Below, piece after piece: positions 1 through 64,000 of a stretch of DNA of 64,000 bases. This DNA comes from an uncultured Dehalococcoidia bacterium (GTDB lineage: Bacteria > Chloroflexota > Dehalococcoidia > Lucifugimonadales > UBA3495). The position numbers were made by a program, and so were the translations under genes. Each line of letters opens with the position of its first letter. Position 1 is the first letter of the stretch. The notes beneath the pieces were generated by a model, which made no database searches, was not told where the DNA came from, and saw only the letters and a list, made by a program, of their open reading frames with translations. The DNA is taken from contig OX638345.1 of the NCBI GenBank assembly GCA_951813535.1, forward strand, positions 2,167,158 through 2,231,157. The letters run 5' to 3'.

Positions 1-1175
1 CCCGATTCCCTGAGCTTGGCAAACGCTTCCGAGTCGTAACCCAGTTCCGCCAGCACTTCCTCGTTGTGTTCTCCCAACAGCGGAGGAGCCAATCGAAGTT
101 GGGACGGAGTCCCACGTAGCTTTATTGGCGAATTGGGAACCCGGAGGTCCGGCACGTGGGGGTGGTCGATTTCCAGGAACATTTCCCTGGCTTTGACTTG
201 TTCGTCAGCCACCACGTCCGATGTCTTGTTGATCGGTCCCACGGGAACTCCAGCGTCATCGATCACCTTTACCCAGTGCGCCACGGTGTTGGCGGAGAAA
301 ATTCCGTTCAAAAGATCAACCATCTCGCCGCGGTGCGCTACTCGATCTGGATTCGTGGCAAACTTCGGGTCGTCCTTCAAGTCGGGATGCCCGATTGCGT
401 TGCAGAATCGCTCCCAAAGGTTCGGGTTGGCGACCCCCAGAATGAAAAAGCCATCTGAGGCTTGGAAACTCTGGTAGGGGACAAGGCTCGGGTGGCCGGA
501 GCCGAGGCGATGCGGCTCGATACCGGTGCCGATAAACCCGGTGGCGTGGTAGCTCATGGCGGCCACCTGCCCGTCCAACAGGGCCGTGTCGATAAGCTGG
601 CCTTCGCCGGTCTTGTCGCGGTGGTAAAGGGCGGTGACGATGGACCCGTAGGCGAGCATGCCGGTGAACAGGTCCACCAAGGAGAACCCCACGCGCTGGG
701 GAGGGCCGTTTGGATCGCCGGTCAAGTGCATCAATCCGCTGTAGGCCTGGATGATCAGGTCGTAACCGGGTTTGTTGGCCATGGGACCGGTGCGACCGTA
801 GCCGGAGATGGTGCAATAAACGATGTCGGGATTGATGTCCTTGATGTCCTCGTAGCCCAGGCCCATGCGGGCCAGGGTGCCGGCACGGAAGCTTTCGATC
901 ATCACGTCGGCTTCCGTCGCCAGCTTTTTCACGATGTCCAGCCCTTCATCGGACTTGAGGTTGACGGACAGGCTGCGTTTGTTCCGGTTGAACGACATGA
1001 ACTGGGTGCTCTCGCCGTTCCAGATGGGTGGCCACTTGCGGGTTTCGTCGCCGTCGTTGGGCTCTTCGATCTTGACGACATCGGCCCCCATATCGGCGAG
1101 ATTCTGAGTGCAAAACGGCCCCGCAAGGGTACGGGTCAGGTCGACGACCTTGATGTTTTCCAGAGGCTGAGACAT
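1..1175 (-). CDS. Family III CoA-transferase (CaiB/BaiF), 3' end cut by window edge
   Basis: The protein starts at the ATG at 1175 and runs off the left edge after 391 codons, so only the last few residues are missing. Family III enzymes move CoA between carboxylic acids through an aspartyl-CoA thioester. The N-terminal VVDLTRTLAGPF and the GADVVKIEEP segment are typical. The catalytic Asp is present at about residue 168 (FSLVDLFTG), followed by TGEGQ at the usual distance. The substrate cannot be read from sequence. It is divergent from the ribokinase gene; both have promoter-like sequences in the 116-bp gap. Family assignment is firm, substrate unknown. Confidence 0.9.
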   Translation of the reverse strand, partial: MSQPLENIKVVDLTRTLAGPFCTQNLADMGADVVKIEEPNDGDETRKWPPIWNGESTQFMSFNRNKRSLSVNLKSDEGLDIVKKLATEADVMIESFRAGTLARMGLGYEDIKDINPDIVYCTISGYGRTGPMANKPGYDLIIQAYSGLMHLTGDPNGPPQRVGFSLVDLFTGMLAYGSIVTALYHRDKTGEGQLIDTALLDGQVAAMSYHATGFIGTGIEPHRLGSGHPSLVPYQSFQASDGFFILGVANPNLWERFCNAIGHPDLKDDPKFATNPDRVAHRGEMVDLLNGIFSANTVAHWVKVIDDAGVPVGPINKTSDVVADEQVKAREMFLEIDHPHVPDLRVPNSPIKLRGTPSQLRLAPPLLGEHNEEVLAELGYDSEAFAKLRES

Positions 1176-1207
1176 CGTTCGGGTCCTCGCTTTTTCAGGT
1201 TTGGCGG

Positions 1208-1216
1208 ATTATAGCA
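1208..1216 (-). promoter_or_regulatory. Extended -10 promoter for the CoA-transferase
   Basis: Read on the minus strand this is TGCTATAAT, a consensus -10 with the TGn extension, 33 bases upstream of the ATG. The -35 position holds only a weak TCAACG. The same nine bases occur before tRNA-Gln and before the MFS gene in this window. Confidence 0.6.
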
Positions 1217-1232
1217 TGGGGGTAATCCCACG

Positions 1233-1261
1233 TTGACGCGTGCCAAGTCAGGTGTTAGCGT
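1233..1261 (+). promoter_or_regulatory. Putative sigma70-type promoter for the ribokinase
   Basis: TTGACG at 1233-1238, a 17-base spacer, then TAGCGT at 1256-1261. Transcription would start near 1268, about 25 bases before the ATG at 1292. The -10 is imperfect. Confidence 0.45.
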
Positions 1262-1291
1262 GAGCCCGAATTTTCGTTATGTCAGGTTTAG

Positions 1292-2227
1292 ATGACGCGT
1301 GAACGCGGTGGCCGCCCGCTGATCCTGTCCCTGGGTGGCATCAACATGGATCTGGTCACATTCTCGCATCGCCTGCCGGCGGACGGTGAGACAGTGGTGG
1401 GCGACCGGTTCGTGACGTATCCAGGGGGGAAGGGAGCCAACCAGGCAGTAGCGGCGGCGCGGATGGGCGCCCGCTCGGCGATGGTCGGGCGGGTTGGCGA
1501 CGATATGTTCGGACCTCAACTCACCGATTTGTTGCGGTCGGCGGATGTGGAGACGGACGCAGTCGGGGTGACTGCGGGTACTAATTCCGGTATTGCGGTT
1601 ATCAGCGTGGGGGAAAGCGGCGAGAACCGGATCGTGCAAGTACTCGGGGCAAACGACACGTGCGGCGATGCTGAATACGATGCCATCGCGGCGCTGCTCC
1701 CCCAGGCGTCGGCGCTGATGCTGCAGTTGGAAGTGTCGATTGACCTGTCGATCAAGGTGGCCGCGCTGGCGGCATCGCAGGGCGTCGCGGTAATCCTCGA
1801 TCCCGGTCCCGTGCGATCGGTGCCTGACGAGTTTTATCGCCATGTCTCCGTGATCACACCCAACGAGACCGAGGCGCAGGCCCTGGTGGGGTATCCAGTG
1901 ACGGATATGCGGACCGCGGCCCCTGCAGCGGCTGAGTTGTTGGCAAGAGGAGTCGGCTCGACGGTGATCAAGTTGGGCGCTCGAGGGGCATATTGGGCCG
2001 ACGGGGACGGCAGCGGGGAGGTATCCCCATTCGCAGTGGAGGCCGTCGACACCGTGGCCGCCGGTGACGCGTTCAACGGCGCCATGGCGGTGGCGCTTTC
2101 CCACGGACAATCGGTGGCGACGGCGGTACGATGGGGATGCGCGGCCGGCGCGCTGTCGGTGACGCGGGTTGGGGCGCAGGATTCTATGCCCGAACGCGAT
2201 GCCGTGCTGGCGTTGCTGGATCAATAG
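1292..2227 (+). CDS. rbsK: Ribokinase-like PfkB family sugar kinase
   Basis: A 311-residue kinase of the PfkB/ribokinase family, which phosphorylates a sugar, normally D-ribose to ribose-5-phosphate. The family signature PGGKGANQA is at residues 44-52, ITPNETEA at 188-195, and the anion-hole/catalytic motif DTVAAGDAF at 253-261 with Asp259 as the expected base. The length matches ribokinases. The start at 1292 has an AGG about six bases upstream. No ribose transporter or regulator lies beside it, so ribose is the best guess; another pentose or nucleoside is possible. Confidence 0.88.
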   Translation: MTRERGGRPLILSLGGINMDLVTFSHRLPADGETVVGDRFVTYPGGKGANQAVAAARMGARSAMVGRVGDDMFGPQLTDLLRSADVETDAVGVTAGTNSGIAVISVGESGENRIVQVLGANDTCGDAEYDAIAALLPQASALMLQLEVSIDLSIKVAALAASQGVAVILDPGPVRSVPDEFYRHVSVITPNETEAQALVGYPVTDMRTAAPAAAELLARGVGSTVIKLGARGAYWADGDGSGEVSPFAVEAVDTVAAGDAFNGAMAVALSHGQSVATAVRWGCAAGALSVTRVGAQDSMPERDAVLALLDQ

Positions 2228-2262
2228 GCTTGCGGGCAATATCACGGCTGCGAACCAGTGCG

Positions 2263-2763
2263 ATGACCAGTGGGGACAAATTCTGCGCCGGATGCGGGAC
2301 TCGCTTGGCCCTGAAAGAACACGAGGGTCGGGAACGCCCGGTGTGCCCGCGATGCGGGCGCGTGGTCTACTACGATCCGAAACTGGCGGCGGCGTGCGTC
2401 ATTGAAAGGGATGGCCGGACGCTGATGGTGAGGCGGGCCGTGCAGACTGGCTACGGACTGTGGAGCATGCCGGGCGGTTATGTCGACCGGGGAGAAACGG
2501 TGGAGACCGCGGCAGCGCGGGAGGTAGAAGAAGAGGCGGGCCTGCTGGTCGAGATCGATCGGCTGATCGGGCTCTTCTCGGATGCGGGCAATCCGGTCGT
2601 GGTGGCAGCGTATGCGGCGTCAGAGGTGGGGGGCGTACTGGCGCCGGGACCCGAATCTTTGGACGTGGGGTTTTTTGCGCTGGATGACCTGCCGCCATTG
2701 GCCTTTCCCAGAGACGAGCAGATCCTGAGGCGCTGGCAACGGATTCGCAGCCAACACTCGTGA
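2263..2763 (+). CDS. Zinc-ribbon Nudix hydrolase
   Basis: A 166-residue protein with two parts. Residues 5-30 hold a zinc ribbon (FCAGCG then CPRCG). Residues about 70-95 hold a complete Nudix box: GGYVDRGE, seven residues, then REVEEEAGL, the metal-binding core that hydrolyses nucleoside diphosphates linked to another moiety. Zinc ribbon plus Nudix resembles the C-terminal half of NADH pyrophosphatase NudC and stand-alone ADP-ribose pyrophosphatases. I chose the ATG at 2263 because the longer frame overlaps the ribokinase gene and the ribbon starts right here. The next gene starts 10 bases after the stop. Confidence 0.85.
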   Translation: MTSGDKFCAGCGTRLALKEHEGRERPVCPRCGRVVYYDPKLAAACVIERDGRTLMVRRAVQTGYGLWSMPGGYVDRGETVETAAAREVEEEAGLLVEIDRLIGLFSDAGNPVVVAAYAASEVGGVLAPGPESLDVGFFALDDLPPLAFPRDEQILRRWQRIRSQHS

Positions 2764-2773
2764 GCGGGGGGCT

Positions 2774-3520
2774 ATGTCACTGATGCGTCGCCTGGCCCCG
2801 GTTCGCGGTTTGGCCGAACAGGCAGGCCGTACGCTGCTGGATGCGCTGTACCCGTTGGAATGCGCGGGATGTGGTGGCTCGGGCAAGATCATCTGCGACC
2901 GATGTGCGCAGGATTTGCCGTGCTTGGTTCCGCCATATTGCCGGGTCTGCGCTGCGTACACTGAGTTCGAACTTTGCCAGGCTTGCGCACAGTCAGGACG
3001 GCAGTTTGACGGTGTGCGAGCGCCATACCGATATGAAGGAAGCATCCGGCAGGCAATCCTGGCTCTGAAATATGGGGGCATCAAGGCCGCAGCCCCGCAA
3101 CTGGGCGACATGCTTGCTGACTACCTTGAAGCGAATCCGCTCCCGGGCAACTTGGTCGCGCCGGTACCGATGCATACGAGCCGGCGGCGGGAGCGCGGCT
3201 ACAACCAGGCGGAACTGCTGGCCCGGCGGGTAGCCGGACGTTGCGACATTCCCTATCATGCTGGTCTGTTGGCCCGGACCCGCAGAGTTGACCCCCAGGC
3301 CGGGATGACGAGCGCGGCCAGCAGGGCGACAAACGTTGCAGACAGCGTGGTAGTGTCGCCGGACAACGAGGTGAGCGGCAGGCAAGTCATCCTCGTGGAT
3401 GATGTGGCCACGACCGGGAGCACGCTGAACGCGTGCTCGGCGGCGCTCAAGGAGGCTGGCGCTGCGACGGTCTGGTGCCTGACGATAGCCGTGGTCGGGA
3501 GCCATCGCACGGGCGAGTGA
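2774..3520 (+). CDS. comF: ComF family phosphoribosyltransferase-fold protein
   Basis: A 248-residue ComF-type protein. The N-terminus has cysteine pairs typical of the ComF double zinc finger (CAGCG, CDRC, CRVC, CQAC between residues 30 and 70). The C-terminal half is a type I phosphoribosyltransferase fold: PVPMHTSRRRERGYNQAE precedes the PRPP-binding loop ILVDDVATTGST near residues 200-213. ComF proteins are linked to DNA uptake in naturally competent bacteria, but the enzyme activity is not established. The start follows the Nudix stop by 10 bases (GAGCGGGGG as ribosome site), so the two are probably cotranscribed. No other competence gene is nearby apart from cinA 10 kb away. Confidence 0.88.
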   Translation: MSLMRRLAPVRGLAEQAGRTLLDALYPLECAGCGGSGKIICDRCAQDLPCLVPPYCRVCAAYTEFELCQACAQSGRQFDGVRAPYRYEGSIRQAILALKYGGIKAAAPQLGDMLADYLEANPLPGNLVAPVPMHTSRRRERGYNQAELLARRVAGRCDIPYHAGLLARTRRVDPQAGMTSAASRATNVADSVVVSPDNEVSGRQVILVDDVATTGSTLNACSAALKEAGAATVWCLTIAVVGSHRTGE

Positions 3521-3590
3521 CCGTCGGGTTTGGCGGCAAGCGCCTGGTTGAACGGCTTGCATCGGAACAGGTCTCTCTCGTACCCAGATT

Positions 3591-3682
3591 GTCATCAGGA
3601 GGAACAGAGCGATGCGGCGATCTCGTCGCTGAAAGAGACCCCGATTGCCGTTTCGAGATTGCCACGCTGCGCTCGCAATGAC
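3591..3682. repeat. Imperfect inverted-repeat (MITE/REP-like) element
   Basis: About 92 bp between comF and the Asp-box gene. The left end reads GTCAT...GCGGCGATCTC and the right end, reverse complemented, reads GTCATTGCGAGCG...GGCAATCTC, so the ends form an imperfect terminal inverted repeat of about 30 bp. The right end matches the GTCATTGCGAGC-type short interspersed repeat seen in many environmental bacterial genomes. It codes for nothing obvious and could fold into a long hairpin. Confidence 0.6.
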
Positions 3683-3798
3683 GTTTTGCTCAAAGCGGAT
3701 ATGCTCGGGGGCAGGTCCAGTTTGACATCCTACTGGCGGTCTGCTGAAATGGCGGCAACGGCTACCAAACCGACACCAAAGGATCAGGAGGCAGCATC

Positions 3799-4788
3799 AT
3801 GGCAGGCAACACTATCGTTTACGTTGGCGCCGAAGCCAGCGGACTGTACCGAAAGACGGCGGGCGATGCTCACTGGGATCTGCTCACCGACGGACTCGCG
3901 CCGGCCACACAGGCGCGGGCCATTGCCATTCATCCCAACGACCCGCGCACGATCTTTTGTGGCACGCAGCGGGGCGTTTATCGCAGCACGGACGGCGGCG
4001 ATCACTGGCAGCGGATGAACATGAACGAGGGACGGGTGGTGTGGTCCATTCGGTTCCACCCCAATGACGCCAATATCATGTTCCTGGGCACCGAGGGCGC
4101 CGAGGTATACAAGAGCGAAGACGGCGGCGAGAACTGGGGACACATCGCGACGGTGTCGAACCCGTCACAGGTGCAGATGGCGTTTGCCATGCGCATCCTG
4201 GGCATCGACATTGAATCCAGCAACCCGGACAACATGTACGCGGCTTTGGAAGTGGGTGGCGCGGCGAGCAGCACGGACGGCGGGCACACCTGGACGATCC
4301 GCAACAGCGAGTTCGCCGGCGACGTGGACCTGCTGGACCTTCACGGCGTGGCCGTGGGCGGCGCAGATTCGCAGTCGGTGCTGATCTCCAACCGCACGGG
4401 CGTGTGGCGGAGCGCTGACCGGGGAGCGTCGTGGCAGGACTGTCAATTCGACCGGTTCTCGGACATCAAGTACTCGCGCGGCATAGTTCGCGACCCCAGC
4501 GATCCGAACACGCTGTACGCCTGCGTGGGCATGAACTTCGGGAGCGAGGAAGGCGGCGTGATGAGGACTACCAACCTGGGCGAGTCCTGGGAGCGGTTTG
4601 ACCAGGGCATCACCGCTGGCAGCACCACCTTCGGCGTAGCAGTGAACCGGCAGGACCCGTCGCAGGTCTACTTCTGCACGCGGCGCGGCCAGGTGTTCGG
4701 CACCCATGATGGTGGCGCTAACTGGACGCAGGACGCGCTGCCGGAGATGGCTCAGAACGTGATCAGCGTGGCGTGCACCTCGGCATAA
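3799..4788 (+). CDS. Asp-box (BNR/sialidase-like) beta-propeller protein
   Basis: A 329-residue protein with six Asp-box motifs (S-x-D-x-G-x-x-W), among them YRSTDGGDHW, YKSEDGGENW, SSTDGGHTW, WRSADRGASW and FGTHDGGANW, spaced 40-60 residues apart. This predicts a six-bladed beta-propeller of the sialidase/VPS10/photosynthesis-stability-factor superfamily. There is no signal peptide and no membrane segment, so it looks cytoplasmic, and I see no sialidase arginine triad. AGGAGG lies seven bases before the ATG at 3799. A rho-independent terminator follows. The function is unknown; Asp boxes are structural and do not show an activity. Confidence 0.8.
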   Translation: MAGNTIVYVGAEASGLYRKTAGDAHWDLLTDGLAPATQARAIAIHPNDPRTIFCGTQRGVYRSTDGGDHWQRMNMNEGRVVWSIRFHPNDANIMFLGTEGAEVYKSEDGGENWGHIATVSNPSQVQMAFAMRILGIDIESSNPDNMYAALEVGGAASSTDGGHTWTIRNSEFAGDVDLLDLHGVAVGGADSQSVLISNRTGVWRSADRGASWQDCQFDRFSDIKYSRGIVRDPSDPNTLYACVGMNFGSEEGGVMRTTNLGESWERFDQGITAGSTTFGVAVNRQDPSQVYFCTRRGQVFGTHDGGANWTQDALPEMAQNVISVACTSA

Positions 4789-4820
4789 TTGCATCGAGGA
4801 TCACGAATCTAGGCAAAACG

Positions 4821-4850
4821 AGGGGCGGGTCCGAAAACCCGCCCCTTATT
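4821..4850. terminator. Bidirectional rho-independent terminator
   Basis: A perfect 10-bp stem, AGGGGCGGGT (4821-4830) with ACCCGCCCCT (4837-4846), and a six-base loop, followed by TTATT on the plus strand. It separates the convergent Asp-box gene and the HMG-CoA-lyase-like gene. Confidence 0.85.
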
Positions 4851-4869
4851 GCTGCCTACCCGCTTGGCT

Positions 4870-6063
4870 TTAGCTGCTGGCTTTGGGGAGCCAGTCCTGG
4901 TTCCAGGGGAAATCGTCCGCGCCGGAGCCGAAGGCCGGCTGGCCCTGATCGATGCGGTCGCGATAGGGGCTGGTGACGGGCTCGCGGTAGGGGTACAGGC
5001 CGCCTTCGTACATCTGCTCGCCCTTCTTGAAGTGGGTCGCCTGTTCCAGGGTTTCCACGAAGGGCATGTTGATGTCGTATAGGTTGCCGGCGCTGGCGCG
5101 GGGTCGAGGACCGGCCTTGGAGACGTGTCCGTAGAGTTCCCGTCCGATGATCCGCTCGGCGGCCCAGACGCAGTCGACCAGCTTGTCGATGTCGACACCC
5201 GTCGGGATACCCATATCCTCCATCATGTGGAGCAGGTCTTCGGTAGGAGCCATACCGGTGGCGCGCCCATTTCCGCAGTAGGGGCAGCCACCGAATCCAC
5301 CGATGGTGCCGTCGAGTTCAAGGGTATCCTCAGGGCCGAGAACGCGCATGGCGGCGTACGCGGACGCGATAGCCATGTTGCGGCCATTGTGGAGGTGCAG
5401 CCGGAAGTGATTGATCTCCGGCCACCGCTCCTTGACGCGAGTGATGCTCTCCTCGACCTTTGCCGGCGTGCAGTGGCTCATGGGGTCTCCCATGGAGCAA
5501 CTGCGCACGTTGATGCCGGCCTCTTCCCACAAACCGTGCTGGTACTCCATGAGGGTCATCAGGGTGTCAACTTCGAACTCGCCGAGGAAGTTGGAGCCCC
5601 AGGAGGCGTTGCAGCCAATGCCGGCCTCAGTGATCCCCATCTCCTGAGCCTGGGCGATGATGGCGGGCCAGCGCTCCATCTCATCCATCTGGCTGCGGTT
5701 GGTGTTGCGCCGGGCGAACACGTCGCACAGGTGACAGCTGAGCCGAGGATAAGTATCGCGCTCGATGGTCAGGGGCGGCGAGTAAGCGCGAGCGCGCTCC
5801 ACTCCACGAGCGTTCAGCGCGAGAGCGGTGTAGGTGACGCCCAGCTTCGGCGTGAACTTGGTGACGATTTCGTCGATCCGCTCCATCTGGGGAGTCCACC
5901 GGGGACTGACGAAGGAACCGACAACGATGCTGGTGAGCCCGGTTTCGGACAGCATATCGAGGAGCTCGACCTTGTCGTCAACGGAAATGTTGGCGTCCTC
6001 GATTTGCATGCCTTCGCGCATGCCCTCTTCCTTATAATGAACGGTGGGCCATTGGTTTGGCAT
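4870..6063 (-). CDS. Hydroxymethylglutaryl-CoA lyase-like (HMGL/DRE-TIM) enzyme
   Basis: A 397-residue DRE-TIM metallolyase. EEGMREGMQ near residues 12-20 matches the catalytic Arg segment (D/E-G-x-R-x-G-x-Q) of HMG-CoA lyase. HLHNGRNMA near 225 gives the metal-binding histidines, and GGFGGCPYC near 262 matches the GGxGGCP signature. The usual alanine after GGCPY is Cys and there are about two extra residues before the TED, so this is a divergent subgroup; isopropylmalate/homocitrate synthase relatives are less likely because of GGCP. AAGGAG six bases before the ATG and a strong promoter at 6134-6163 support the start. Probable substrate is a 3-hydroxy-3-methylacyl-CoA. Confidence 0.82.
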   Translation of the reverse strand: MPNQWPTVHYKEEGMREGMQIEDANISVDDKVELLDMLSETGLTSIVVGSFVSPRWTPQMERIDEIVTKFTPKLGVTYTALALNARGVERARAYSPPLTIERDTYPRLSCHLCDVFARRNTNRSQMDEMERWPAIIAQAQEMGITEAGIGCNASWGSNFLGEFEVDTLMTLMEYQHGLWEEAGINVRSCSMGDPMSHCTPAKVEESITRVKERWPEINHFRLHLHNGRNMAIASAYAAMRVLGPEDTLELDGTIGGFGGCPYCGNGRATGMAPTEDLLHMMEDMGIPTGVDIDKLVDCVWAAERIIGRELYGHVSKAGPRPRASAGNLYDINMPFVETLEQATHFKKGEQMYEGGLYPYREPVTSPYRDRIDQGQPAFGSGADDFPWNQDWLPKASS

Positions 6064-6133
6064 AGGATTCTCCTTGCGCCGGAAGGCGCGGATGCATAAT
6101 TTACAAGGGCGCGCTCACGCGCGGAATGCCAGA

Positions 6134-6163
6134 ATTCTAGGGTTGGGCTGCTGGCATTGTCAA
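6134..6163 (-). promoter_or_regulatory. Sigma70-type promoter for the HMGL-like gene
   Basis: On the minus strand, TTGACA (6163-6158), an 18-base spacer and TAGAAT (6139-6134). It lies about 70 bases before the ATG at 6063. One of the best matches to consensus in the window. Confidence 0.7.
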
Positions 6164-6882
6164 GGAAATGTCAGGCGGGCCCGGAGCCGCCGATCGATGT
6201 GGCCTCAAGGCAACAGCAGGCTCAGATTGGTGGCGCGAGGAGCCGCGTTCGGGTATCGCCCAAGCGGGCCGCAGGGGTACGGTTTGAGTGACGCGTGTTC
6301 CTCCAATCCAGCCGGCAGCCTGGCGCCGGTTGGCCCTGAGCGATCCGCGTGGGGATTCTGGAGCTGTCGGATGCGTGTTGACTGCGGTCGCGTGTGTGCC
6401 AAGATTCTTGAGTTAGTAGGCTGAACCGGGTCGACGGACCGGTGCCGGACGGTTGACCTGCCAGACTGGAGGCAAACTGTTGCAATAGGAGGGCTTCCCG
6501 GCGGCAGTTCCGGATTTGGCCGGCGATTTTGCGGTGGCTACGGCCCAGGGTTTCATCAGCCCTGCGGCCGGTGTTTTTGCTCTTATTTCCCGATCCCCAG
6601 GCATGGCGTGCTGCGCCAGACGAGACTATTTCGGTTCAAACCACCGGGGACAGTCACCTGCCGATGCGGATAGCGACTTGGTTGCCGATGCTCGTGGCCG
6701 TTTTGTATGGGACCTGGTGGAAGAAGAGATCATCGCCTTCACGGTCAATATGGCGTTGAGGTTTCAGGCAACGCCGATGGCGGGCGTCATCAGTTTAGGT
6801 TCAGCACCCGGCCTGGTGGGTTGGGCTGTCCCCGCAGCGGCGCGATTTGCACAACTCCGCTGAGGTTCGCGCTTGACCGCGT
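6164..6882. other. Non-coding or decayed stretch, no supported gene
   Basis: About 720 bases between the promoter above and the end of speB. Open frames exist, the longest about 115 codons on the plus strand at 6516-6863, but none has a recognisable domain, a good ribosome site or a conserved-looking composition. It may be a decayed gene. I see no RNA gene in it. Confidence 0.5.
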
Positions 6883-7782
6883 TCAGCGAGGGCCGAGGAC
6901 CAGGGCGTATGCGATCATCTTGTAGACCAGTTTGGCGGCGGTATACGAGTGGGCGGGCAAGCCCAGATCGGGGGCCAGTTCGCACACGTCGAAGCCCACA
7001 ATGTGGGACTCCTCCGACACCCTCCGGAGCAGACCCGTCAATTCCGACCAGCGCATCCCCCCGGGCTCCGGAGTACCCACGGCCGGCATTTCGGCAGGGT
7101 CCAGGACATCGAGGTCGACGCTGACGTACACACGAGGACCAAGGCTAGAGATTATGTCAGGTATGCAATCTTCGCCCGCTGGCGGCCAGTAGCACGTGGG
7201 GATGTCGTTGCTGTCTATGTAATCCTTTTCTTCGAGGGCCAGGGTGCGGACACCGACCAGGGAAACGGGACAGCGCTCGGAGAGGCGACGGGCTCCGGAA
7301 CTGTGACCCCAACGGGTCCCCAGATATTCGTCCCGCAGGTCGGCGTGGGCGTCTATGTAGAGAACTGAGAGGTCAGGATCACGGTCAAGGTGGGCGAACG
7401 CCGAGCCGATAGTGGAGGAATGATCGCCTCCGATGACGCCGGTCAGCTTCCCGGAACCCTGGGCCGCGTAGTGAGAGACTGCCGTACGAACCCGTTCCAC
7501 CATTTGTCGCGGGTCGCCGACTTGGGGTTCCAGAGGTGGGGCCGTATGGACGCCGAGATCCGCGACGTCGACGCCGAGCTCGATATCATAGTCTTCCAAT
7601 GCGGCGGATGCGGCGATGATGGCGGCGGGGCCATGGCGCGCACCGGTGCGAAAAGACGTGGTGCTATCGATGGGGACGGGAATCAGGACGGCGCCAGCGG
7701 TATCCAGCGCAGATTGCTGTGGCGGCAGAGCCAGAAAGTTGGTCGGCGTCCACGGGACGGGCGGGATCCAAGGATCAGGCAA
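6883..7782 (-). CDS. speB: Agmatinase / ureohydrolase family
   Basis: A ureohydrolase of about 299 residues. The dimanganese motifs are all visible: GGDHS, DAHADLR and SVDLDVLDP, followed by GTPEPGG, which is typical of agmatinases. Agmatinase converts agmatine to putrescine and urea. I place the start at the TTG at 7782, which overlaps the last bases of speD (TTGCCTGA), because NFLALPP follows soon after, as in other agmatinases. An in-frame ATG at 7878 would overlap speD by over 100 bases. Coupling with speD makes a polyamine role the natural reading; arginase or another guanidino-hydrolase cannot be excluded. Confidence 0.85.
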   Translation of the reverse strand: MPDPWIPPVPWTPTNFLALPPQQSALDTAGAVLIPVPIDSTTSFRTGARHGPAAIIAASAALEDYDIELGVDVADLGVHTAPPLEPQVGDPRQMVERVRTAVSHYAAQGSGKLTGVIGGDHSSTIGSAFAHLDRDPDLSVLYIDAHADLRDEYLGTRWGHSSGARRLSERCPVSLVGVRTLALEEKDYIDSNDIPTCYWPPAGEDCIPDIISSLGPRVYVSVDLDVLDPAEMPAVGTPEPGGMRWSELTGLLRRVSEESHIVGFDVCELAPDLGLPAHSYTAAKLVYKMIAYALVLGPR

Positions 7783-8206
7783 CGGGCGAGCCGGATGCGG
7801 CGGTGTGCAACAGGGTGCGCTGGCGCTGGGTCTCCCGAGCGCCCTGGTCCGCGTCGAGCCATTCCAGACCGCGGTCAAGCACCCAGGTTTTCACGCTCCG
7901 CAAGTCGAACAGCGATCGAGCGTCGGCAAGGGCCTGTTCGTGGTCAAAGGACTTGCACGAGAACACGTCGATGTTCACGTAGTCGCGCTCTGGGAAGGTG
8001 TGGACGCTGATGTGGCTCTCGGCGATGATGACGAAGCCGGAGATACCGTTGTCGGCTGGTTTCGGTCCGTGGTATTCCAGCACTTCCGGTTCGGTGATCC
8101 TGGTCATCCCCAGGGCGACCGGATATTCGTCGAGGAAGGATCGCAAGCGGTCGGTGTCCCACATCAAGGCGTGGTCGCCGCCGAAACCGTCAATGATCAA
8201 GTGCAT
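7775..8206 (-). CDS. speD: S-adenosylmethionine decarboxylase proenzyme
   Basis: A 143-residue bacterial-type AdoMet decarboxylase. It supplies decarboxylated SAM, the aminopropyl donor for spermidine. Self-cleavage between Glu63 and Ser64 (AESHIS) should produce the pyruvoyl group. His69 and Cys84 (VFSC) are at the places of the conserved processing and proton-donor residues. It is first in a two-gene operon with speB. No spermidine synthase is seen in the window. The leader carries a promoter and a terminator-like hairpin, see the leader entry. Confidence 0.93.
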   Translation of the reverse strand: MHLIIDGFGGDHALMWDTDRLRSFLDEYPVALGMTRITEPEVLEYHGPKPADNGISGFVIIAESHISVHTFPERDYVNIDVFSCKSFDHEQALADARSLFDLRSVKTWVLDRGLEWLDADQGARETQRQRTLLHTAASGSPVA

Positions 8207-8227
8207 CCTTCTGCCGAGCCCCCGCCG

Positions 8228-8280
8228 ATAAAATAAGCCCCGTAAGGACGGGGCCGCGCCGTCTTGTGAAATTGCGGCGC
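8228..8280 (-). promoter_or_regulatory. speD leader with terminator-like hairpin (candidate attenuator)
   Basis: On the minus strand, between promoter and speD, two hairpins occur in tandem. The first pairs GCGCCG (8280-8275) with CGGCGC (8261-8256). The second is a perfect 7-bp GCCCCGT/ACGGGGC stem (8254-8248 with 8243-8237) followed directly by TTATTTTAT, the layout of an intrinsic terminator. No gene ends here that would need it, since the neighbours diverge. Premature termination control of speD is an inference. The first stem may start at or just before the transcription start. Confidence 0.45.
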
Positions 8281-8282
8281 AT

Positions 8283-8311
8283 AGAATATCATAGCCGCCA
8301 CGCTAATTCAA
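8283..8311 (-). promoter_or_regulatory. Putative promoter for speD-speB
   Basis: TTGAAT (8311-8306), a 17-base spacer and TATTCT (8288-8283) on the minus strand, about 80 bases before speD. Confidence 0.5.
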
Positions 8312-8360
8312 AGGGTGAAATCCGCAGCCGCTGCTCATTGGCGCCGAGGTCGCAAATCCG

Positions 8361-8388
8361 TTGACCCGGCGTCGGCGTATGCTAGCCA
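8361..8388 (+). promoter_or_regulatory. Putative promoter for the ABC-transporter operon
   Basis: TTGACC at 8361-8366, a 16-base spacer and TAGCCA at 8383-8388. If real, the upstream in-frame TTG at 8361 is part of the -35 and not a start codon, which supports the ATG at 8442. Confidence 0.4.
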
Positions 8389-8441
8389 ACCGTAATCCCG
8401 GTTGTACCGTACCAATTCGAGCCCGACGGGCGGGAAAAATC

Positions 8442-9455
8442 ATGGCCGTAGAACCTGAAAACCAAGCTGACCTGGAATTGGAGCCGGTAACGGAGTCGGC
8501 GGATGTCGACGCGATGATCGAGGTCCGGGACCTGACTCACTACTACGGACCGATGCCGGCGGTGGAGAACGTCAACTTCACGGTGCGGCGGGGCGAGATC
8601 CTTGGATTCCTGGGTCCGAACGGGGCGGGAAAGACGACGACCATGCGGATCCTGACCGGGTTCATGCCTCCAACGAGGGGCACGGTAACGCTGGACGGAT
8701 ACGATGTTGTCGAGAAATCCCTTGAGGTGCGCAAGCGGGTCGGGTACCTTCCGGAGTCGGTGCCGCTGCATACCGAAATGACGGTGACCAGCTACCTGAA
8801 ATACATGGGCACGCTGCGTGGCATGGGTGGCCGGAGAATTCGCCATCGGATCGACGACGTGATCGACGTCTGCCGCCTGGAGGACTACAGCCGAACCATC
8901 ATCGGCAAGCTGTCCAAAGGTTTCCGGCAACGCGTGGGGATCGCACAGGCCATCCTGCACGAACCCGAGGTACTCGTTCTGGACGAGCCCACCATCGGGA
9001 TCGACCCCATCCAGGTGGTGGAAACGCGGAGCCTGATCCAGGATTTGGGCCAGGAGCAGACGGTCGTCCTGAGCAGCCACATCCTGCCCGAGGTCAGCAT
9101 GATCTGCGAGCGGGTTCTGATCATCCACGAAGGGCACATCGTGGCGGCCGACACGCCGAACAACCTGGCGCAGCATCTGCGTGGGGTGGCGCAACTGGAA
9201 GTTGAGATCGGCGGGCCGCCCGCAGAAGTGCTGCCCGTACTGCGGAGTGTGAATGGGGCAACCGAGGTGACCCACCACCCCAGGCCGGGCGTTAACGCAT
9301 ACCGCATCAAGTTCAGGGAAGGTCTGGACCTGCGGGATGAAATATCCCGAACCGTGGTGAGCAACGGCTGGAGCCTGCTCAGCATGCAGATGAGTAGTAT
9401 GAGCCTGGAGGAAATATTCCTGCGGGTGACGACAGCGGAAGACGACGTAGAGTAG
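8442..9455 (+). CDS. ABC transporter ATP-binding protein, GldA type
   Basis: A 337-residue ATPase. Walker A is GPNGAGKTT, the signature is LSKGFRQRV (K in place of the usual G), and Walker B is VLVLDEPTIGIDP. The long C-terminal extension after residue 250 is typical of the GldA/NosF/drug-export branch. It is the first gene of a four-gene operon with a GldF-like permease, a GldG-like protein and a DUF4340 protein. In other bacteria such clusters are linked to gliding motility or export, but they are widespread in non-gliders and the substrate is unknown. I chose the ATG at 8442 because upstream sequence is promoter-like and not conserved. Confidence 0.88.
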   Translation: MAVEPENQADLELEPVTESADVDAMIEVRDLTHYYGPMPAVENVNFTVRRGEILGFLGPNGAGKTTTMRILTGFMPPTRGTVTLDGYDVVEKSLEVRKRVGYLPESVPLHTEMTVTSYLKYMGTLRGMGGRRIRHRIDDVIDVCRLEDYSRTIIGKLSKGFRQRVGIAQAILHEPEVLVLDEPTIGIDPIQVVETRSLIQDLGQEQTVVLSSHILPEVSMICERVLIIHEGHIVAADTPNNLAQHLRGVAQLEVEIGGPPAEVLPVLRSVNGATEVTHHPRPGVNAYRIKFREGLDLRDEISRTVVSNGWSLLSMQMSSMSLEEIFLRVTTAEDDVE

Positions 9456-9470
9456 CCGGACCGGATAGAT

Positions 9471-10184
9471 ATGCGAACCATCCGCGCGGTGGCGTTCAAG
9501 GAAATCCAGATCTACTTCAGCAGCCCCGTGGCGTACATCGTGGCGCTCATTTTCATGGCGTTGAGCGGGTTTTTTTTCGTCCGTGATCTGGGGAACCCCT
9601 TTCCGGAAGCTTCTCTAAGCAATTTTTTCCAGGGCGCGACGTTCCTGCTGATCCCGCTAGCGCCGGCGCTGACGATGCGGCTTCTGGCGGAAGAACAAAA
9701 GCTGGGAACGATCGAACTGCTGCTGACGTCACCGGTGCGGGACTGGGAAGTGATCCTGGGCAAATATCTGGCGAGCTTCGTGTTCCTGCTGTTCCTGTTG
9801 GCGCTCACCTCGTATTATGTAATTCTGCTCGTGGCGTTCGCGACGCCGGACCCGGGGCCGATCTACTCGGGCTACATTGGGCTGATACTCTATGGTATGG
9901 CCGCGCTGGCGGTGGGGATACTGACCTCCACGCTGACCAGCAACCAGATAATCGCCGCGGTAGTGGGCACGGGTATCCTGGTGGTGCTGTACGCCACCTC
10001 CTTCATCGGTGACGTCGTCACCGGGGTGTGGGCCACGATATTCAACCAGCTGGGTTTCACCAGCCACTTCAACGACTTCGATCGTGGGATCATCGATTCA
10101 ACGCACATCGTGTACTTTGTGACGGTGATCGCGCTGTTCCTGTTCCTCTCGATACGGGCGCTGGAGTCGCGGCGCTGGAGGTAG
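9471..10184 (+). CDS. ABC transporter permease, GldF/ABC-2 type
   Basis: A 237-residue membrane protein with about six hydrophobic segments, beginning around residue 20 (VAYIVALIFMALSGFFF). EEQKLGTIELLLTSPV near residue 75 is the conserved cytoplasmic loop of GldF/ABC-2 permeases that contacts the ATPase. The gene starts 15 bases after the ATPase stop and is followed one base later by the GldG-like gene, so they form one transcription unit. It should form the membrane channel of the exporter. Confidence 0.87.
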   Translation: MRTIRAVAFKEIQIYFSSPVAYIVALIFMALSGFFFVRDLGNPFPEASLSNFFQGATFLLIPLAPALTMRLLAEEQKLGTIELLLTSPVRDWEVILGKYLASFVFLLFLLALTSYYVILLVAFATPDPGPIYSGYIGLILYGMAALAVGILTSTLTSNQIIAAVVGTGILVVLYATSFIGDVVTGVWATIFNQLGFTSHFNDFDRGIIDSTHIVYFVTVIALFLFLSIRALESRRWR

Positions 10185-10185
10185 C

Positions 10186-11979
10186 ATGAGCCAACAGCGC
10201 ACTGGCGACGGGCCCCGGGATTGGCGCCGGCGCAGAGGACGAGACCGCCAGGCAGATGCCGGTGCTGACGCCGGTCCTGACGATCAGCCCGCAGCGTTGG
10301 AGGAGCAGTCGAGGACGCTGTTTTCGTTCATAGAGCCGGCGTTCGATCTGGTCGCGATTTTCTATGCGCCGATCCTCATTGCCGGCGTGATCGGCCTGAT
10401 CGTTGGAGCGGTCCTGCTGGCATTCATCGGTTCCCTGAAGCTCTACGGCGGGATCGTCATCGGCATCGGAGCGGTGTTGGTGCTGCTGGTCGGGATTTCG
10501 TATTTCAGCCAGGTGCTGGCCGCATTTTTCAGCCGAACCGGTCGGTACGGGGTCAATACGGTGATCATGACCGCTGCCTTCTTCGGGCTGGTCGCGCTGG
10601 TCAACTACGTGGCATTCGAAAACCATGTCCGGTCCGATACCACGGCGACCAACCAGTTTTCGCTGGCGCATCGCACCCAGGACCTTTTGGATGCACTTGA
10701 CCGGCCGATCAACGTCATAGCCTATTACCCGGATGAAATACCCGACATTGATATGCTGACCCGGCGAGGAAAGGTCGAGACAACACTCAGCGAGTTCGGT
10801 CGACGCAGCGGAAATTTCACCTACCGCTTCATTGATCCACAGAAAGAGGCCGATCTGGCGCGGAGCCAGGGGGTGACATCGTACGAGACGTTGGCGGTGT
10901 CAGCGGTCGGAACGGATATCATCGATTTGGTCCAACCCAATGACGAGGTATACAGCCGGCTGGAACAAGATCTCTACACCGCACTGCTGGTGGCGACCGA
11001 AACCCAGCGGAAGAAGGTCTATTTCCTCAGCGGGCACGGTGAACGCGACATCAACCGCACGGCCGAAGACGGGTACCTGAAAATCCGCGAAGGGCTTGAG
11101 GTGGATAACTATGAAGTGGCAACTCTCCCCTGGGCTCCGGTCGACGAAGAAGTAGCAGTGCCCGACGACGCCGCGCTGGTGGTCATCGCCGGTCCCACCG
11201 GCGAACTGCCGACGGCTCATGTGGACGCGCTGAATTACTATATGGCCGGCCGATACTCCGACGGGGAACCGCGCCGGGAGGCAGCTCGGATGATTTTCCT
11301 GGCTGAGCCGGACACGCACGATTCCTTCCGGGCCTTCCTGGCGTTTTGGGGAGTGGTCGTGAGCGACAGCTACATACGAGACGTTGAGGGTTCCCAGCCC
11401 AACGCGCCCCGGACGTTGCGGGTGGGCATCTACAACCCGCAGGCGCCGCCGGAGATCGTGGCGCCCAGGGGTCGGCCGTTGAACGTAGCATTCATGCCAG
11501 GAACGGCCGCAATTGAACCGATAATCGAAGAAACCAACACCCGTCTGCCGCGCCCGATCGCGGCCACCACGGCGTCGGCGCGGTTAATCGATGACATTGA
11601 GCGCGTTGATCCGGTTGAAGACGACCCACAGCGCGTGTATTTCCCGGCAATGTACCTTGACATCATCGCCCCGGTAGGCGGGGCCGCGCCGACCACGAGG
11701 CCACCAGACAATCAGATAGCCAGCATGGTTGTGTTCGGCGATTCCGATTTCGTGTCGAACCGGAACGTAGATCGTGGTTCGAGCGCAGCGCTATTTTTGA
11801 ACTCGGCCAACTACCTGATGGGGGATTTTTCGTTGGTGTCGATACGAGACCGGGAGTTCGTCTACCGCGAGTGGAACCTGGACGAGAACGAGTTCAACTT
11901 CGTGCGGTTCTCGACCTGGCTGCTGCTGCCCGGTTTGATGGGCATCATGGCGATTGTGGTCTGGTGGGTTCGCCGCTAG
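10186..11979 (+). CDS. GldG family protein (ABC-associated, IFT52-like domain)
   Basis: A 597-residue protein with an Arg/Asp-rich N-terminal tail, three hydrophobic segments between residues about 55 and 145, a long extracytoplasmic region and one C-terminal membrane segment (LLLPGLMGIMAIVVWWV). The region from about 165 (DLLDALDRPINVIAYYPD) to 400, with VYFLSGHGERDI, is characteristic of GldG/ABC_transp_aux proteins, which partner with GldF. It sits between the permease and a DUF4340 gene as in many other genomes. It is probably a structural part of the exporter; no enzymatic motif is seen. Confidence 0.85.
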   Translation: MSQQRTGDGPRDWRRRRGRDRQADAGADAGPDDQPAALEEQSRTLFSFIEPAFDLVAIFYAPILIAGVIGLIVGAVLLAFIGSLKLYGGIVIGIGAVLVLLVGISYFSQVLAAFFSRTGRYGVNTVIMTAAFFGLVALVNYVAFENHVRSDTTATNQFSLAHRTQDLLDALDRPINVIAYYPDEIPDIDMLTRRGKVETTLSEFGRRSGNFTYRFIDPQKEADLARSQGVTSYETLAVSAVGTDIIDLVQPNDEVYSRLEQDLYTALLVATETQRKKVYFLSGHGERDINRTAEDGYLKIREGLEVDNYEVATLPWAPVDEEVAVPDDAALVVIAGPTGELPTAHVDALNYYMAGRYSDGEPRREAARMIFLAEPDTHDSFRAFLAFWGVVVSDSYIRDVEGSQPNAPRTLRVGIYNPQAPPEIVAPRGRPLNVAFMPGTAAIEPIIEETNTRLPRPIAATTASARLIDDIERVDPVEDDPQRVYFPAMYLDIIAPVGGAAPTTRPPDNQIASMVVFGDSDFVSNRNVDRGSSAALFLNSANYLMGDFSLVSIRDREFVYREWNLDENEFNFVRFSTWLLLPGLMGIMAIVVWWVRR

Positions 11980-11990
11980 CGCAAAGCGCA

Positions 11991-12016
11991 TAGTCTCCGG
12001 CGAAAGCCGGAATGAC
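11991..12016. repeat. Short palindromic hairpin repeat between gldG-like and DUF4340 genes
   Basis: TCCGGC (11996-12001), loop GAAA, GCCGGA (12006-12011), followed by ATGAC. The reverse strand reads GTCATTCCGGCTTTCGCCGG, the core of a short interspersed repeat common in environmental genomes. It forms a 6-bp stem with a GNRA tetraloop and lies inside the operon, so it could affect mRNA stability between the two genes. Confidence 0.55.
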
Positions 12017-12033
12017 GGGGCAATTATCAGACT

Positions 12034-13146
12034 ATGAACATCCGGTTGACCATCCTGCTGGTGTTCGTGCTGGCGCTTTTTGGAGCGCTGGCGCTTTGGT
12101 TCAAGCCCTGGGAGCAGGACGCGCCTCGCGAAGATGAGCCGTGGGCATGGCGCATCGATGACAGCGCCATCGTGCATCTTGAAGTGACGCACCGCGGGCA
12201 GGCGGGCGGGTCGATCGAGTGTTCAAAAGAGATCGTTCCAATCACGGGTGAAGAGCAAACCGTGGTCTATGACAAAGACCAGGGTCGGGGCAAATGGTTC
12301 ATCGTCGACGGCGATGAACGCGAGGAGGTGTACCAGGAACGGTGGGCCGGGACTCCCCTCCTGCTGAGCGGTCCCAAGGTCAACCGGGTGTTGGGCGAGA
12401 CGATCGAAAATCCAGCACAGTACGGCTTGGATCCGCCGGATAGCGTCATAGCAATTACCGAAGAAACCGGGTTGACCTATGAGTTCTGGTTGGGCAACCT
12501 CACGCCGGACGAAGGCTATAGCTACATGCGCCTGGTGGGCGACACCCAGCTACTCACGGTGCCGGAAGTGTGGGCGCGGGTGGTCAACTGCCTGGTGGCA
12601 AGCCCACCCGTCATCCCGCCTCCGCTGGAATTGGGGTATTTCTACGAGGAAGATTTTCGGGACATTCAGGAATTGGAAATTACCCGCAACGGCGTAACGG
12701 TGACCTACGCACCCCAACCCGGCGAACGGACCTGGTACGCCACTGTCGGTGACGAACGCCAGGCAATCAGGGAACCGGATTGGTGGCTGTCGCAGCTGCA
12801 ATGGTTTGGGCAGCCCAGCAAACCGGGAGGGCCCGAGGCCCCTGGCGGCTGGCACATTGACGAGCTGGGAGCGAGCGATCCGCAATACGGGCTCCAGCCT
12901 CCCGAAACCGTGATCCGGATCAAGACGCACGAAAAAATGCGCGAGTTCTATATCGGCAGCGGGCACATCGAGGTCGACCAGGACGAACGACCAATCCTGG
13001 ACGATGCCGGCAACACGCAAGTGCTGGTGCATTACGCGGGCTTGGCGGATGATCCGATCGTCTACGTGGTCAACCGCGTACGCGCCGAGCGTACGTTCTG
13101 CCTGGTGGAAAACCCGCCGACCGAAACACCGTACAATTGCCCATAG
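12034..13146 (+). CDS. DUF4340 domain protein
   Basis: A 370-residue protein with one N-terminal membrane anchor (residues 4-23, LTILLVFVLALFGALALWF) and an extracytoplasmic remainder. Two copies of a repeated unit can be seen: NPAQYGLDPPDSVIAI near 130 and DPQYGLQPPETVIRI near 285, each followed by a beta-rich stretch ending in YxFWLG or FYIGS. This repeat is the DUF4340 signature. DUF4340 genes normally follow gldF/gldG, as here. It is thought to be an accessory periplasmic or surface part of the ABC system; biochemical role unknown. Confidence 0.83.
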   Translation: MNIRLTILLVFVLALFGALALWFKPWEQDAPREDEPWAWRIDDSAIVHLEVTHRGQAGGSIECSKEIVPITGEEQTVVYDKDQGRGKWFIVDGDEREEVYQERWAGTPLLLSGPKVNRVLGETIENPAQYGLDPPDSVIAITEETGLTYEFWLGNLTPDEGYSYMRLVGDTQLLTVPEVWARVVNCLVASPPVIPPPLELGYFYEEDFRDIQELEITRNGVTVTYAPQPGERTWYATVGDERQAIREPDWWLSQLQWFGQPSKPGGPEAPGGWHIDELGASDPQYGLQPPETVIRIKTHEKMREFYIGSGHIEVDQDERPILDDAGNTQVLVHYAGLADDPIVYVVNRVRAERTFCLVENPPTETPYNCP

Positions 13147-13168
13147 CCGGGCCGCTGAGGAGGCTATT

Positions 13169-14404
13169 TTGAAAGCAGAGATCATCTCCGTCGGCACGGA
13201 ACTGCTGATGGGCGAGTTGACGGATACGAACGCCAGTTGGATCGCCGGTCGACTGCCGGCCTTGGGTATCCAACTCCAGTGGGTCAGCATAATCGGCGAC
13301 GACTTGCCGAAACTCACCGAGGCGTTCGTGCAGGGCTGGAAACGCTCCGACATCATTTTCACCACCGGAGGCCTGGGCCCCACTCAAGACGATTTGACTC
13401 GCGAGGCCGTTGCGGCAGCGCTGGACGAGACGCCGGTGGTGCAGGAGCCGGAACTGGAAAACCTGCGGCAGTGGTTCCGGAACCGCGGTCAGGACATGCC
13501 GGGCCACAACGTCAAGCAGGCGCATTTGATTCCGTCGGCGGAGTTCATTACGAACCGAAACGGGACGGCGCCGGGATGGTGGGCGCAGCGGGACGGAAAG
13601 CATATCGTGTGCATGCCCGGGCCCCCCGGTGAAAACCGCGCGATGTGGCAGGACGAGATTGATGCCAGGCTGAAGGATATCGTCGACACCGAGGTCACCA
13701 TCACGCGCAACATCAAGACGCTGGGATTAGGTGAGGCGTCGGTGGACGAGATAATGTCGGAGTATTTCGGGTTGGAGAACCCGTATCTTGGAATCTATTC
13801 CAAGGCTGACGGTATCCACCTTCGGATCATCGCGCGGGCCGAAGACGAGCCCACCGCCCGAGAGATGATTGCGCCGATTGAAAATGCCATCCACGACCGG
13901 TTGGCTCCTTACGTCTGGGGCTACGACGACGAGACTCCTGAGCTGTCCGTGGGCGCGGCATTGGTGGACCGTGGGATGACGCTGGCAACCATGGAATCGG
14001 TCAGCGGCGGCTTTCTGGCCAACACCATCACCGAGGCGCCAGACAGCAACCGGTGGTACCGGGGTGGCAACGTAGCGTACACAACCGGGGCGATGATCGC
14101 CGCCGGCGTGGACGCGGCAGTGATTGAACGGCACGGTGTGGTCAGCCAGGAAACGGCGAATGCGATGGCGCTGGTGGCCCGGGCGTCCACGGAGGCTGAC
14201 TTTGGCGTCGGCCTGAGCGGAGTGCTGGGTCCGCAGGAACTGGAGGGGCATCGGCCCGGGACCATCCACATCGCCATCGCGCACGGGGAGGACGTGCGAG
14301 AATTCCCGTTGCGCACGCCGCCGCGCCGGCTGGTGATCAAGCGCCGTTCCTGTAACACCGCGTTGACGGAGTTACGTAAACTGATTACAGAAGTTTCGCC
14401 GTAG
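13169..14404 (+). CDS. cinA: CinA family protein with altered deamidase site
   Basis: A 411-residue CinA. Residues 1-170 form the MoCF-like (COG1058) domain with FTTGGLGPTQDDLTRE at 64-79. Residues 255-411 are the PncC-like NMN amidohydrolase domain. The start is the TTG at 13169, with GAGGAGG five bases upstream. The nucleophile Ser277 is kept (MESVSGGF where the family usually has AESCTGG). The lysine that normally ends the YSNEAK segment 32 residues later is Met309 (YTTGAM). From my memory of PncC structures this Lys is catalytic, so NMN deamidation may be weak or absent. Confidence 0.87.
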   Translation: MKAEIISVGTELLMGELTDTNASWIAGRLPALGIQLQWVSIIGDDLPKLTEAFVQGWKRSDIIFTTGGLGPTQDDLTREAVAAALDETPVVQEPELENLRQWFRNRGQDMPGHNVKQAHLIPSAEFITNRNGTAPGWWAQRDGKHIVCMPGPPGENRAMWQDEIDARLKDIVDTEVTITRNIKTLGLGEASVDEIMSEYFGLENPYLGIYSKADGIHLRIIARAEDEPTAREMIAPIENAIHDRLAPYVWGYDDETPELSVGAALVDRGMTLATMESVSGGFLANTITEAPDSNRWYRGGNVAYTTGAMIAAGVDAAVIERHGVVSQETANAMALVARASTEADFGVGLSGVLGPQELEGHRPGTIHIAIAHGEDVREFPLRTPPRRLVIKRRSCNTALTELRKLITEVSP

Positions 14405-14423
14405 CCCACAAGGGAGAAACAAG

Positions 14424-14455
14424 TAGGGGCGAATGACCATTCGCCCCTAAACTTT
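14424..14455. terminator. Bidirectional rho-independent terminator
   Basis: An 11-bp perfect stem, TAGGGGCGAAT (14424-14434) with its complement at 14439-14449, four-base loop, then AACTTTT. It serves cinA and the convergent VWA gene. Confidence 0.85.
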
Positions 14456-14477
14456 TGCGCGCTGCCGAAACCGGAAC

Positions 14478-17400
14478 CTACATGGTCAGGGATCGGTAGA
14501 GCATGGGTAGCCGTTCCGGCAGGGCCCAGATGTCGTCAAGTACCTCATAGTTGAGGTCGCCGCACATGGTCTTCAGGTAGTCGTGACCGGCCTTGTCGAC
14601 GGTCAGGCAGAAGGGGACGATTTCTTTGCGCTTGGCTTCCAGCAGGGCCTGGTGGGTGTCGTGGACGGCGTACTCCTTTTCCACACCCTCGCGGCTATAG
14701 CCGCGATCCTGGGGACGACCGTCGCTGATCAGGAACATGATCTTGGTGACCGCGTCCTGGTTTTCCAGCTTGGTGACCGCGTGCCGGATAGCCGAACCCA
14801 TGCGGGTGGCGTGCAGCGGAGTCACTTTGTCGATGCGCCGCTTGATCTTGTCGTTGAACTGCTCGTCGATGTCCTTGATCACGTAGAACTCCACGTTTTC
14901 GCGGCCATAGCCGGAGAAGCCGTAGATTCCGTACGTGTCACCGATGGACTCCAGGGCGTTGATGAGAAGCGCGCAGCTTTCCCGCTCAAGGTCGATGATG
15001 CGCTTGTAGTGACGCCGCACCAGGCCCTCGCGGCGGCGGCGGAGCCAGACCATGTATTCCACCGGGTCGTCCGGGGCGTCCCGGTCGTCGACGGAGTGGC
15101 GGCCCTCATCGATGGCCTCGGCGGTAGACGCCGACATATCCAGCAGGAAGACCACGGCAACGTCGCGTTCGACGCGGTTGCGGCGCCAGTAGATCTTCTC
15201 GTCCGGCGGCACGTTCATGCGGAGGTCGGCCCAGGCTTCAAGGGCCGAGTTCAGGTCGATGTCCTCTCCATCGATCAAACGGTAGGTCTTACGCCAGGTT
15301 TCCGGCATGATCAACTCGAACTGGCGCTTGATGTGTGCCAGCAGCGAGGCGTAATTGCGAAGGGAGTCGTTGTAGAAATTCGGGTCGCCTTCGTCGAGGA
15401 TCTTCTCCTTGACGATGCACCACCGCGGCTTGTAGTCGTTGGCCCGGAAGTCCCACTCGTCGTAGACGAAGGTCTTGGGTTCCAACGCTTCCAGCTCACC
15501 GCCGGCGTCGTCATCGTGCAGGATCGGACCGTAGCCTCGCCCGGGGTCGTTGGACGGCGGGGGCACCCCGGCTTCCTTCATGATGTTCTGGGCGAACATG
15601 GCCATACTCTGGTCGACGTCGCCTTCCTGGGCGTCGAGTTCGAGCTCGGCGCTGTCCTGAAGCAGTTGCTCGAGCTCCTCCTGGGTCATGGGTTCGGCGT
15701 CTCCCATCTCGCTCTGGTCCATCTGAAGCTTGGTGAGCAACTGGACCATCTCGGGCTTGAAGTCACCCCGGTACTCTACGGGCTCGGGGGATTCGTATGG
15801 GTCGCCCTCACCCTCTTCGCCCTGCTGCTCGCTCATCTGCGCCTGCAGCTTATCGAGCAGAGCCTGGTACTCTTCCTCGGAGAATTCCCCGGGATCGTCC
15901 AGATCCTCCGGCTGGAACTCGTCTTCCGGTTCCTGCTGATTCTGGAGGCGGGAGATGATCTCGTAAGCCCGCAACGCTGCTTCACCGGTGTCCTCGATGG
16001 ACGCGCGGACGGTCCGCAGGCGGTGCATAATGCGAGCGAGCATGTACGCTTCTTCGCGATAGTCCTGTGGTACCGGCAGGCCCTCGAAGCGGTCCAGGCT
16101 CATATGAACCAGCAACTCGATCAGGGCTTCTTGCAGCGGCAATTCCTCGATACGGGGACGCTGGATGAGGGCATCGCCTTGCACATCCAGCGCCGGCCGT
16201 CGAATGCCGGGATACTCGGTCTTGATACGATAGTCCAACCGGCAGTCTTCGAGCACGCTGAACAGGTCGAAGGCCATGCGGCGGTCTTCAAATAAAGCCA
16301 GGAAGCGCCCGATGTCGGTATAGACGCGCATGGTGCCGCCCGGGCCCTCGCCAACTTCTATGGAGGGAGCGGCGTCCGGATCCAGCAATTGGAAATGCTC
16401 GGCGGTCGCGGTGCGGATGGCTTCGATGCGTGCCTGGATCGCCTCTTCCATCCGGAACCGGCGATCGTCGAACACGTTGGCGGGACGGACGAAGTCGAAC
16501 TGGAAGCTGCCGAATTCCAGGTGCGAAACCTGGTGAGTGGCAACAACTTTGAACCATGCAAAGTTCTGTGCCTTGTCGTTGTAATTGTCGATCACAGGCG
16601 GCAGGTAAACCTTGGTTCCGTCGGTGGAAGCGGTGTCCTGATCCACCCATCCGATCTGTCGACGGACCAGTTCCGCTGTACTCAGCACCTCAATGTTTTC
16701 ACCGGACAGCGCGCGGGTGTAGAGGCGCATGATCCCCTTGACCCGTTCCAAGTCCAGACTGGAGGAAAGGGTTTCCAGCATGGATTCTGAGGTATTGGAT
16801 TCAATTTTGAAGAAGGCAATGCCGCTCTCGGGATTCTCGTTGAGTAGCTCAACTCCGTGCTGGTACCACTGGTCAAGCTGCTGCAGCGTAATCCGGTTCA
16901 GCACCGGGTCGAGGCTCTTCAGGAACGGCGGGACCGCGTCGGGGGTGCTTGCCAGCAGGCCTTCGCAGAGGTCCAGGATGTGCCCTTGGGATCCCGCGGA
17001 CACGTGCGACAGAGCCTGGGCGCCGTCATAGAGGAACCGGGAAGTGTCGCGGAGGCCCATCTTGGCGAGCTTCTCGCCGAGACGAAGGAACCTGCCGGTC
17101 TGACCTTCTTCCACGTGTTGTAGCGCCCGGGGAGCCATTTCCAGGCATGCCTTGACCTCCCGCCAACTACTGTCAGTCAGGGCGCGGGACATTGACAGGA
17201 AAGCCTCACGTTCGCGTCCCATCGCCGGCAGAACATCGCGACCGAGGACGAGGCATTCGGCCGCAACGTCGTAGGACTTGTAGGACAACGCCTCGATCAG
17301 CGACGCGAACACCTCGACGTCCCAGAAGGGCAGGTTGCGCACCAGGTCGGGGCTAACCTCGAAGAACCGGGCCGCCAGCGTGCTGGACTTCCAGGTGCCT

Positions 17401-17786
17401 TTGTAAAGGGAGCGGCCCAGGCCGGCCCAGCGCGGAATGTACTGAGGCCGGAGGTTGGTCACGATGGAAGGACTGGCTTTGAAGAAGGCGACTGCCAGCG
17501 TCGGCGAGTCCTGGGACAGGTAAGTCCCGCATCGAGCCCACTGCATGAACGAGGCAAAGGCAAGGGATCGGGCCACTTCCGGGCTCACGCGGTAGTATTC
17601 CACCGCGGATTCCCAGGAGCGGACCGTCTGGGTGCCGATGGCAACGCCCTCGCGGGCCCACAAAGCCGTTTCTTCTTCGCTGAAGGACTCGGCCATGGCG
17701 TCGGCGACGGCCTGATAAGCTTCGGCAACTGCGGGTGGCAGTTTGGCCAATTCGTCCAGCAGGTTGCCTGTAGCGGAATTAGTCAA
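14478..17786 (-). CDS. NorD-like von Willebrand factor A protein with N-terminal repeats
   Basis: A 1102-residue protein. The N-terminal ~330 residues contain imperfect helical repeats with a recurring pattern (AVAFFKASPSIVTNL, AARFFEVSPDLVRNL, SRFLYDGAQAL), similar to those of CbbO/NorD proteins. A very acidic stretch lies at 620-740. The C-terminal VWA domain has an intact MIDAS: DMSAS at 883-887, a Thr in HATRMGS and SDGRPQD. NorD/CbbO proteins work with NorQ/CbbQ AAA+ proteins to install or remodel metal enzymes. The TTG start at 17786 has AAAGGAGG nine bases upstream and overlaps the Nudix stop by eight bases. No nitric oxide reductase or RuBisCO gene is nearby, so the client is unknown. 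Confidence 0.87.
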   Translation of the reverse strand: MTNSATGNLLDELAKLPPAVAEAYQAVADAMAESFSEEETALWAREGVAIGTQTVRSWESAVEYYRVSPEVARSLAFASFMQWARCGTYLSQDSPTLAVAFFKASPSIVTNLRPQYIPRWAGLGRSLYKGTWKSSTLAARFFEVSPDLVRNLPFWDVEVFASLIEALSYKSYDVAAECLVLGRDVLPAMGREREAFLSMSRALTDSSWREVKACLEMAPRALQHVEEGQTGRFLRLGEKLAKMGLRDTSRFLYDGAQALSHVSAGSQGHILDLCEGLLASTPDAVPPFLKSLDPVLNRITLQQLDQWYQHGVELLNENPESGIAFFKIESNTSESMLETLSSSLDLERVKGIMRLYTRALSGENIEVLSTAELVRRQIGWVDQDTASTDGTKVYLPPVIDNYNDKAQNFAWFKVVATHQVSHLEFGSFQFDFVRPANVFDDRRFRMEEAIQARIEAIRTATAEHFQLLDPDAAPSIEVGEGPGGTMRVYTDIGRFLALFEDRRMAFDLFSVLEDCRLDYRIKTEYPGIRRPALDVQGDALIQRPRIEELPLQEALIELLVHMSLDRFEGLPVPQDYREEAYMLARIMHRLRTVRASIEDTGEAALRAYEIISRLQNQQEPEDEFQPEDLDDPGEFSEEEYQALLDKLQAQMSEQQGEEGEGDPYESPEPVEYRGDFKPEMVQLLTKLQMDQSEMGDAEPMTQEELEQLLQDSAELELDAQEGDVDQSMAMFAQNIMKEAGVPPPSNDPGRGYGPILHDDDAGGELEALEPKTFVYDEWDFRANDYKPRWCIVKEKILDEGDPNFYNDSLRNYASLLAHIKRQFELIMPETWRKTYRLIDGEDIDLNSALEAWADLRMNVPPDEKIYWRRNRVERDVAVVFLLDMSASTAEAIDEGRHSVDDRDAPDDPVEYMVWLRRRREGLVRRHYKRIIDLERESCALLINALESIGDTYGIYGFSGYGRENVEFYVIKDIDEQFNDKIKRRIDKVTPLHATRMGSAIRHAVTKLENQDAVTKIMFLISDGRPQDRGYSREGVEKEYAVHDTHQALLEAKRKEIVPFCLTVDKAGHDYLKTMCGDLNYEVLDDIWALPERLPMLYRSLTM

Positions 17787-18393
17787 GGCTCGTGTCCTCC
17801 TTTGTCAACTCGGCATCGTTTTTCAACTCAGCATCTATGGTGTCGAGGAACTGGTCGAGGATTTTGGCGGTGGCTCCGTAGACGAGATGCTGCTCGTAAC
17901 CGTAGGAGCGCACGGAAATCCTCTCGTCGTTTTCGATCCGGGAATCCCAGCGGATCGTTGCAGGATCGCGCAGAACGTCGAGCGGAATTTCGACAACCTC
18001 TGCGATTTCGTGCGAGCTGGGGTTGAACTCGTATGGATAAGGGATGGTTCCCACGAAGACCTTCACGATGAAGTTGGATCGAGTGACGTTGTCGTCCAGC
18101 CGTCCCAAAATCGTTATGTCATCGCGGGCGATGCCCATCTCCTCTTCGGTCTCGCGTCGGGCGGTGTCCTCGAAATCCCCGTCTTCGGGATCGCGGGCGC
18201 CGCCGGGGAAGGACATTTCTCCCTTGTGGTGTTCGACCGTCATGGAGCGCTTGTTCAGCAGGACGCAGAACTCGCCGTCCTTGGGATAAAGCAATAGCAT
18301 TACTGCCGCCGGCATCAAGCCTTCAGCGGCGGCAGTAATCCGCTGGCGGTTGGCCAGCGCGTTGCGGACTAGATCGAGGGTGATTGCACCCAT
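17779..18393 (-). CDS. CoA-pyrophosphatase-type Nudix hydrolase
   Basis: A 204-residue Nudix protein. The box reads FPGGARDPEDGD then RRETEEEMGI, with the two-residue expansion seen in the NudL/NUDT7 coenzyme A diphosphatases, and RSMTVEHHKGEMSFPGG is the typical lead-in. Such enzymes split CoA to phosphopantetheine and 3',5'-ADP. The operon also has coaE, the last enzyme of CoA synthesis, which fits a CoA link. The start lies 14 bases after the AAA+ gene and the stop overlaps the VWA start, so translation is probably coupled. Confidence 0.82.
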   Translation of the reverse strand: MGAITLDLVRNALANRQRITAAAEGLMPAAVMLLLYPKDGEFCVLLNKRSMTVEHHKGEMSFPGGARDPEDGDFEDTARRETEEEMGIARDDITILGRLDDNVTRSNFIVKVFVGTIPYPYEFNPSSHEIAEVVEIPLDVLRDPATIRWDSRIENDERISVRSYGYEQHLVYGATAKILDQFLDTIDAELKNDAELTKEDTSLD

Positions 18394-18407
18394 TGAGGTC
18401 CCATCAG

Positions 18408-19319
18408 CTACTCAAAGATGGAGTACACCACCTCTTCGATGCTCCTCTGCAGTTCGGCCTCATCGGTCAGGGTCCACACGATGGCCACCTGGCAGGCGCG
18501 ACGATCGGGGATACCCTGGCGCATGAGCCGGCCGGCGTAGATCAGGAGGCGGGTGCTGGCTCCCTCGGCGAGGCCGTGCTCGCGCAGGTTGCGGATTTTA
18601 TCTCCAAGGCGGGCCAGGGCGTGAGCCCGGTCTTCGTCGCAGCCACTTTCCTTGGCCACGATTTCCGCTTCTATGTCAATGGGGGGATAGTCGAACTCAA
18701 TGGAGATGAATCGCTGCCGAGTGCTGTGCTTCAGGTCCTTCAGGGCGCTCTGATAGTGGGGGTTGTAGGAAATGCAGAGCAGGAAGCGATCATCGGCTTC
18801 GATGATGTTGCCGGTCTTCTCGACGGGAAGAATACGCCGGTGGTCGGTCAGCGGGTGGATCAGAACCGTGGTGTCCTTGCGAGCCTCTACCACTTCGTCG
18901 AGATACAGGATGGCGCCGGCCTTGACCGCGCGGGTCATGGGGCCGTCGATCCAGCGGGTGCCGTTGGCATCCAGCAGGTAGCGACCGACCAGGTCGCTGG
19001 CGGTGAGGTCTTCGTGACAGGCAATGGTTACCAGCGGTACACGCACGTCGCCTTCCCGCATTTCCTGGGAGTCCTCGCTCCGAACCGTGGTAATGGGTCG
19101 CCCGAGCTTCCAAGCCATGTATTCAACGAATCGTGTCTTGCCGCAGCCGGTGGGGCCTTTCAGCAGGACCGGAATGTGCTGCTCGTAGGCGGCTTCGAAC
19201 AGTTCCAACTCGTCACCGACGGCCCGATAATAGGGCTCGCTGCGGACCAGGAACTCTTCGATGGCGAACTCTTTGAAACTGGGTTCGTCTTCCAGCATTT
19301 CGATGTTTGCTTCAACCAT
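18408..19319 (-). CDS. NorQ/CbbQ-type MoxR AAA+ ATPase
   Basis: A 303-residue AAA+ protein. Walker A is GPTGCGKT at 55-62, [17 protein letters not shown] is the family hallmark, Walker B is [13 protein letters not shown], and SYNPHYQ holds sensor 1. It belongs to the CbbQ/NirQ/NorQ group that acts as a pair with VWA proteins like the one downstream. Compared with the usual GRPxxTVACHDDL, about 20 extra residues (around [12 protein letters not shown]) appear before ACHEDL. The start overlaps the coaE stop by eight bases. Confidence 0.9.
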
Positions 19320-19929
19320 TGCCTTGATTTACCTTTCCTTTGACTCGGGCCTGCCACAAAGCTGCTACTTCGCGTTCCAATGAGGCCAAATCAGAAGAGT
19401 TTTCGACCACCACGTCGGAACGCCGGTTGCGTTCTGCTGCCGGCATTTGCGAGTTAATTCGTTTTCTGGCTTCCTCTTCGGTCATTCCGTTGCGTTGACG
19501 CAGGCGTTCGACGACCACGTCTGCTGGGGTGTAAGTGGACCAGACTTCGTCGACCAGCTTGTCCCAACCCGCCTCGAAGAGAACTGCCGCTTCAACCACG
19601 GCGACACCCACTCCGTTGGTGGAGAGGCCAACCTTGCGGTCCTCGACCATTCGAGCCATCAACGGATGCATAATGCTGTTGAGCCGCTCGAGTTCGGCCG
19701 GGTCAGCGAATACTATGGAACCCAATTTGCGCCGATCGATTTCGCCTTCCGTGGTTAGTATGTCCTCTCCAAAGGCTGCAACGACCTGGCGCCAGGCCTC
19801 GGAGTTCGGTGCGTAAGCCTCGTGACCCAGCTGGTCCGCGTCGATTATCGACGCGCCTTGCTCTCGCAATAGCTGGGCAACTACGCTTTTGCCACTTCCA
19901 ATACCGCCCGTTAGACCGATTGTAAGCAT
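19312..19929 (-). CDS. coaE: Dephospho-CoA kinase
   Basis: A 205-residue P-loop kinase that phosphorylates dephospho-CoA, the final step of CoA synthesis. The N-terminus [15 protein letters not shown] has the P-loop, followed by DADQLGHE, LxSIMHP and [15 protein letters not shown]-type segments, all CoaE hallmarks; the spacing matches the family length of about 200. I use the ATG at 19929 because the fold starts there; upstream codons are not conserved-looking. It leads an operon with the AAA+, Nudix and VWA genes, an unusual setting for coaE. Confidence 0.93.
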
Positions 19930-19957
19930 GACCGCCCGAATTAATAGACTGCCGGGC

Positions 19958-19986
19958 ATTCTAACAAGGCAGTAAACATCGGTCAA
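19958..19986 (-). promoter_or_regulatory. Promoter of the coaE operon
   Basis: TTGACC (19986-19981), 17-base spacer, TAGAAT (19963-19958) on the minus strand, about 30 bases before coaE. The rest of the 290-bp gap to the divergent cupin gene shows nothing else I can name. Confidence 0.65.
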
Positions 19987-20218
19987 CCGAGACCCACCGG
20001 AGCGAGCGTGGGCAGGCAGGTAGCGGGCACTCCGACGCAACAGATTGCGGGTTGCCCGTTGCTAGCCCGGACAACTGGGGCAGCACATTGATTGCGTCAA
20101 CGCCGGCTCGTGGGACAGGTTGGCGCCCGGTTCGCGTGCTCGGGAAGCGATTGCGCTGCCGATTTTGATAGAATTGTCCAAAACCGAGTAGTTATTCACC
20201 ACACAGAGGGGGTTGGTC

Positions 20219-20557
20219 ATGCCGATCGCGAGGCTTTACACGGGCGAAGACGGACAATCGCACATTGAGCAGATCGAGCTGGAATCGCACCCGGAGTACG
20301 CGGCGATGCAGGCCGCCGCGGGCATCGTTTTCCGGCGAGTGGAACCGGGACGTTTCAGTGACTGGCACTGCGCGCCGCGGCGCCAGTTCGTCATCACGCT
20401 GGAAGGCGAGGTCGAAATCGGCTTGGGCGACGGATCGGTGCACCGGTTCGGCGCGGGACAGGCCATGCTGGCGGAGGACCTCACCGGTCAGGGTCACACG
20501 ACGCGGGCGGTGGGCGATCAGCCGCGGTTGACGGCCACGGTTCCGTTGGGCGATTAA
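20219..20557 (+). CDS. Small cupin-fold protein (paralog 1)
   Basis: A 112-residue single-domain cupin. RQFVITLEGEVEIGLGDG and RFGAGQAMLAEDLTGQGH form the two conserved beta-strand motifs, but the metal-binding His/Glu set is incomplete (WHCAPRRQ, no HxH). AGAGGGGG precedes the ATG at 20219. A paralog starts at 63819: both begin with a YTGxDGxSHIE segment and share the APRRQ motif. Function unknown; related small cupins are often annotated as sugar- or response-binding proteins, which I cannot confirm. Confidence 0.75.
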   Translation: MPIARLYTGEDGQSHIEQIELESHPEYAAMQAAAGIVFRRVEPGRFSDWHCAPRRQFVITLEGEVEIGLGDGSVHRFGAGQAMLAEDLTGQGHTTRAVGDQPRLTATVPLGD

Positions 20558-20606
20558 GCGCTTCAGTCTCCGCGGTTCGCCGCCTGGCGATCCGCGGGGC
20601 CATGCC

Positions 20607-22007
20607 ATGACGACGTCCACGGTCACATATCCGCCGCGACCGGTCGTCGACCGTCGCCACCTTCCTCCCGGGCCGGCCGAATTGCCCGTTATTGGGCAGA
20701 CTCTGCGTTACATCCGTGATCCGATCCGGTTCATGATGGATTCCGCCGTGTACGGTGATTTGGTTACGCTGTCGGTCAAGCCGGCGCTGCTGCTGATGGT
20801 CAACCACCCCGACCTGATACGGGACGTGGTGGTCACCAACCACCGGTTGGTGGGAAGGGGGCCGAACACCGACGTGCTCAAGTATGCGATGGGCGAGGGG
20901 TTGGTCACCGCCGGGCCCGCAGACCACCTGCAGCAGCGACGGTTAATGCAGCCGCAGTTTCACCGGGGTCGGGTCGAAAGCTACGGCGAGCCGATGCGGG
21001 ATTACGCCGCACACCACCGGGAGACATGGACCGACGGGCAACGGGTGGACATGGCCCGGGAAATGGGAGCGCTCACCTTGCGGGTGGTGGTCAAAACGCT
21101 TTTCGGGCTTGAACTCCCGGATGACGTGCGCCGGATCGGCGAGGCGTTCGAACTGATCAACAACTACCTGGTCAGACGGGTGAACCAGCCGCCGAAGTTG
21201 CGGAGGCTCATGCATCGTTTGCCGGTGCCGTACACGGTGCGTTTCCGGCGGGCGAGGGCCGAACTGGATAGCATCATCTTGGGCCTGATCGCTGAGCGGC
21301 GGGAACAGACAACAGGGGAAGACGATTTGCTTTCCCTGTTGCTCGACGCCCGCCTCGAGGATGAAGCCGGGGTCGGCCAGCCGCTGACCGACCAGCAGGT
21401 ACGCGACCAGACCATCACCATGTTTGCGGCCGGGCATGAGACCACCGCGGTCTGCCTCACCTGGACGTGGTACCTGCTGGCGACCAACCCCGACGCACAA
21501 GCGCGTTTCCATGCTGAACTGGATGACGTTCTCGGCGGCCGGGCGCCGGAGTTGTCGGATCTGGCGAACATGATCTACACGGATCGCGTGCTTGCGGAGT
21601 CGCTGCGGCTGTACCCGCCGATATGGTTCTGGTCGCGGATGGCTTTCCAGCCCTTTGAGCTGGGGGGGTACGACATTCCACCAGGCGCATTGCTGGCGGC
21701 GCCGCAGCTGGTGATCCAACGGGACGCGCGCTGGTTCGACGAGCCTCTGGAATTTCGTCCGGAACGGTGGACCGACGAATTCCGGAGTGATCTGCCCCGG
21801 TACGCGTATTACCCCTTTGGTGGGGGCCCGCGCCAGTGCATAGGCGAAGGCTTCGCGATGATGGAAGCGAAGATGATCCTGGCAACCCTGGGGCAGCAGT
21901 GGAAGGTTCGCCATGATCCCCGGCACAAGGCCGAAATGCTGCCCCTGATTTCGCTCCGCCCCAAGGGCGGGATGCCGATTTTCCTGGAACGGCGAACCAA
22001 TAAATAA
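20607..22007 (+). CDS. Cytochrome P450 (class related to CYP102-like/fatty-acid type)
   Basis: A 466-residue P450. The oxygen-binding helix I motif is AGHETT near residue 275, the ExxR is ESLRLYPP near 330, and the haem loop is FGGGPRQCIGEGFA with the Cys ligand near residue 411. The N-terminus LPPGPAELPVIGQTL resembles the proline-rich hinge of microsomal-type P450s, but there is no membrane anchor, so it is soluble. It needs external electron donors, none of which are encoded close by. Substrate unknown. The 50-bp gap from the cupin gene may mean cotranscription. Confidence 0.93.
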   Translation: MTTSTVTYPPRPVVDRRHLPPGPAELPVIGQTLRYIRDPIRFMMDSAVYGDLVTLSVKPALLLMVNHPDLIRDVVVTNHRLVGRGPNTDVLKYAMGEGLVTAGPADHLQQRRLMQPQFHRGRVESYGEPMRDYAAHHRETWTDGQRVDMAREMGALTLRVVVKTLFGLELPDDVRRIGEAFELINNYLVRRVNQPPKLRRLMHRLPVPYTVRFRRARAELDSIILGLIAERREQTTGEDDLLSLLLDARLEDEAGVGQPLTDQQVRDQTITMFAAGHETTAVCLTWTWYLLATNPDAQARFHAELDDVLGGRAPELSDLANMIYTDRVLAESLRLYPPIWFWSRMAFQPFELGGYDIPPGALLAAPQLVIQRDARWFDEPLEFRPERWTDEFRSDLPRYAYYPFGGGPRQCIGEGFAMMEAKMILATLGQQWKVRHDPRHKAEMLPLISLRPKGGMPIFLERRTNK

Positions 22008-22027
22008 GGGCGACCAACGGGTCGCCC
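22008..22027. terminator. Bidirectional terminator between P450 and tRNA-Gln
   Basis: GGGCGACC (22008-22015) pairs with GGTCGCCC (22020-22027), four-base loop. On the minus strand it is followed by TTATTTATT, so it should end the tRNA transcript; on the plus strand it ends the P450 transcript. Confidence 0.75.
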
Positions 22028-22049
22028 AATACGCGTATCGCATCTGGCA

Positions 22050-22123
22050 TGGCTGCCCCGCCTGGGTTCGAACCAGGGCTTACAGCTCCAAAGGCTGACG
22101 TGCTACCGCTACACCACGGGGCA
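22050..22123 (-). tRNA. tRNA-Gln (anticodon UUG)
   Basis: A 74-base cloverleaf including an encoded CCA. The acceptor stem pairs TGCCCCG with CGGGGCA, the T-loop is GGTTCGAACC, and the anticodon loop CTTTGGA gives anticodon TTG, which reads glutamine CAA (and CAG by wobble). An extended -10 promoter lies just upstream and a terminator just downstream, so it is a single-gene unit. Confidence 0.95.
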
Positions 22124-22132
22124 TCTCGTTCC

Positions 22133-22141
22133 ATTATAGCA
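22133..22141 (-). promoter_or_regulatory. Extended -10 promoter of tRNA-Gln
   Basis: TGCTATAAT on the minus strand, ten bases from the tRNA 5' end, with no good -35. The spacing fits transcription starting within a few bases of the mature tRNA. Confidence 0.65.
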
Positions 22142-22216
22142 TTCTACCCAAAATCGACCGTTTCGCGTGCGCTATACTGCGGCCGTAAACCCAATTTTGC
22201 GAGCAGGTGACGTGTT

Positions 22217-23170
22217 ATGGAAACTGTAGGATTCATTGGTTTGGGCAACATGGGCGGGGGGATGTCGGCCAACATTCAACGGGCCGGCTACCCGATGATC
22301 GTCTACGATTTGCGGGAGGAGGCGACGCTGCCCCTGCTTGAGGGTGGGGCGCGCCTGGCGAACACGCCGGCGGAGGTGGCGGAGGCCAGCGATGTGACCT
22401 TCACGTCGCTGCCGGGTCCATACGAGGTGGAGGCGGTGTCGACGGGAGCGGAGGGAGTGCTGGAAGGGATCAAACCGGGGAGCGTGTACATTGACCTGTC
22501 GTCGAGCCGGCCGACGCTGATCCGGGAGATTGAGCCGAAGTTTCGGGCGAAGGGATGTCACGTGCTGGACGCGCCGGTGAGCGGAGGGAAGACGGGAGCG
22601 GCGTCGGGGAACCTGGCGGTGATGGTGGGAGGAGACCGTGAGGTGTTCGAGCGTGTGAAGCCGATATTGGACGCCTTTGGGGACAAGGTGTTCTACGCTG
22701 GGGAGATTGGTGCAGGGAGCGTGGCGAAGTTGGTGCACAACATGATTGGGCACAGCGTGAGACAGGCGATTGCGGAGGGGTTGACCCTGGGCGTGAAAGC
22801 AGGCGTCGAGCCCGAGCCGCTGTGGGAATGCGTGAGGCGCGGAGCGTTGGGCCGGATGTCCTTCCTCCACGAAGGGTTGGTGCGAACGATGTTTCGCGGG
22901 GAGTTTGAGCCGGCGAGTTTCGCGTTGAACCTGGCCCACAAGGACATCTCGCTGGCGACGGAGTTGGCGCGGGAGTACGACGTGCCCATGCCCATGTCCA
23001 CCCTGGCTCAGCAGATCTCGCTGCAAGCGATGAATCGCGGATGGGGTCAGGCCGACAGCAGCAGCACGGTGCGCCTGCAAGAAGAGCAGGCCGGCGTGGA
23101 AGTGCGGGCCCCGGAAGTGGATCCGGAGCGGGCGGCGCGGTTCATCACGACGCATCCGGACGCGGAGTAG
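22217..23170 (+). CDS. 3-hydroxyisobutyrate dehydrogenase-family oxidoreductase
   Basis: A 317-residue beta-hydroxyacid dehydrogenase. The N-terminal Rossmann motif is GFIGLGNMGGGM at residues 5-16. DAPVSGGKTGA near 122 binds substrate, and the catalytic Lys is in GSVAKLVHN near residue 171. It should oxidise a 3-hydroxyacid (3-hydroxyisobutyrate, tartronate semialdehyde or similar) with NAD(P). The Asn of KLVHN is also kept. It is flanked by tRNA-Gln (divergent) and the CAP lipoprotein gene, so context does not narrow the substrate. Confidence 0.9.
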   Translation: METVGFIGLGNMGGGMSANIQRAGYPMIVYDLREEATLPLLEGGARLANTPAEVAEASDVTFTSLPGPYEVEAVSTGAEGVLEGIKPGSVYIDLSSSRPTLIREIEPKFRAKGCHVLDAPVSGGKTGAASGNLAVMVGGDREVFERVKPILDAFGDKVFYAGEIGAGSVAKLVHNMIGHSVRQAIAEGLTLGVKAGVEPEPLWECVRRGALGRMSFLHEGLVRTMFRGEFEPASFALNLAHKDISLATELAREYDVPMPMSTLAQQISLQAMNRGWGQADSSSTVRLQEEQAGVEVRAPEVDPERAARFITTHPDAE

Positions 23171-23193
23171 ACGATCCACGACAACATAGCACC

Positions 23194-24627
23194 GTGCGCA
23201 TAGCTTTGGGTTTCGTCGGTGTTGCGCTGGTGGTGGCGTGTCTTTCGTGTTTCGACGGTGACGTCCTTCCTCTGAATAGGCCAGGCGCGCTGCCCACGCC
23301 GGATTTTCAAGCCACCATCAACGCGGCACTTGCGCAGGTCGGGGCGCAAGAAACGGCGACTCCGCCGGCCGCGCATGAGTCTCCGGCGACCATGTCGGCT
23401 CCTGAGTCAGGTGCGGCCATTCAGCCGGTAACGGAATCGGCGTCGGCATCGACTGCAGCATCTACGGCCGCACCCACGGCTACAGCGCCACGTGCGGCTG
23501 TTCCGCGTCCGACGCCAACTCCGGTACACACAGCGACGCCCGCCCCGGCTCCGACCCCGACCTCGATCCCGACGCCTGCGCCAACTCAGACACCGGTACC
23601 TTCGCCGGAACTGCGGCATATCGACGAAAAGGAATACATGCTCGGGTTGATCAATGCCGAGCGACGCAGGGCCGGATTGAACACCGTCATCCTGGGAGAC
23701 AACATTGCGGCCCAGTTACACGCCGAATCTGCGTTGGACAACTGCGTTTCTTCCCACTGGGGGTTGGACGGCCTGAAACCGTACATGCGTTACAGCCTGG
23801 CCGGCGGTTACCAGTCCAACGGCGAAAACGGGCATGGACTGGACTATTGCATCCGGGCGTCGGATGGCTACAGCGCTCACAGCGGCATCAGGCGAGAAAT
23901 TGATCAGGCGATGGACGGCTGGATGAGCAGTCTTGGGCATCGTCGCAATTTGCTTGACCCCTATCATCGAAAGGTCAACATCGGCATCGTCTGGGATAAG
24001 TACAATACGGTGATGTACCAGCATTTTGAGGGCGATTACGTGCAGTATGACTGGTTGCCGGCCATCTCAAACGGAGTCTTGTCATTTTCTGGCGTAACGA
24101 AGAACGGCGTTCGGTTTGATCGGAAAAGAGATCTGAGCGTACAGATTCACTACGACCGCCCACCACACGAGCTGACGAGGGGTCAAGTTGCGAGGACTTA
24201 CTGCTACGGCAGCGGGCGCCGGGTCGCCGGATTGCGTCAGCCCCTTACCGGGAACAGCTATTACCCCACGGACGCGTTCGATGATACGTATGACCCTTGC
24301 CCCGATCCCTACGATGTGCCGCCCGACGCCCCTGCGCCTCGTTCACACTCAGAAGCCCATCGTGCTTGGCAGGAGGCGTACAACGCCAGTCAATCCCGGG
24401 AGCCTCAATCCATTGCCGTGCCTTGGATTACCGCTTCGGAATGGACGGCCAGCGACACGTCCTTCGCCGTGAAAGCCGACATCGGCGAAATCCTGAACCA
24501 ATACGGCGACGGCATTTACACGGTGTTGGTGTGGGGCGACTTTGTCGGCGTGAGAGAAGTCATATCTGAGTATTCAATTTTCCACGGCGTGACGCCTCCG
24601 GACACGTACGATCCGGGAAATTGGTGA
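23194..24627 (+). CDS. Secreted CAP-domain (SCP/PR1) lipoprotein
   Basis: A 477-residue lipoprotein. The GTG at 23194 starts a short signal peptide ending in the lipobox LVVAC, so the Cys at about residue 16 should be lipid-modified. Residues 60-145 form a low-complexity Ala/Pro/Thr linker, typical of cell-surface stalks. The CAP domain begins near 150 (YMLGLINAERRRAGL) and holds HAESALDNCVSSHWG and SLGHRRNLLDP, with the two conserved His. The last ~200 residues are unrecognised. CAP domains occur in secreted proteins with lipid-binding or protease-like roles; the role here is unknown. Confidence 0.85.
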   Translation: MRIALGFVGVALVVACLSCFDGDVLPLNRPGALPTPDFQATINAALAQVGAQETATPPAAHESPATMSAPESGAAIQPVTESASASTAASTAAPTATAPRAAVPRPTPTPVHTATPAPAPTPTSIPTPAPTQTPVPSPELRHIDEKEYMLGLINAERRRAGLNTVILGDNIAAQLHAESALDNCVSSHWGLDGLKPYMRYSLAGGYQSNGENGHGLDYCIRASDGYSAHSGIRREIDQAMDGWMSSLGHRRNLLDPYHRKVNIGIVWDKYNTVMYQHFEGDYVQYDWLPAISNGVLSFSGVTKNGVRFDRKRDLSVQIHYDRPPHELTRGQVARTYCYGSGRRVAGLRQPLTGNSYYPTDAFDDTYDPCPDPYDVPPDAPAPRSHSEAHRAWQEAYNASQSREPQSIAVPWITASEWTASDTSFAVKADIGEILNQYGDGIYTVLVWGDFVGVREVISEYSIFHGVTPPDTYDPGNW

Positions 24628-24679
24628 CACAGCCGGAGTTGCGTTCGCGAGATGAAACCTTCTGTCGGGTTGCAAGTGC

Positions 24680-25579
24680 TCAGTTGGCCAATCTCCGCAA
24701 TTGCCCGGAGACTACATCTACGAAGAGGACGAGCACGAGATACCAAAAAAGAATCAGCGTAACCTCGGTGAATTTGAAGTGGCTCATGGCGAGGCGGAAT
24801 TCGGTGCCCAGTCCTCCGGCGGCGACGAACCCCACTACGATGGTGGTCCGTATGATCACTTCCCAGCGGTAGAACAAATAGGTGATGAACTTGGGCAGCG
24901 CCTCAGGGAGCACGCCGTAAAGCAGCACTTGCATGCGCCTCGCTCCGGTGGAGCGCAGTGCCAACATGGGCCGGGTATCCAGCCCCTCCACTATTTCGGA
25001 CCCCAGCTTTCCCAGGATGCCGCCGTTGTGGATCGCGAGAGCGATCACGCCGGGCAGGGTGCCCTGTGTGAAGACAAACACCAGTATCATGGCCCAGACC
25101 AGCTCAGGAACGGCGCGGCTCACCGTAAACACCGCGCGGATCAAGAAAAAGGGAGCCGTCCAGAGCGGCGACCGGTAGGGAGCGAGGCTGCCCATCATCA
25201 CGTTGCGGGCGCCAAACATGAACAGGATGAGCGCCCCCAGGGCGGCCAGGCCCGCCGCCGCCACGCTCATGGCGAGGGTTTCGGCAGCCAGGCGCCCTTT
25301 TTCCGCCCATTCGTCCGGCTTGTAGAATGCAGGAGTGGCGGCAGATTCCGCGCCGATCAATCCACTGGCGAAGTCCGCAGCTCCGGCGATCGCCTCAACT
25401 GAGAACAGGTTTCGGCTTGGGAAGTCATCGTCGCCGATGATAGTTACCCACGCAGCCAACGCCATCAAAAGGGCGATTGCCGCGGAGGCGGCGAGAAATC
25501 CGATGCGGCGTGAGGGAACGCTCGGCGCAGTAGCCCCGCCTCGGGCCACCGGTTCGCCCCGGCCGTATTGGGCTGCCAT
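24680..25579 (-). CDS. phnE: Phosphonate/phosphite-type ABC permease (PhnE, second copy)
   Basis: A permease of about 299 residues. One hydrophobic segment near the N-terminus is followed by the BPD-transport domain with five or so membrane spans. The loop ALRSTGARRMQVLLYGVLPE matches the EAA loop of PhnE that docks to PhnC. I use the ATG at 25579, four bases after the stop of the first permease gene; the longer frame overlaps it. Last gene of phnD-phnC-phnE-phnE. Two permeases probably form a heterodimer. Confidence 0.87.
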   Translation of the reverse strand: MAAQYGRGEPVARGGATAPSVPSRRIGFLAASAAIALLMALAAWVTIIGDDDFPSRNLFSVEAIAGAADFASGLIGAESAATPAFYKPDEWAEKGRLAAETLAMSVAAAGLAALGALILFMFGARNVMMGSLAPYRSPLWTAPFFLIRAVFTVSRAVPELVWAMILVFVFTQGTLPGVIALAIHNGGILGKLGSEIVEGLDTRPMLALRSTGARRMQVLLYGVLPEALPKFITYLFYRWEVIIRTTIVVGFVAAGGLGTEFRLAMSHFKFTEVTLILFWYLVLVLFVDVVSGQLRRLAN

Positions 25580-25583
25580 AGTG

Positions 25584-26393
25584 CTATCCCCGCTCGATGG
25601 CCACTCGGCGGCGGACCAGCGAACTCCAAATATCCACCGCCACCACCAACGCGATGAGGAAATATACGAAGGTCCACATGCGGCTGTAATCAATGTCCTG
25701 TAGGGAAATCTGGATGTTGTGTCCAAGCCCGCCGAGACCGACGAAGCTCAGGATCGCGGCCGAACGAATTCCGCATTCCAGACGGTAGAAGGTGTAGCTG
25801 AGCATGTCGGGCAAGGCCATCGGAAGCCGACCGAACCAGAAAACTCTCCATTCCGATGCTCCGGCGCTCCGGAGGGCCCGGAGGGGAGATTCCGGGACGT
25901 CCTGCAACAGTTCCGCGTAAATCCGCCCGAGAATGCCTCCATAGGGCAGCCCCAGGGCCAGCACGCCGGCCATCGGCGAAAGCCCGAGGGCGGCGACGAA
26001 TAGCCACGCCCACACCAACTCGTGGATGGAGCGGAACACCGCCAGCGCCAAGCGCGCCGACGAGATGTTCCACCGTCGGGTCCAGGAGGATCTGACCACG
26101 GTTCCGGAACCGATGATTCCAAGGGGCATCCCGATGATTAACGCGACGGTCATACCGGCCCAGGCGTAGGTGAGAGTGGTCCAGGTAGAGCGCGCCCCTG
26201 TGGACAGAACGTCCAGTGTGAGTTGCGGTTGGATTGCGGCCAGCAGGATCTGACCAACGGCCCGGAACCCACCGGCGTTGATCAGACCGTCGTCCCAACC
26301 GATCCCCACCAGGCTGATGGAGAAGGCGATCAGCAAGATCGCAGTTAGCGCCCCACGTCCTCCCAGGGATCCCTCACCTGGGCGCTCATTCAT
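25584..26393 (-). CDS. phnE: Phosphonate/phosphite-type ABC permease (PhnE, first copy)
   Basis: A 269-residue inner-membrane permease with about six spans. ALRSAGASEWRVFWFGRLP is the conserved EAA loop, and VGLGGLGHNIQISLQDIDY near the C-terminus is characteristic of PhnE-family proteins. The start ATGAATGA overlaps the phnC stop by eight bases, indicating coupled translation. It is about 30 residues shorter than the second permease. Confidence 0.88.
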   Translation of the reverse strand: MNERPGEGSLGGRGALTAILLIAFSISLVGIGWDDGLINAGGFRAVGQILLAAIQPQLTLDVLSTGARSTWTTLTYAWAGMTVALIIGMPLGIIGSGTVVRSSWTRRWNISSARLALAVFRSIHELVWAWLFVAALGLSPMAGVLALGLPYGGILGRIYAELLQDVPESPLRALRSAGASEWRVFWFGRLPMALPDMLSYTFYRLECGIRSAAILSFVGLGGLGHNIQISLQDIDYSRMWTFVYFLIALVVAVDIWSSLVRRRVAIERG

Positions 26394-27198
26394 CCCTCAG
26401 GCCTTCCAGAGCGTAGAGGTCGTTCAATTGATCATCGGTTACGAGATGCGATGGGAGGTCGAATTCGCGCGCGCCGTTGCGGAGACCGATCAGGCGCTCG
26501 AAGTAAGTACGGGCGACGTCGGTGGAATGGACCGTGGCCACCAGGGTTTTTCCGGCTTTCCGTGCCGCCTCGGTCAGGATGCCCATAACCTCGTCGGCTC
26601 GCGCCGGATCCAAAGAGGATACGGGTTCATCAGCGACGATTATCGCGGGATTCTGCACCAGGAGGCGGGCGACGGCCACCCGCTGCTGCTCACCACCGGA
26701 AAGCAAGCCGGCCCGCACCCGGGCGCGGTCGCTGACGCCCACTCGTTCCAGGGCGGTCAGGCCCATCTGCCGATCCTGTGGCCACAACAGCGAAACCACC
26801 GATTTGACGAGGCCCCAATCGCCCAGCCGTCCGGCAAGCACATTTTGCAAGGCCGAAAGGTTGGGTACGAGGTCGTACTGCTGGTGGATCATGCCCACCT
26901 CACGGGAGAGTTCGCGGCCGGGATGCAGGTCGGCCAGGTTTCTACCGCGCAGGTGGATGGATCCGTCGGACGGCTCCAACTCGCCGGCAATCATGGATAG
27001 CAGGGTGGTCTTGCCGCTGCCGCTGGGCCCGAGCAATGCCACCGTTTCGCCGGGCCGGATGGTCAACGAGAGCGGGCGAACCGCCTCTACATCGCCGTAG
27101 GTCTTGCCAGCCTCGTCGATCAGGACGGCCGGGGGTCTACTGCTCGGAGATGAGGCCGAGATCGCGGGCGATATTTTCGATGGGGAGGTAGTTTTCAT
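26386..27198 (-). CDS. phnC: Phosphonate/phosphite-type ABC ATPase
   Basis: A 270-residue ATPase. Walker A is GPSGSGKTT near residue 56, the Q-loop IHQQYDLVPNLSALQNVLAGRLG is diagnostic for PhnC, the signature is LSGGEQQRVAVAR and Walker B is IIVADEPVSSLDP. The only in-frame start is the ATG at 27198, which overlaps phnD by 62 bases; this is more than usual but no later ATG, GTG or TTG precedes the domain. It powers the uptake system with the two PhnE proteins. Confidence 0.9.
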   Translation of the reverse strand: MKTTSPSKISPAISASSPSSRPPAVLIDEAGKTYGDVEAVRPLSLTIRPGETVALLGPSGSGKTTLLSMIAGELEPSDGSIHLRGRNLADLHPGRELSREVGMIHQQYDLVPNLSALQNVLAGRLGDWGLVKSVVSLLWPQDRQMGLTALERVGVSDRARVRAGLLSGGEQQRVAVARLLVQNPAIIVADEPVSSLDPARADEVMGILTEAARKAGKTLVATVHSTDVARTYFERLIGLRNGAREFDLPSHLVTDDQLNDLYALEGLRDE

Positions 27199-28030
27199 TG
27201 GACGTAGGAATGAACCGGTCGGCCTGAAAGGCGTTCATGATTTCCTGATCGCGGCCGCCGTTGGCCGCATTCAGTTTGAGGAGAGCATCGACCAAACGCT
27301 GGGTGAATCCGGCGCCGTAGACATCGTCGAGCCCTGGTCGGACTACCCAGTGGTAGTCGACGTAGCCTGGGGAGGTGTAGAAGGCGGCGACTCGCGAAGT
27401 GTCAACGTCGCCCTGCTCCTGGCGGGTTTTCCACACGTTGGCGTTGAGGGCGCCGGCTTCGACCGCACCGGCTTCGACCTGTTTCCACGTGGCGTCGTGG
27501 GACCCGCTGTAGGCCACGCTCTTGAAATCGCCCTCGGGGACGATCCCTTCCTGAGCCAGGAAATAACGAGGCATCAGGTTGCCGGAGGTCGAGCTCTCGC
27601 TGCCGAAGGTGAACGTGCGACCCTTGAGGTCAGCCAGCGAGGATATGCCGGAATCGGGCGCGGCGACGAATACCGACGTGAAGTTTTCATCGGTGCTTCG
27701 CTGGGCCACGGCTGCCGAGCCGGGTACGGCAAGGCGCGCCTGGACTCCGGTCAGGCCGCCGTACCAGGCCAACTGCACATCGTTGTTATCCCAACCGGTG
27801 ACGAGGGCGGCGTAAGATTGCGAAGGCAGGTAGCGAACCTGTACTCCCGTTTCCTCCCCGAGGTGTTCGGCAAGAAGGTTGAAGCGCGCCTCAAGGATCG
27901 AGACGTCCTGATCGGGTATGCCGCCCACGTATAGGACGGGCTGTTCGTCATCCGCACAGGAGGCGATTGCCAGGACGGCTAGGAGCAGACCAAAAACGGC
28001 GGCAGCGCGCGCCAGGAAGCGTTGGAACAT
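27137..28030 (-). CDS. phnD: Phosphate/phosphite/phosphonate-binding lipoprotein
   Basis: A 297-residue substrate-binding protein of the PhnD/PtxB family. The signal peptide ends in the lipobox LAIASC, so Cys25 is the lipid anchor, as expected for a one-membrane or lipoprotein-anchored system. VQLAWYGGLTG, FGSESSTSGNLMPRYFL and YSGSHDATWKQVEAG are typical PhnD segments that bind the phosphonate group. No C-P lyase, phosphonatase or phosphite dehydrogenase is in the window, so whether the ligand is a phosphonate, phosphite or phosphate is open. First gene of the operon, with a long leader. Confidence 0.9.
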   Translation of the reverse strand: MFQRFLARAAAVFGLLLAVLAIASCADDEQPVLYVGGIPDQDVSILEARFNLLAEHLGEETGVQVRYLPSQSYAALVTGWDNNDVQLAWYGGLTGVQARLAVPGSAAVAQRSTDENFTSVFVAAPDSGISSLADLKGRTFTFGSESSTSGNLMPRYFLAQEGIVPEGDFKSVAYSGSHDATWKQVEAGAVEAGALNANVWKTRQEQGDVDTSRVAAFYTSPGYVDYHWVVRPGLDDVYGAGFTQRLVDALLKLNAANGGRDQEIMNAFQADRFIPTSNENYLPIENIARDLGLISEQ

Positions 28031-28227
28031 GAACGTTTCACCATCATTCTTGGGACGGCGTCCTCAGACGCCCAATTAGTCCAGGGAAGACGGGAAACGC
28101 GTACGGAGCGAACGGAAAGAAAGCGGTGATTCACCCGGCGCGCGCTGCACCCGCCCACCACTCAACCCGGAGTGGTCGGCTAGGCGCTCAAGTAAATCCG
28201 GAACCCGCGCTACACATACCGCGAGAA

Positions 28228-28256
28228 ATGATACCCAGCGTTTGCGTCGGCGTCAA
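28228..28256 (-). promoter_or_regulatory. Promoter of the phnDCEE operon
   Basis: TTGACG (28256-28251), 17-base spacer, TATCAT (28233-28228) on the minus strand. Transcription would start near 28221, leaving a leader of about 190 bases before phnD. The leader has a GGCGTC/GACGCC hairpin (28057-28072) but no riboswitch class that I recognise. I see no clear Pho box. Confidence 0.6.
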
Positions 28257-28318
28257 CGCGGTGCGCGCACATCGACCTCAAACGGTTCAACCGCGTCGAG
28301 TACGCTGATTTTGGCGTG

Positions 28319-28350
28319 TGAGGTCCGCAGGTGTGGCGAGGCGGACCTCA
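28319..28350 (-). terminator. Hairpin downstream of the FMN dehydrogenase gene
   Basis: A perfect 10-bp stem, TGAGGTCCGC (28319-28328) with GCGGACCTCA (28341-28350), and a 12-base loop, 17 bases past the stop codon on the minus strand. No T-run follows, so it may protect the 3' end more than terminate. Confidence 0.4.
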
Positions 28351-28366
28351 AAGCCTGGAGGCCTCG

Positions 28367-29479
28367 TTACCTGAAATCTGCAGGAGACGGGAATGAGGCC
28401 AATAACGGAGAGACCGTATCAATGGTGGCCGAGCTGATGCTTTCAACCGTGGGACAACCGCACATGCCCATGGTGGCGTCCAACTCGTCGCGTAACAACT
28501 CGAGGACGGCGGCGACCCCCGGGGAGCCGTCAACCGCCAGACCCCAGAAAAGCGGGCGGCCAATGAGCACCGAGCGGGCGCCCAGCGCGAGGGCTTTGAA
28601 TATATCGGTCCCGCGACGGACGCCTCCGTCCAGGTAAACCTCTGCGTTGCCAGCGACGGAGTTCACCACCTCGGGTAGTACTTCGATGGTAGCGGGGGTC
28701 GTGTCGAGGTAACGCCCGCCGTGGTTGGATACTATCACCGCCTTGGCGCCGTTTTCCGCCGAAAGGCGTCCGTCCTCGCCCGCCATGATCCCTTTGACGA
28801 CGACGGGCAGATTGATGCTGGATGCGAACCAATCCAGGTCGTCCCACGTGGATGCCACGTCCCTGATATCGCTGGGTCCGGCCGGGGCGTCGGCCGCGAA
28901 TTTCCAGGTGTGGGTGCCCAGGTCCAGTTGGGCATAGTTGGGCGATTCCGCGCCGACGTAATCGTTGCGGATGTTACGCTCGCGCTTGGGTTTGATCTTG
29001 GCGTCCAAGGTCATGCAGATGGCCGAGTACCCGGCTTCTTCCGCGCGAGCCGCCATCTCGAGGGTCAGTCCGCGATCCTTGAAGAAGTACTGCTGGAACC
29101 AGAGTGGACCTGACGCCGACGCCGCCACGTCCTCGAGGGTGCGGGAGGCGTGAGAGCTGAGGACCATGACCGTTCCCATGGCTCCGGCCGCCTGGACGGT
29201 GGCGATTTCTGCCTCGGGGTGGGCCGCGCCGTGGTTTCCGGCGGGATCCAGCATCACCGGGAGGGCGATTTCCTGGCCCAGAACCGTTGTGGCCATGGAC
29301 CGGTTTTCCACATCCACCATCATGCGAGGCCGCAACATTATGGAATCGTAAACCGCCCTGGTGCGACGGATGGTTATCTCATCGGTGGCGCCGCCGGCGA
29401 TGAAATCGTAGTGTCCCTGCTCGATCCGCTCCCTCGCAATCTGTTCGTACTCGAAAATATTGACTGGTTCCGTGGCCAT
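28367..29479 (-). CDS. FMN-dependent 2-hydroxyacid dehydrogenase/oxidase
   Basis: A 370-residue TIM barrel of the lactate/glycolate oxidase family. The catalytic His is in SNHGGRYLD (usually RQLD), and DGGVRRGTDIFKALALGA and GRPLFWGL bind FMN phosphate. QQYFFKDR in the barrel is also conserved. It should oxidise a 2-hydroxyacid such as lactate or glycolate, or mandelate, passing electrons to oxygen or a quinone. I use the ATG at 29479 because GAGGT lies seven bases upstream. It faces away from rnpB. Confidence 0.9.
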   Translation of the reverse strand: MATEPVNIFEYEQIARERIEQGHYDFIAGGATDEITIRRTRAVYDSIMLRPRMMVDVENRSMATTVLGQEIALPVMLDPAGNHGAAHPEAEIATVQAAGAMGTVMVLSSHASRTLEDVAASASGPLWFQQYFFKDRGLTLEMAARAEEAGYSAICMTLDAKIKPKRERNIRNDYVGAESPNYAQLDLGTHTWKFAADAPAGPSDIRDVASTWDDLDWFASSINLPVVVKGIMAGEDGRLSAENGAKAVIVSNHGGRYLDTTPATIEVLPEVVNSVAGNAEVYLDGGVRRGTDIFKALALGARSVLIGRPLFWGLAVDGSPGVAAVLELLRDELDATMGMCGCPTVESISSATIDTVSPLLASFPSPADFR

Positions 29480-29616
29480 GGTCATTACCTCAAGGCAGTG
29501 TTGGAAACCCGGTGAAGAGTTCGCCGCCATTATACATAGCAGGACGCGATTTCCTGGCCGGGTTCGGCTGCGTTACTGACTTCGCCTCTACCGGCGGAGG
29601 GCCGTACTGCGATTGC

Positions 29617-29645
29617 TTGACCCTCATACATGCCCATGCTAGCCT
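29617..29645 (+). promoter_or_regulatory. Promoter of rnpB
   Basis: TTGACC at 29617-29622, 17-base spacer, TAGCCT at 29640-29645. It places the start at about 29652, matching the first base of the long P1 helix. Confidence 0.65.
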
Positions 29646-29652
29646 CGCATCA

Positions 29653-30080
29653 GGAGAAAGTCGGACCGGCCGGGTGGCCGCCGCGAGGTCTCGCACCTCG
29701 GGGAGGAAAGTCCGGGCTCCACCGGACAGGGTGCTGGGTAACGCCCAGGCTCCGGCTCGTTCAATCGGGCCGGGGACGGAAAGTGGCACAGAAACATACC
29801 GCCGGGCCGTCGCAAGCGAACCGGCAAGGGTGAAATCGGGCGGTAAGAGCGTCCGGCCGAGTGCGGTGACGCACCGGCGGCCAAACCCCACCTGGAGCAA
29901 GGCCAAATAGGGGGACTATGGGTGTCCGGCCCGTCCCCGGGTTGGCCGCTCGACCCCAGCGGCAACGCTGTCCCGACCCACGGGGCGGTGCGGGTGACAC
30001 CGCATGCGGGGCTAGATAGATGGTCACCATCCGCTTCCAGCGGATACAGAACCCGGCTTACAGGCCGCCCGGCATTCTCC
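29653..30080 (+). ncRNA. rnpB: RNase P RNA, class A
   Basis: The catalytic RNA of RNase P, which matures tRNA 5' ends. All the conserved parts are present in order: GAGGAAAGTCCGGGCTCC at 29703-29720, ACAGAAACATACCGCC near 29788, CCAAATAGGGGGAC near 29905, and ACAGAACCCGGCTTA at 30046-30060. The ends pair: GCCGGGTGGCC (29669-29679) with GGCCGCCCGGC (30063-30073), and outside it GGAGAA (29653-29658) with TTCTCC (30075-30080), giving a long P1. Any open frames across this region are accidental. Exact ends are estimated from the P1 pairing and promoter. Confidence 0.95.
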
Positions 30081-30148
30081 GCTTCCTGATCAAATGCCGA
30101 ACCTCCACCCACCGACGCGTACGATTCCTGCAATATACGGAGAACGAA

Positions 30149-30922
30149 ATGGTCAGAACTAACCGAGCCAAAGCCAAGCTGTTAGCCGGGGAGATCGCGG
30201 TAGGGGGCAGCGTAAACTTTTACGCGCCGATTGTGGTCGAGATGTACGGAGTGCTGGGTTTCGACTGGGCCTGGATTGATTGCGAGCATGGGTCGTCAAA
30301 CGACTCAGAATCGGAAAACATGATCCGGGCGGCTGAACTGCACGACATCACTCCCGTCGTGAGAGTTCCCAACGCCGAGCCGTCGACATTGTTGCGGTTC
30401 CTGGACCGCGGAGCCCAGGGTCTCATCGTCCCGCACATCAACAACCGAGAAGAAGCCGAAGCGGTGGCCCGGGCGTCCCATTACTACCCGATGGGTGACC
30501 GCAGCAGTTCCACGGGCGGGCGCACCAACCGACTTGGCAGCGGACTGCCGCCGGCCGAGTATTACGAGGCCGCAAACCGGGAAACGCTGGTGGTCTGCAT
30601 GGTCGAGACCCCGGAGGCGGTGGCCAACGTGCGTGACATCGCTTCCGTAGACGGGGTGGATGCAATCCTGGTGGGCAGCAGTGACCTGACGCAGGCAATG
30701 GGCATGCCCGCGCAGGCCGACGTCGACGCCGCGATCTCGCAGGTGATAGAGGGAACGCTGGCAGAAGGCAAGATCATCGGTGTAGCGGGCGCGGGTATGA
30801 CCGTGGACAACGTGGGTCGGTTCCGCGAGTTCGCCGAGCGTGGGGTGAGGCTGATGTCGGTCAATATCCAGGACTTCGTGCGCCAGAGCGCCGGGAGGTT
30901 CCTGGAGGAGTTTAGGGTCTGA
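30149..30922 (+). CDS. HpcH/HpaI aldolase family protein
   Basis: A 257-residue class II (metal-dependent) aldolase of the HpcH/HpaI family, which cleaves 2-oxo-4-hydroxy acids to pyruvate and an aldehyde. GFDWAWIDCEHG near residue 35, AQGLIVPHINNREEAE near 93, a metal-binding Glu in CMVETPEA and Asp in VGSSDLTQAMG match the family. The ATG at 30149 has GGAG six bases before it; the longer upstream frame reads through rnpB. Hydroxy-dicarboxylate or 2-keto-3-deoxy-sugar-acid substrates are both possible. Confidence 0.88.
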   Translation: MVRTNRAKAKLLAGEIAVGGSVNFYAPIVVEMYGVLGFDWAWIDCEHGSSNDSESENMIRAAELHDITPVVRVPNAEPSTLLRFLDRGAQGLIVPHINNREEAEAVARASHYYPMGDRSSSTGGRTNRLGSGLPPAEYYEAANRETLVVCMVETPEAVANVRDIASVDGVDAILVGSSDLTQAMGMPAQADVDAAISQVIEGTLAEGKIIGVAGAGMTVDNVGRFREFAERGVRLMSVNIQDFVRQSAGRFLEEFRV

Positions 30923-31224
30923 TCCGGACGTTGTTTCGGTACTGCACGGCTAGCCAAACGCGAAATTAGTGAACCCGTGAAACCGTTGTATAAACCGTGA
31001 CGCATGGTAAGGAGATTGCTTACACGACACAACGAACGGAAGTGTGTGTCGCTGTGCGATTATTGGCCTGATGCAACGGCGGATACTTCGCCACTTTGGC
31101 GATTAGGGCATTTCGCCACAATCAGAAACAGAGGACAACCCCGGTTGGGCAGCGACTTCTATCTGATGGTGCCATCGGTTTCATCCTCACTGCAACGTTG
31201 TCAATCGGATATAGAGGCGTGACC
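30923..31224. other. Intergenic stretch before the nuclease-like gene
   Basis: About 300 bases with lower GC than the flanks and no supported gene. A possible promoter is TTAGTG, 17 bases, TATAAA ending near 30995. It marks the left edge of the AT-richer segment that includes the next gene. Confidence 0.4.
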
Positions 31225-31995
31225 ATGTCAATGACGGACCAAGCAGACGTGATTACAACCCTCCGCACTCGTATCCAAAGAAACTTGGGTGTTTTGAAAC
31301 GTAGCGAGAGAGTAACGCGTATTAGCCTCATTGATCCCCTGCTCCAATCCGTGGGATGGGATGTCACCGATCCGACGCAAGTGGCGCAAGAATATACGTT
31401 GCCAGATGGAACTAGGGCCGACTATGTAATGCTGGACCCAACGACCCGGACGCCATTAATGATCGTAGAAGCCAAACGTCTAGGCACTAATTTACAACTG
31501 CACATTGATCAGATGCGACGGTACGCAATCGCGTTAAATTGCCAGCGAGCAGTATTGACTGACGGCGATAATTGGATGATATTTGAAGATGGTACCTACA
31601 ACGTGCGTGGAAGGCAAACATTTTGCATTACCAAAAATGCGTTAAGCCAATGCACGTCTAATGTCCATCGCATAGCTTCCCCAGAACAGCGAAAAGCGAT
31701 AGAGTACCGTCTAGCAGCGGAACGATGGCTATCTGACGAGAAACGAATGAGGCAGTCTGCAGAGCATCAGCTGTCACGCGAGCAGAAGACTCGCCGCAAA
31801 GCCAAGCGCAAGTTGGCCAAAGAGCGGAAGAACAGAGAGGATGCGGAACGTTGGCTAGCTAATGAGCGAACGCGCAGGAAACAAGCGTCGCAACCTCGCA
31901 CAAATCAACGGATAGATACAGCAATCAAAATCACGATTACAGCCGGCGGATATTTGCTGGCACTTGTCATCATTGCTTTGCTGTTCGTCCTGTAA
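31225..31995 (+). CDS. Membrane-anchored PD-(D/E)XK (HSDR_N-like) protein
   Basis: A 256-residue protein in three parts. Residues 10-150 resemble the N-terminal nuclease domain of type I restriction HsdR subunits: IDPLLQSVGWD, then the PD-(D/E)XK core with Asp66 (ADYVML), Glu82 and Lys84 (IVEAKRLG). Residues 155-225 are a Lys/Arg/Glu-rich coiled coil with a repeated AERWL(S/A)(D/N)E unit. Residues 234-256 form a hydrophobic C-terminal membrane anchor with no tail. GAGG eight bases before the ATG supports the start. GC is lower than in neighbours, suggesting transfer. No methylase or specificity gene is nearby, so it is not a classical type I system. Confidence 0.72.
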   Translation: MSMTDQADVITTLRTRIQRNLGVLKRSERVTRISLIDPLLQSVGWDVTDPTQVAQEYTLPDGTRADYVMLDPTTRTPLMIVEAKRLGTNLQLHIDQMRRYAIALNCQRAVLTDGDNWMIFEDGTYNVRGRQTFCITKNALSQCTSNVHRIASPEQRKAIEYRLAAERWLSDEKRMRQSAEHQLSREQKTRRKAKRKLAKERKNREDAERWLANERTRRKQASQPRTNQRIDTAIKITITAGGYLLALVIIALLFVL

Positions 31996-32032
31996 ACGAC
32001 CTGTCAAGTCTACCGGCAAGAAGTTAGTGGCA

Positions 32033-33286
32033 ATGAGAATCCTGCACTTCTCCGATCTGCACATCGGTGTGGAGAACTACGGCCGCACTGATCCCAACAC
32101 CGGTCTGTCCACGCGGCTCGGAGATTTCCTGGACGCTCTGGATGAGTTGGTGGAGTATGCCCTGGCCAACGGGATCGATGTTGTGGTCCTGGCCGGCGAT
32201 GCGTACAAAGGTCGGGATCCGAGCCAGACCCACCAGCGCGAATTTGCGCGACGGTTGCTCCGGCTCTCGGAGGGCGGAATTTCGACGTTTCTGCTCCCGG
32301 GCAACCACGATCTGCCGGCGGCCACTGGTCGTGCCCACGCCGTGGAGATATTTTCCACCCTCCAGGTCCCGAACGTGTACGTGGGCGCAAGCCTGCAGAC
32401 GTATACGGTCCCGACCCGAACGGGCCCGCTGCAAGTCCTGGCGGTCCCGTGGCCGTCGCGCGGAGCTATGCTGGCACGGGAGCAGTCTAGAGGTCTCAGC
32501 ATCGAGGAGATACGAGCGGAGACGGAGCGTCGGATGACCATAGCCATTGCCGGTCGCGCCCAGGCGATCGACTCGGACGTACCCGCGATACTGGCCGGGC
32601 ACGTTACGGTGAACGGCGCGACGGTGGGGTCGGAACGGTCCATGATGCTGGGCAGCGATCACGTGCTGAACGTCAGCGCAGTGCAGCGACCGGAACTGGA
32701 ATACGTCGCGTTGGGGCACATCCACAAGCACCAGGTGCTCCGCCCTGCCGGCGGTGAAGGACCGGCGGTGGCGTACTCCGGCAGCCTGCAGCGGGTGGAC
32801 TTTTCCGAGGAAGCGGACCACAAGGGCTTCTGCGTGGTGGACATCGATCCCAAAGCTCCGCAAGGACAGAGACTGACCGATTTTCGTTTCCAGAACATCG
32901 CGGCGCGGCCGTTCGTTACCGTGGATGCTGCGGTTCCGGCGATTGAGCAGAACCCCGCCGAGTTCGTGACGCGGGCAATTTTGCGGCACCGGGTGGATGG
33001 CTCAATTGTGCGGTTGAGGATCAAGCTGTCATCGGAACAATCCGCAAAACTGAGGGACGCCGACCTGCGCCCGTCGTTGTCAGCGGCGCATTACGTAGCG
33101 AGTATTTCCCGAGAGGTGACGGACGCTGAGCGAAGGCGGATCTCGGTGGAACCGTCGGATCTCCAGCCGCTGAGTGCGCTGCGGCTGTATCTGGAGAGTC
33201 GCGGGTTCAGCGCCGAAAGGCGCGATCATTTGCTCGAGCGCGCCGAAGAACTGCTAGCCGCGGTTGGGACGGACCCGGAGCCGTGA
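32033..33286 (+). CDS. SbcD/Mre11-like exonuclease, no SbcC beside it
   Basis: A 417-residue calcineurin-fold phosphoesterase of the SbcD/Mre11 type. All metal motifs are visible: SDLHIG at 7-12, VLAGDAYKGRD, LPGNHDLP, AGHVTVNG and LGHIHKHQ. In SbcCD the partner SbcC is a large ATPase that holds the DNA ends; its gene normally follows, but here an S58 peptidase gene follows by a GTGA overlap. The ATG at 32033 is used because the fold begins there. It may act alone or with an SbcC elsewhere. Confidence 0.87.
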   Translation: MRILHFSDLHIGVENYGRTDPNTGLSTRLGDFLDALDELVEYALANGIDVVVLAGDAYKGRDPSQTHQREFARRLLRLSEGGISTFLLPGNHDLPAATGRAHAVEIFSTLQVPNVYVGASLQTYTVPTRTGPLQVLAVPWPSRGAMLAREQSRGLSIEEIRAETERRMTIAIAGRAQAIDSDVPAILAGHVTVNGATVGSERSMMLGSDHVLNVSAVQRPELEYVALGHIHKHQVLRPAGGEGPAVAYSGSLQRVDFSEEADHKGFCVVDIDPKAPQGQRLTDFRFQNIAARPFVTVDAAVPAIEQNPAEFVTRAILRHRVDGSIVRLRIKLSSEQSAKLRDADLRPSLSAAHYVASISREVTDAERRRISVEPSDLQPLSALRLYLESRGFSAERRDHLLERAEELLAAVGTDPEP

Positions 33287-34263
33287 CCTCGCGCGGCAAA
33301 CACTTCGGTTCCATCATGGACGTGCCCGGAATCGCAGCAGGTCACTGGACGGACGATGCGGCGGCAACCGGCTGCACGGTGATCCTCAGCACGGATGGCG
33401 CGGTGGGCGGTGTCGCCGTGCGCGGCGGATCGCCAGGTACACGGGAGACTGACTTGCTGGACCCTATCCGTCGGGTCGACCAGGTGCATGCGGTTTTGCT
33501 CAGCGGGGGAAGCGCCTTCGGCCTGGCCGCCGCCTCGGGTGTGCAGCAATGGCTGGAAGAGCGTGGCATCGGTTTCGAGGCGCCACACGGTCCCGTGCCC
33601 ATTGTCCCGGCTGCGATACTCTACGACCTGGGTGTTGGCAGAGCTGATGTGCGCCCCAACCCGGCAGCGGGCTATGCGGCGTGCGAAGCATCGGATGCGA
33701 ACGCGATGGCACGGGGTTCGGTCGGCGCCGGAACCGGCGCGACGGTGGCCAAGGCGTTTGGTCTCGAAGGTGCGGTCAAGGGAGGCATCGGCTCGGCGCG
33801 CTGCGTGCTGCCGGACGGGGTCTCGCTGGGAGCGGCGGTTGCGGTCAACGCGTGGGGCGGGATTTACGATCATCGAGACGGGGGACTGATTGCCGGGCCC
33901 CGAGCCGCAGACGGTTCGATGGCTGATCCCGTGGAGGTTATGTTGACCGGACAGACCTCTACGCGATCATCGTCCTTGACAAACACCACAGTTGGGGTCG
34001 TGGCCACTGACGCGAAGCTGGACAAGATGCAGGCGAATTTCGTGGCATCCGCCTGCCACGACGGATTGGCGTTGACCATCCGCCCGTGCCACACCCCCAG
34101 CGACGGGGACACGATGTTTTGCATGGCGACCGGTCAGAACGCGGCTGACGCGAACCTCATGGCCATAGTCACGGCGGCTACGCACGTGACAGCCTTGGCG
34201 GTTTTGGATGCGATTGGATCCGCACGGGGTTTGGCGGGGATACCGGCGGTATCGGAGTTGTAG
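33283..34263 (+). CDS. P1/S58 family peptidase (DmpA/NylC-like)
   Basis: A 326-residue N-terminal-nucleophile-type hydrolase. DVPGIAAGHWTD near the start, SGGSAFGLAAASG near 85 and the self-cleavage segment LTNTTVGVVATDAKL near 240 are the family signatures; the Thr after Asn would become the new N-terminus and nucleophile. Members cut N-terminal D- or beta-amino acids or cyclic amides. The GTG start forms GTGA with the sbcD stop, so the two are coupled even though their functions look unrelated. Confidence 0.87.
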   Translation: MTSRGKHFGSIMDVPGIAAGHWTDDAAATGCTVILSTDGAVGGVAVRGGSPGTRETDLLDPIRRVDQVHAVLLSGGSAFGLAAASGVQQWLEERGIGFEAPHGPVPIVPAAILYDLGVGRADVRPNPAAGYAACEASDANAMARGSVGAGTGATVAKAFGLEGAVKGGIGSARCVLPDGVSLGAAVAVNAWGGIYDHRDGGLIAGPRAADGSMADPVEVMLTGQTSTRSSSLTNTTVGVVATDAKLDKMQANFVASACHDGLALTIRPCHTPSDGDTMFCMATGQNAADANLMAIVTAATHVTALAVLDAIGSARGLAGIPAVSEL

Positions 34264-34264
34264 A

Positions 34265-35149
34265 ATGGCGCGAGCTGAGGATGTAGCCATCGGTTTCGTG
34301 GGAGCGGGCGTCCTGGGTAGTGGGCTGGCATTGGCGTTGAGCGCGGCGGGTTGGCGGGTTACCGCAATCGCGAGCCGGACGTACGCCAGCGCCGAGGGGG
34401 CGGCACGCCTGATTGAAGGTTGTTCGGTCCTGGAGAGCGCGCAACAGGTAGCGGATGCATGTGATCTGGTGTTCCTCACGACGCCCGACTCCGCGATATC
34501 TGAGGTGGCCGGGACGGTAAATTGGGCGCGGGACCAGGGCGTGACGCATTGCTGCGGCGCGGCGTCGACGGAGCTGCTGGCCTCGGCGGAAGATGCCGGC
34601 GCGGCGGTGGGAGCAATGCATCCCTTCCAGACCTTTGCGGCCATCGACGTTCCGGGGCAGGCAGCAGACCGACTGCAGGGAGTGACCTTTGCAATATCGG
34701 CTACCGGCTGGCTTGAGGAATTTCTGCCGACCCTGGCCCAATCGTTGGGCGGGCAAGCTATCGAGATCCCGGCGGAGATGCGGCCTCTTTACCACGCCAG
34801 CGCGGTGTTGAGTTGCGGATACTTGTCCACTCTGTTGGACGCGGCCGTGGGGTTGTGGACGAGCATGGGGTTCACGGAGGACGACGGTGTCAGGGCTGCG
34901 GTGCCATTGGCGCGGGCCACGATCGATGCCATCGAGCGGCAGGGACCGGCCAGCGCGGTGACCGGGCCAGTGGTGCGCGGCGACGCTGACACCTTGGCCG
35001 CGCATCTGGAACTGCTTGCGCGACACGCCGCGCATCTGCTCCCCTTGTACCGCCAGTTGACGGAATCGTCGCTCCATCTCGCCCGTGCCAAAGGAATTGA
35101 GGAACGGCAGTTGGACCAAATGAGGCGGACAATCGGCGGGTCGGACTGA
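34265..35149 (+). CDS. Rossmann-fold DUF2520 protein, possible ketopantoate reductase
   Basis: A 294-residue protein. GFVGAGVLGSGLALAL near residue 9 is an NAD(P)-binding Rossmann motif, and AMHPFQTF near 118 plus PLYHASAVLSCGYLSTLLDAA near 178 mark the C-terminal DUF2520 helical domain. It sits 15 bases before panB. A DUF2520-type enzyme, PanG of Francisella, was reported as an alternative ketopantoate reductase, as I recall; the product of PanB is ketopantoate, so that function fits here. It starts one base after the S58 stop. Confidence 0.78.
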   Translation: MARAEDVAIGFVGAGVLGSGLALALSAAGWRVTAIASRTYASAEGAARLIEGCSVLESAQQVADACDLVFLTTPDSAISEVAGTVNWARDQGVTHCCGAASTELLASAEDAGAAVGAMHPFQTFAAIDVPGQAADRLQGVTFAISATGWLEEFLPTLAQSLGGQAIEIPAEMRPLYHASAVLSCGYLSTLLDAAVGLWTSMGFTEDDGVRAAVPLARATIDAIERQGPASAVTGPVVRGDADTLAAHLELLARHAAHLLPLYRQLTESSLHLARAKGIEERQLDQMRRTIGGSD

Positions 35150-35164
35150 TAAAATCGCGGCACG

Positions 35165-36004
35165 ATGGCGATTACGATTCGACGACTGGCCGAAATGAAG
35201 CGGGCCGGGGAGAAGATCCCCATGGTCACCGCCTACGACTACACGGCCGCGCGCATCGCCGATGCCGCGGGGATCCCGATCATCCTGGTCGGTGACAGCC
35301 TGGGCATGGTGGTGCTCGGCTACGATTCGACGGTGCCGGTAACGATGGACGATATGGTCCGGCACGGGCGCATGGTGAGCCGCGGGGCATCGGAAGCCCT
35401 GGTGGTCGTCGACTTGCCGTTCATGTCCTACCAGGTGGACACCGCGGAAGCGCTGCGCAATGCCGGCCGGCTGATGCAGGAAGGCGGGGCACACACCGTC
35501 AAGATGGAAGGAGGTGTTTCCATAGCGGGCACCGTGCGGCGCATAGTGGACGCCGGCGTGCCGGTTATGGGACACATCGGGCTCACCCCGCAGTCGGTCA
35601 ACGCGCTGGGCGGGTACCGGGTGCAGGGGCGGACCAAGGCAGCGGCGCGGCGGGTGCTGGACGACGCTCTGGCGCTGCAGGATGCCGGGGCGTACTCGGT
35701 TGTGCTGGAGTGTGTGCCGGCTCCCCTGGCCAAGGTGGTCACCGAACGGCTGACGATTCCCACCATCGGCATTGGAGCGGGTCCGGACTGCGACGGCCAG
35801 GTGCAGGTGTTTCACGACATGCTGGGTCTTTTCCCTGATTTCGTGCCCAGGCACGCCAGGCAGTATGCCGAACTGGGATCCGACATGACCAGGGCTTTCG
35901 AAAGATACTCAGAAGACGTGCGGACGGGTGCGTTCCCATCCGAAGCGGAAAGTTTCGCGATGAATGAGCAGTTGCTGGCGGACCTTTTGGCCCCAGAGGC
36001 GTGA
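35165..36004 (+). CDS. panB: 3-methyl-2-oxobutanoate hydroxymethyltransferase
   Basis: A 279-residue PanB, which adds a one-carbon unit from methylene-tetrahydrofolate to ketoisovalerate to make ketopantoate, the first step to pantothenate and Co[49 protein letters not shown] and [20 protein letters not shown] contain the Mg2+ and substrate residues. The length matches the family. Upstream is the DUF2520 gene; panC and panD are not in the window. Confidence 0.95.
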
Positions 36005-36224
36005 CGTTTGCTGTCGCACGGTGACGGTACAATCCTGAAATCAGCGGCAAGCTTCCCAGCGTCGCCGAGTTGTGATCCAGGATCGGGAAGGACGAAGCCC
36101 TGACCACCACCATCTGCATCGCGAGCAACGCCAAATCATTGAACCTCCAGCGACCGAACCAGGTTCGTCCATGGGCGAAGTATCGTTCTAAAACTGAATC
36201 CCGCAGCAAAAGGACACATAGCAA

Positions 36225-37076
36225 ATGCCCAAACTCGAAGGAAAAACCGCCATCGTCACCGGAGCCAGCCGTGGCATCGGCGCGGAGATCAGCAGGCTGT
36301 TCGCCGCTGAAGGGGCCCGAGTGGTATGCGCCGCGCGCACGGTAAACGAAGGTGACCATCCGCTGGAAGGCTCGCTGTCCAAGACGATTGCGGACATCAA
36401 AGAAGCCGGCGGCGAAGCCACAGCAGTGGCAGCCAACATTTCGCTACCGGAAGATTGCGAGCGCCTGGTCGAAGAGACCCGCAGCATTTACGGTCCGGTG
36501 GATGTACTGGTGAACAACGCCGCGCTGACCTACTACCTGCCCATCAAGGATTTCCCCGTCAACCGGTGGATGCGGTCCTGGGCAGTGAACTTCCATGCAC
36601 CGTTCATTCTCAGCCAGCTGGTGCTGGGCGATATGATCGAGCGTCGAACGGGCAGTATCGTCAGCATCTCATCCGGTTCGGCGGTTGGGCCGGGACGGGG
36701 GCCGTACCACACGCCTCCGAACAATGGCACCTGCTACGGCGCCGAAAAAGCGGCCCTGGAGCGGTTCTCGCAGGGGTTGGCGCAGGAAGTGTACGAGTAC
36801 GGGGTTTCGGTTTCGGCCGTGTCGCCTTCGCTGGTCGTGCCCACACCGGGGACGGTATTCCACCACCTGGTGGAAGGGATGGACGATCCCCGGGGCGAGC
36901 CGCCCGAATTGCTGGCCAAAGCCACGTTGTTGCTGGCCTCGGAGCCGGTGGACAAGGTGACCGGCCGGGTTTGCTACAGTCAGCAGATCCTGCTGGAATT
37001 CGGTTGGATTGCAGAAGGCCGCGGCTGGGGCGTGGACGATACGCGCGGGCCGGGCAGTGGATACAGCCAAATCTGA
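36225..37076 (+). CDS. Short-chain dehydrogenase/reductase
   Basis: A 283-residue SDR. TGASRGIGAE at residues 9-18 binds the cofactor, NNAALTYYLP is the NNAG-type motif, the catalytic Ser is in SISSGSAVG and the Tyr/Lys pair in CYGAEKAAL. ARTVNEG after the second strand suggests NADP(H). About 20 extra residues follow the active site. It begins a plus-strand run with an acyl-CoA dehydrogenase and an enoyl-CoA hydratase, so an acyl-CoA or ketone substrate is plausible. Confidence 0.9.
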   Translation: MPKLEGKTAIVTGASRGIGAEISRLFAAEGARVVCAARTVNEGDHPLEGSLSKTIADIKEAGGEATAVAANISLPEDCERLVEETRSIYGPVDVLVNNAALTYYLPIKDFPVNRWMRSWAVNFHAPFILSQLVLGDMIERRTGSIVSISSGSAVGPGRGPYHTPPNNGTCYGAEKAALERFSQGLAQEVYEYGVSVSAVSPSLVVPTPGTVFHHLVEGMDDPRGEPPELLAKATLLLASEPVDKVTGRVCYSQQILLEFGWIAEGRGWGVDDTRGPGSGYSQI

Positions 37077-37124
37077 TCACCTCCGTGATAAGATGGCCGA
37101 AACGCCGGGATCAGGAGATCAACC

Positions 37125-38297
37125 ATGGAGTTCCAGTTGAGCGCCGCAGACGCCACTTTCCAAAGCGATTTGCGGCAATTCATCGATGACGAATATGTTC
37201 CCGAATGGGAGTTGGGAGAACGCGGCGTCGGCGAGGATAATTGGGAACGCACTCTGGAGGTGCGTCGCAAGCTGGCTGATCGAGGTTGGCTCACCATGCA
37301 CTGGCCCGAGGAATATGGCGGTCAGAAAGCTTCCCCGGTGCGGACGGCTATCTTCAACGAGGAGATGACGTACCACCGGGCCCCGGGCCGGGACAACTTT
37401 GGCGTGCGGATGATGGGCGCCACGTTGATGATCCACGGCACCGACGCACAGAAGGCCGAGCACCTGCCGCCGGTCGCCAAGGGTGAAGTGCAATGGTGCC
37501 AGGGGTACAGTGAGCCGGAATCGGGTTCCGACTTGGCGTCGCTGAGCACCCGGGCCATTCGCGACGGCGACGAGTTCGTGGTCAACGGCAGCAAGATCTG
37601 GACTTCCATGGGTCACCGGGGCGACTGGATCATGCTGCTGACGCGGACCGACACCGATGCGCCGAAACATCGCGGCATCAGCTTCTTCCTGGTTGACATG
37701 AAAACCCCCGGGATCGAGGTGCGACCGATCATCAACATGGGCGGTCGCCACGAATTCAACCAGGTGATCTTCGACAACGTGCGGGTTCCTGCGCGGAACA
37801 TCGTGGGAGAGGAGAATCGCGGTTGGTACGTGGCGGTGACGCTGCTTGACTTCGAGCGTTCCGGCATCGACTACTCGGCGGCGGCTCGCCGGCACCTGGA
37901 CGACACCCGCCAGTGGGCCGACGGCATACGGCGCAACGGACAACCCCTCAGCCAGGAACCGTGGGTGCGCAACGCGCTGGCCGACCGGTATATCGAGTGC
38001 GAGGTCGCCAGGCTGATCGCGTACAACGTGGCATGGATGCAAGGCGAGGGCCTGGTTCCCAACAAAGAAGCGTCGATGTCCAAGGTCTTCGGCAGCGAGA
38101 CGGTGCAGCGCACCACGGCGTCGTGCCTTGAAATCATGGGGATGTACGGCGGGCTGCGCGACGAGAAATGGACCCCGATGGAAGCGGACATGCAGGAGCA
38201 CTGGCTCCGCGCGTTCTCCCACACCATCGCGGCCGGAACCAGCGAAGTACAGCGCAATATCATCGCCAGCCGCGGACTGGGCCTGCCCCGAGGTTAA
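37125..38297 (+). CDS. Acyl-CoA dehydrogenase
   Basis: A 390-residue flavoenzyme that introduces a double bond next to the CoA thioester. GYSEPESGSDLASL is the FAD/substrate signature, VNGSKIWTSMGHRGDWIMLL the middle beta domain, and AAGTSEVQRNIIASRGLGLPRG the C-terminal signature. AGGAG stands before the ATG at 37125. It is followed four bases later by an enoyl-CoA hydratase, giving two successive steps of a beta-oxidation-like pathway. Chain length preference cannot be read. Confidence 0.93.
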   Translation: MEFQLSAADATFQSDLRQFIDDEYVPEWELGERGVGEDNWERTLEVRRKLADRGWLTMHWPEEYGGQKASPVRTAIFNEEMTYHRAPGRDNFGVRMMGATLMIHGTDAQKAEHLPPVAKGEVQWCQGYSEPESGSDLASLSTRAIRDGDEFVVNGSKIWTSMGHRGDWIMLLTRTDTDAPKHRGISFFLVDMKTPGIEVRPIINMGGRHEFNQVIFDNVRVPARNIVGEENRGWYVAVTLLDFERSGIDYSAAARRHLDDTRQWADGIRRNGQPLSQEPWVRNALADRYIECEVARLIAYNVAWMQGEGLVPNKEASMSKVFGSETVQRTTASCLEIMGMYGGLRDEKWTPMEADMQEHWLRAFSHTIAAGTSEVQRNIIASRGLGLPRG

Positions 38298-38301
38298 GAA
38301 C

Positions 38302-39078
38302 ATGCCGCACACCCCCGTTCTCTACTCCCTCAATTCCGATGGGGTTGCTACGCTCACGCTGAACAATCCGGAGCGTCGCAACGCGCTGTCATCGCCTACG
38401 CTGGAGGCTCTGGAACACCTGCTCGAGCAGATCTCACAGGACTCAGAGGTGCGTGTCGTAGTGTTGCGTTCGGAAGGGCCGGTGTTCAGTTCAGGGCATG
38501 ACCTGAACGAATTGGTGAACGGCGAAGAGGCCGAATATACGGCGGTGTTCGAAGCCTGTACGAGGGTGATGGAAGCCATCCGTCTGCTGCCCAAACCGGT
38601 GATAGCGCAGGTTCAGGGCCTGGCCACCGCCGCAGGGTGCCAGTTGGTGGCCACCTGCGACATAGCGGTTGCGGCAGACAACGCGGCTTTCGCCACGCCG
38701 GGCGTGCAGATCGGCCTTTTCTGCACCACGCCGGGCGTCGCAGTGGCACGCTCGGTGATGCCCAAAAAGGCGATGGAAATGCTCCTCACCGGCCGGCCGA
38801 TTTCAGCTCAGGAAGCGCTGGAATTTGGCCTGATCAGCCGGATTGCGCCGCCGGACGAGCTCGAGGAGCAGGTGACGGAACTGGCGCGTCAGATTGCCTC
38901 GGTCAGCTCGCACACGCTGGCCCTGGGCAAAGCGGCTTTCTATCAGCAGATTGAAATGGACCGTCCGTCCGCCTACCAATTCGCGAGCAAGGTCATGGTG
39001 GACAACCTACTGGCGGATGACGCCAAAGAGGGCATCTCGGCGTTCCTGGAAAAGCGGCAACCGGTTTGGACGACCTGA
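38302..39078 (+). CDS. Enoyl-CoA hydratase/isomerase family
   Basis: A 258-residue crotonase-fold protein. LNNPERRNALS near residue 22, the oxyanion-hole segment FSSGHDLNEL near 63, and AQVQGLATAAGCQLVATCDIAVA near 105 are conserved. The two catalytic glutamates of classical hydratases are not both obvious (AAGCQLVATCD in place of GGGCELA; TPGVQIGLF in place of QPEINLG), so an isomerase, hydrolase or a variant role is possible. GAGG precedes the ATG at 38302, four bases past the dehydrogenase stop. Confidence 0.88.
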   Translation: MPHTPVLYSLNSDGVATLTLNNPERRNALSSPTLEALEHLLEQISQDSEVRVVVLRSEGPVFSSGHDLNELVNGEEAEYTAVFEACTRVMEAIRLLPKPVIAQVQGLATAAGCQLVATCDIAVAADNAAFATPGVQIGLFCTTPGVAVARSVMPKKAMEMLLTGRPISAQEALEFGLISRIAPPDELEEQVTELARQIASVSSHTLALGKAAFYQQIEMDRPSAYQFASKVMVDNLLADDAKEGISAFLEKRQPVWTT

Positions 39079-39096
39079 CGGTCAACAGGGGCAATC

Positions 39097-39615
39097 ATGG
39101 CATTGAAAGAGTTCATCAAGGAATCGTTCGACGCCAACTGGGACTGGCTGGTCCGGTATGTGGATGGGCTGACCCAGGAGGAGATTGAGTTCACCCCGAA
39201 CGAACAGTGCCATTCCATCGGGTTCATCGTGTGGCACTACGGGCGCGCCCTCGATATGTGGGTACAGTCGCTGGCCAGACAGGAGCAACAGCTCTACGAA
39301 CGGGAATGGGCGCAGCGACTGGGGTTCGAACCCGAACCGATGAACGTGGGCTTCGGCTACACGGTGGAAGACCTGACCAGTTGGCAATGCCCCGGCAAAG
39401 CGCTATTGATGGAGTACGCCGACGCCGCGCGAAACAATCTGCTGGAGTTCCTGGACGGTCATGACGATGATTCGCTGGTGAACACCCAGATGACGAACCG
39501 CCGCGGCGAGAGCATGGCCGTGGCTGACATGTTCCGGCTGCTCATCTGGGAAGTGAACCAGCACGGCGGGCAGGCCGGCTACCTGCGGGGCATGCAACGG
39601 GGATTGAACCAGTAG
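39097..39615 (+). CDS. DinB-like four-helix-bundle protein
   Basis: A 172-residue DinB/YfiT-type protein. Three His that could bind a metal are visible: CHSIGFIVWHYGRALDMW near residues 46-63 and EVNQHGGQAGYLRG near 152-165. Family members include thiol transferases with bacillithiol or mycothiol and many of unknown role. It is the last gene of the SDR-to-DinB run, ended by a strong terminator. Confidence 0.85.
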   Translation: MALKEFIKESFDANWDWLVRYVDGLTQEEIEFTPNEQCHSIGFIVWHYGRALDMWVQSLARQEQQLYEREWAQRLGFEPEPMNVGFGYTVEDLTSWQCPGKALLMEYADAARNNLLEFLDGHDDDSLVNTQMTNRRGESMAVADMFRLLIWEVNQHGGQAGYLRGMQRGLNQ

Positions 39616-39636
39616 GAACGACCAGGGGAAACAACC

Positions 39637-39669
39637 CGGGGGCGGATGCACATTCGCCCCCGCTTTATT
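39637..39669 (+). terminator. Rho-independent terminator after the DinB gene
   Basis: CGGGGGCGGAT (39637-39647) pairs with ATTCGCCCCCG (39652-39662) with one G.T pair and a four-base loop, then CTTTATTT. Together with the new ribosome site GGAGGTGA at 39676 it separates two transcription units. Confidence 0.82.
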
Positions 39670-39689
39670 TGTAACGGAGGTGAAAGACC

Positions 39690-40874
39690 ATGACCACCAG
39701 CGCTTTGCGGTACCGATACGATCCGCTGCACCAGAATATCATCTGCGATGAGACCGCGATAAATAACCTGGCGGCGACCGTGGACGGCCTCGGGGCCGGT
39801 CGGGCGATGATCACCTGCGGTCCCACCATTTTGAGCGCGTGTGACGTGGTGCCGCGCGTCCAGGAGGCGTTGGGCTCGCGTTACGTTGGCACGTACTCGG
39901 GCGTGGCGCCGCACTCTCCGGTGGAAACCGTGGAGGCCGGCGCGGCAATGGCCCAGGAAACGCAGCCGGACATCTTCATCAGCGTGGGTGGCGGAAGCAC
40001 CCATGACACTACCAAAGCCATTGCCGTTCTGCTCGCCGAGGGCGGTGACATCCGTGACTATGCCATCATCTTCGAGCCGCCGGACAAGATTACCGTTCCA
40101 CCCACGCCGTCGCCTAAGGTTCCAATCGTGAGCGTGCCCACCACGATGGGGTGTGCTGAGTTCAGCCGGGGCGGCGGGGGCGTCACTGATCACGAGCAGG
40201 GGCGCAAACTGAGCATCGCCGGGGACGGAGTGACCCATCGCACGGTGGTGATCGACGGTCAGGCGCTGGCGACCACACCGTTGCGGATCCTGGTGTCCAC
40301 GGCCATCGGCCAACTCCGTATCGCCATCGAGACCGTGTATTCCACGGGACACAACCCCATCGGCGACGGGATGGCCCTGCACGCCATCAGGTTGCTGTTT
40401 GATAACCTGCCCCGTTGCAAAGACGGGGACATCGATACGTTGCTGGCCACCAAGACCGCGTGCGCCATGGCGTCTCTGGCGTCTTTCGGTGGTCTGGGGC
40501 TGAACACTGCCACGTGTCACCATGTGGGCGGGCTGTATGACGTGCCCCATGGCGAGGCCAACGCCATCCTGCTGCCGCACAGCATGCGCTACAACCTCGA
40601 CGCCTGCGCCGACCGTCAGCGGCTGATCGCCGAGGCCATCGGCGTCGCCAGTTCCACCATGACCGACGAGGAGGCCGGGCTGGCCGCCGCGGACGCGGTG
40701 GACGGGCTGTGCCGAGAGCTGGAATTGCCCCGAACGCTGCGCGAAGTGGGCGTGCCGGAAGATGGGCTGGAGTACATTGCCACGGCCACACTACAGGACC
40801 GAAGCCTGAGCACCAACCCGAAACCGGTGGTCGACGCCGGACCCATTATGCAAGTGCTGCGGGCAGCCTACTAA
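39690..40874 (+). CDS. Iron-containing alcohol dehydrogenase-fold protein lacking two metal ligands
   Basis: A 394-residue protein of the Fe-ADH/maleylacetate reductase family. SVGGGSTHDTTKA near 98-110 binds NAD(P), and PTTMGCAEFSR, CHHVGGLYDVPHGEANAILLPH are recognisable. His277 and His287 match two iron ligands. The other two, normally Asp and His in GxDxxxHAxE, are Gly207 and Ile211 (AIGQLRIAIE). A normal iron site is therefore unlikely; maleylacetate reductases are known to do without tight metal, and this protein may be related to them. A strong GGAGGTGA precedes the ATG. Confidence 0.87.
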   Translation: MTTSALRYRYDPLHQNIICDETAINNLAATVDGLGAGRAMITCGPTILSACDVVPRVQEALGSRYVGTYSGVAPHSPVETVEAGAAMAQETQPDIFISVGGGSTHDTTKAIAVLLAEGGDIRDYAIIFEPPDKITVPPTPSPKVPIVSVPTTMGCAEFSRGGGGVTDHEQGRKLSIAGDGVTHRTVVIDGQALATTPLRILVSTAIGQLRIAIETVYSTGHNPIGDGMALHAIRLLFDNLPRCKDGDIDTLLATKTACAMASLASFGGLGLNTATCHHVGGLYDVPHGEANAILLPHSMRYNLDACADRQRLIAEAIGVASSTMTDEEAGLAAADAVDGLCRELELPRTLREVGVPEDGLEYIATATLQDRSLSTNPKPVVDAGPIMQVLRAAY

Positions 40875-40883
40875 CCCGAGCGG

Positions 40884-42827
40884 CTACAGGTTCTCGATCT
40901 GTACCGGCTCGACCGGGACGGCGAGGTCGAACCCGAACACCCGCGAATAGAAGTACAGTTCGGCTTCCAGCGCGCGCTTGATGTTTTCGGCGCGGCGGAA
41001 GCCGTGTTGCTCGCCTTCAAACGGAATATACGCGCAGGGGATACCCTTGGAGCGCACGGCCGCGTACATCATCTCGGCCTGATTGGGTGGGACGATGCGG
41101 TCCTCCATACCCTGGAACAATATCATTGGACAGGACAACCCTTCCGTGTGGTTGATGGGCGAGCGGCTCCGATAGGTTTCCGCGCCCTCCGGATACGACG
41201 CGACCAGTCGGTCCAGATAACGCGACTCGAACTTATGGGTATCCTCTGCCAGGGCGGTCAGATCGGAGATTCCGTAGTAGCTGGCGCCAGCGGCAAACAC
41301 GTTGCGAAAGGTGAGTGCGGCCAGCGTGGTGTACCCTCCGGCGCTTCCTCCCCGGATCGCAAGGCGGTCGCCGTCGGCCAGATGTTGGTGTACAAGGTGC
41401 AGGGCGGCGTTGGCGCAGTCGTCCACGTCGACAATCCCCCAGTTGCCGTTGAGCAACTGGCGGTAAGCGCGACCGTACCCGACGCTGCCGCCGTAGTCGA
41501 CGTCAATGACAGCGAACCCGCGCGTCGTCCAATATTGCACGGACAGGTCCAACGCGCCGGACGCGGCGCCCGTGGGACCGCCATGGCTGAGCGTAAGCAG
41601 CGGCGGCAAGGTTCCTTCGGAGGGCGCGTAATCGGGGTTACGAGGAGCGTAGTACAAGGCGTGAGCCGGACGCCCGTCAGTCGACGGGAACCCGATGGTT
41701 TGGGCCGGGGAAATGTAGTCGGAAGGCACGTCCACCTGGGACGACTGGCGCACCGTGTCCCATTCGCCGTTCCGCAGGTTGACCCGGATCAGGGACATCG
41801 GTCGGCGAGAGTCGCCGGCGATCACGGCAGCAGTGATACCGGATACGGCCAGATCGCCTCGGCCCATCTCGCCGGCCGGCACGTCGAGCGATGTCAACGT
41901 CCTGGTGTTCGGGTCGAGGACATTCAGGGACCAGGACCCACCACGGTTGACGGCACAGACAATGTCACCATTGCTCGCAAAGCCGTAGGTGTGCGAACCG
42001 AAAACCCATTGGGGGCGAGCGTATTCCGCTTGGTCAGGATATAGCGCTTCGGATCCGCCGTCGCCCAGCCTGTACAGGTTCCACCAGCCGGATTGATCGG
42101 TCACGAAATGCAGCACCCCTTCCGGAGACCATTCGGGCTGACATACGGAAACCGCTTCGCCACCGGCCACCAGCGTAGCTTCGCCCAGCGTGCCGTCGTC
42201 GCGCACGGGCGCAGTCCACAGATGCGTACCGTCCCACGGCATGTTGGGATGGTTCCACGACATCCAGGCCAGGGTTGAACCGTCGGGGCTCAGTCTTGGG
42301 GAAGACACGAAATCCCAACCGTCGAACAGGACGGCGTGCTCGCCGGGACCGTCGGCCGGTACGGCCGCGATGGCGTTGGCGATGTTTTCGGGATCCGAGT
42401 GATCCTCAAGGACGCAGATCAACCGGTTTCCGGCGCGGTCGAGTACAGCGTCCGCGTAGCGCAGCGGGAGCTCGGGCGTGATCGGGCGAGGATCTTCACC
42501 CGGGCCCTGACGATAAATGCGCTGGTCGTCGAAGTTGGAGAACCACACGGTACCGGCATCGGCGATCCAGGCGCCGCCGCCGTATTCGTGCACCCGGGTG
42601 CGCGCGTTGAATGGCGCGGCGTTGACGTCGGATACTGCGCCGTCGGGATCCATGCGGACAATGACGTAGCGTCCGCCTTCCGATGGACGGGATTCGGTCC
42701 AGAGGATGGCGTCGCCATCTATGGCTACACTGCTGATGCCAATGGACTCGGCGACGATGGAGTCGGCGGTAATCGGCGACCGCCAGGAACCGTACGGAGC
42801 GGTGATTGGGGTGACAGGGTTGGTCAA
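40884..42827 (-). CDS. S9 family peptidase (prolyl oligopeptidase/acylaminoacyl peptidase type)
   Basis: A 647-residue two-domain protein. The first ~380 residues form a WD-like beta-propeller with repeats such as SPRLSPDGSTLAWMSW and QPEWSPEGVLHFVTD. The C-terminal alpha/beta-hydrolase has HGGPTGA near 430, the nucleophile Ser in RGGSAGGY, Asp in GMEDRIVP and His in EGEQHGFR. No signal peptide is seen, so it is cytoplasmic and probably trims short or N-acylated peptides. It lies nine bases from the convergent Fe-ADH-like gene. Confidence 0.9.
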   Translation of the reverse strand: MTNPVTPITAPYGSWRSPITADSIVAESIGISSVAIDGDAILWTESRPSEGGRYVIVRMDPDGAVSDVNAAPFNARTRVHEYGGGAWIADAGTVWFSNFDDQRIYRQGPGEDPRPITPELPLRYADAVLDRAGNRLICVLEDHSDPENIANAIAAVPADGPGEHAVLFDGWDFVSSPRLSPDGSTLAWMSWNHPNMPWDGTHLWTAPVRDDGTLGEATLVAGGEAVSVCQPEWSPEGVLHFVTDQSGWWNLYRLGDGGSEALYPDQAEYARPQWVFGSHTYGFASNGDIVCAVNRGGSWSLNVLDPNTRTLTSLDVPAGEMGRGDLAVSGITAAVIAGDSRRPMSLIRVNLRNGEWDTVRQSSQVDVPSDYISPAQTIGFPSTDGRPAHALYYAPRNPDYAPSEGTLPPLLTLSHGGPTGAASGALDLSVQYWTTRGFAVIDVDYGGSVGYGRAYRQLLNGNWGIVDVDDCANAALHLVHQHLADGDRLAIRGGSAGGYTTLAALTFRNVFAAGASYYGISDLTALAEDTHKFESRYLDRLVASYPEGAETYRSRSPINHTEGLSCPMILFQGMEDRIVPPNQAEMMYAAVRSKGIPCAYIPFEGEQHGFRRAENIKRALEAELYFYSRVFGFDLAVPVEPVQIENL

Positions 42828-42883
42828 GGTCGGTCTCCGATTGGATCTGCCGGCAACGAATGGTTTGGGTTTCGCGATGTGGA

Positions 42884-43762
42884 TTACGCGACGGCCGGTA
42901 TGACCTCCGCGGCCACGGTCTCCATGGCGGGGAAGACCACGTCGGGGTCGCCGGAATACGGGGAAACTACGATGCGAGAGACTCCGATGTCGGCGAAGGC
43001 CCTGGCATTGGCGCGCATTTCGGCGGGCTCGGTTCCCAGGGCGAAACGCCCAGGTCGGCCTCCCTGCAACGGCACGCTTACCGACACCGGTATGGAGGCC
43101 GGGTCGCGCTCGGCGCGTTCGGCCCGCTCGTGGAGGTAACGAATTCCCTGCGCCAGGTCCTCAGGCGGCATGGCGGTGGGGTGCCACCCGTCGCCGTGGC
43201 GGGCGGCGCGCCGGATGGCGGCGCGGCTGGTCCCGCCTATGATCAGCGGGATGCCTTCCGGACGGACCGGGCGCGGCGAGAATGCCATGTCCGCGAACTG
43301 GAAGAACCGCCCCTCGTGGCGCGGGTCGTCGTCGCACCACAGGGTTTTCATGATTTCGATGGATTCGTCGGTATAGGGACCGCGCTCGGCGAAGGGAACT
43401 CCCATCGCCTCGATCTCGGTGTCGATGACGCCCACGCCGACGCCCAGCGCAACCCGGCCGCCCGACAACTGATCCAGGGTAGCCGCCTGTTTCGCCAGCC
43501 GCATGGGGTTGTGGTAGGGCAGGACAAGCACACTGGTGCCGAGGATGACCCGTTGGGTCTGCGCGGCGGCAAAGGTGAGGATGGTCAACGGGTCGTAGTA
43601 CGGGCGGTTCCCGAGGCGTTCGTAGACGTAACTGACGTTGAACACATGGTCGCTGGCCCACACGGAGTCGAAGCCGAGTTCCTCCGCGCGCGCCGCGACG
43701 CTCACCACGTCCTGGACGTTGGTGAGACCCTGGTTGTTGGAGAGGGAAAAGCCGATGTTCAT
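42884..43762 (-). CDS. LLM-class flavin-dependent oxidoreductase
   Basis: A 292-residue luciferase-like TIM barrel. GFDSVWASDHV near 34-44, GTSVLVLPYHNPMRLAKQAATLDQLSGGR near 92-122 and GVGVGVIDTEIEAMG are the standard motifs of F420/FMN-dependent enzymes of this class. PLIIGGTSRAAIRRAARHGDGW marks the later cofactor region. One of three LLM proteins in the window and the least like the other two. Substrate unknown. Downstream of the phosphotriesterase by 25 bases, probably cotranscribed. Confidence 0.9.
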   Translation of the reverse strand: MNIGFSLSNNQGLTNVQDVVSVAARAEELGFDSVWASDHVFNVSYVYERLGNRPYYDPLTILTFAAAQTQRVILGTSVLVLPYHNPMRLAKQAATLDQLSGGRVALGVGVGVIDTEIEAMGVPFAERGPYTDESIEIMKTLWCDDDPRHEGRFFQFADMAFSPRPVRPEGIPLIIGGTSRAAIRRAARHGDGWHPTAMPPEDLAQGIRYLHERAERAERDPASIPVSVSVPLQGGRPGRFALGTEPAEMRANARAFADIGVSRIVVSPYSGDPDVVFPAMETVAAEVIPAVA

Positions 43763-43787
43763 GGCGAACCTCGTGGGGGTGTCGCGG

Positions 43788-44738
43788 TCAGTCTTCGAAG
43801 AAACGTCGTGGGTTGGCGACCATCATGGCCTGCACGTCGGCGTCGGTGGCGCCCAACTCGATGAGGCGCGGCAGGACGTTGCGCGAGATGAAGAGGTAAC
43901 CGTCCGGGTTGAACTCTTCCCGCTCCCGTCGCAGTTCCTCGGAGGGCTGGACCACCGGCGTGGAATGGTCGTGGGAGAGCATCAGGCGATGGGCCCATCC
44001 GGCGTCGATGAGCTGTTTGACCACCTCGGTCCGCGTCTCCCATCTGGGAGTTTCCGGAGTGCGGCCGCCGGGATAGCGGTCGAGGCCGAGCCAGATGCCC
44101 TCTTCGAGGAGACCGATCAGGTAGCCAACGTCAGTGTCGTCGTTGCTGTGGCCGATGTAGACCCGGTTGAGGTCAACGCCCTCTTCCTTCAGGATGCGCA
44201 CCTGCTCTTCTCCGACGCGGTCGGGCGACCAGGTGTGGGTGCTGATGCGCGTGCCGGTGGCGTTGCAGGCTCGCGCGGCGGCGCGCAGGATGATCTCCTC
44301 GTTGTCGGTGATGCCACCGCGGTCGCTGGCCACCTTGATGATGCCGGCCTTGACGCCACTGTCCTCAATGCCCTCCTCGATCTCCTTGATGAACAGGGCG
44401 GCCACGCGGTCAACGGGCGCGCCCCAGAAGATACGGGGCACGGCCAGGTGGTTCCCGGTGCAGGGGATGGCGTGGACTCCGGAGCGGCGGCTGACTTCCT
44501 GCATCATGGCCACGTCGCGGCCAAGGTCGAAGGTGGTAACGTCGATGATGCTGCGGACGCCGCCCTCGTAGGCTTCGGAAAGCGCCGCCGTGGCCGCGTC
44601 GGCGATGGTTTGGCGGTCCTGGAAGCCAGGGTACGTTGCGGCGGTGCCGGCCGCTCCCAGCGTGATGTGTTCGTGGCTGAGAGTGAAACCCAGTTCGGAG
44701 GAGTCGATGGGACCAAGGACAGTGTTGACCTGCGACAT
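43788..44738 (-). CDS. Phosphotriesterase-family amidohydrolase
   Basis: A 316-residue TIM-barrel hydrolase with a dinuclear metal site. The HxH motif is LSHEHI at residues 20-25, the bridging Lys in GIIKVASD, His in STHTWSPD and IGHSNDD, and the last Asp in LSHDHSTP. All ligands of the phosphotriesterase/lactonase family are present. Family members are mostly lactonases. I use the ATG at 44738; the longer frame runs into the DUF488 gene. It lies 11 bases after that gene. Confidence 0.9.
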   Translation of the reverse strand: MSQVNTVLGPIDSSELGFTLSHEHITLGAAGTAATYPGFQDRQTIADAATAALSEAYEGGVRSIIDVTTFDLGRDVAMMQEVSRRSGVHAIPCTGNHLAVPRIFWGAPVDRVAALFIKEIEEGIEDSGVKAGIIKVASDRGGITDNEEIILRAAARACNATGTRISTHTWSPDRVGEEQVRILKEEGVDLNRVYIGHSNDDTDVGYLIGLLEEGIWLGLDRYPGGRTPETPRWETRTEVVKQLIDAGWAHRLMLSHDHSTPVVQPSEELRREREEFNPDGYLFISRNVLPRLIELGATDADVQAMMVANPRRFFED

Positions 44739-44749
44739 CCGGTGCCTCC

Positions 44750-45187
44750 TTATGTCAAATGGATGATCTCGACGTCGCCCCAGTGTTGCTGGAAATGCTC
44801 GGCAAGGAGCCGGCGGTGACAACGCTCGGGCTGGTCTTCGCTGCACAACAGGCAACTGTCGGCGATTATATCCTGTGGGATGGCGGCTCGGATTAGCCGG
44901 CGCCCGATAATTGATTGGAATATGGATTCATACTGGTCCCAGGTTATGTCACGTTTCCGGTAGCCGTCCAGCAGCGAGTCGGTGGGCGACAGGCGGGGCA
45001 GGTGGACGTAGTCCATGCCGCAGAGTTCCTGGAGGAACCACGGCAGGTCGCTTTTCTTGGAGAACCCGGCCAATCCCGACGTGTTGCGCAGCCGCACGTC
45101 TACCACTCTTTTGGCGCCGGACTCACGGAGCAGTCCGAAGAACTGGGCCGCGGATTTGCGGGTAAAGCCGATCGTGTAGAGTTTCAC
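44750..45187 (-). CDS. DUF488 protein (shorter copy)
   Basis: A 145-residue DUF488 domain. LYTIGFTRKS at the start, VVDVR at 28-32 and LLCSEDQPERCHRRLL near 114-128 are the three conserved motifs, with Cys115, Glu117, Cys123 and His124. The GTG start overlaps the stop of the longer DUF488 gene (GTGA). Its biochemical role is unknown. The pair may form a heterodimer: the shorter copy differs in the loop after VDVR (LRNTSGLAGFSKKSDL) where the longer has SAPYSRYAPQF. Confidence 0.83.
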   Translation of the reverse strand: MKLYTIGFTRKSAAQFFGLLRESGAKRVVDVRLRNTSGLAGFSKKSDLPWFLQELCGMDYVHLPRLSPTDSLLDGYRKRDITWDQYESIFQSIIGRRLIRAAIPQDIIADSCLLCSEDQPERCHRRLLAEHFQQHWGDVEIIHLT

Positions 45188-45819
45188 GGATCGGCCTCCC
45201 ATACGTTGTTGACGGATGGCAGGTCGGTCGCCACATAGGCGAACTTGATAGCCTGCCTGGTCAGGGCTTCTGCGACTACGTCGGATCGGGTGCGAAACAT
45301 GTCACCGTGCGGGGGAAGCTTGTGCAGGTTCAGCAGGCGGCTCATGGCGTCGTCGTGGCTCTCCAACGAAGCGTCCGCCTGGATGTGAGCAACATCAACC
45401 CCCCGATCAAAGAGCGCTCGTGCCACCAACAGGGTGCGGTGACATTCCAAGGGCTCTTTCTCGGTGCAAAGTAGCGCCAGGCGGCACTCATCCGCCAAGC
45501 GGGCAACCCGCCGAAGTGCGTCGTCGAATGAATCGGTCTCAGCCACCCGGTCATACTGGACACGGCCATCTGCGTCATAGCACGAGCGGTCAGCGGGGCG
45601 GCCGCCCAACTCACCGCCAAGGTACGTGTAGCCGATGCCAATGTCCTCCAGCATCCGCTGGAGCCCCTCGTGATTGAACTGGGGAGCATAGCGACTGTAC
45701 GGCGCCGACCGGACGTCGATGACCTCGTCGATCCCGTGGCGAACTACCAGGTTGATGAACGCCTCAGGCGAGTGGTTGGAATGTCCGACGGTGAGGACCA
45801 TCGGCTGCGTATCATTCAA
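45184..45819 (-). CDS. DUF488 protein (longer copy)
   Basis: A 211-residue DUF488 protein. TVGHSNHS near 10-17, IDVRSAPYSRY near 34-44, YLGGELGGRP near 66-75 and LLCTEKEPLECHR near 116-128 are strongly conserved in the family, including Cys118, Glu120, Cys126 and His127. The C-terminal ~60 residues, absent from the shorter copy, are unrecognised. Start is the TTG at 45819 with GGAG about ten bases upstream; an ATG at 45801 lacks a ribosome site. It lies 14 bases after the dual-OB gene. Confidence 0.83.
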   Translation of the reverse strand: MNDTQPMVLTVGHSNHSPEAFINLVVRHGIDEVIDVRSAPYSRYAPQFNHEGLQRMLEDIGIGYTYLGGELGGRPADRSCYDADGRVQYDRVAETDSFDDALRRVARLADECRLALLCTEKEPLECHRTLLVARALFDRGVDVAHIQADASLESHDDAMSRLLNLHKLPPHGDMFRTRSDVVAEALTRQAIKFAYVATDLPSVNNVWEADP

Positions 45820-45833
45820 TCGATGATTCTCCG

Positions 45834-46517
45834 TCAGGGCCTGATGATGGCGGCGATCAGCTTGTACGCGTTACCCTCGAACGGTTCGCCGAGGCTGACG
45901 GTCAGGTAACGCTCTCCGACCGGGTATTCGCCGTAAGGTAGATCCACCGATCCGCTCTCGCTGACCGGGTCGGTAATGCGGAAGCAATAGGCCTCGTCGC
46001 AGTGGGTGAAGCGTCCCCGCAGTATCGGGTAGTTGGCGCTGGGCCGCGACGGCTCGGATACGGTCACGGTCAGATCACCGACCCGCACCAGGCGCAGGGA
46101 AGTGTCGTGAGCGGCCGCGATGTCCTCCGGAACCTGGTCGTTTTCGCCGCTCCGGGAGTGGAATCCATTGGTCCACAGAGGAGCGTCAGGCTCGGCCAGT
46201 TGCGACAAGTCATCCCACGCCACTCGCCCGACTTTGCGCCACTGACGAGACGGGTTCAGCAACCAATTTTCCTGTTGGTAACCCTTGGGTTTGGGACTGA
46301 GGAGGGGCACTTCGACTGTGTCCAGTAGTTCCGGATCGTTGCCGTCCGCATAGCGCCTTTCGCGGTCCGAGACTGCCTCGTTCTCACGGTTGCTGACCGG
46401 GCGTATCCAGCTGCCCGGTTTGGCTTCGTCCGACAGTTCCTTTCCGGCTACGCAACGTCCGGCATTCTTGCGGGAATTGGCGAGGCACACGATACGCTTG
46501 ACTGTCAGCGTGGTCAC
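45834..46517 (-). CDS. Dual-OB-fold domain protein
   Basis: A 227-residue protein whose N-terminus matches the dual OB domain family as I remember it: IVCLANSRKNAGRCVAGKE at residues 9-27 and SWIRPVSNRENEAVS at 36-50. The later part is beta-rich, consistent with a second OB fold, and OB folds often bind nucleic acid. No catalytic motif is seen. The GTG start at 46517 has GGAG seven bases upstream; the longer frame overlaps the preceding gene. DUF488 genes follow directly, an association I believe is recurrent in bacteria. Confidence 0.72.
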   Translation of the reverse strand: MTTLTVKRIVCLANSRKNAGRCVAGKELSDEAKPGSWIRPVSNRENEAVSDRERRYADGNDPELLDTVEVPLLSPKPKGYQQENWLLNPSRQWRKVGRVAWDDLSQLAEPDAPLWTNGFHSRSGENDQVPEDIAAAHDTSLRLVRVGDLTVTVSEPSRPSANYPILRGRFTHCDEAYCFRITDPVSESGSVDLPYGEYPVGERYLTVSLGEPFEGNAYKLIAAIIRP

Positions 46518-46530
46518 GGGCAACTCCGCG

Positions 46531-47304
46531 TCAGCCCAGCATTTGCCGGGCCACCCGAAGGTAGGCGATGGCAGCCTCGGTGTTGAGGCGGTCGTCGGCG
46601 TCGCGGAGGCGGCCTTCGGCGTCGATGCTGACGGCGGACCACCGGGGCAGCAGGGGCGACAAGAGTTCTCCGATGTTCCCGGCGTGGAGGCCTCCGGCGA
46701 CCACCAGGCCCAACTCCGGAGCGGCGGAGCGAATGGCCGCGAGATAGTCGGCGGAGCGGGAAGCGTCCAAGGGGAGGCCCAGGCCCTCGGAAGCGTCAAC
46801 CAGGACGTCGGTCACCAGACCGGAGTATTCGGCGCAGCGGCGAGCCAGTTCGTCGGGCTGGTGGTCAGTGGATTGCATCGCCTCGCGCCCAGCTTGGAAT
46901 ACGATCCGGGACGGACGGTAGCGTTCGCGGTACGCCTCCAGACCGTCGGGGTCTGGCCAGGGAGCGCCGCGGGTTGCGTTGATCTGCACCCCGTGGCAAT
47001 TGGGGCCGCCAACCTCGGTGGCGCGGGCCAGAGCATCCGCCAAGTTCGCGCCCGGGGGCGGCCGGTAGTGAACGAGGTTTAGACAGCGGGGATCGTCGGA
47101 GAAGATGCCAGCCATGGTATTGGGCGCCGGGCAACGGTTGGGCGCGTCGCTGGCGTTGCCCGCGAGCAGAGCGTTGCTCAACAAGGCGCCACACATCAGC
47201 AGGCGGCTCGGCTCCGCCGAAACCGATTCCAAGACGGCATCGACCTCGCTCCGCGAACAGAATCCTGTTATGCCGATGTACGGCGCGGTACGGGAGAGTG
47301 TCAC
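46531..47304 (-). CDS. TrpF-like phosphoribosyl-type TIM-barrel protein
   Basis: A 257-residue predicted TIM barrel. GITGFCSRSEVDAVL near the start resembles the KICGI start of phosphoribosylanthranilate isomerase, and LVVAGGLHAGNIGELL near 200 followed by SAVSIDAEG resembles its phosphate-binding end. The catalytic Cys and Asp of true TrpF are not clear, and no trp genes are near, so tryptophan synthesis is unlikely. GTG start at 47304. It is 14 bases before the dual-OB gene and 26 bases after the ligase. Confidence 0.6.
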   Translation of the reverse strand: MTLSRTAPYIGITGFCSRSEVDAVLESVSAEPSRLLMCGALLSNALLAGNASDAPNRCPAPNTMAGIFSDDPRCLNLVHYRPPPGANLADALARATEVGGPNCHGVQINATRGAPWPDPDGLEAYRERYRPSRIVFQAGREAMQSTDHQPDELARRCAEYSGLVTDVLVDASEGLGLPLDASRSADYLAAIRSAAPELGLVVAGGLHAGNIGELLSPLLPRWSAVSIDAEGRLRDADDRLNTEAAIAYLRVARQMLG

Positions 47305-47330
47305 GCTGCCCTCGGTCCGGCGGTCGGGGG

Positions 47331-48965
47331 CTAGACGCCCAGGCCCAGTTGTTCCGCGGCCATTTGACGCAGCAGGTACTTCTGCACCTTGCCGCTCGAG
47401 GTCATCGGGTAGTCGTCCAAAACGACCAGGTGGCGCGGGATCTTGAAGCTGGCCATTTTGCCGCGACAGAAACCGTCCAGGTCGGCGTCGGTGATGGCCT
47501 GCCCCGGCTCGACGACCACGCAGGCGCAGGCGACCTCGGTCAGCCGCGCGTCCGGCACGCCGATCACCTGCACCTTGTTGACCGCCGGGTGCTCCAGCAG
47601 GAAGGCCTCGACCTCCGTGGGGTCGACGTTTTCGCCGCCGACCTTGAGCATGTCCTTGTAACGTCCCATGAACCGGATGCTGCCGTCGTCGCGCATGGTG
47701 GCCACGTCGCCGGTGTGGAACCAGCCCTCATCGTCAATTGCTTCGGCCGTGGCCTCGGGGCGCTTGTAGTAGCCTTGCATAACGGCGTAGCCGCGAACGA
47801 GCAACTCGCCGACGGTCGACGGGGGCAGGGTTTCGCCGGTTTCCGGGTCGATCACCTTGAACTCGTAGCCGGGCAAGGGGTGGCCACTCTCGATACAGCG
47901 GTCGTTCTCGGGCGCGTCCAAGAAGGTTCGCGTGGCTCCCACACCCACCTCGGTCATGCCCCAGGCCGAGAGCGACGGACAGAGTTTCTGCTGCGTCAAG
48001 CGGGCGGTGGGTTCGCTGGAGGCCATCCCGACGGCGAGCAAAATCGTGCGCAGGCTGCTCCGGTCGATCCGGTCGACGTCGCGGTGGTGGGTCAGGTCGA
48101 AGAAGTGGGTGTCGAACCCGTTCATCACCGTGGCCCGCTCCGATTCCAGGAGACCCAGCACCTCGCCGGCATCGAACATGGTGGTCAGCACGACGCGGGC
48201 TCCGGTGACCCACGACATCAACGGCCCCTCGTACAGGCCGAAACAGTGGAACAAGGGCAGATACATCAGGATCACATCGCGTGAGGACGTGGCCATGCGG
48301 TTGGCTGCGTCGGTGATGGTCCGGATGGGGTTGTGGCAGTGCATCACGCCCTTGGGGAACCCGGTGGTGCCCGATGTGTACATCAGGAGGAAGGTATCGT
48401 CGGGGCTGACGGCGGCCTCGCGATGGGCCAGTTCGGAGGCAGGCACCTCGTCCGCGCCGGCGAGCATGGCGTCCCAGTCGATAGTGCCGGAGAGGTGGTT
48501 TTCTCCAGTCACAATGACGTTGCGCAGGGCCGGGAACGCGGCCGGGCGCAGATCGGTGGCGTTCCCGGTGTCGATTTCCGGAGCGACCTCGCGCAACATA
48601 TCGAGGAAATCGACGGGTCCGGAACGGTCCATGAGGATGAGCGCGGTCGAGTCGGAATGGTTGACCAGGTACTCCATATCGGCGGTGCGGAAACGGGTGT
48701 TAATGGGCACCAGCACGGCCCCGATCTTGGCCACCGCTCCAAACAGGAAGAGCCATTCCGCGCGGTTGGGCATCCACAACGACACCTTGTCGCCAGGCTG
48801 GACGCCGAGGTTGATCAGCGCCCGGGCCACCCGGTCAACTTCGTCGCGGAACTCATCGAAAGTCCAACGGCGTCCCTCGTACATCAATGCTTCTCGGGGG
48901 CCGAATCGTTCGGTGGCCTGGTTGAGCAGGTCTCCGATCGTCTGCTTGGGAAACCAGTCGGACAT
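47331..48965 (-). CDS. Acyl-CoA synthetase (AMP-dependent ligase)
   Basis: A 544-residue adenylating ligase. The AMP-binding motif is LLMYTSGTTGFPKG near 190, then WGMTEVG, the YYKRPEATAEAI linker, HTGDVATMRDDG, and the C-terminal catalytic Lys in SSGKVQK near 527. It activates a carboxylic acid to acyl-CoA through acyl-AMP. The fatty-acid or aromatic substrate cannot be told. GGAGG precedes the ATG at 48965. It is first in the long minus-strand run down to the S9 peptidase. Confidence 0.93.
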   Translation of the reverse strand: MSDWFPKQTIGDLLNQATERFGPREALMYEGRRWTFDEFRDEVDRVARALINLGVQPGDKVSLWMPNRAEWLFLFGAVAKIGAVLVPINTRFRTADMEYLVNHSDSTALILMDRSGPVDFLDMLREVAPEIDTGNATDLRPAAFPALRNVIVTGENHLSGTIDWDAMLAGADEVPASELAHREAAVSPDDTFLLMYTSGTTGFPKGVMHCHNPIRTITDAANRMATSSRDVILMYLPLFHCFGLYEGPLMSWVTGARVVLTTMFDAGEVLGLLESERATVMNGFDTHFFDLTHHRDVDRIDRSSLRTILLAVGMASSEPTARLTQQKLCPSLSAWGMTEVGVGATRTFLDAPENDRCIESGHPLPGYEFKVIDPETGETLPPSTVGELLVRGYAVMQGYYKRPEATAEAIDDEGWFHTGDVATMRDDGSIRFMGRYKDMLKVGGENVDPTEVEAFLLEHPAVNKVQVIGVPDARLTEVACACVVVEPGQAITDADLDGFCRGKMASFKIPRHLVVLDDYPMTSSGKVQKYLLRQMAAEQLGLGV

Positions 48966-49048
48966 GGCGCGGGTCCTCCGATGAATTAGTCGGTCGGGTG
49001 GAGCAGTGAGACCGGGACTGTTACCGGATTGGAGGAGACTGAGCACCG

Positions 49049-49600
49049 CTAGCCGAAGATTTCGCCCAAGTCAATGCTCAAGCCCGGCAGCAGCGGTGTG
49101 GAGAGGGTGGCCCCGGGTCCATAGACGCCCAAGGACACGAGCCGGCCGTTTTCCAAGCGGAGAGCCTCGACAGTCTGAGTTAGGGGATATGCCCGCCAGT
49201 ATTCCAGCACTCCGAAAAGAGCGTATAGCTCCTGCTTGACGCCGCGGTCGCGCTCCTCGGTTGACGGGGAGGCAATCTCGATGACCAAGTCCGGCGCACC
49301 CTGGATGTTGGTTTCGCCGATGATGTGAGAGCGTTCGTTGGAAATGAACAAGATATCGGGTTGCAGTACGTTGGTATCGGAGAAATGCACGTCCATGGGC
49401 GCAGCAAGGAGCTCCCCCAAATCGTGCTCCTCGATGAACGGTCCCATCCGATTTGTGAAACGCATCCCGACCCTCTGGTGCAAAGGGATTGGCGTTGGCG
49501 CCAAAATCAGTTCTCCGTCGATCAATTCGTAGCGGACATCGTTGGGCGTCAGCAGGTAGTCCGCGTAGGTGTATGGACCCTTGCGGGTTCGGGTGACCAT
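49049..49600 (-). CDS. Uma2 family (PD-(D/E)XK-fold) protein
   Basis: A 183-residue Uma2 protein. YELIDGELI near residue 24, QPDILFIS near 79 and DLVIEIASPST near 103 form the Asp...Glu...(x) core of the PD-(D/E)XK fold, with Glu/Ala in place of Glu/Lys as is usual for Uma2. The late motif EYWRAYP replaces the usual EYWxVDP. Uma2 genes are abundant in Cyanobacteria and Chloroflexota; their function is not settled and they are commonly seen as mobile-element-like. Confidence 0.85.
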   Translation of the reverse strand: MVTRTRKGPYTYADYLLTPNDVRYELIDGELILAPTPIPLHQRVGMRFTNRMGPFIEEHDLGELLAAPMDVHFSDTNVLQPDILFISNERSHIIGETNIQGAPDLVIEIASPSTEERDRGVKQELYALFGVLEYWRAYPLTQTVEALRLENGRLVSLGVYGPGATLSTPLLPGLSIDLGEIFG

Positions 49601-49639
49601 GATCCGACCTCCTTGCCGTTCGACGTCCCAGCCAGTCAG

Positions 49640-50722
49640 TTATGCGTTGCCGTCCAGGGCCTTCAACTTAGGCATGACCTCGGCGGCGAACACGCGCATG
49701 CTGGCTTCGGCGGCTTCGTAGGGCATTGCAGCGTAGCTGAAGGCGCCCACGTAGGTGTCGTGGCCGGTGCGGTCGCGGATCTGCAGGATCTTCTCGTAGC
49801 ACTGCTCTGGGGTGCCCCAGACCTGCAGGTTGACGAAGAAGTCCACGACCTCATCGTCGCCGTAATCGAACATCTTCTCTGCCACCTTGCCGTAGTACTC
49901 GTAGCCCTTGATGTCCTTGTGGTGGTCGGCCTTGAACTGGTAATGATCCATCACCGTGTGCCAGTAGCCGCCGATGTAGCGGCGGGCCATGTCACGGGCG
50001 TAATCGGCGTCTTCGTGGCAGAAGGTCCAGCAGGCGACCACCGGCGACGGCGGCCCGGCCGACCCGGGCCCGTGGCTTTCGTGCCAGGCGTTGCGATAGT
50101 TGGACAGGTCGCTTTCGACCTCGTCCCAGGGTTTCTGGGGGATGACGAGCATGCCAACGCCGAGTTGCGCCATGATGCGGCTGCTCTCGGGGGAAATGGC
50201 AGCGGCGTAGGTCCGATCCTTGAAGCTGCGGAATGGGTGGGGCCGGATCTCGCGGCGCGGTTGCTTGATGTACTCACCGTCGAACTCGCAGAACCCACTC
50301 TCCAGGCCGGCTAGCAGGCATTCGGCCGATTCGATAAACCGGGTGCGCGATTCGTTCATGTCCACGCGGAAGCCGTCGTATTCGACCTTGGCCAGTCCCC
50401 GTCCCACGCCCAGGATGAACCGGCCGTCGCTGAGGTTGTCCAGCATGGAGACCTGCTCGGCGACGCGCATCGGATCGTGCCAGGGCAGGACGCAGACCAT
50501 GCTGCCCAGCTGCATATCGGTCGTGCGGCCGGCCATGTACGTGAGGAACTGGAGCACGTCGGGGCACATGGTGTAGTCGGTGAAGTGGTGCTCCACGCCC
50601 CATATTGACTGGAACCCCAGCGGCTCGGCCAGGTCGGCCAAGTGGAGTTCCTGCCGGTACACCTCGTAGTCGGTGGTGAACTTGGCCGGGTTCTGGAAGA
50701 TGGTGGCTGCGCCTACGTGCAT
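49640..50722 (-). CDS. LLM-class flavin-dependent oxidoreductase
   Basis: A 360-residue luciferase-like enzyme. GFQSIWGVEHHFTDY near 35 has the flavin-binding His pair, VCVLPWHDPMRVAEQVSMLDNLSDGR near 78-104 and GVGRGLAKVEYDGF are typical of the bacterial-luciferase/alkanal-monooxygenase side of the family. DYEVYRQELHLADLAEPL near the start is shared with relatives that degrade alkyl chains. It precedes a small membrane protein gene, not obviously related. Substrate unknown. Confidence 0.9.
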   Translation of the reverse strand: MHVGAATIFQNPAKFTTDYEVYRQELHLADLAEPLGFQSIWGVEHHFTDYTMCPDVLQFLTYMAGRTTDMQLGSMVCVLPWHDPMRVAEQVSMLDNLSDGRFILGVGRGLAKVEYDGFRVDMNESRTRFIESAECLLAGLESGFCEFDGEYIKQPRREIRPHPFRSFKDRTYAAAISPESSRIMAQLGVGMLVIPQKPWDEVESDLSNYRNAWHESHGPGSAGPPSPVVACWTFCHEDADYARDMARRYIGGYWHTVMDHYQFKADHHKDIKGYEYYGKVAEKMFDYGDDEVVDFFVNLQVWGTPEQCYEKILQIRDRTGHDTYVGAFSYAAMPYEAAEASMRVFAAEVMPKLKALDGNA

Positions 50723-50726
50723 GATT

Positions 50727-51110
50727 TCATTCCTGGGCAGATGTGTCCGAACTTTCGGGAGGCAGAATTTGATCGGGATCCAGCCCCAACTCTTCCAGAC
50801 GCGTGACGATTTGGGCGCGCTCCCGGGCGCGGCCTTCTTTCCGGCCTTCTTCCAGCAAGCGTTGTTTTTGCGGTTCCAACAAGTGTCGGTTCAAAAATTC
50901 CGCGATTACCATGATGCCCCCTACGACTTCCGAAACTGCTTCAAAAAGCGGTCTGGATATTCCATATGTGACCCCGAATACAGTTAGCCCGATGATAAAT
51001 TTGTCCAATTTGTCGGGATCGTTCACCGCGTTGATGCCGTACCAAAACAGGGCTCCGAAAATACCAATTTGAGCGCCAAGCCTGAGCGCCTTGATTATAA
51101 GGCGTTTCAC
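50727..51110 (-). CDS. Small two-span membrane protein with charged tail
   Basis: A 127-residue protein not assigned to a family. Two hydrophobic segments (about residues 10-28 and 37-60, IIGLTVFGVTYGISR) are followed by a coiled-coil-like, strongly charged tail (EEGRKEGRARERAQ) of the kind seen in Rpn/Uma2-associated proteins. Start is the GTG at 51110, overlapping the stop of the upstream LLM gene as GTGA, so it is translationally coupled between two LLM genes. Function unknown. Confidence 0.6.
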   Translation of the reverse strand: MKRLIIKALRLGAQIGIFGALFWYGINAVNDPDKLDKFIIGLTVFGVTYGISRPLFEAVSEVVGGIMVIAEFLNRHLLEPQKQRLLEEGRKEGRARERAQIVTRLEELGLDPDQILPPESSDTSAQE

Positions 51111-52165
51111 AGCATCGGCCGCACCTTGTCGGGGGCGCAGGCGTGCATTACCGCCTGGGTGGAGGCGATTTCAGGGCGGGCGGCGATGACACGAACCAGT
51201 GCGACGTCCAGGCCCTCGGCCAGCTTGGCGAATGCGGCGGCGGCGCCTTCCGGCTTGCCGTAGTAGCCGACGGCCAGTAGCGCGTCAGACGGATAGGCGT
51301 CGGCGACCTCGTCCATGTCGCCTCCCCGGGAGCGGATGGCATCGGCGCCGGCCAGTTCTTCGGTGTAGCCCATGCGCTCGAAGTGGGCGCGGTAGCCAAA
51401 CTGGCGCTCACGTTCGGTGGGAACAGCTGCGCCCAGCGGGTAGCCCAGGCAGTTCTTGGCGAAGGCGCGGCGGGCGATATCTTCGTCCTCGTCAACGCAG
51501 ATGCGGATGTACTCGACGACCTTGCACTCAGACGGGTCGCGGCCGACACGCTCCGCACCCTCGGCGATGCGCTCGCGGCTCCACGCGATTTGGGTGGGGG
51601 TGCACCAGTTCAGGCAAACGCCGTCGGCGACTTCGCCGGCCAGCCGCAGCATCTCGGGGCCCAACGTCCCGAGGTAAATGGGCGTGTTGGGAGCGGGCCG
51701 GATGGCGAGACGGATGTTGTTGTAATTGATGTGTTCGCCCTGGTACGACACGCGCTCCCCGCGCACGAGGCCGCGGATGGTGGTCAGGTAATCGCGCATG
51801 AGGTTTAGGGCGGACACGCGGGGGAAGCCGAGGTCGCGGCGGTTGGCGGGCCGATATGCGCTGCCCGCGCCGACGCCCATGATGAACTTGCCGCCGGTCT
51901 GCTGGCTCATGGTGCCGCCGGACATGGCGAACCCAACCGGCGTGCGGTACATCACCGGCGAGACGCCGATACCGGTGGTCAGGCCGCCCTCGACGACGTC
52001 GCAACTGGCCTGCCAGCGGCGGGCACAAACCTGGAAGGAATCGGTGCCGATGTTTTCGGGCGTCCAGATGCTTTCGTAACCCAGCTCAGCAGCCTCGCGG
52101 GCCAGGTTGGCCTGGTCGTCCCAATTCATTCCCAGCGTGTGGTCCAATCCGACGCCGATTTCCAT
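51107..52165 (-). CDS. LLM-class flavin-dependent oxidoreductase
   Basis: A 352-residue enzyme of the F420-dependent methylene-tetrahydromethanopterin-reductase-like branch. GYESIWTPENIGTDSF near 30, GIGVSPVMYRTPVGFAMSG near 68, GVGAGSAYRPANRRDLG near 98, and PIYLGTLGPEMLRLAGEVADGV near 165 are conserved. ATG at 52165 with GGAGG six bases upstream; a longer frame would lack any family similarity. It forms a coupled pair with the small membrane-protein gene. Confidence 0.9.
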   Translation of the reverse strand: MEIGVGLDHTLGMNWDDQANLAREAAELGYESIWTPENIGTDSFQVCARRWQASCDVVEGGLTTGIGVSPVMYRTPVGFAMSGGTMSQQTGGKFIMGVGAGSAYRPANRRDLGFPRVSALNLMRDYLTTIRGLVRGERVSYQGEHINYNNIRLAIRPAPNTPIYLGTLGPEMLRLAGEVADGVCLNWCTPTQIAWSRERIAEGAERVGRDPSECKVVEYIRICVDEDEDIARRAFAKNCLGYPLGAAVPTERERQFGYRAHFERMGYTEELAGADAIRSRGGDMDEVADAYPSDALLAVGYYGKPEGAAAAFAKLAEGLDVALVRVIAARPEIASTQAVMHACAPDKVRPML

Positions 52166-52294
52166 TCTGTTTCCTCCAGCGATGCTGCGTATCAGTTGCG
52201 AAATTTTACCACGCGAACCCTGAGGGTCGGGCTCCGATGTGTCACATTCCCGGAGGTCTGCGGGCGCTACAGTCCCTTGGCGAGTGAGGCCCGG

Positions 52295-52303
52295 TGCTAT
52301 AAT
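52295..52303 (+). promoter_or_regulatory. Extended -10 promoter for the MFS gene
   Basis: TGCTATAAT, 33 bases before the TTG start at 52336. A weak TTGGCG lies 15 bases upstream of TATAAT. Confidence 0.6.
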
Positions 52304-52335
52304 CGGCGCCGGTCTGCGAGGGAGGAGCTGGAGAG

Positions 52336-53598
52336 TTGGCCACACTGCTAGGCGCCCGGGCGAGCGAGACCTTCGGCTCGTTCCGGCGCCGCGATTTTTC
52401 GCTGGTCTGGGTGTCCGCGAACATCGCGATGGCCGGCCGGCAGATGGAGATCTTCGCGGTGATTTGGCTGGTGGTGGAGTTGACGGGCGATCCCCTGCTC
52501 GTCGGACTGGCCGGTGGATCGGCCCTCGGTTTGGCGTTCCTTTCGGCATTCGCGGGTGCGGTGGTGGACCGGCTGCCGCGCCGCTTGCTTATGGCCGCGG
52601 GCCATTTGATAGCGGCGGCGTTGGCCCTGCTCCTGATGGCGCTCCTGTTGTTTGATGCTCTGAAAGTGTGGATGATCTTCGTGATCATCCTGGGAGGCGG
52701 CGCGTTTCGGACCATAGAGCTCCCAGTTACCAACGCCCTGCTGATCGATACAGTGCCTCGCGACCGGCTCACGAACGCAGTGGCTATGCTGGGTTTTGGC
52801 CAGAACCTCACGCAATTGGTTGGACCGATCGCGGCAGGTTTCCTCTACACGCCGCTCACTCCGGCGGGATTGTTCGGTTTGATCGGCGCCATGTACGTGA
52901 TCGGCTCATTCATGGCCCTGATGGTACGGACCCGCAACACCACTCAGGCCCACACCACGCCTCGCCAGATCATCATCGGGGTGGCAGAGGGCCTGCGCCA
53001 CGTTTGGCAGCGCAAGGAACTGTTGGTGGCGCTGCTGATAGCGGTGATGTACAACGTGACCGGTTTCCCGTTCACCACGGCGCTGATGCCGATCTTTGCC
53101 AAGGACACGCTCCAGGGCGGGCCGGAGCTGCTGGGCCTGCTCAACGGGGCGATGGGAGCGGGGGCCGTCATTGGAGCGCTGGTAGTGGCCGGCCTTGGCA
53201 ATATGCGGAGGCAGGGATGGTGGCTGGTGTGGGCGGTCAACGGTGGGTGGCACGGATCTATGATTCTGTTTGCTGTGGCGGTCCTGACGCTGCCCGGCCT
53301 GCTGCCGTATACCGCGGTTCTGGTGGTGGCCCTGGCGGTCAAGGTCCTCACGGGGATTGGACGTTCCGTGTCGCTGGTGCTGGTGATGACGGTGCTGATG
53401 GGCAATTCAGATCCGGAGTTTCGTGGGCGCATGGGCGGCATGCGCGTCCTGGCGATCCAGGCGCACTTCCCCGCGAGCGCGCTGAACGGTTGGATGGTGA
53501 CGCAGATCGGGGCGCCGTTGACCGCGCTGTACATGGGTGTCGCCGGCTCCGTCGCGGTGTTCCTGTGCCTGTTTTCGCGTCGATTGCGGGAAGCGTAG
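52336..53598 (+). CDS. MFS transporter (EntS/MefA-like exporter)
   Basis: A 420-residue transporter with about 12 membrane spans. FRRRDFSLVWVSANIAMAGRQMEIFA near the start and AGAVVDRLPRRLLM between spans 2 and 3 resemble the macrolide/enterobactin exporter group. GGAGGAGC precedes the TTG start at 52336. It is a lone gene with its own promoter, followed by the DUF262-HEPN module which has another promoter. Drug or metabolite efflux is likely; the substrate is unknown. Confidence 0.88.
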   Translation: MATLLGARASETFGSFRRRDFSLVWVSANIAMAGRQMEIFAVIWLVVELTGDPLLVGLAGGSALGLAFLSAFAGAVVDRLPRRLLMAAGHLIAAALALLLMALLLFDALKVWMIFVIILGGGAFRTIELPVTNALLIDTVPRDRLTNAVAMLGFGQNLTQLVGPIAAGFLYTPLTPAGLFGLIGAMYVIGSFMALMVRTRNTTQAHTTPRQIIIGVAEGLRHVWQRKELLVALLIAVMYNVTGFPFTTALMPIFAKDTLQGGPELLGLLNGAMGAGAVIGALVVAGLGNMRRQGWWLVWAVNGGWHGSMILFAVAVLTLPGLLPYTAVLVVALAVKVLTGIGRSVSLVLVMTVLMGNSDPEFRGRMGGMRVLAIQAHFPASALNGWMVTQIGAPLTALYMGVAGSVAVFLCLFSRRLREA

Positions 53599-53611
53599 CC
53601 GTCGGGCGCGA

Positions 53612-53641
53612 TTGACCGTAACCACATAGGAGCCATAAAAT
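53612..53641 (+). promoter_or_regulatory. Promoter of the DUF262-HEPN module
   Basis: TTGACC at 53612-53617, 18-base spacer, TAAAAT at 53636-53641. The start would be near 53648, which excludes the in-frame ATG at 53645 and supports the ATG at 53678. Confidence 0.7.
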
Positions 53642-53677
53642 TCGATGAGACCTCCATCCGAATTTGAGGAGGACAGC

Positions 53678-54787
53678 ATGACTTTTGAACAAATATCGCA
53701 AGAAAACGACGAGCGCACCGTTGAAGAAACGGTTCGCGACGAAACCGAACAAAACGATATAGAAGAACCGGCGGATTACCGAATCACTAGCTACGGAGTG
53801 GATTTTGACGTTGAGGGATTGGTCAGAAGAATAAACGAAGGCGACATTTTTGTGCCCGATTTCCAACGTGGGTTCGTTTGGAATTTTAAACAAGCATCGC
53901 AATTCATAGAGTCGCTTTTACTAGGACTTCCGGTCCCGGGCATATTTCTTACCATGGAACCAGCCACTGAAAAGTTGATGGTCATTGACGGCCAGCAACG
54001 TCTAAAGACACTCCAATATTTTTATTCGGGCAAATTTGGAGACGATGATCAGACTTTTGCATTGCAGGGGGTCACACCGAGGTTGACAGGTAAACAATAT
54101 AGTGACTTACGTCAACCCGACAGACGACGCCTAGATAATTCACTCTTCCACGCCACGATAACCCGGCAACTCTTTCCTGACGACGGGATGAGCAGCGTAT
54201 TTCATATCTTCCAGCGGTTGAACAGTACAGGACAGCGTTTGACCCCACAAGAGATCCGCCAGGCAATATACCGAGGTACTTTACTGGACAATATCCGTGA
54301 AATGAACATCAACGAAAGTTGGCGCGCGATATTCGGGCGTCCGAATGCGCGTCAGAAAGATCAAGAATTGATATTGCGGTTTTGGGCGATGCTCGTGAAC
54401 TCGGAGAATTATGCTGCACCCATGCTCGGTTTTCTTAACGCATTCGCTGACGAACATCGAAACCCTGATCAAGAATTTCTGAAACGTGGGCGAGACCTGT
54501 TCAACGAGGTCGTGGAATCGTTCAATCTCGCCGTAGGCAACCGAGCGTTTCGCACTGAAGGCAACAGACAACTGAACGCTGCCGTTTTCGACTCGATGTC
54601 GGTCGGATTGGCTCGACGCATAGTAGCAACGAGAGGAGTACGGCCGAGTCCCGACGCCATACAGACTGCCCATGATGCGCTCCTCAAGGACGACACTTAT
54701 ATCGCCAGCGTTTCAGGTGGCACTGCCCAAACGCAGTCAGTGCAAACGCGCCTCCGGAAGGCAACAGCAGCTTTCGGAGGATTGTGA
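53678..54787 (+). CDS. DUF262 (ParB/GmrS-like) domain protein
   Basis: A 369-residue protein with an acidic N-terminal tail of about 35 residues, then a DUF262 domain: FVPDFQRGFVW at 58-68, IDGQQRLKTL at 103-112 and FQRLNSTGQRLTPQEIRQ near 178. The DGQQR motif belongs to the ParB/Srx fold and is used for NTP-driven reactions in GmrSD and BrxU defence enzymes. No HNH domain follows, so this is the GmrS-like half only. GAGGAGG five bases before the ATG. GC is clearly lower than in flanking genes. It is followed one base later by a HEPN gene. Confidence 0.85.
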   Translation: MTFEQISQENDERTVEETVRDETEQNDIEEPADYRITSYGVDFDVEGLVRRINEGDIFVPDFQRGFVWNFKQASQFIESLLLGLPVPGIFLTMEPATEKLMVIDGQQRLKTLQYFYSGKFGDDDQTFALQGVTPRLTGKQYSDLRQPDRRRLDNSLFHATITRQLFPDDGMSSVFHIFQRLNSTGQRLTPQEIRQAIYRGTLLDNIREMNINESWRAIFGRPNARQKDQELILRFWAMLVNSENYAAPMLGFLNAFADEHRNPDQEFLKRGRDLFNEVVESFNLAVGNRAFRTEGNRQLNAAVFDSMSVGLARRIVATRGVRPSPDAIQTAHDALLKDDTYIASVSGGTAQTQSVQTRLRKATAAFGGL

Positions 54788-54788
54788 C

Positions 54789-55268
54789 ATGCAAAACGCG
54801 AAGGCTCAGAACCAGTTGCAGGAAATCCTGGAACTGTTCAGGGAACTTGGCGGAGCGAACAGGATTCAGGTGCATTGGGGGCGTTACCTATGTATTATGA
54901 TCGCTAGCTTCCTCGAAAACGCCGTGCAAGCGATTTATGAGGATTATGCTTATTCCGCGTCCGGCGGCAACGTGGCGCAATATGTAAGCAATCAGATTGC
55001 ATTTACGGTCGGCAGTGCTAACTCGGATAGTATCGTGAGAACAGCAAAAGCATTCAGCGAAACCTGGGCTAACGAACTCCGTTCGTTCTTGGCGGACGAA
55101 GACCGACAATCCGCTATCAATACGATAGTAAGCCAGCGGAATCTAATCGCCCACGGTGAACAGTCCTCAGTCTCGCCCGCACAATTGCGAGCACATCTGG
55201 ACAAGGCAGTCGCGGTTTTGGATTTCATCGAAAACCAATGCCTTGCCGTATCCGCACAAGAAATTTAG
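54789..55268 (+). CDS. HEPN-type putative ribonuclease
   Basis: A 159-residue, mainly helical protein resembling MAE_28990/RiboL-PSP-type HEPN domains. The catalytic R-x4-H motif is clear: Arg117 to His122 in SQRNLIAHGE, with a polar Asn after the Arg. HEPN proteins are RNases found as toxins in defence modules. It starts one base after the DUF262 stop, so the two are a unit; the DUF262 protein could be regulator or sensor. No antitoxin-like nucleotidyltransferase is nearby. Confidence 0.75.
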   Translation: MQNAKAQNQLQEILELFRELGGANRIQVHWGRYLCIMIASFLENAVQAIYEDYAYSASGGNVAQYVSNQIAFTVGSANSDSIVRTAKAFSETWANELRSFLADEDRQSAINTIVSQRNLIAHGEQSSVSPAQLRAHLDKAVAVLDFIENQCLAVSAQEI

Positions 55269-55301
55269 CCGACCATCAATATTCGATGTGGAGGGACCAT
55301 C

Positions 55302-56237
55302 ATGACCACACCGACCATTCCCACCGAGGAACAAGTACTGGGCTGGTTCGATTCGCTGAGCAACTGGGGTCGCTGGGGCGATAACGACGAACTGGGTACG
55401 CTCAATCTGATCACCGATGACAAGCGGAAAGAGGCGGCGAGCCTGGTGCGCGAGGGCATCAGCGTTACCTGCTCGCGTTTGCTGGTGCCCGAGATGGCGC
55501 CGGACGTGACCAGCATCCCGCCGCTGCACTACATGGTTTCCACGGGCGAGTCGGCGCCGTCGGAAGGCAGCGGGGGAGCCAGCGATTTCATAGGCGTGTC
55601 CTTCCACGGGCTGACAGTCACCCATTTGGACAGCCTGTGCCACCAGTTCTGGAACGGCAAGATGTACAACGGGCAGGATGCCAACCTGGTCAACAACGCG
55701 AACAAAGCCGGCGCCGGGGCAATCGACAACGTGCGGAACGGTGTCGTCACTCGCGGGGTGTTGCTCGATATCGCCGCTGTGAAGGGCAAGGATTGGCTGG
55801 ACGCTGCCGAGCCGGTGTTCACCGCGGACCTGGAAGCTGCCGAAGAGGCGCAGGGCGTTCGGGTGACCGAAGGCGACGCGCTCTGCATCCGGTTGGGTTG
55901 GTACAAGCGCCGCCAGGAGGTTGGGCCGCCGACTGCTGCCGAAGGACGGCCCGGGCTCCACGCGGAAACGTTGCCGTGGCTTCGGGAGCGCGGAGTGTCC
56001 ATCGCGGCCTGTGACGCTTCGTGGGACGTGGCGCCCAGCGATTACCCGTACGTCGGTCTGCCGATCCACAAGGTGGGGATCGTCGGCATGGGGTTGTGGC
56101 TAATCGATGCGGCCAACTTCGACGAGGTCGCACCCGTGTGCCGTCGGCTCAATCGCTGGGACTTTATGTTCACCGTCGCGCCGCTGCGCTGGCACAACGC
56201 CACTGGGTCCCCCGTGAATCCGCTGGCGACGTTCTAG
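55302..56237 (+). CDS. Cyclase family (kynurenine-formamidase-like) hydrolase
   Basis: A 311-residue metal-dependent hydrolase of the cyclase family (PF04199-type). The metal motif TVTHLDSLCHQFW near 107-119 carries HxD...H. WGDNDELGTLNLI near 28 and GVSIAACDASWDVAP near 225 are common to the larger members of the family. Reactions include opening of N-formylkynurenine or cyclic amides. GGAGGG precedes the ATG. It is coupled by one base to the next, unknown gene. Confidence 0.87.
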   Translation: MTTPTIPTEEQVLGWFDSLSNWGRWGDNDELGTLNLITDDKRKEAASLVREGISVTCSRLLVPEMAPDVTSIPPLHYMVSTGESAPSEGSGGASDFIGVSFHGLTVTHLDSLCHQFWNGKMYNGQDANLVNNANKAGAGAIDNVRNGVVTRGVLLDIAAVKGKDWLDAAEPVFTADLEAAEEAQGVRVTEGDALCIRLGWYKRRQEVGPPTAAEGRPGLHAETLPWLRERGVSIAACDASWDVAPSDYPYVGLPIHKVGIVGMGLWLIDAANFDEVAPVCRRLNRWDFMFTVAPLRWHNATGSPVNPLATF

Positions 56238-56803
56238 TGACGCTTGGAATGCTCAGCGAAACCGACCAGGCCCACAATCGTCGAGTCTGGTCGGAATGGC
56301 TGCGCCGCCCCGATTGCTACCTCGTGCCCAAACGGGAGGGCGGGGCGCACGAATGTCAAGACGCCTGGGATGTGGGACACGCCCTGGCGATTGACTATTG
56401 GCCGCTCCGCGGCCGGGTGGCGGAGGCTGCAGAGTACGACGACGACGTCGAGCCGGCGGTGATGATGGGCTGTTATGGACTGAGGGACGGAGCCGGAACG
56501 TTCAATCGCGACGATTTGCCCGAACCCATCCGCGGTCGCATCCTGTTCGCCTCGCAAGCAGCCAAGAGCACGTCGCGTGGTCCGGGCAGCTTGGCCGCGT
56601 TCCTCAGTCACAACACCATCGCCGACCTGCCCGAAGAATCCGAATGGCACCTGTTTGTGCTGGTAAATTGCCTGGACGACATGTGGCGCAACGATCCTTC
56701 ACCGATGGCGGGAACGGTTTTCAGCCCGCCCGACATTGCTCGCCTGATAGCGGACATACTCGACGCGGCCCCGGCATCGTTGCTGGCATCGCCGGCGCAC
56801 TGA
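56237..56803 (+). CDS. Hypothetical protein, 188 residues
   Basis: I do not recognise this protein. The GTG at 56237 shares a base with the cyclase stop (TAGTG); an ATG at 56249 is the other choice. The sequence is rich in Trp, Asp and Leu, has no membrane span, and looks globular. WLRRPDCYLVP, DAWDVGHALAIDYWPLRG and FASQAAKSTSRGPGSLAAFLSHNTI are the strongest-looking segments. The stop overlaps an ATG of the next frame (TGATG). It lies in a catabolic cluster between the cyclase and two CoA-transferases, so an accessory role is possible. Confidence 0.65.
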   Translation: MTLGMLSETDQAHNRRVWSEWLRRPDCYLVPKREGGAHECQDAWDVGHALAIDYWPLRGRVAEAAEYDDDVEPAVMMGCYGLRDGAGTFNRDDLPEPIRGRILFASQAAKSTSRGPGSLAAFLSHNTIADLPEESEWHLFVLVNCLDDMWRNDPSPMAGTVFSPPDIARLIADILDAAPASLLASPAH

Positions 56804-56871
56804 TGTCGGTTGAACGCGCCGCGAAAACTGGCTGCCTCCTATCTAGTTCAAGCAGTGAAATCGAGCAGCAG

Positions 56872-58143
56872 ATGACTGAAGAGACTGACTACGGGCCGGG
56901 CCTCCTGGCCCCCTACCGCGTGCTCGACCTCACCGACGGGCGCGGGCTGCTCTGCGGCAAGATGCTGGCCGACCTGGGCGCGGACGTAGTGCAGGTGGAG
57001 CCGCCGGGTGGCAACCCAGCGCGCAGGATAGGGCCGTTCTACAAGGACGAACCCGGGCCGGAGCGCAGCCTGTTCTGGTGGGCATACTGCGCCAACAAGC
57101 GCGGCGTCACGCTGGACGTTGGCAAGGTGGACGGCGCGGCGCTCTTCCGGCGGCTGGTGGGCCAGGCCGACTTTGTCATCGAGTCGGCGGACCCGGGCCA
57201 TATGTCGTCGTTGGGGTTAGGATACTCCGAATTGCGGGAGTTGAACCCCCGATTGGTCATGGTCTCGATTACCGCCTTCGGCCAGGATGGCCCGTATGCG
57301 GACTACGCGGCCTCGGACATCGTGGGCATGGCGCTGGGCGGGTTCATGCACCTGACCGGGGACGGCGACCGGCCGCCGCTGCGGGTCAGCATGCCCCAGT
57401 TCTACCAGCACGGCAGCGCGGCCGGAGCGGCGGGGGCCATGATCGCCCACACGCACCGTCAGTTGACGGGTGAGGGTCAGCACGTCGACGTGTCCTGCCA
57501 GCAGGCGGTGGCGCGGACGCTGGCCCATGCGCCCCAGTATTGGGACCTGGAGCAGACCATTCTGCGCCGGATGGGAGCGTACCGGGAGTCGGCGGGAGGC
57601 ACGTTCACTCGGATCAACTGGCCGTGCAAGGACGGGTACGTGAACTTCCAGCCGGGCGGCGGAACCGCCGGCGCGGCGCGCAGCGTGCGGTCAATGCTCG
57701 CGTGGATGACCGAGGAAGGCATGGGCAGCCCAGAGCTCGACGCCGTCAACTGGGAGGAACTTGGTTACGGCACGGCTCGCGCCGATATCATGGATCAGAC
57801 GGTAGCCGCGGTGGCTCCCTTCTTTATGACCCACACCCGAAACGAGCTGGCCGACGGCGCTCTGGAACGGCGTATCCTGCTCTTTCCCGTCGCGACGCCC
57901 AGCGACATCCTGGCGCACCGCCAATTGGCGGCTCGGGACTACTACGACCGGATTGAGCACGAGGACATCGGCGAGACGGTCACATATCCGGGCCATTTCG
58001 TGAAGGATCTTACTGACCCATCGCGCGTGGGAGTGCGCCGGCGGGCTCCGCGCATCGGGGAGCACAACCGGGAGATTCTCGGCGGCGAACTGGGACTCAA
58101 CGAGCGGGACCTGTCGCGGCTCACCGAGTTGAGCGTGGTTTAG
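56872..58143 (+). CDS. Family III CoA-transferase-like protein without the catalytic Asp
   Basis: A 423-residue protein of the CaiB/BaiF family. YRVLDLTDGRGLLCGKMLADLGADVVQVE and TGEGQHVDVS are normal for the family. The catalytic Asp, which lies 18 residues before the Arg of the helix leading to TGxGQ (Asp169 in formyl-CoA transferase), is Tyr178 here (MPQFYQHGS). It may be a non-catalytic subunit or use another residue. I prefer the ATG at 56872; an ATG at 56803 adds a Ser-rich stretch unlike the family. It lies beside an intact family member. Confidence 0.85.
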   Translation: MTEETDYGPGLLAPYRVLDLTDGRGLLCGKMLADLGADVVQVEPPGGNPARRIGPFYKDEPGPERSLFWWAYCANKRGVTLDVGKVDGAALFRRLVGQADFVIESADPGHMSSLGLGYSELRELNPRLVMVSITAFGQDGPYADYAASDIVGMALGGFMHLTGDGDRPPLRVSMPQFYQHGSAAGAAGAMIAHTHRQLTGEGQHVDVSCQQAVARTLAHAPQYWDLEQTILRRMGAYRESAGGTFTRINWPCKDGYVNFQPGGGTAGAARSVRSMLAWMTEEGMGSPELDAVNWEELGYGTARADIMDQTVAAVAPFFMTHTRNELADGALERRILLFPVATPSDILAHRQLAARDYYDRIEHEDIGETVTYPGHFVKDLTDPSRVGVRRRAPRIGEHNREILGGELGLNERDLSRLTELSVV

Positions 58144-58174
58144 AGCGCGGTGGACGCGCGCGGAGAGAATGACG

Positions 58175-59410
58175 ATGGCTGGTTTGCCGCTTGAAGGTCT
58201 GAACGTCCTGGATTTCTGCTGGGTGGCCGTTGGCCCGATGACCACGAAATATCTGTCCGAATACGGAGCGACCGTGTTGCGGGTGGAGTCGGCCAAGCGG
58301 CCGGAGACCCTGCGTCGCGCCGGGCCGTTCGCCGGCGGCCAGTCGGGGGTCAACCGTTCCGGTTATTTCGCCAACTACAACGCCAACAAGTACGGCCTGT
58401 CCATCGACATGAGCCATCCCGACGCGCCGGGCCTGATCCTGCGGATTGCCGAATGGGCGGACGTCGTGACCGAGAACTTCACGCCGGGGACGTTGGAACG
58501 CTGGGGCCTGGGCTACGACGAGCTGAGCCGGGTCAACCCGCGCATTCTGCTGTTCAGCGCGTCGATGCTGGGGCGCGGCGGCCCGATGCAAACCCAGCCC
58601 GGGTTCGGCGCGGTGCTTTCTTCGCTGGCCGGTTACACCAACATCATCGGCTGGCCGGACCGCGGGCCGGTGAACCCCTACGGCGCCTACACCGATTTCG
58701 TGTGCCCCAAGTTCGCGGTGGCGGCGATCCTGGCGGCCGTGGACCGGCAGCGGGCCACGGGCCGGGGAACGCATCTGGACATGTCCCAATTGGAGACCAG
58801 CCTGCACTTCAGCGGGCCGATGCTGCTGGACGCCGCCGTGAATGGCCGCGAGCCGGAGCTGGTCGGCAACCGCCACCCCTCTGCCTCTCCCCACGGTTCC
58901 TATCCCTGCGCTCCCGACGCCAACGGTGAAACCGATCGCTGGATTGCCATTGCAGCGTTCGACGATCGGCAGTGGGCGGCCCTGCGCGACGAGATCGCCG
59001 CCGACGGGTTCACGGACATCACGTCCGGTGAGTTCCGCACCTTTCGGGTACGCAAGGCCCACGAGGACAAGCTGGATGGCATCATCGCGGATTGGACGGC
59101 GAGCCACGACCGCCATGAGCTGATGAGCCGCCTGCAGGGGGCGGGCGTCCCGGCCGGCGTGGTCAACGACACCCGCGACCTGTTCGACGATCCCCAACTA
59201 CGTCACCGCGAGCACTTCACCTGGTTGGACCACCCCGAGATGGGCCTTTACGCGACGGACTATACGGAAACGCAGTTGTCGCTAACCCCGGGAAGGCTGG
59301 ACCGTCCGGCGCCGCTGCTGGGGCAGGATACGGAATACGCATTGAGGGAGATCGTGGGTCTGAGCGAGGCGGAGTACCGCGATCTGCACGAAGCCGGAGC
59401 GCTCGAGTGA
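58175..59410 (+). CDS. Family III CoA-transferase
   Basis: A 411-residue CaiB/BaiF enzyme. LEGLNVLDFCWVAVGPMTTKYL starts the fold, and Asp174 (AYTDFVC) is at the catalytic position, followed by TGRGTHLDMSQ. CGGAGAG lies seven bases before the ATG at 58175; the ATG at 58169 is too close to it. The gene follows the Asp-less paralog by 31 bases, and a heteromeric or paired function is plausible, as for some two-subunit CoA-transferases. Substrate unknown. Confidence 0.9.
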   Translation: MAGLPLEGLNVLDFCWVAVGPMTTKYLSEYGATVLRVESAKRPETLRRAGPFAGGQSGVNRSGYFANYNANKYGLSIDMSHPDAPGLILRIAEWADVVTENFTPGTLERWGLGYDELSRVNPRILLFSASMLGRGGPMQTQPGFGAVLSSLAGYTNIIGWPDRGPVNPYGAYTDFVCPKFAVAAILAAVDRQRATGRGTHLDMSQLETSLHFSGPMLLDAAVNGREPELVGNRHPSASPHGSYPCAPDANGETDRWIAIAAFDDRQWAALRDEIAADGFTDITSGEFRTFRVRKAHEDKLDGIIADWTASHDRHELMSRLQGAGVPAGVVNDTRDLFDDPQLRHREHFTWLDHPEMGLYATDYTETQLSLTPGRLDRPAPLLGQDTEYALREIVGLSEAEYRDLHEAGALE

Positions 59411-59453
59411 CGCCCGCGTTGCCTCCCGTCGACTCTACCGCCGTCGGTATTCC

Positions 59454-60086
59454 TTGATCCAACTGATACTGCTGGCCGTCCACATCGCCGCCGGCTCCAT
59501 ATCGTTGGCGAGTGCTGGGGTCGCATTGGCCACGGCCAAGGGCGGCCGTTGGCACGTGCTGGCGGGCCGCGTCTACGCGGTTGGGATGACGGTGGTGTTC
59601 GTGACGGCGGTGCCGCTGGCAGTTCTGGGCGGCAGCATTTTCCTTTTCCTGATTGCACTGTTCAGCTTCTACCTGGTTTTTGCCGGGTGGCGGTTCGCGC
59701 GCAACCGGCAGAGACGCGCCCATCCGGCGGACTGGTTCGCCGTCGCGGCCATAGGGATCACTGGACTGGCGATGTGGGGCTATGCGGTGGTCATCGCGCT
59801 GGGTGGTAGTTCCCAATGGGTAACGCTGCTGGTTTTCGGCGGGATCGCCATCGCGCTGGGCCTGGCCGACGCGAGGTTCCACCGGACCCAGCCAGGAGGC
59901 GCGCGGCGCGTGTCGCGGCATCTCACCAACATGATGGCTGGCACCATCGCCACGATCACGGCGGTCACCGTGGTCAACGTCGAAATGGACCCGGCGTGGG
60001 TGCCGTGGATATTGCCCACGGTGGTGATCACGCCGTTAATTGTTTGGTGGAATGTGCGCATTCTGCGACGTGCGCGTTCAAGTTGA
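59454..60086 (+). CDS. DUF2306-like membrane protein
   Basis: A 210-residue membrane protein with six or seven hydrophobic segments. LLAVHIAAGSISLASAGVAL at the start and GGRWHVLAGRVYAVGM after it, with His9 and His34, fit the DUF2306 family, where such His may bind haem or metal. The start is the TTG at 59454. It lies 43 bases after the CoA-transferase and 70 before the P450. Function unknown. Confidence 0.72.
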   Translation: MIQLILLAVHIAAGSISLASAGVALATAKGGRWHVLAGRVYAVGMTVVFVTAVPLAVLGGSIFLFLIALFSFYLVFAGWRFARNRQRRAHPADWFAVAAIGITGLAMWGYAVVIALGGSSQWVTLLVFGGIAIALGLADARFHRTQPGGARRVSRHLTNMMAGTIATITAVTVVNVEMDPAWVPWILPTVVITPLIVWWNVRILRRARSS

Positions 60087-60156
60087 CATCCCAAAGGCCT
60101 AATGGCTAAATTGGCTTTCATCAACGCCAACCACATCCATCGGAGAGGCAGGACAC

Positions 60157-61386
60157 ATGCTGAAAGACCGAAACCACGACGAATTGCTTTCGCCGGAAAA
60201 CCTGCGGAACCCGTATCCGTACTACGCGATGCTGCGGGAAGAGGCGCCGGTTTACTGGAATGCCAAGTTCGACACCTGGGTAGTCACCTCCTACCAGGCC
60301 GTGGTGTGGGCTTTGCGGCATCCGGAATACTTCTCCTCCGAGGTATTCCTGCGGGACGATAAGCCGCCCAGCCCGCCGATTTCGGAAGAGGATTTCTCCA
60401 AGTACAAGTTCAACGTGGACTACATGAACAATTGGTTCATCCGTAGGGACCGGCCTGATCACCTGCGGATGCGGCGTGCCGTTCACCCGGTGTTCAATCC
60501 CAAGTACATCGATAACCGGTTCCGCGCGATGGTGCAGGGGATAATCCAGGACCTGCTGAAGGACTTCGACCCCGAAAGCGGAGATATGGACGTACTCCGG
60601 GACTTCGCCAACGCCATGCCGGTGCTGGTGATCGCCAATTGGCTGGGGATGCCGGCGGAGGATCGCGAGTTCATCCGGACCCTATCCCGGCAGTTGCTGT
60701 CGCTTGACCAGGAGTCGCCGGACCGGCACACCCGGGTGCATGAGGCCATAACCACGCTGAATGATTACGTCAACCCGCTGGTGGAGGATCGCGTCAGCGA
60801 ACCGTCAGACGACCTGCTGTCGGTGCTGGCCATCGGTGAACGTGAGGGTGAGTTGAGCCGGGAGGAGGTGCTGGGCAATACCCTGTTGCTGCTCATCGCC
60901 GGCCACCAGACCACCATCAACCTGGTGGGCAACGGGACCATGGCGCTGATGAAGAACCCCGAGCAATGGAATATGCTCAAGGAGGACGACAGCCTCCTGG
61001 TGCGCGCGACGGAGGAATTGCTCCGGTACGACTCGCCGGTCAAGCGGGCCCCGCGCATCGCGCTGGAAGACATCGAGTTGGCCGGCCAGAAGATCCGGGA
61101 AGGCGAGAAGGTGATGACCATCATCAACTCCGCCAACCGGGACCCGATGGCGTTCGAAAATCCCGAGGACCTCGACATTACCCGCTACCCGAACCCGCAC
61201 GTCGCCTTTGGAGGCGGGATCCACCACTGCCTGGGCGCCAACCTGGCCAGGCTCGAGGGGCAGGAGGCGTTCCGCGCGCTGACCCGCAAGTTCCCGCCCT
61301 TCAAGTTTGCCAGCAACCCTGACGAGTTGGAGTACCACAACCTGCTGAACATTCGCGGTGTGGTGAGCCTGCCAGCGGAGTGGTAA
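60157..61386 (+). CDS. Cytochrome P450 (soluble, bacterial type)
   Basis: A 409-residue P450. RNPYPYYAMLREEAPVYW near the start is typical of soluble bacterial P450s, the helix I motif is IAGHQTT near 247, ExxR is EELLRYDSPV near 287, and the haem loop FGGGIHHCLGANLARLE carries the Cys near residue 353. It resembles CYP families that hydroxylate steroids, terpenes or fatty acids. No ferredoxin or reductase is adjacent. It is of a different type from the P450 at 20607. Confidence 0.94.
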   Translation: MLKDRNHDELLSPENLRNPYPYYAMLREEAPVYWNAKFDTWVVTSYQAVVWALRHPEYFSSEVFLRDDKPPSPPISEEDFSKYKFNVDYMNNWFIRRDRPDHLRMRRAVHPVFNPKYIDNRFRAMVQGIIQDLLKDFDPESGDMDVLRDFANAMPVLVIANWLGMPAEDREFIRTLSRQLLSLDQESPDRHTRVHEAITTLNDYVNPLVEDRVSEPSDDLLSVLAIGEREGELSREEVLGNTLLLLIAGHQTTINLVGNGTMALMKNPEQWNMLKEDDSLLVRATEELLRYDSPVKRAPRIALEDIELAGQKIREGEKVMTIINSANRDPMAFENPEDLDITRYPNPHVAFGGGIHHCLGANLARLEGQEAFRALTRKFPPFKFASNPDELEYHNLLNIRGVVSLPAEW

Positions 61387-61414
61387 CGGTATTTTCCGCA
61401 CGACGAGCAACGCG

Positions 61415-61442
61415 GTGGGGTGGGTTTTAACCCGCCCCCTAT
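61415..61442. terminator. Bidirectional terminator after P450
   Basis: GGGGTGGG (61417-61424) pairs with CCCGCCCC (61431-61438), six-base loop, one G.T pair. It separates the P450 gene from the convergent regulator gene. Confidence 0.65.
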
Positions 61443-61464
61443 TGCTGTCGCCGTGAACGCCGGG

Positions 61465-62157
61465 CTAGGGTTCGACCATTCCGTACCCGACGTTCTTGAC
61501 GGTGCGGAAGTAGGTCTCAGGCCCGTTCTCCAGCTTGTACCGCAGGCGGCGAATGTGCACGTCTACCGTGCGCGTGCCGCCGATGTTTTCGACGCCCCAG
61601 ACGTTGGCCAGTAGTTGGTCCCTGGTGAACACCTTGCCCACGTTGTCCATCAGAAACTGGAGCAGTTGAAACTCGAGCCAGGCCAGGTCAACCGGCCGGC
61701 CGTTCGCCGTGACCTGGTAGGTGGCCGGGTTCAGTGATATGCCACCGACCCGGATCGACCCGGACGAGACTGACGCCGCGGCGCGGCGATGAGCGAGGCG
61801 AAGGATCCTCTTTAGCAGTTCCGCAGGAGAACAGGGCACGGTGACGAAGTCATCGGAATCGCCATAGAGATCGGGATCGTCCAACTCTTCGTCGGCGATA
61901 CAACGGAGCACCAGGGGCCCAGTGTCGTCCTCCGGCTGCAGCGGCATATCAGCATCGGGCGACAATAGCAATACCGCTGGAGAATCCACTCCGTAATCGT
62001 AATCGACGTCGTAGGCGACTTCCGGGCCGATCAACTCGATAGCGCCGGTGTCGGAAGCGGCGGCCAAAGCGCCTTTGATGATTTCCCAACCCTGTCCCAG
62101 CAAGAGGACGCGAGGAGCGACGTCGTTGGTGGGTTGATAACCTGCATACCTGATCAT
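61465..62157 (-). CDS. Winged-helix (OmpR/PhoB-type) regulator with degenerate receiver
   Basis: A 230-residue regulator. Residues 130-228 are a normal OmpR-type winged helix: LDLAWLEFQLLQFLMDN-like helix, VFTRDQLLANVWG, TRTVDVHIRRLRYKLE and FRTVKNVGYGM. The N-terminal ~120 residues have receiver layout but lack its key residues: the acidic pair after the first strand is Gly21-Gln22, the phospho-Asp is Ser66 (AVLLLSPDA), and the Lys of TKP is Val107 (TVPCSPAELLKRI). It therefore cannot be phosphorylated in the usual way. No sensor kinase is adjacent. Confidence 0.85.
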   Translation of the reverse strand: MIRYAGYQPTNDVAPRVLLLGQGWEIIKGALAAASDTGAIELIGPEVAYDVDYDYGVDSPAVLLLSPDADMPLQPEDDTGPLVLRCIADEELDDPDLYGDSDDFVTVPCSPAELLKRILRLAHRRAAASVSSGSIRVGGISLNPATYQVTANGRPVDLAWLEFQLLQFLMDNVGKVFTRDQLLANVWGVENIGGTRTVDVHIRRLRYKLENGPETYFRTVKNVGYGMVEP

Positions 62158-62356
62158 CGCCGAACCTCATCCGCAGCGGAAGCATTGTTTGGAAAGTCGC
62201 TGCCGATGGCCTTATATTGCGTACAACGGATTAACGGACAATTACGAACTGATTAAGCTTTTGTTACATAGCGCGTAAGATCGATACGAACGCGGGCTCG
62301 GGGCCACGGTTCGACTGACACCATCAAATGTTGACGGGCAATTCTGGAGACCATCG

Positions 62357-63046
62357 GTGCGATTTCCTCCCCTGGTTGAAGGGCGATTCATCAAGCGACT
62401 GAACCGCTTTGCGGCCCTCGTGGACGTGGAGCGCCGGGAATACCTGGTCCACGTGCCCAATTCAGGCCGGATGGGCGAGTTGCTGGTGCCGGGGTTTCGG
62501 GTCCTGTTGGCGCCGGCTCCGAATGGAACCGACCGGAAAACGAGCTTCGATCTGGCGCTGGTGGATACGGGTGATGCGCTGTCGTCCGCCGACGCGCGCC
62601 TGCCGAACAAGCTGGTCGCAGAGGCTTTGGCGCAGAAGCGGATGCCGCAGTTCGGCGGCTACCCGGTGGCGCGGGGGGAGCAGGTGTTCGGGGAGAGCCG
62701 CTTGGATTTCATGCTCGAAGGGCCAACCGGCAAATGTTATGTCGAAACCAAGTCGGTCACGTTGGTGGAAAACGGCGTCGGCCTGTTTCCGGACGCGCCC
62801 ACCCTCAGGGGGGTGAAACACCTGCGCAGCCTGATGGCGGCGCGGGACGTAGGCCACCAGGCTGCGGTGGTGTTCGTGATTCAACGCGCGGACGCTGAGG
62901 CGTTCGCGCCCCACGACATTGCGGACCCGTTGCTGGGAGCGACGCTGAGAGAAGCCCACGACGCGGGTGTGGCGGTTTGGGCGTATCGTTGCGAAGTCAC
63001 TGAACGTAGTATCGAACTCACCGACACCGTCCCGGTGCTCCTGTGA
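62357..63046 (+). CDS. sfsA: SfsA family nuclease-like protein
   Basis: A 229-residue SfsA. HVPNSGRMGELLVPG near residue 32, PNKLVAEAL near 83, RLDFMLEG with the PD-(D/E)XK Asp near 116 and CYVETKSVTLVENGVGLFPDAPTLRG near 126-150 with the ExK pair are all conserved. SfsA was first linked to sugar fermentation and has an OB-fold DNA-binding part plus nuclease fold. Start is a GTG at 62357. The DNA-glycosylase gene follows after 31 bases. Confidence 0.93.
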   Translation: MRFPPLVEGRFIKRLNRFAALVDVERREYLVHVPNSGRMGELLVPGFRVLLAPAPNGTDRKTSFDLALVDTGDALSSADARLPNKLVAEALAQKRMPQFGGYPVARGEQVFGESRLDFMLEGPTGKCYVETKSVTLVENGVGLFPDAPTLRGVKHLRSLMAARDVGHQAAVVFVIQRADAEAFAPHDIADPLLGATLREAHDAGVAVWAYRCEVTERSIELTDTVPVLL

Positions 63047-63077
63047 TCCAATGTGCCCGATCGGCAGTGCCACCGGT

Positions 63078-63785
63078 ATGCTGGAGGTGAAAGAGATCAG
63101 CGCCCGACCCTCGTTGATGGATATCTACGATCGGTTGCTCCGCGCCTACGGCCCACAGGGATGGTGGCCGGCAGAGAGCCGGTTCGAGATGATAGCGGGC
63201 GCTATCCTCACGCAGGCGGCGGCGTGGCGAAATGTGGAGCGCGCTTTGGACAACTTGCGTTCCGCCGGGATCGACGGATGGCCGGCCGTGCACGCGATGC
63301 CCGTGGACGCTTTGGCTCAACTGGTGCATCCATCCGGGTACTACAATGCCAAGGCTCGCAAGCTGAAGGCTTTTGCCGCCCACGTGTGCGGGCATTACGG
63401 CGGCAGTCTGGAAGCAATGTTCGCGGCCGAAACGGATGCAGTGCGCGGGGAGTTGCTGGGGATTTATGGGATCGGGCCGGAAACCGCCGACGACATCCTG
63501 GTGTACGCGGCCGGGAAGCCGTCGTTCGTGATCGATGCCTACACGGTGCGCATACTGAAACGGGTGGGCTTTGACCCGGTCGAACGGGACAACTATCACG
63601 GCTGGCAACGACTGTTCCACGATAACCTGTCCCCGGATGTCTCCATGTTCAACGAGTATCATGCCCTTCTTGACCATCACCACATGGCGGCGTGCACGAA
63701 GAATGCGCCACGCTGCGACGGCTGTTGCCTGCGGGACATCTGCGCCACCGGCATGGGCGCTGTTGAGATGTTGCCGGTGCTATGA
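63078..63785 (+). CDS. Endonuclease III-like DNA glycosylase, monofunctional type
   Basis: A HhH-GPD base-excision enzyme of about 235 residues. The hairpin-helix-hairpin is GIYGIGPETADDIL near 128-141, with catalytic Asp153 in FVIDAYT. The Lys of endonuclease III (GVGRKTA) is Glu135 here, so it should act as a glycosylase without beta-lyase activity, as in MagIII-like alkyl-purine glycosylases. The [4Fe-4S] cluster is complete: C-x6-C-x2-C-x5-C in CTKNAPRCDGCCLRDIC. The start is uncertain (ATG 63078, or 63051 or 63114). Confidence 0.85.
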   Translation: MLEVKEISARPSLMDIYDRLLRAYGPQGWWPAESRFEMIAGAILTQAAAWRNVERALDNLRSAGIDGWPAVHAMPVDALAQLVHPSGYYNAKARKLKAFAAHVCGHYGGSLEAMFAAETDAVRGELLGIYGIGPETADDILVYAAGKPSFVIDAYTVRILKRVGFDPVERDNYHGWQRLFHDNLSPDVSMFNEYHALLDHHHMAACTKNAPRCDGCCLRDICATGMGAVEMLPVL

Positions 63786-63818
63786 TGTCACCAACCGACC
63801 GGAACCGGAGGACAGCAA

Positions 63819-64000
63819 ATGCAGGTAGTCAGGATCTACACAGGCGATGACGGCGAATCGCACATTGAAGAAATGGAGTTGCCCTTCGAGCAGATGGGCC
63901 ATGCCTTGAGGACCGCGACCGAGGCGGCCACGGGTGTGCAGTTCAGCAGCTTGAAACCAACCCAACTGGTGGACTTCCATACCGCGCCGCGACGGCAGTA
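63819..64000 (+). CDS. Small cupin-fold protein (paralog 2), cut by window edge
   Basis: Sixty codons of a paralog of the cupin at 20219. CGGAGGAC stands five bases before the ATG at 63819. MQVVRIYTGDDGESHIEEME matches the other copy's IARLYTGEDGQSHIEQIE, and HTAPRRQ at the cut end matches HCAPRRQ. The C-terminal half lies outside the window. Paralog spacing suggests duplication within the genome; function unknown. Confidence 0.75.
   Translation, partial: MQVVRIYTGDDGESHIEEMELPFEQMGHALRTATEAATGVQFSSLKPTQLVDFHTAPRRQ

Follow-up and report, generated by a model that had tools for sequence, protein, structure and literature searches.

The window, by which we mean the whole 64 000-nucleotide stretch of DNA that was analysed, carries four open reading frames on the minus strand between positions 44750 and 47304, and their predicted positions were confirmed. 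These genes and their two direct neighbours are listed below.

47331–49046, minus strand: acyl-CoA ligase gene (PF00501, E 1.9e-84), context, directly upstream of the barrel gene
46531–47304, minus strand: gene for a TrpF-like TIM barrel, GTG start, 257 amino acids; adjacent gene, judged to lie outside the cassette
45834–46517, minus strand: gene for the dual OB-fold protein DuOB (PDC-M45A), GTG start, 227 amino acids
45184–45819, minus strand: long DUF488 gene (PDC-M45B), TTG start, 211 amino acids
44750–45187, minus strand: short DUF488 gene (PDC-M45C), GTG start, 145 amino acids
43788–44738, minus strand: phosphotriesterase (PTE)-family gene (PF02126, E 6.3e-65), context, directly downstream of the short DUF488 gene

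The close packing of the four genes was borne out, including the GTGA overlap, in which the GTG start codon of the short DUF488 gene overlaps the TGA stop codon of the long one. The other gaps in the run are 13 and 14 bases. Tight packing continues on both sides, with 26 bases between the end of the acyl-CoA ligase gene and the start of the barrel gene, and 11 bases between the end of the short DUF488 gene and the start of the PTE-family gene, so that spacing alone cannot define a four-gene unit. We refer to the genes for DuOB, the long DUF488 and the short DUF488 protein as the trio. According to Pfam annotation, the trio is surrounded by metabolic genes in the window.

DuOB matches PF22557 over the complete profile (positions 1–210 of 210; E 3.6e-65, 220.4 bits, above the cut-off of 27 bits). 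The long and the short DUF488 protein match PF04343 with E-values of 1.6e-22 (80.8 bits) and 3.4e-18 (66.9 bits), respectively, both above the cut-off of 22.2 bits, and their genes are the sole DUF488 genes of the window's own genome, G000. Against the DUF488-N3a family (PF22751, cut-off 27 bits), the short protein scores above the cut-off (35.5 bits) and the long one below it (16.3 bits). In PADLOC, the trio is recognized as PDC-M45, DuOB being PDC-M45A (4.6e-83), the long DUF488 PDC-M45B (8.9e-73) and the short DUF488 PDC-M45C (2.7e-62). All three component models are matched over almost their full length by three adjacent genes on the minus strand. The window copy differs in its company, as it adjoins the barrel and metabolic genes, without a recognized defence system, HigBA or Hma as neighbour. 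The PDC families derive from the 'guilt-by-embedding' preprint (Payne et al., 2024, bioRxiv 10.1101/2024.01.29.577857, cited in PMC12988326), and according to PMC12988326, most PDC-type candidates still await validation. Our literature search for PDC-M45 found neither a paper naming it nor a published test or experiment. The original prediction knew of no solved function for such genes; the trio is less unknown than was claimed, since it is already catalogued.

For a survey of gene neighbourhoods, 84 980 species genomes were scanned with motif patterns based on the DuOB alignment, a scan that favours this DuOB subtype. Of the 50 loci obtained, 44 share one arrangement, with DuOB followed by the long and then the short DUF488 gene on the same strand; the DuOB gene is interrupted or was read incompletely in a few of these 44, and in two it is just a fragment. 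The trio loci span at least seven phyla (Chloroflexota, Latescibacterota, Binatota, Gemmatimonadota, Acidobacteriota, Actinomycetota and Pseudomonadota). Two unequal DUF488 copies, as noted for the window, are the rule across trio loci and not peculiar to this genome. A second sample, consisting of 400 genomes of the phylum, was searched by the DuOB family model alone. DuOB was present in 45 of the 400 genomes, and 29 loci were read. The three genes lie side by side in 15 of the 29, with two gene orders: DuOB–long–short is complete in eight loci (a ninth is cut by the locus end), and long–short–DuOB occurs in seven (an eighth has a marginal DuOB match of 15 bits). Six loci have both DUF488 genes beside a DuOB too divergent for the profile used, and another six lack a detectable DUF488 gene within 1.5 kb of DuOB. 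Pairwise distances correlate between the three trio genes (Mantel r 0.52–0.71 for 27 loci; the highest of 2000 permutations gave 0.41). Such a correlation is expected for a unit inherited together and partly reflects shared ancestry. No DuOB was found in phage records. We conclude that the trio is a genuine, conserved and already catalogued candidate anti-phage module. Two tandem DuOB genes were seen in the trio loci L070, L083, L091, L119, L121 and L122.

Both DUF488 proteins contain the motifs on which the idea of a catalytic pair was based: D35-V-R37 and C118-x-E120...C126-H-R in the long protein, D30-V-R32 and C115-S-E117...C123-H-R-R in the short one. The motifs are also retained across relatives, their residues being kept in at least 96% (long) and in 96–100% (short) of 54 partly redundant sequences. 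Judged from sequence, they suggest a cysteine-based chemistry. A pair of one active and one inactive protein (N3a/N3i) was considered and rejected, because the motifs are kept in both copies and DUF488-N3i (PF22752) has no match at E ≤ 0.001 in G000. The two proteins of the window share about 27% identity, whereas mean identity across phyla is 53% within the long and 64% within the short DUF488 proteins; the pair is therefore old and consists of distinct subunits.

A RapZ-C-DUF488-DUF4326 clade was reportedly described by Burroughs and Aravind, and prior work on the DUF488 clade is said to have put forward reactions centred on sugar or phosphate, and the processing of DNA ends. The trio resembles this clade in having DUF488 with an active-site cysteine and in the co-occurrence with DuOB. 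A further likeness is seen on plasmids of Klebsiella and Acinetobacter, where DUF4326 replaces the long DUF488 beside DuOB and the short DUF488 (L114:4995–6658, L115:5013–6701); a variant of this kind adjoins a NotI-type restriction system. The window differs from the clade in that both of its DUF488 proteins keep the motifs and DUF488-N3i is absent from the genome. A literature search for DUF488 together with rhodanese or RapZ gave nothing useful, and a sequence search among solved structures found no relative of the short DUF488 or of DuOB. Relatives of the short DUF488 are present in 131 plasmid records. An orphan relative with 50% identity is carried by an IncC plasmid, where it is flanked by uvrA and by genes of the formaldehyde response (L116:8001–8432).

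The AF2 model of DuOB (pLDDT 92.1) has two strand-rich halves forming two OB-like barrels, in agreement with the predicted OB folds. In a structure search of the model, the N-terminal half, which has an OB-like fold, resembled PriB, CTC1, telomere-end-binding protein and SSB at Z 7–8, matches that cover one OB half and lie near the background of the tool (Z about 8). OB folds bind proteins or small ligands too. The likeness of the modelled first half to single-strand DNA-binding OB folds is suggestive of nucleic-acid binding and not proof of it.

The TrpF-like TIM-barrel fold was confirmed by a structure search of the AF2 model (pLDDT 92.8): several TrpF (PRAI) structures head the list with a VIA Z of 18–19, among them 4aaj (Z 19.0, rmsd 2.4 Å over 191 residues). 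The barrel differs from TrpF in that it has no match to PF00697 and seems to lack the catalytic cysteine of strand 1 (YIGIT versus KICGV, compared by eye). Its invariant columns contain no Cys on strand 1; the profile match to the organism's own TrpF is short and too weak to fix the alignment. No match was found for the barrel in Pfam (E ≤ 1), NCBIfam or PADLOC. That it might be the TrpF of the organism was rejected, since a PF00697 search of G000 finds just a separate trpF elsewhere.

The original prediction saw in the barrel, if it binds a phosphoribosyl compound, a new partner of the DuOB and DUF488 proteins. In such a four-gene unit, it would supply or consume a phosphoribosyl-type compound for them in this lineage, a role to which its TrpF-like fold, with PRAI structures as top matches, would be suited. 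Gene order also speaks for this reading, as trio genes lie within about 2.1 kb downstream of the barrel in 12 of the 13 genomes carrying it (own genome included), even in G028, from a sister genus, where the acyl-CoA ligase ortholog is missing. Adjacency in 12 genomes can be explained by shared ancestry; the break in G003, which speaks against the four-gene reading, is a single event. In that genome, 1.4 Mb lie between the barrel and the trio: the barrel, at 1.79 Mb, has kept its place beside the acyl-CoA ligase gene, followed by genes which by eye look like xerC and uvrC, and the trio is found at 0.36 Mb between apparent aromatic-pathway genes and an ABC transporter. The 13 barrel genomes, from a relatives set of 99, belong to the window's genus and one sister genus. 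The barrel is absent from the other 399 of the 400 phylum genomes sampled, the sole carrier being the window's own, and none of the trio loci outside the window's family carries it. In several genomes, toxin–antitoxin genes separate it from DuOB, and the remaining spacing in the gene run is equally tight. Thus, the proposed association holds for DuOB and the two DUF488 genes and fails for the barrel outside one family; within the genus, the barrel is tied to the acyl-CoA ligase gene. On the evidence of G003, the phylum sample and the loci elsewhere, we rejected the barrel as a core component and regard the four-gene unit as highly improbable. Most likely, the barrel is a metabolic neighbour with a lineage-specific placement and not part of the cassette.

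The genes inserted between barrel and trio in several members of the genus are a HigB-like/HigA-like pair. Seven of 13 genus members (G001, G002, G003, G006, G007, G009 and G012) have HigBA upstream of trio genes, and in G003 it accompanies the trio at the second site. The match to the HigA family TIGR02607 (E 8.7e-9) and the HigB-like match (E 3e-4) are both under the curated cut-offs. In G002 and G003, the HigA-like domain shares one open frame with DuOB (L042:8127–9116, L043:7254–8300), possibly a natural fusion of a toxin–antitoxin part with the cassette. The site varies in other ways. G001 has HigBA and, of the trio, the short DUF488 alone; in G007, there is no DuOB, and HigB is split; in G006, DuOB is truncated and matched just to residue 80, and the long DUF488 is gone. 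In G012, a truncated 3′ relic of the barrel is joined to DuOB in the manner seen in the window (L050:7505–7645), with HigBA between the relic and a full barrel; we interpret the relic as a trace of recombination at the barrel–DuOB junction. Such turnover is in keeping with an accessory locus of the defence type. Two side observations concern the same site. In G006, the truncated DuOB is followed by a gene resembling RCC1 repeats (L045:785–1597). In G010, barrel and DuOB are separated not by HigBA but by two small genes (149 and 99 amino acids; L048:7034–7782); neither has a Pfam match, and the first looks HEPN-like by eye.

These data could also mean that HigBA and the trio together form a mobile addiction or abortive-infection module, in which DNA binding of the HigA type would regulate DuOB or recruit it. 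Its recurrence upstream of trio genes in seven genus members, its presence with the displaced trio of G003, the shared frame of HigA-like domain and DuOB and the sub-cut-off family matches are all consistent with such a module. HigBA is missing, however, beside the trio of the window and at nearly all loci outside the genus, and is therefore not required. We consider this reading distinctly unlikely. Also very unlikely is a further reading for the genus: by joining HigBA, with HigA in frame with DuOB in two species, the module would have become a defence unit that is guarded by a toxin and modifies nucleic-acid ends, its two distinct, active DUF488 enzymes performing successive steps on one end.

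Beyond the genus, the neighbourhood survey bore out the expectation that DuOB and DUF488 genes are associated in bacteria in conflict-type settings. In five loci, the trio is embedded between HmaB directly before and HmaC directly after it. Hma (helicase–methylase–ATPase) is a candidate defence system defined with PADLOC (PMC8565338). Unlike these loci, the window's genome has no match to the HmaB methylase domain DUF1156 (PF06634), so the window trio would work alone or with other partners. A protein of about 410 amino acids with SLFN_AlbA_2 and HATPase_c_4 domains is encoded directly before the trio in ten loci (L074, L078, L085, L094, L095, L100, L104, L105, L106 and L108) and is a candidate for a fourth component in other phyla. 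On plasmids, the trio is found beside CBASS genes and TcmP/DUF5131 and also inside a csm6/csx16/cas1 locus (type III CRISPR). Many trio loci have no recognizable defence gene next door.

Some trio loci are flanked by ordinary genes. Together with the metabolic context in the window and the plasmid-borne orphan between uvrA and formaldehyde genes, these loci would fit a housekeeping function as well, in which the trio cleans damaged ends or nucleotides as a nucleotide or nucleic-acid repair module and takes no part in defence. Against this stand the patchy distribution (DuOB in 45 of the 400 genomes of the phylum), the carriage on plasmids and the repeated embedding in Hma or proximity to CBASS and CRISPR genes, and we think a housekeeping role unlikely.

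What has been observed is that the unit is conserved, that both DUF488 copies have the motifs, that the N-terminal half of DuOB has an OB-like fold in the predicted model, and that the company elsewhere is of the defence type. On balance, and with modest confidence, we favour a model in which DuOB presents a nucleic-acid end to the two-enzyme DUF488 pair of the PDC-M45 module, in defence. DuOB would hold on to an exposed end or to nucleic acid in single-stranded form. The two DUF488 proteins, as distinct, anciently diverged enzymes with active-site cysteines, would form a pair and may associate with DuOB in a heteromeric complex. The pair would carry out a phosphate or sugar-phosphate transfer on the end held by DuOB, or act on a nucleotide that comes from this end. 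In loci that have it, the Hma or AlbA_2–HATPase machinery would supply recognition and energy. Phages or other invading DNA would be the target.

The analysis distinguishes a conserved candidate defence module from the barrel gene, which most likely just adjoins it. It identifies the two DUF488 copies as old and distinct, both with active-site residues, and names Hma and AlbA_2–HATPase as recurring partners. If a reaction on nucleic-acid ends were demonstrated, DUF488 would gain a biochemical role that we did not find described in the literature searched.
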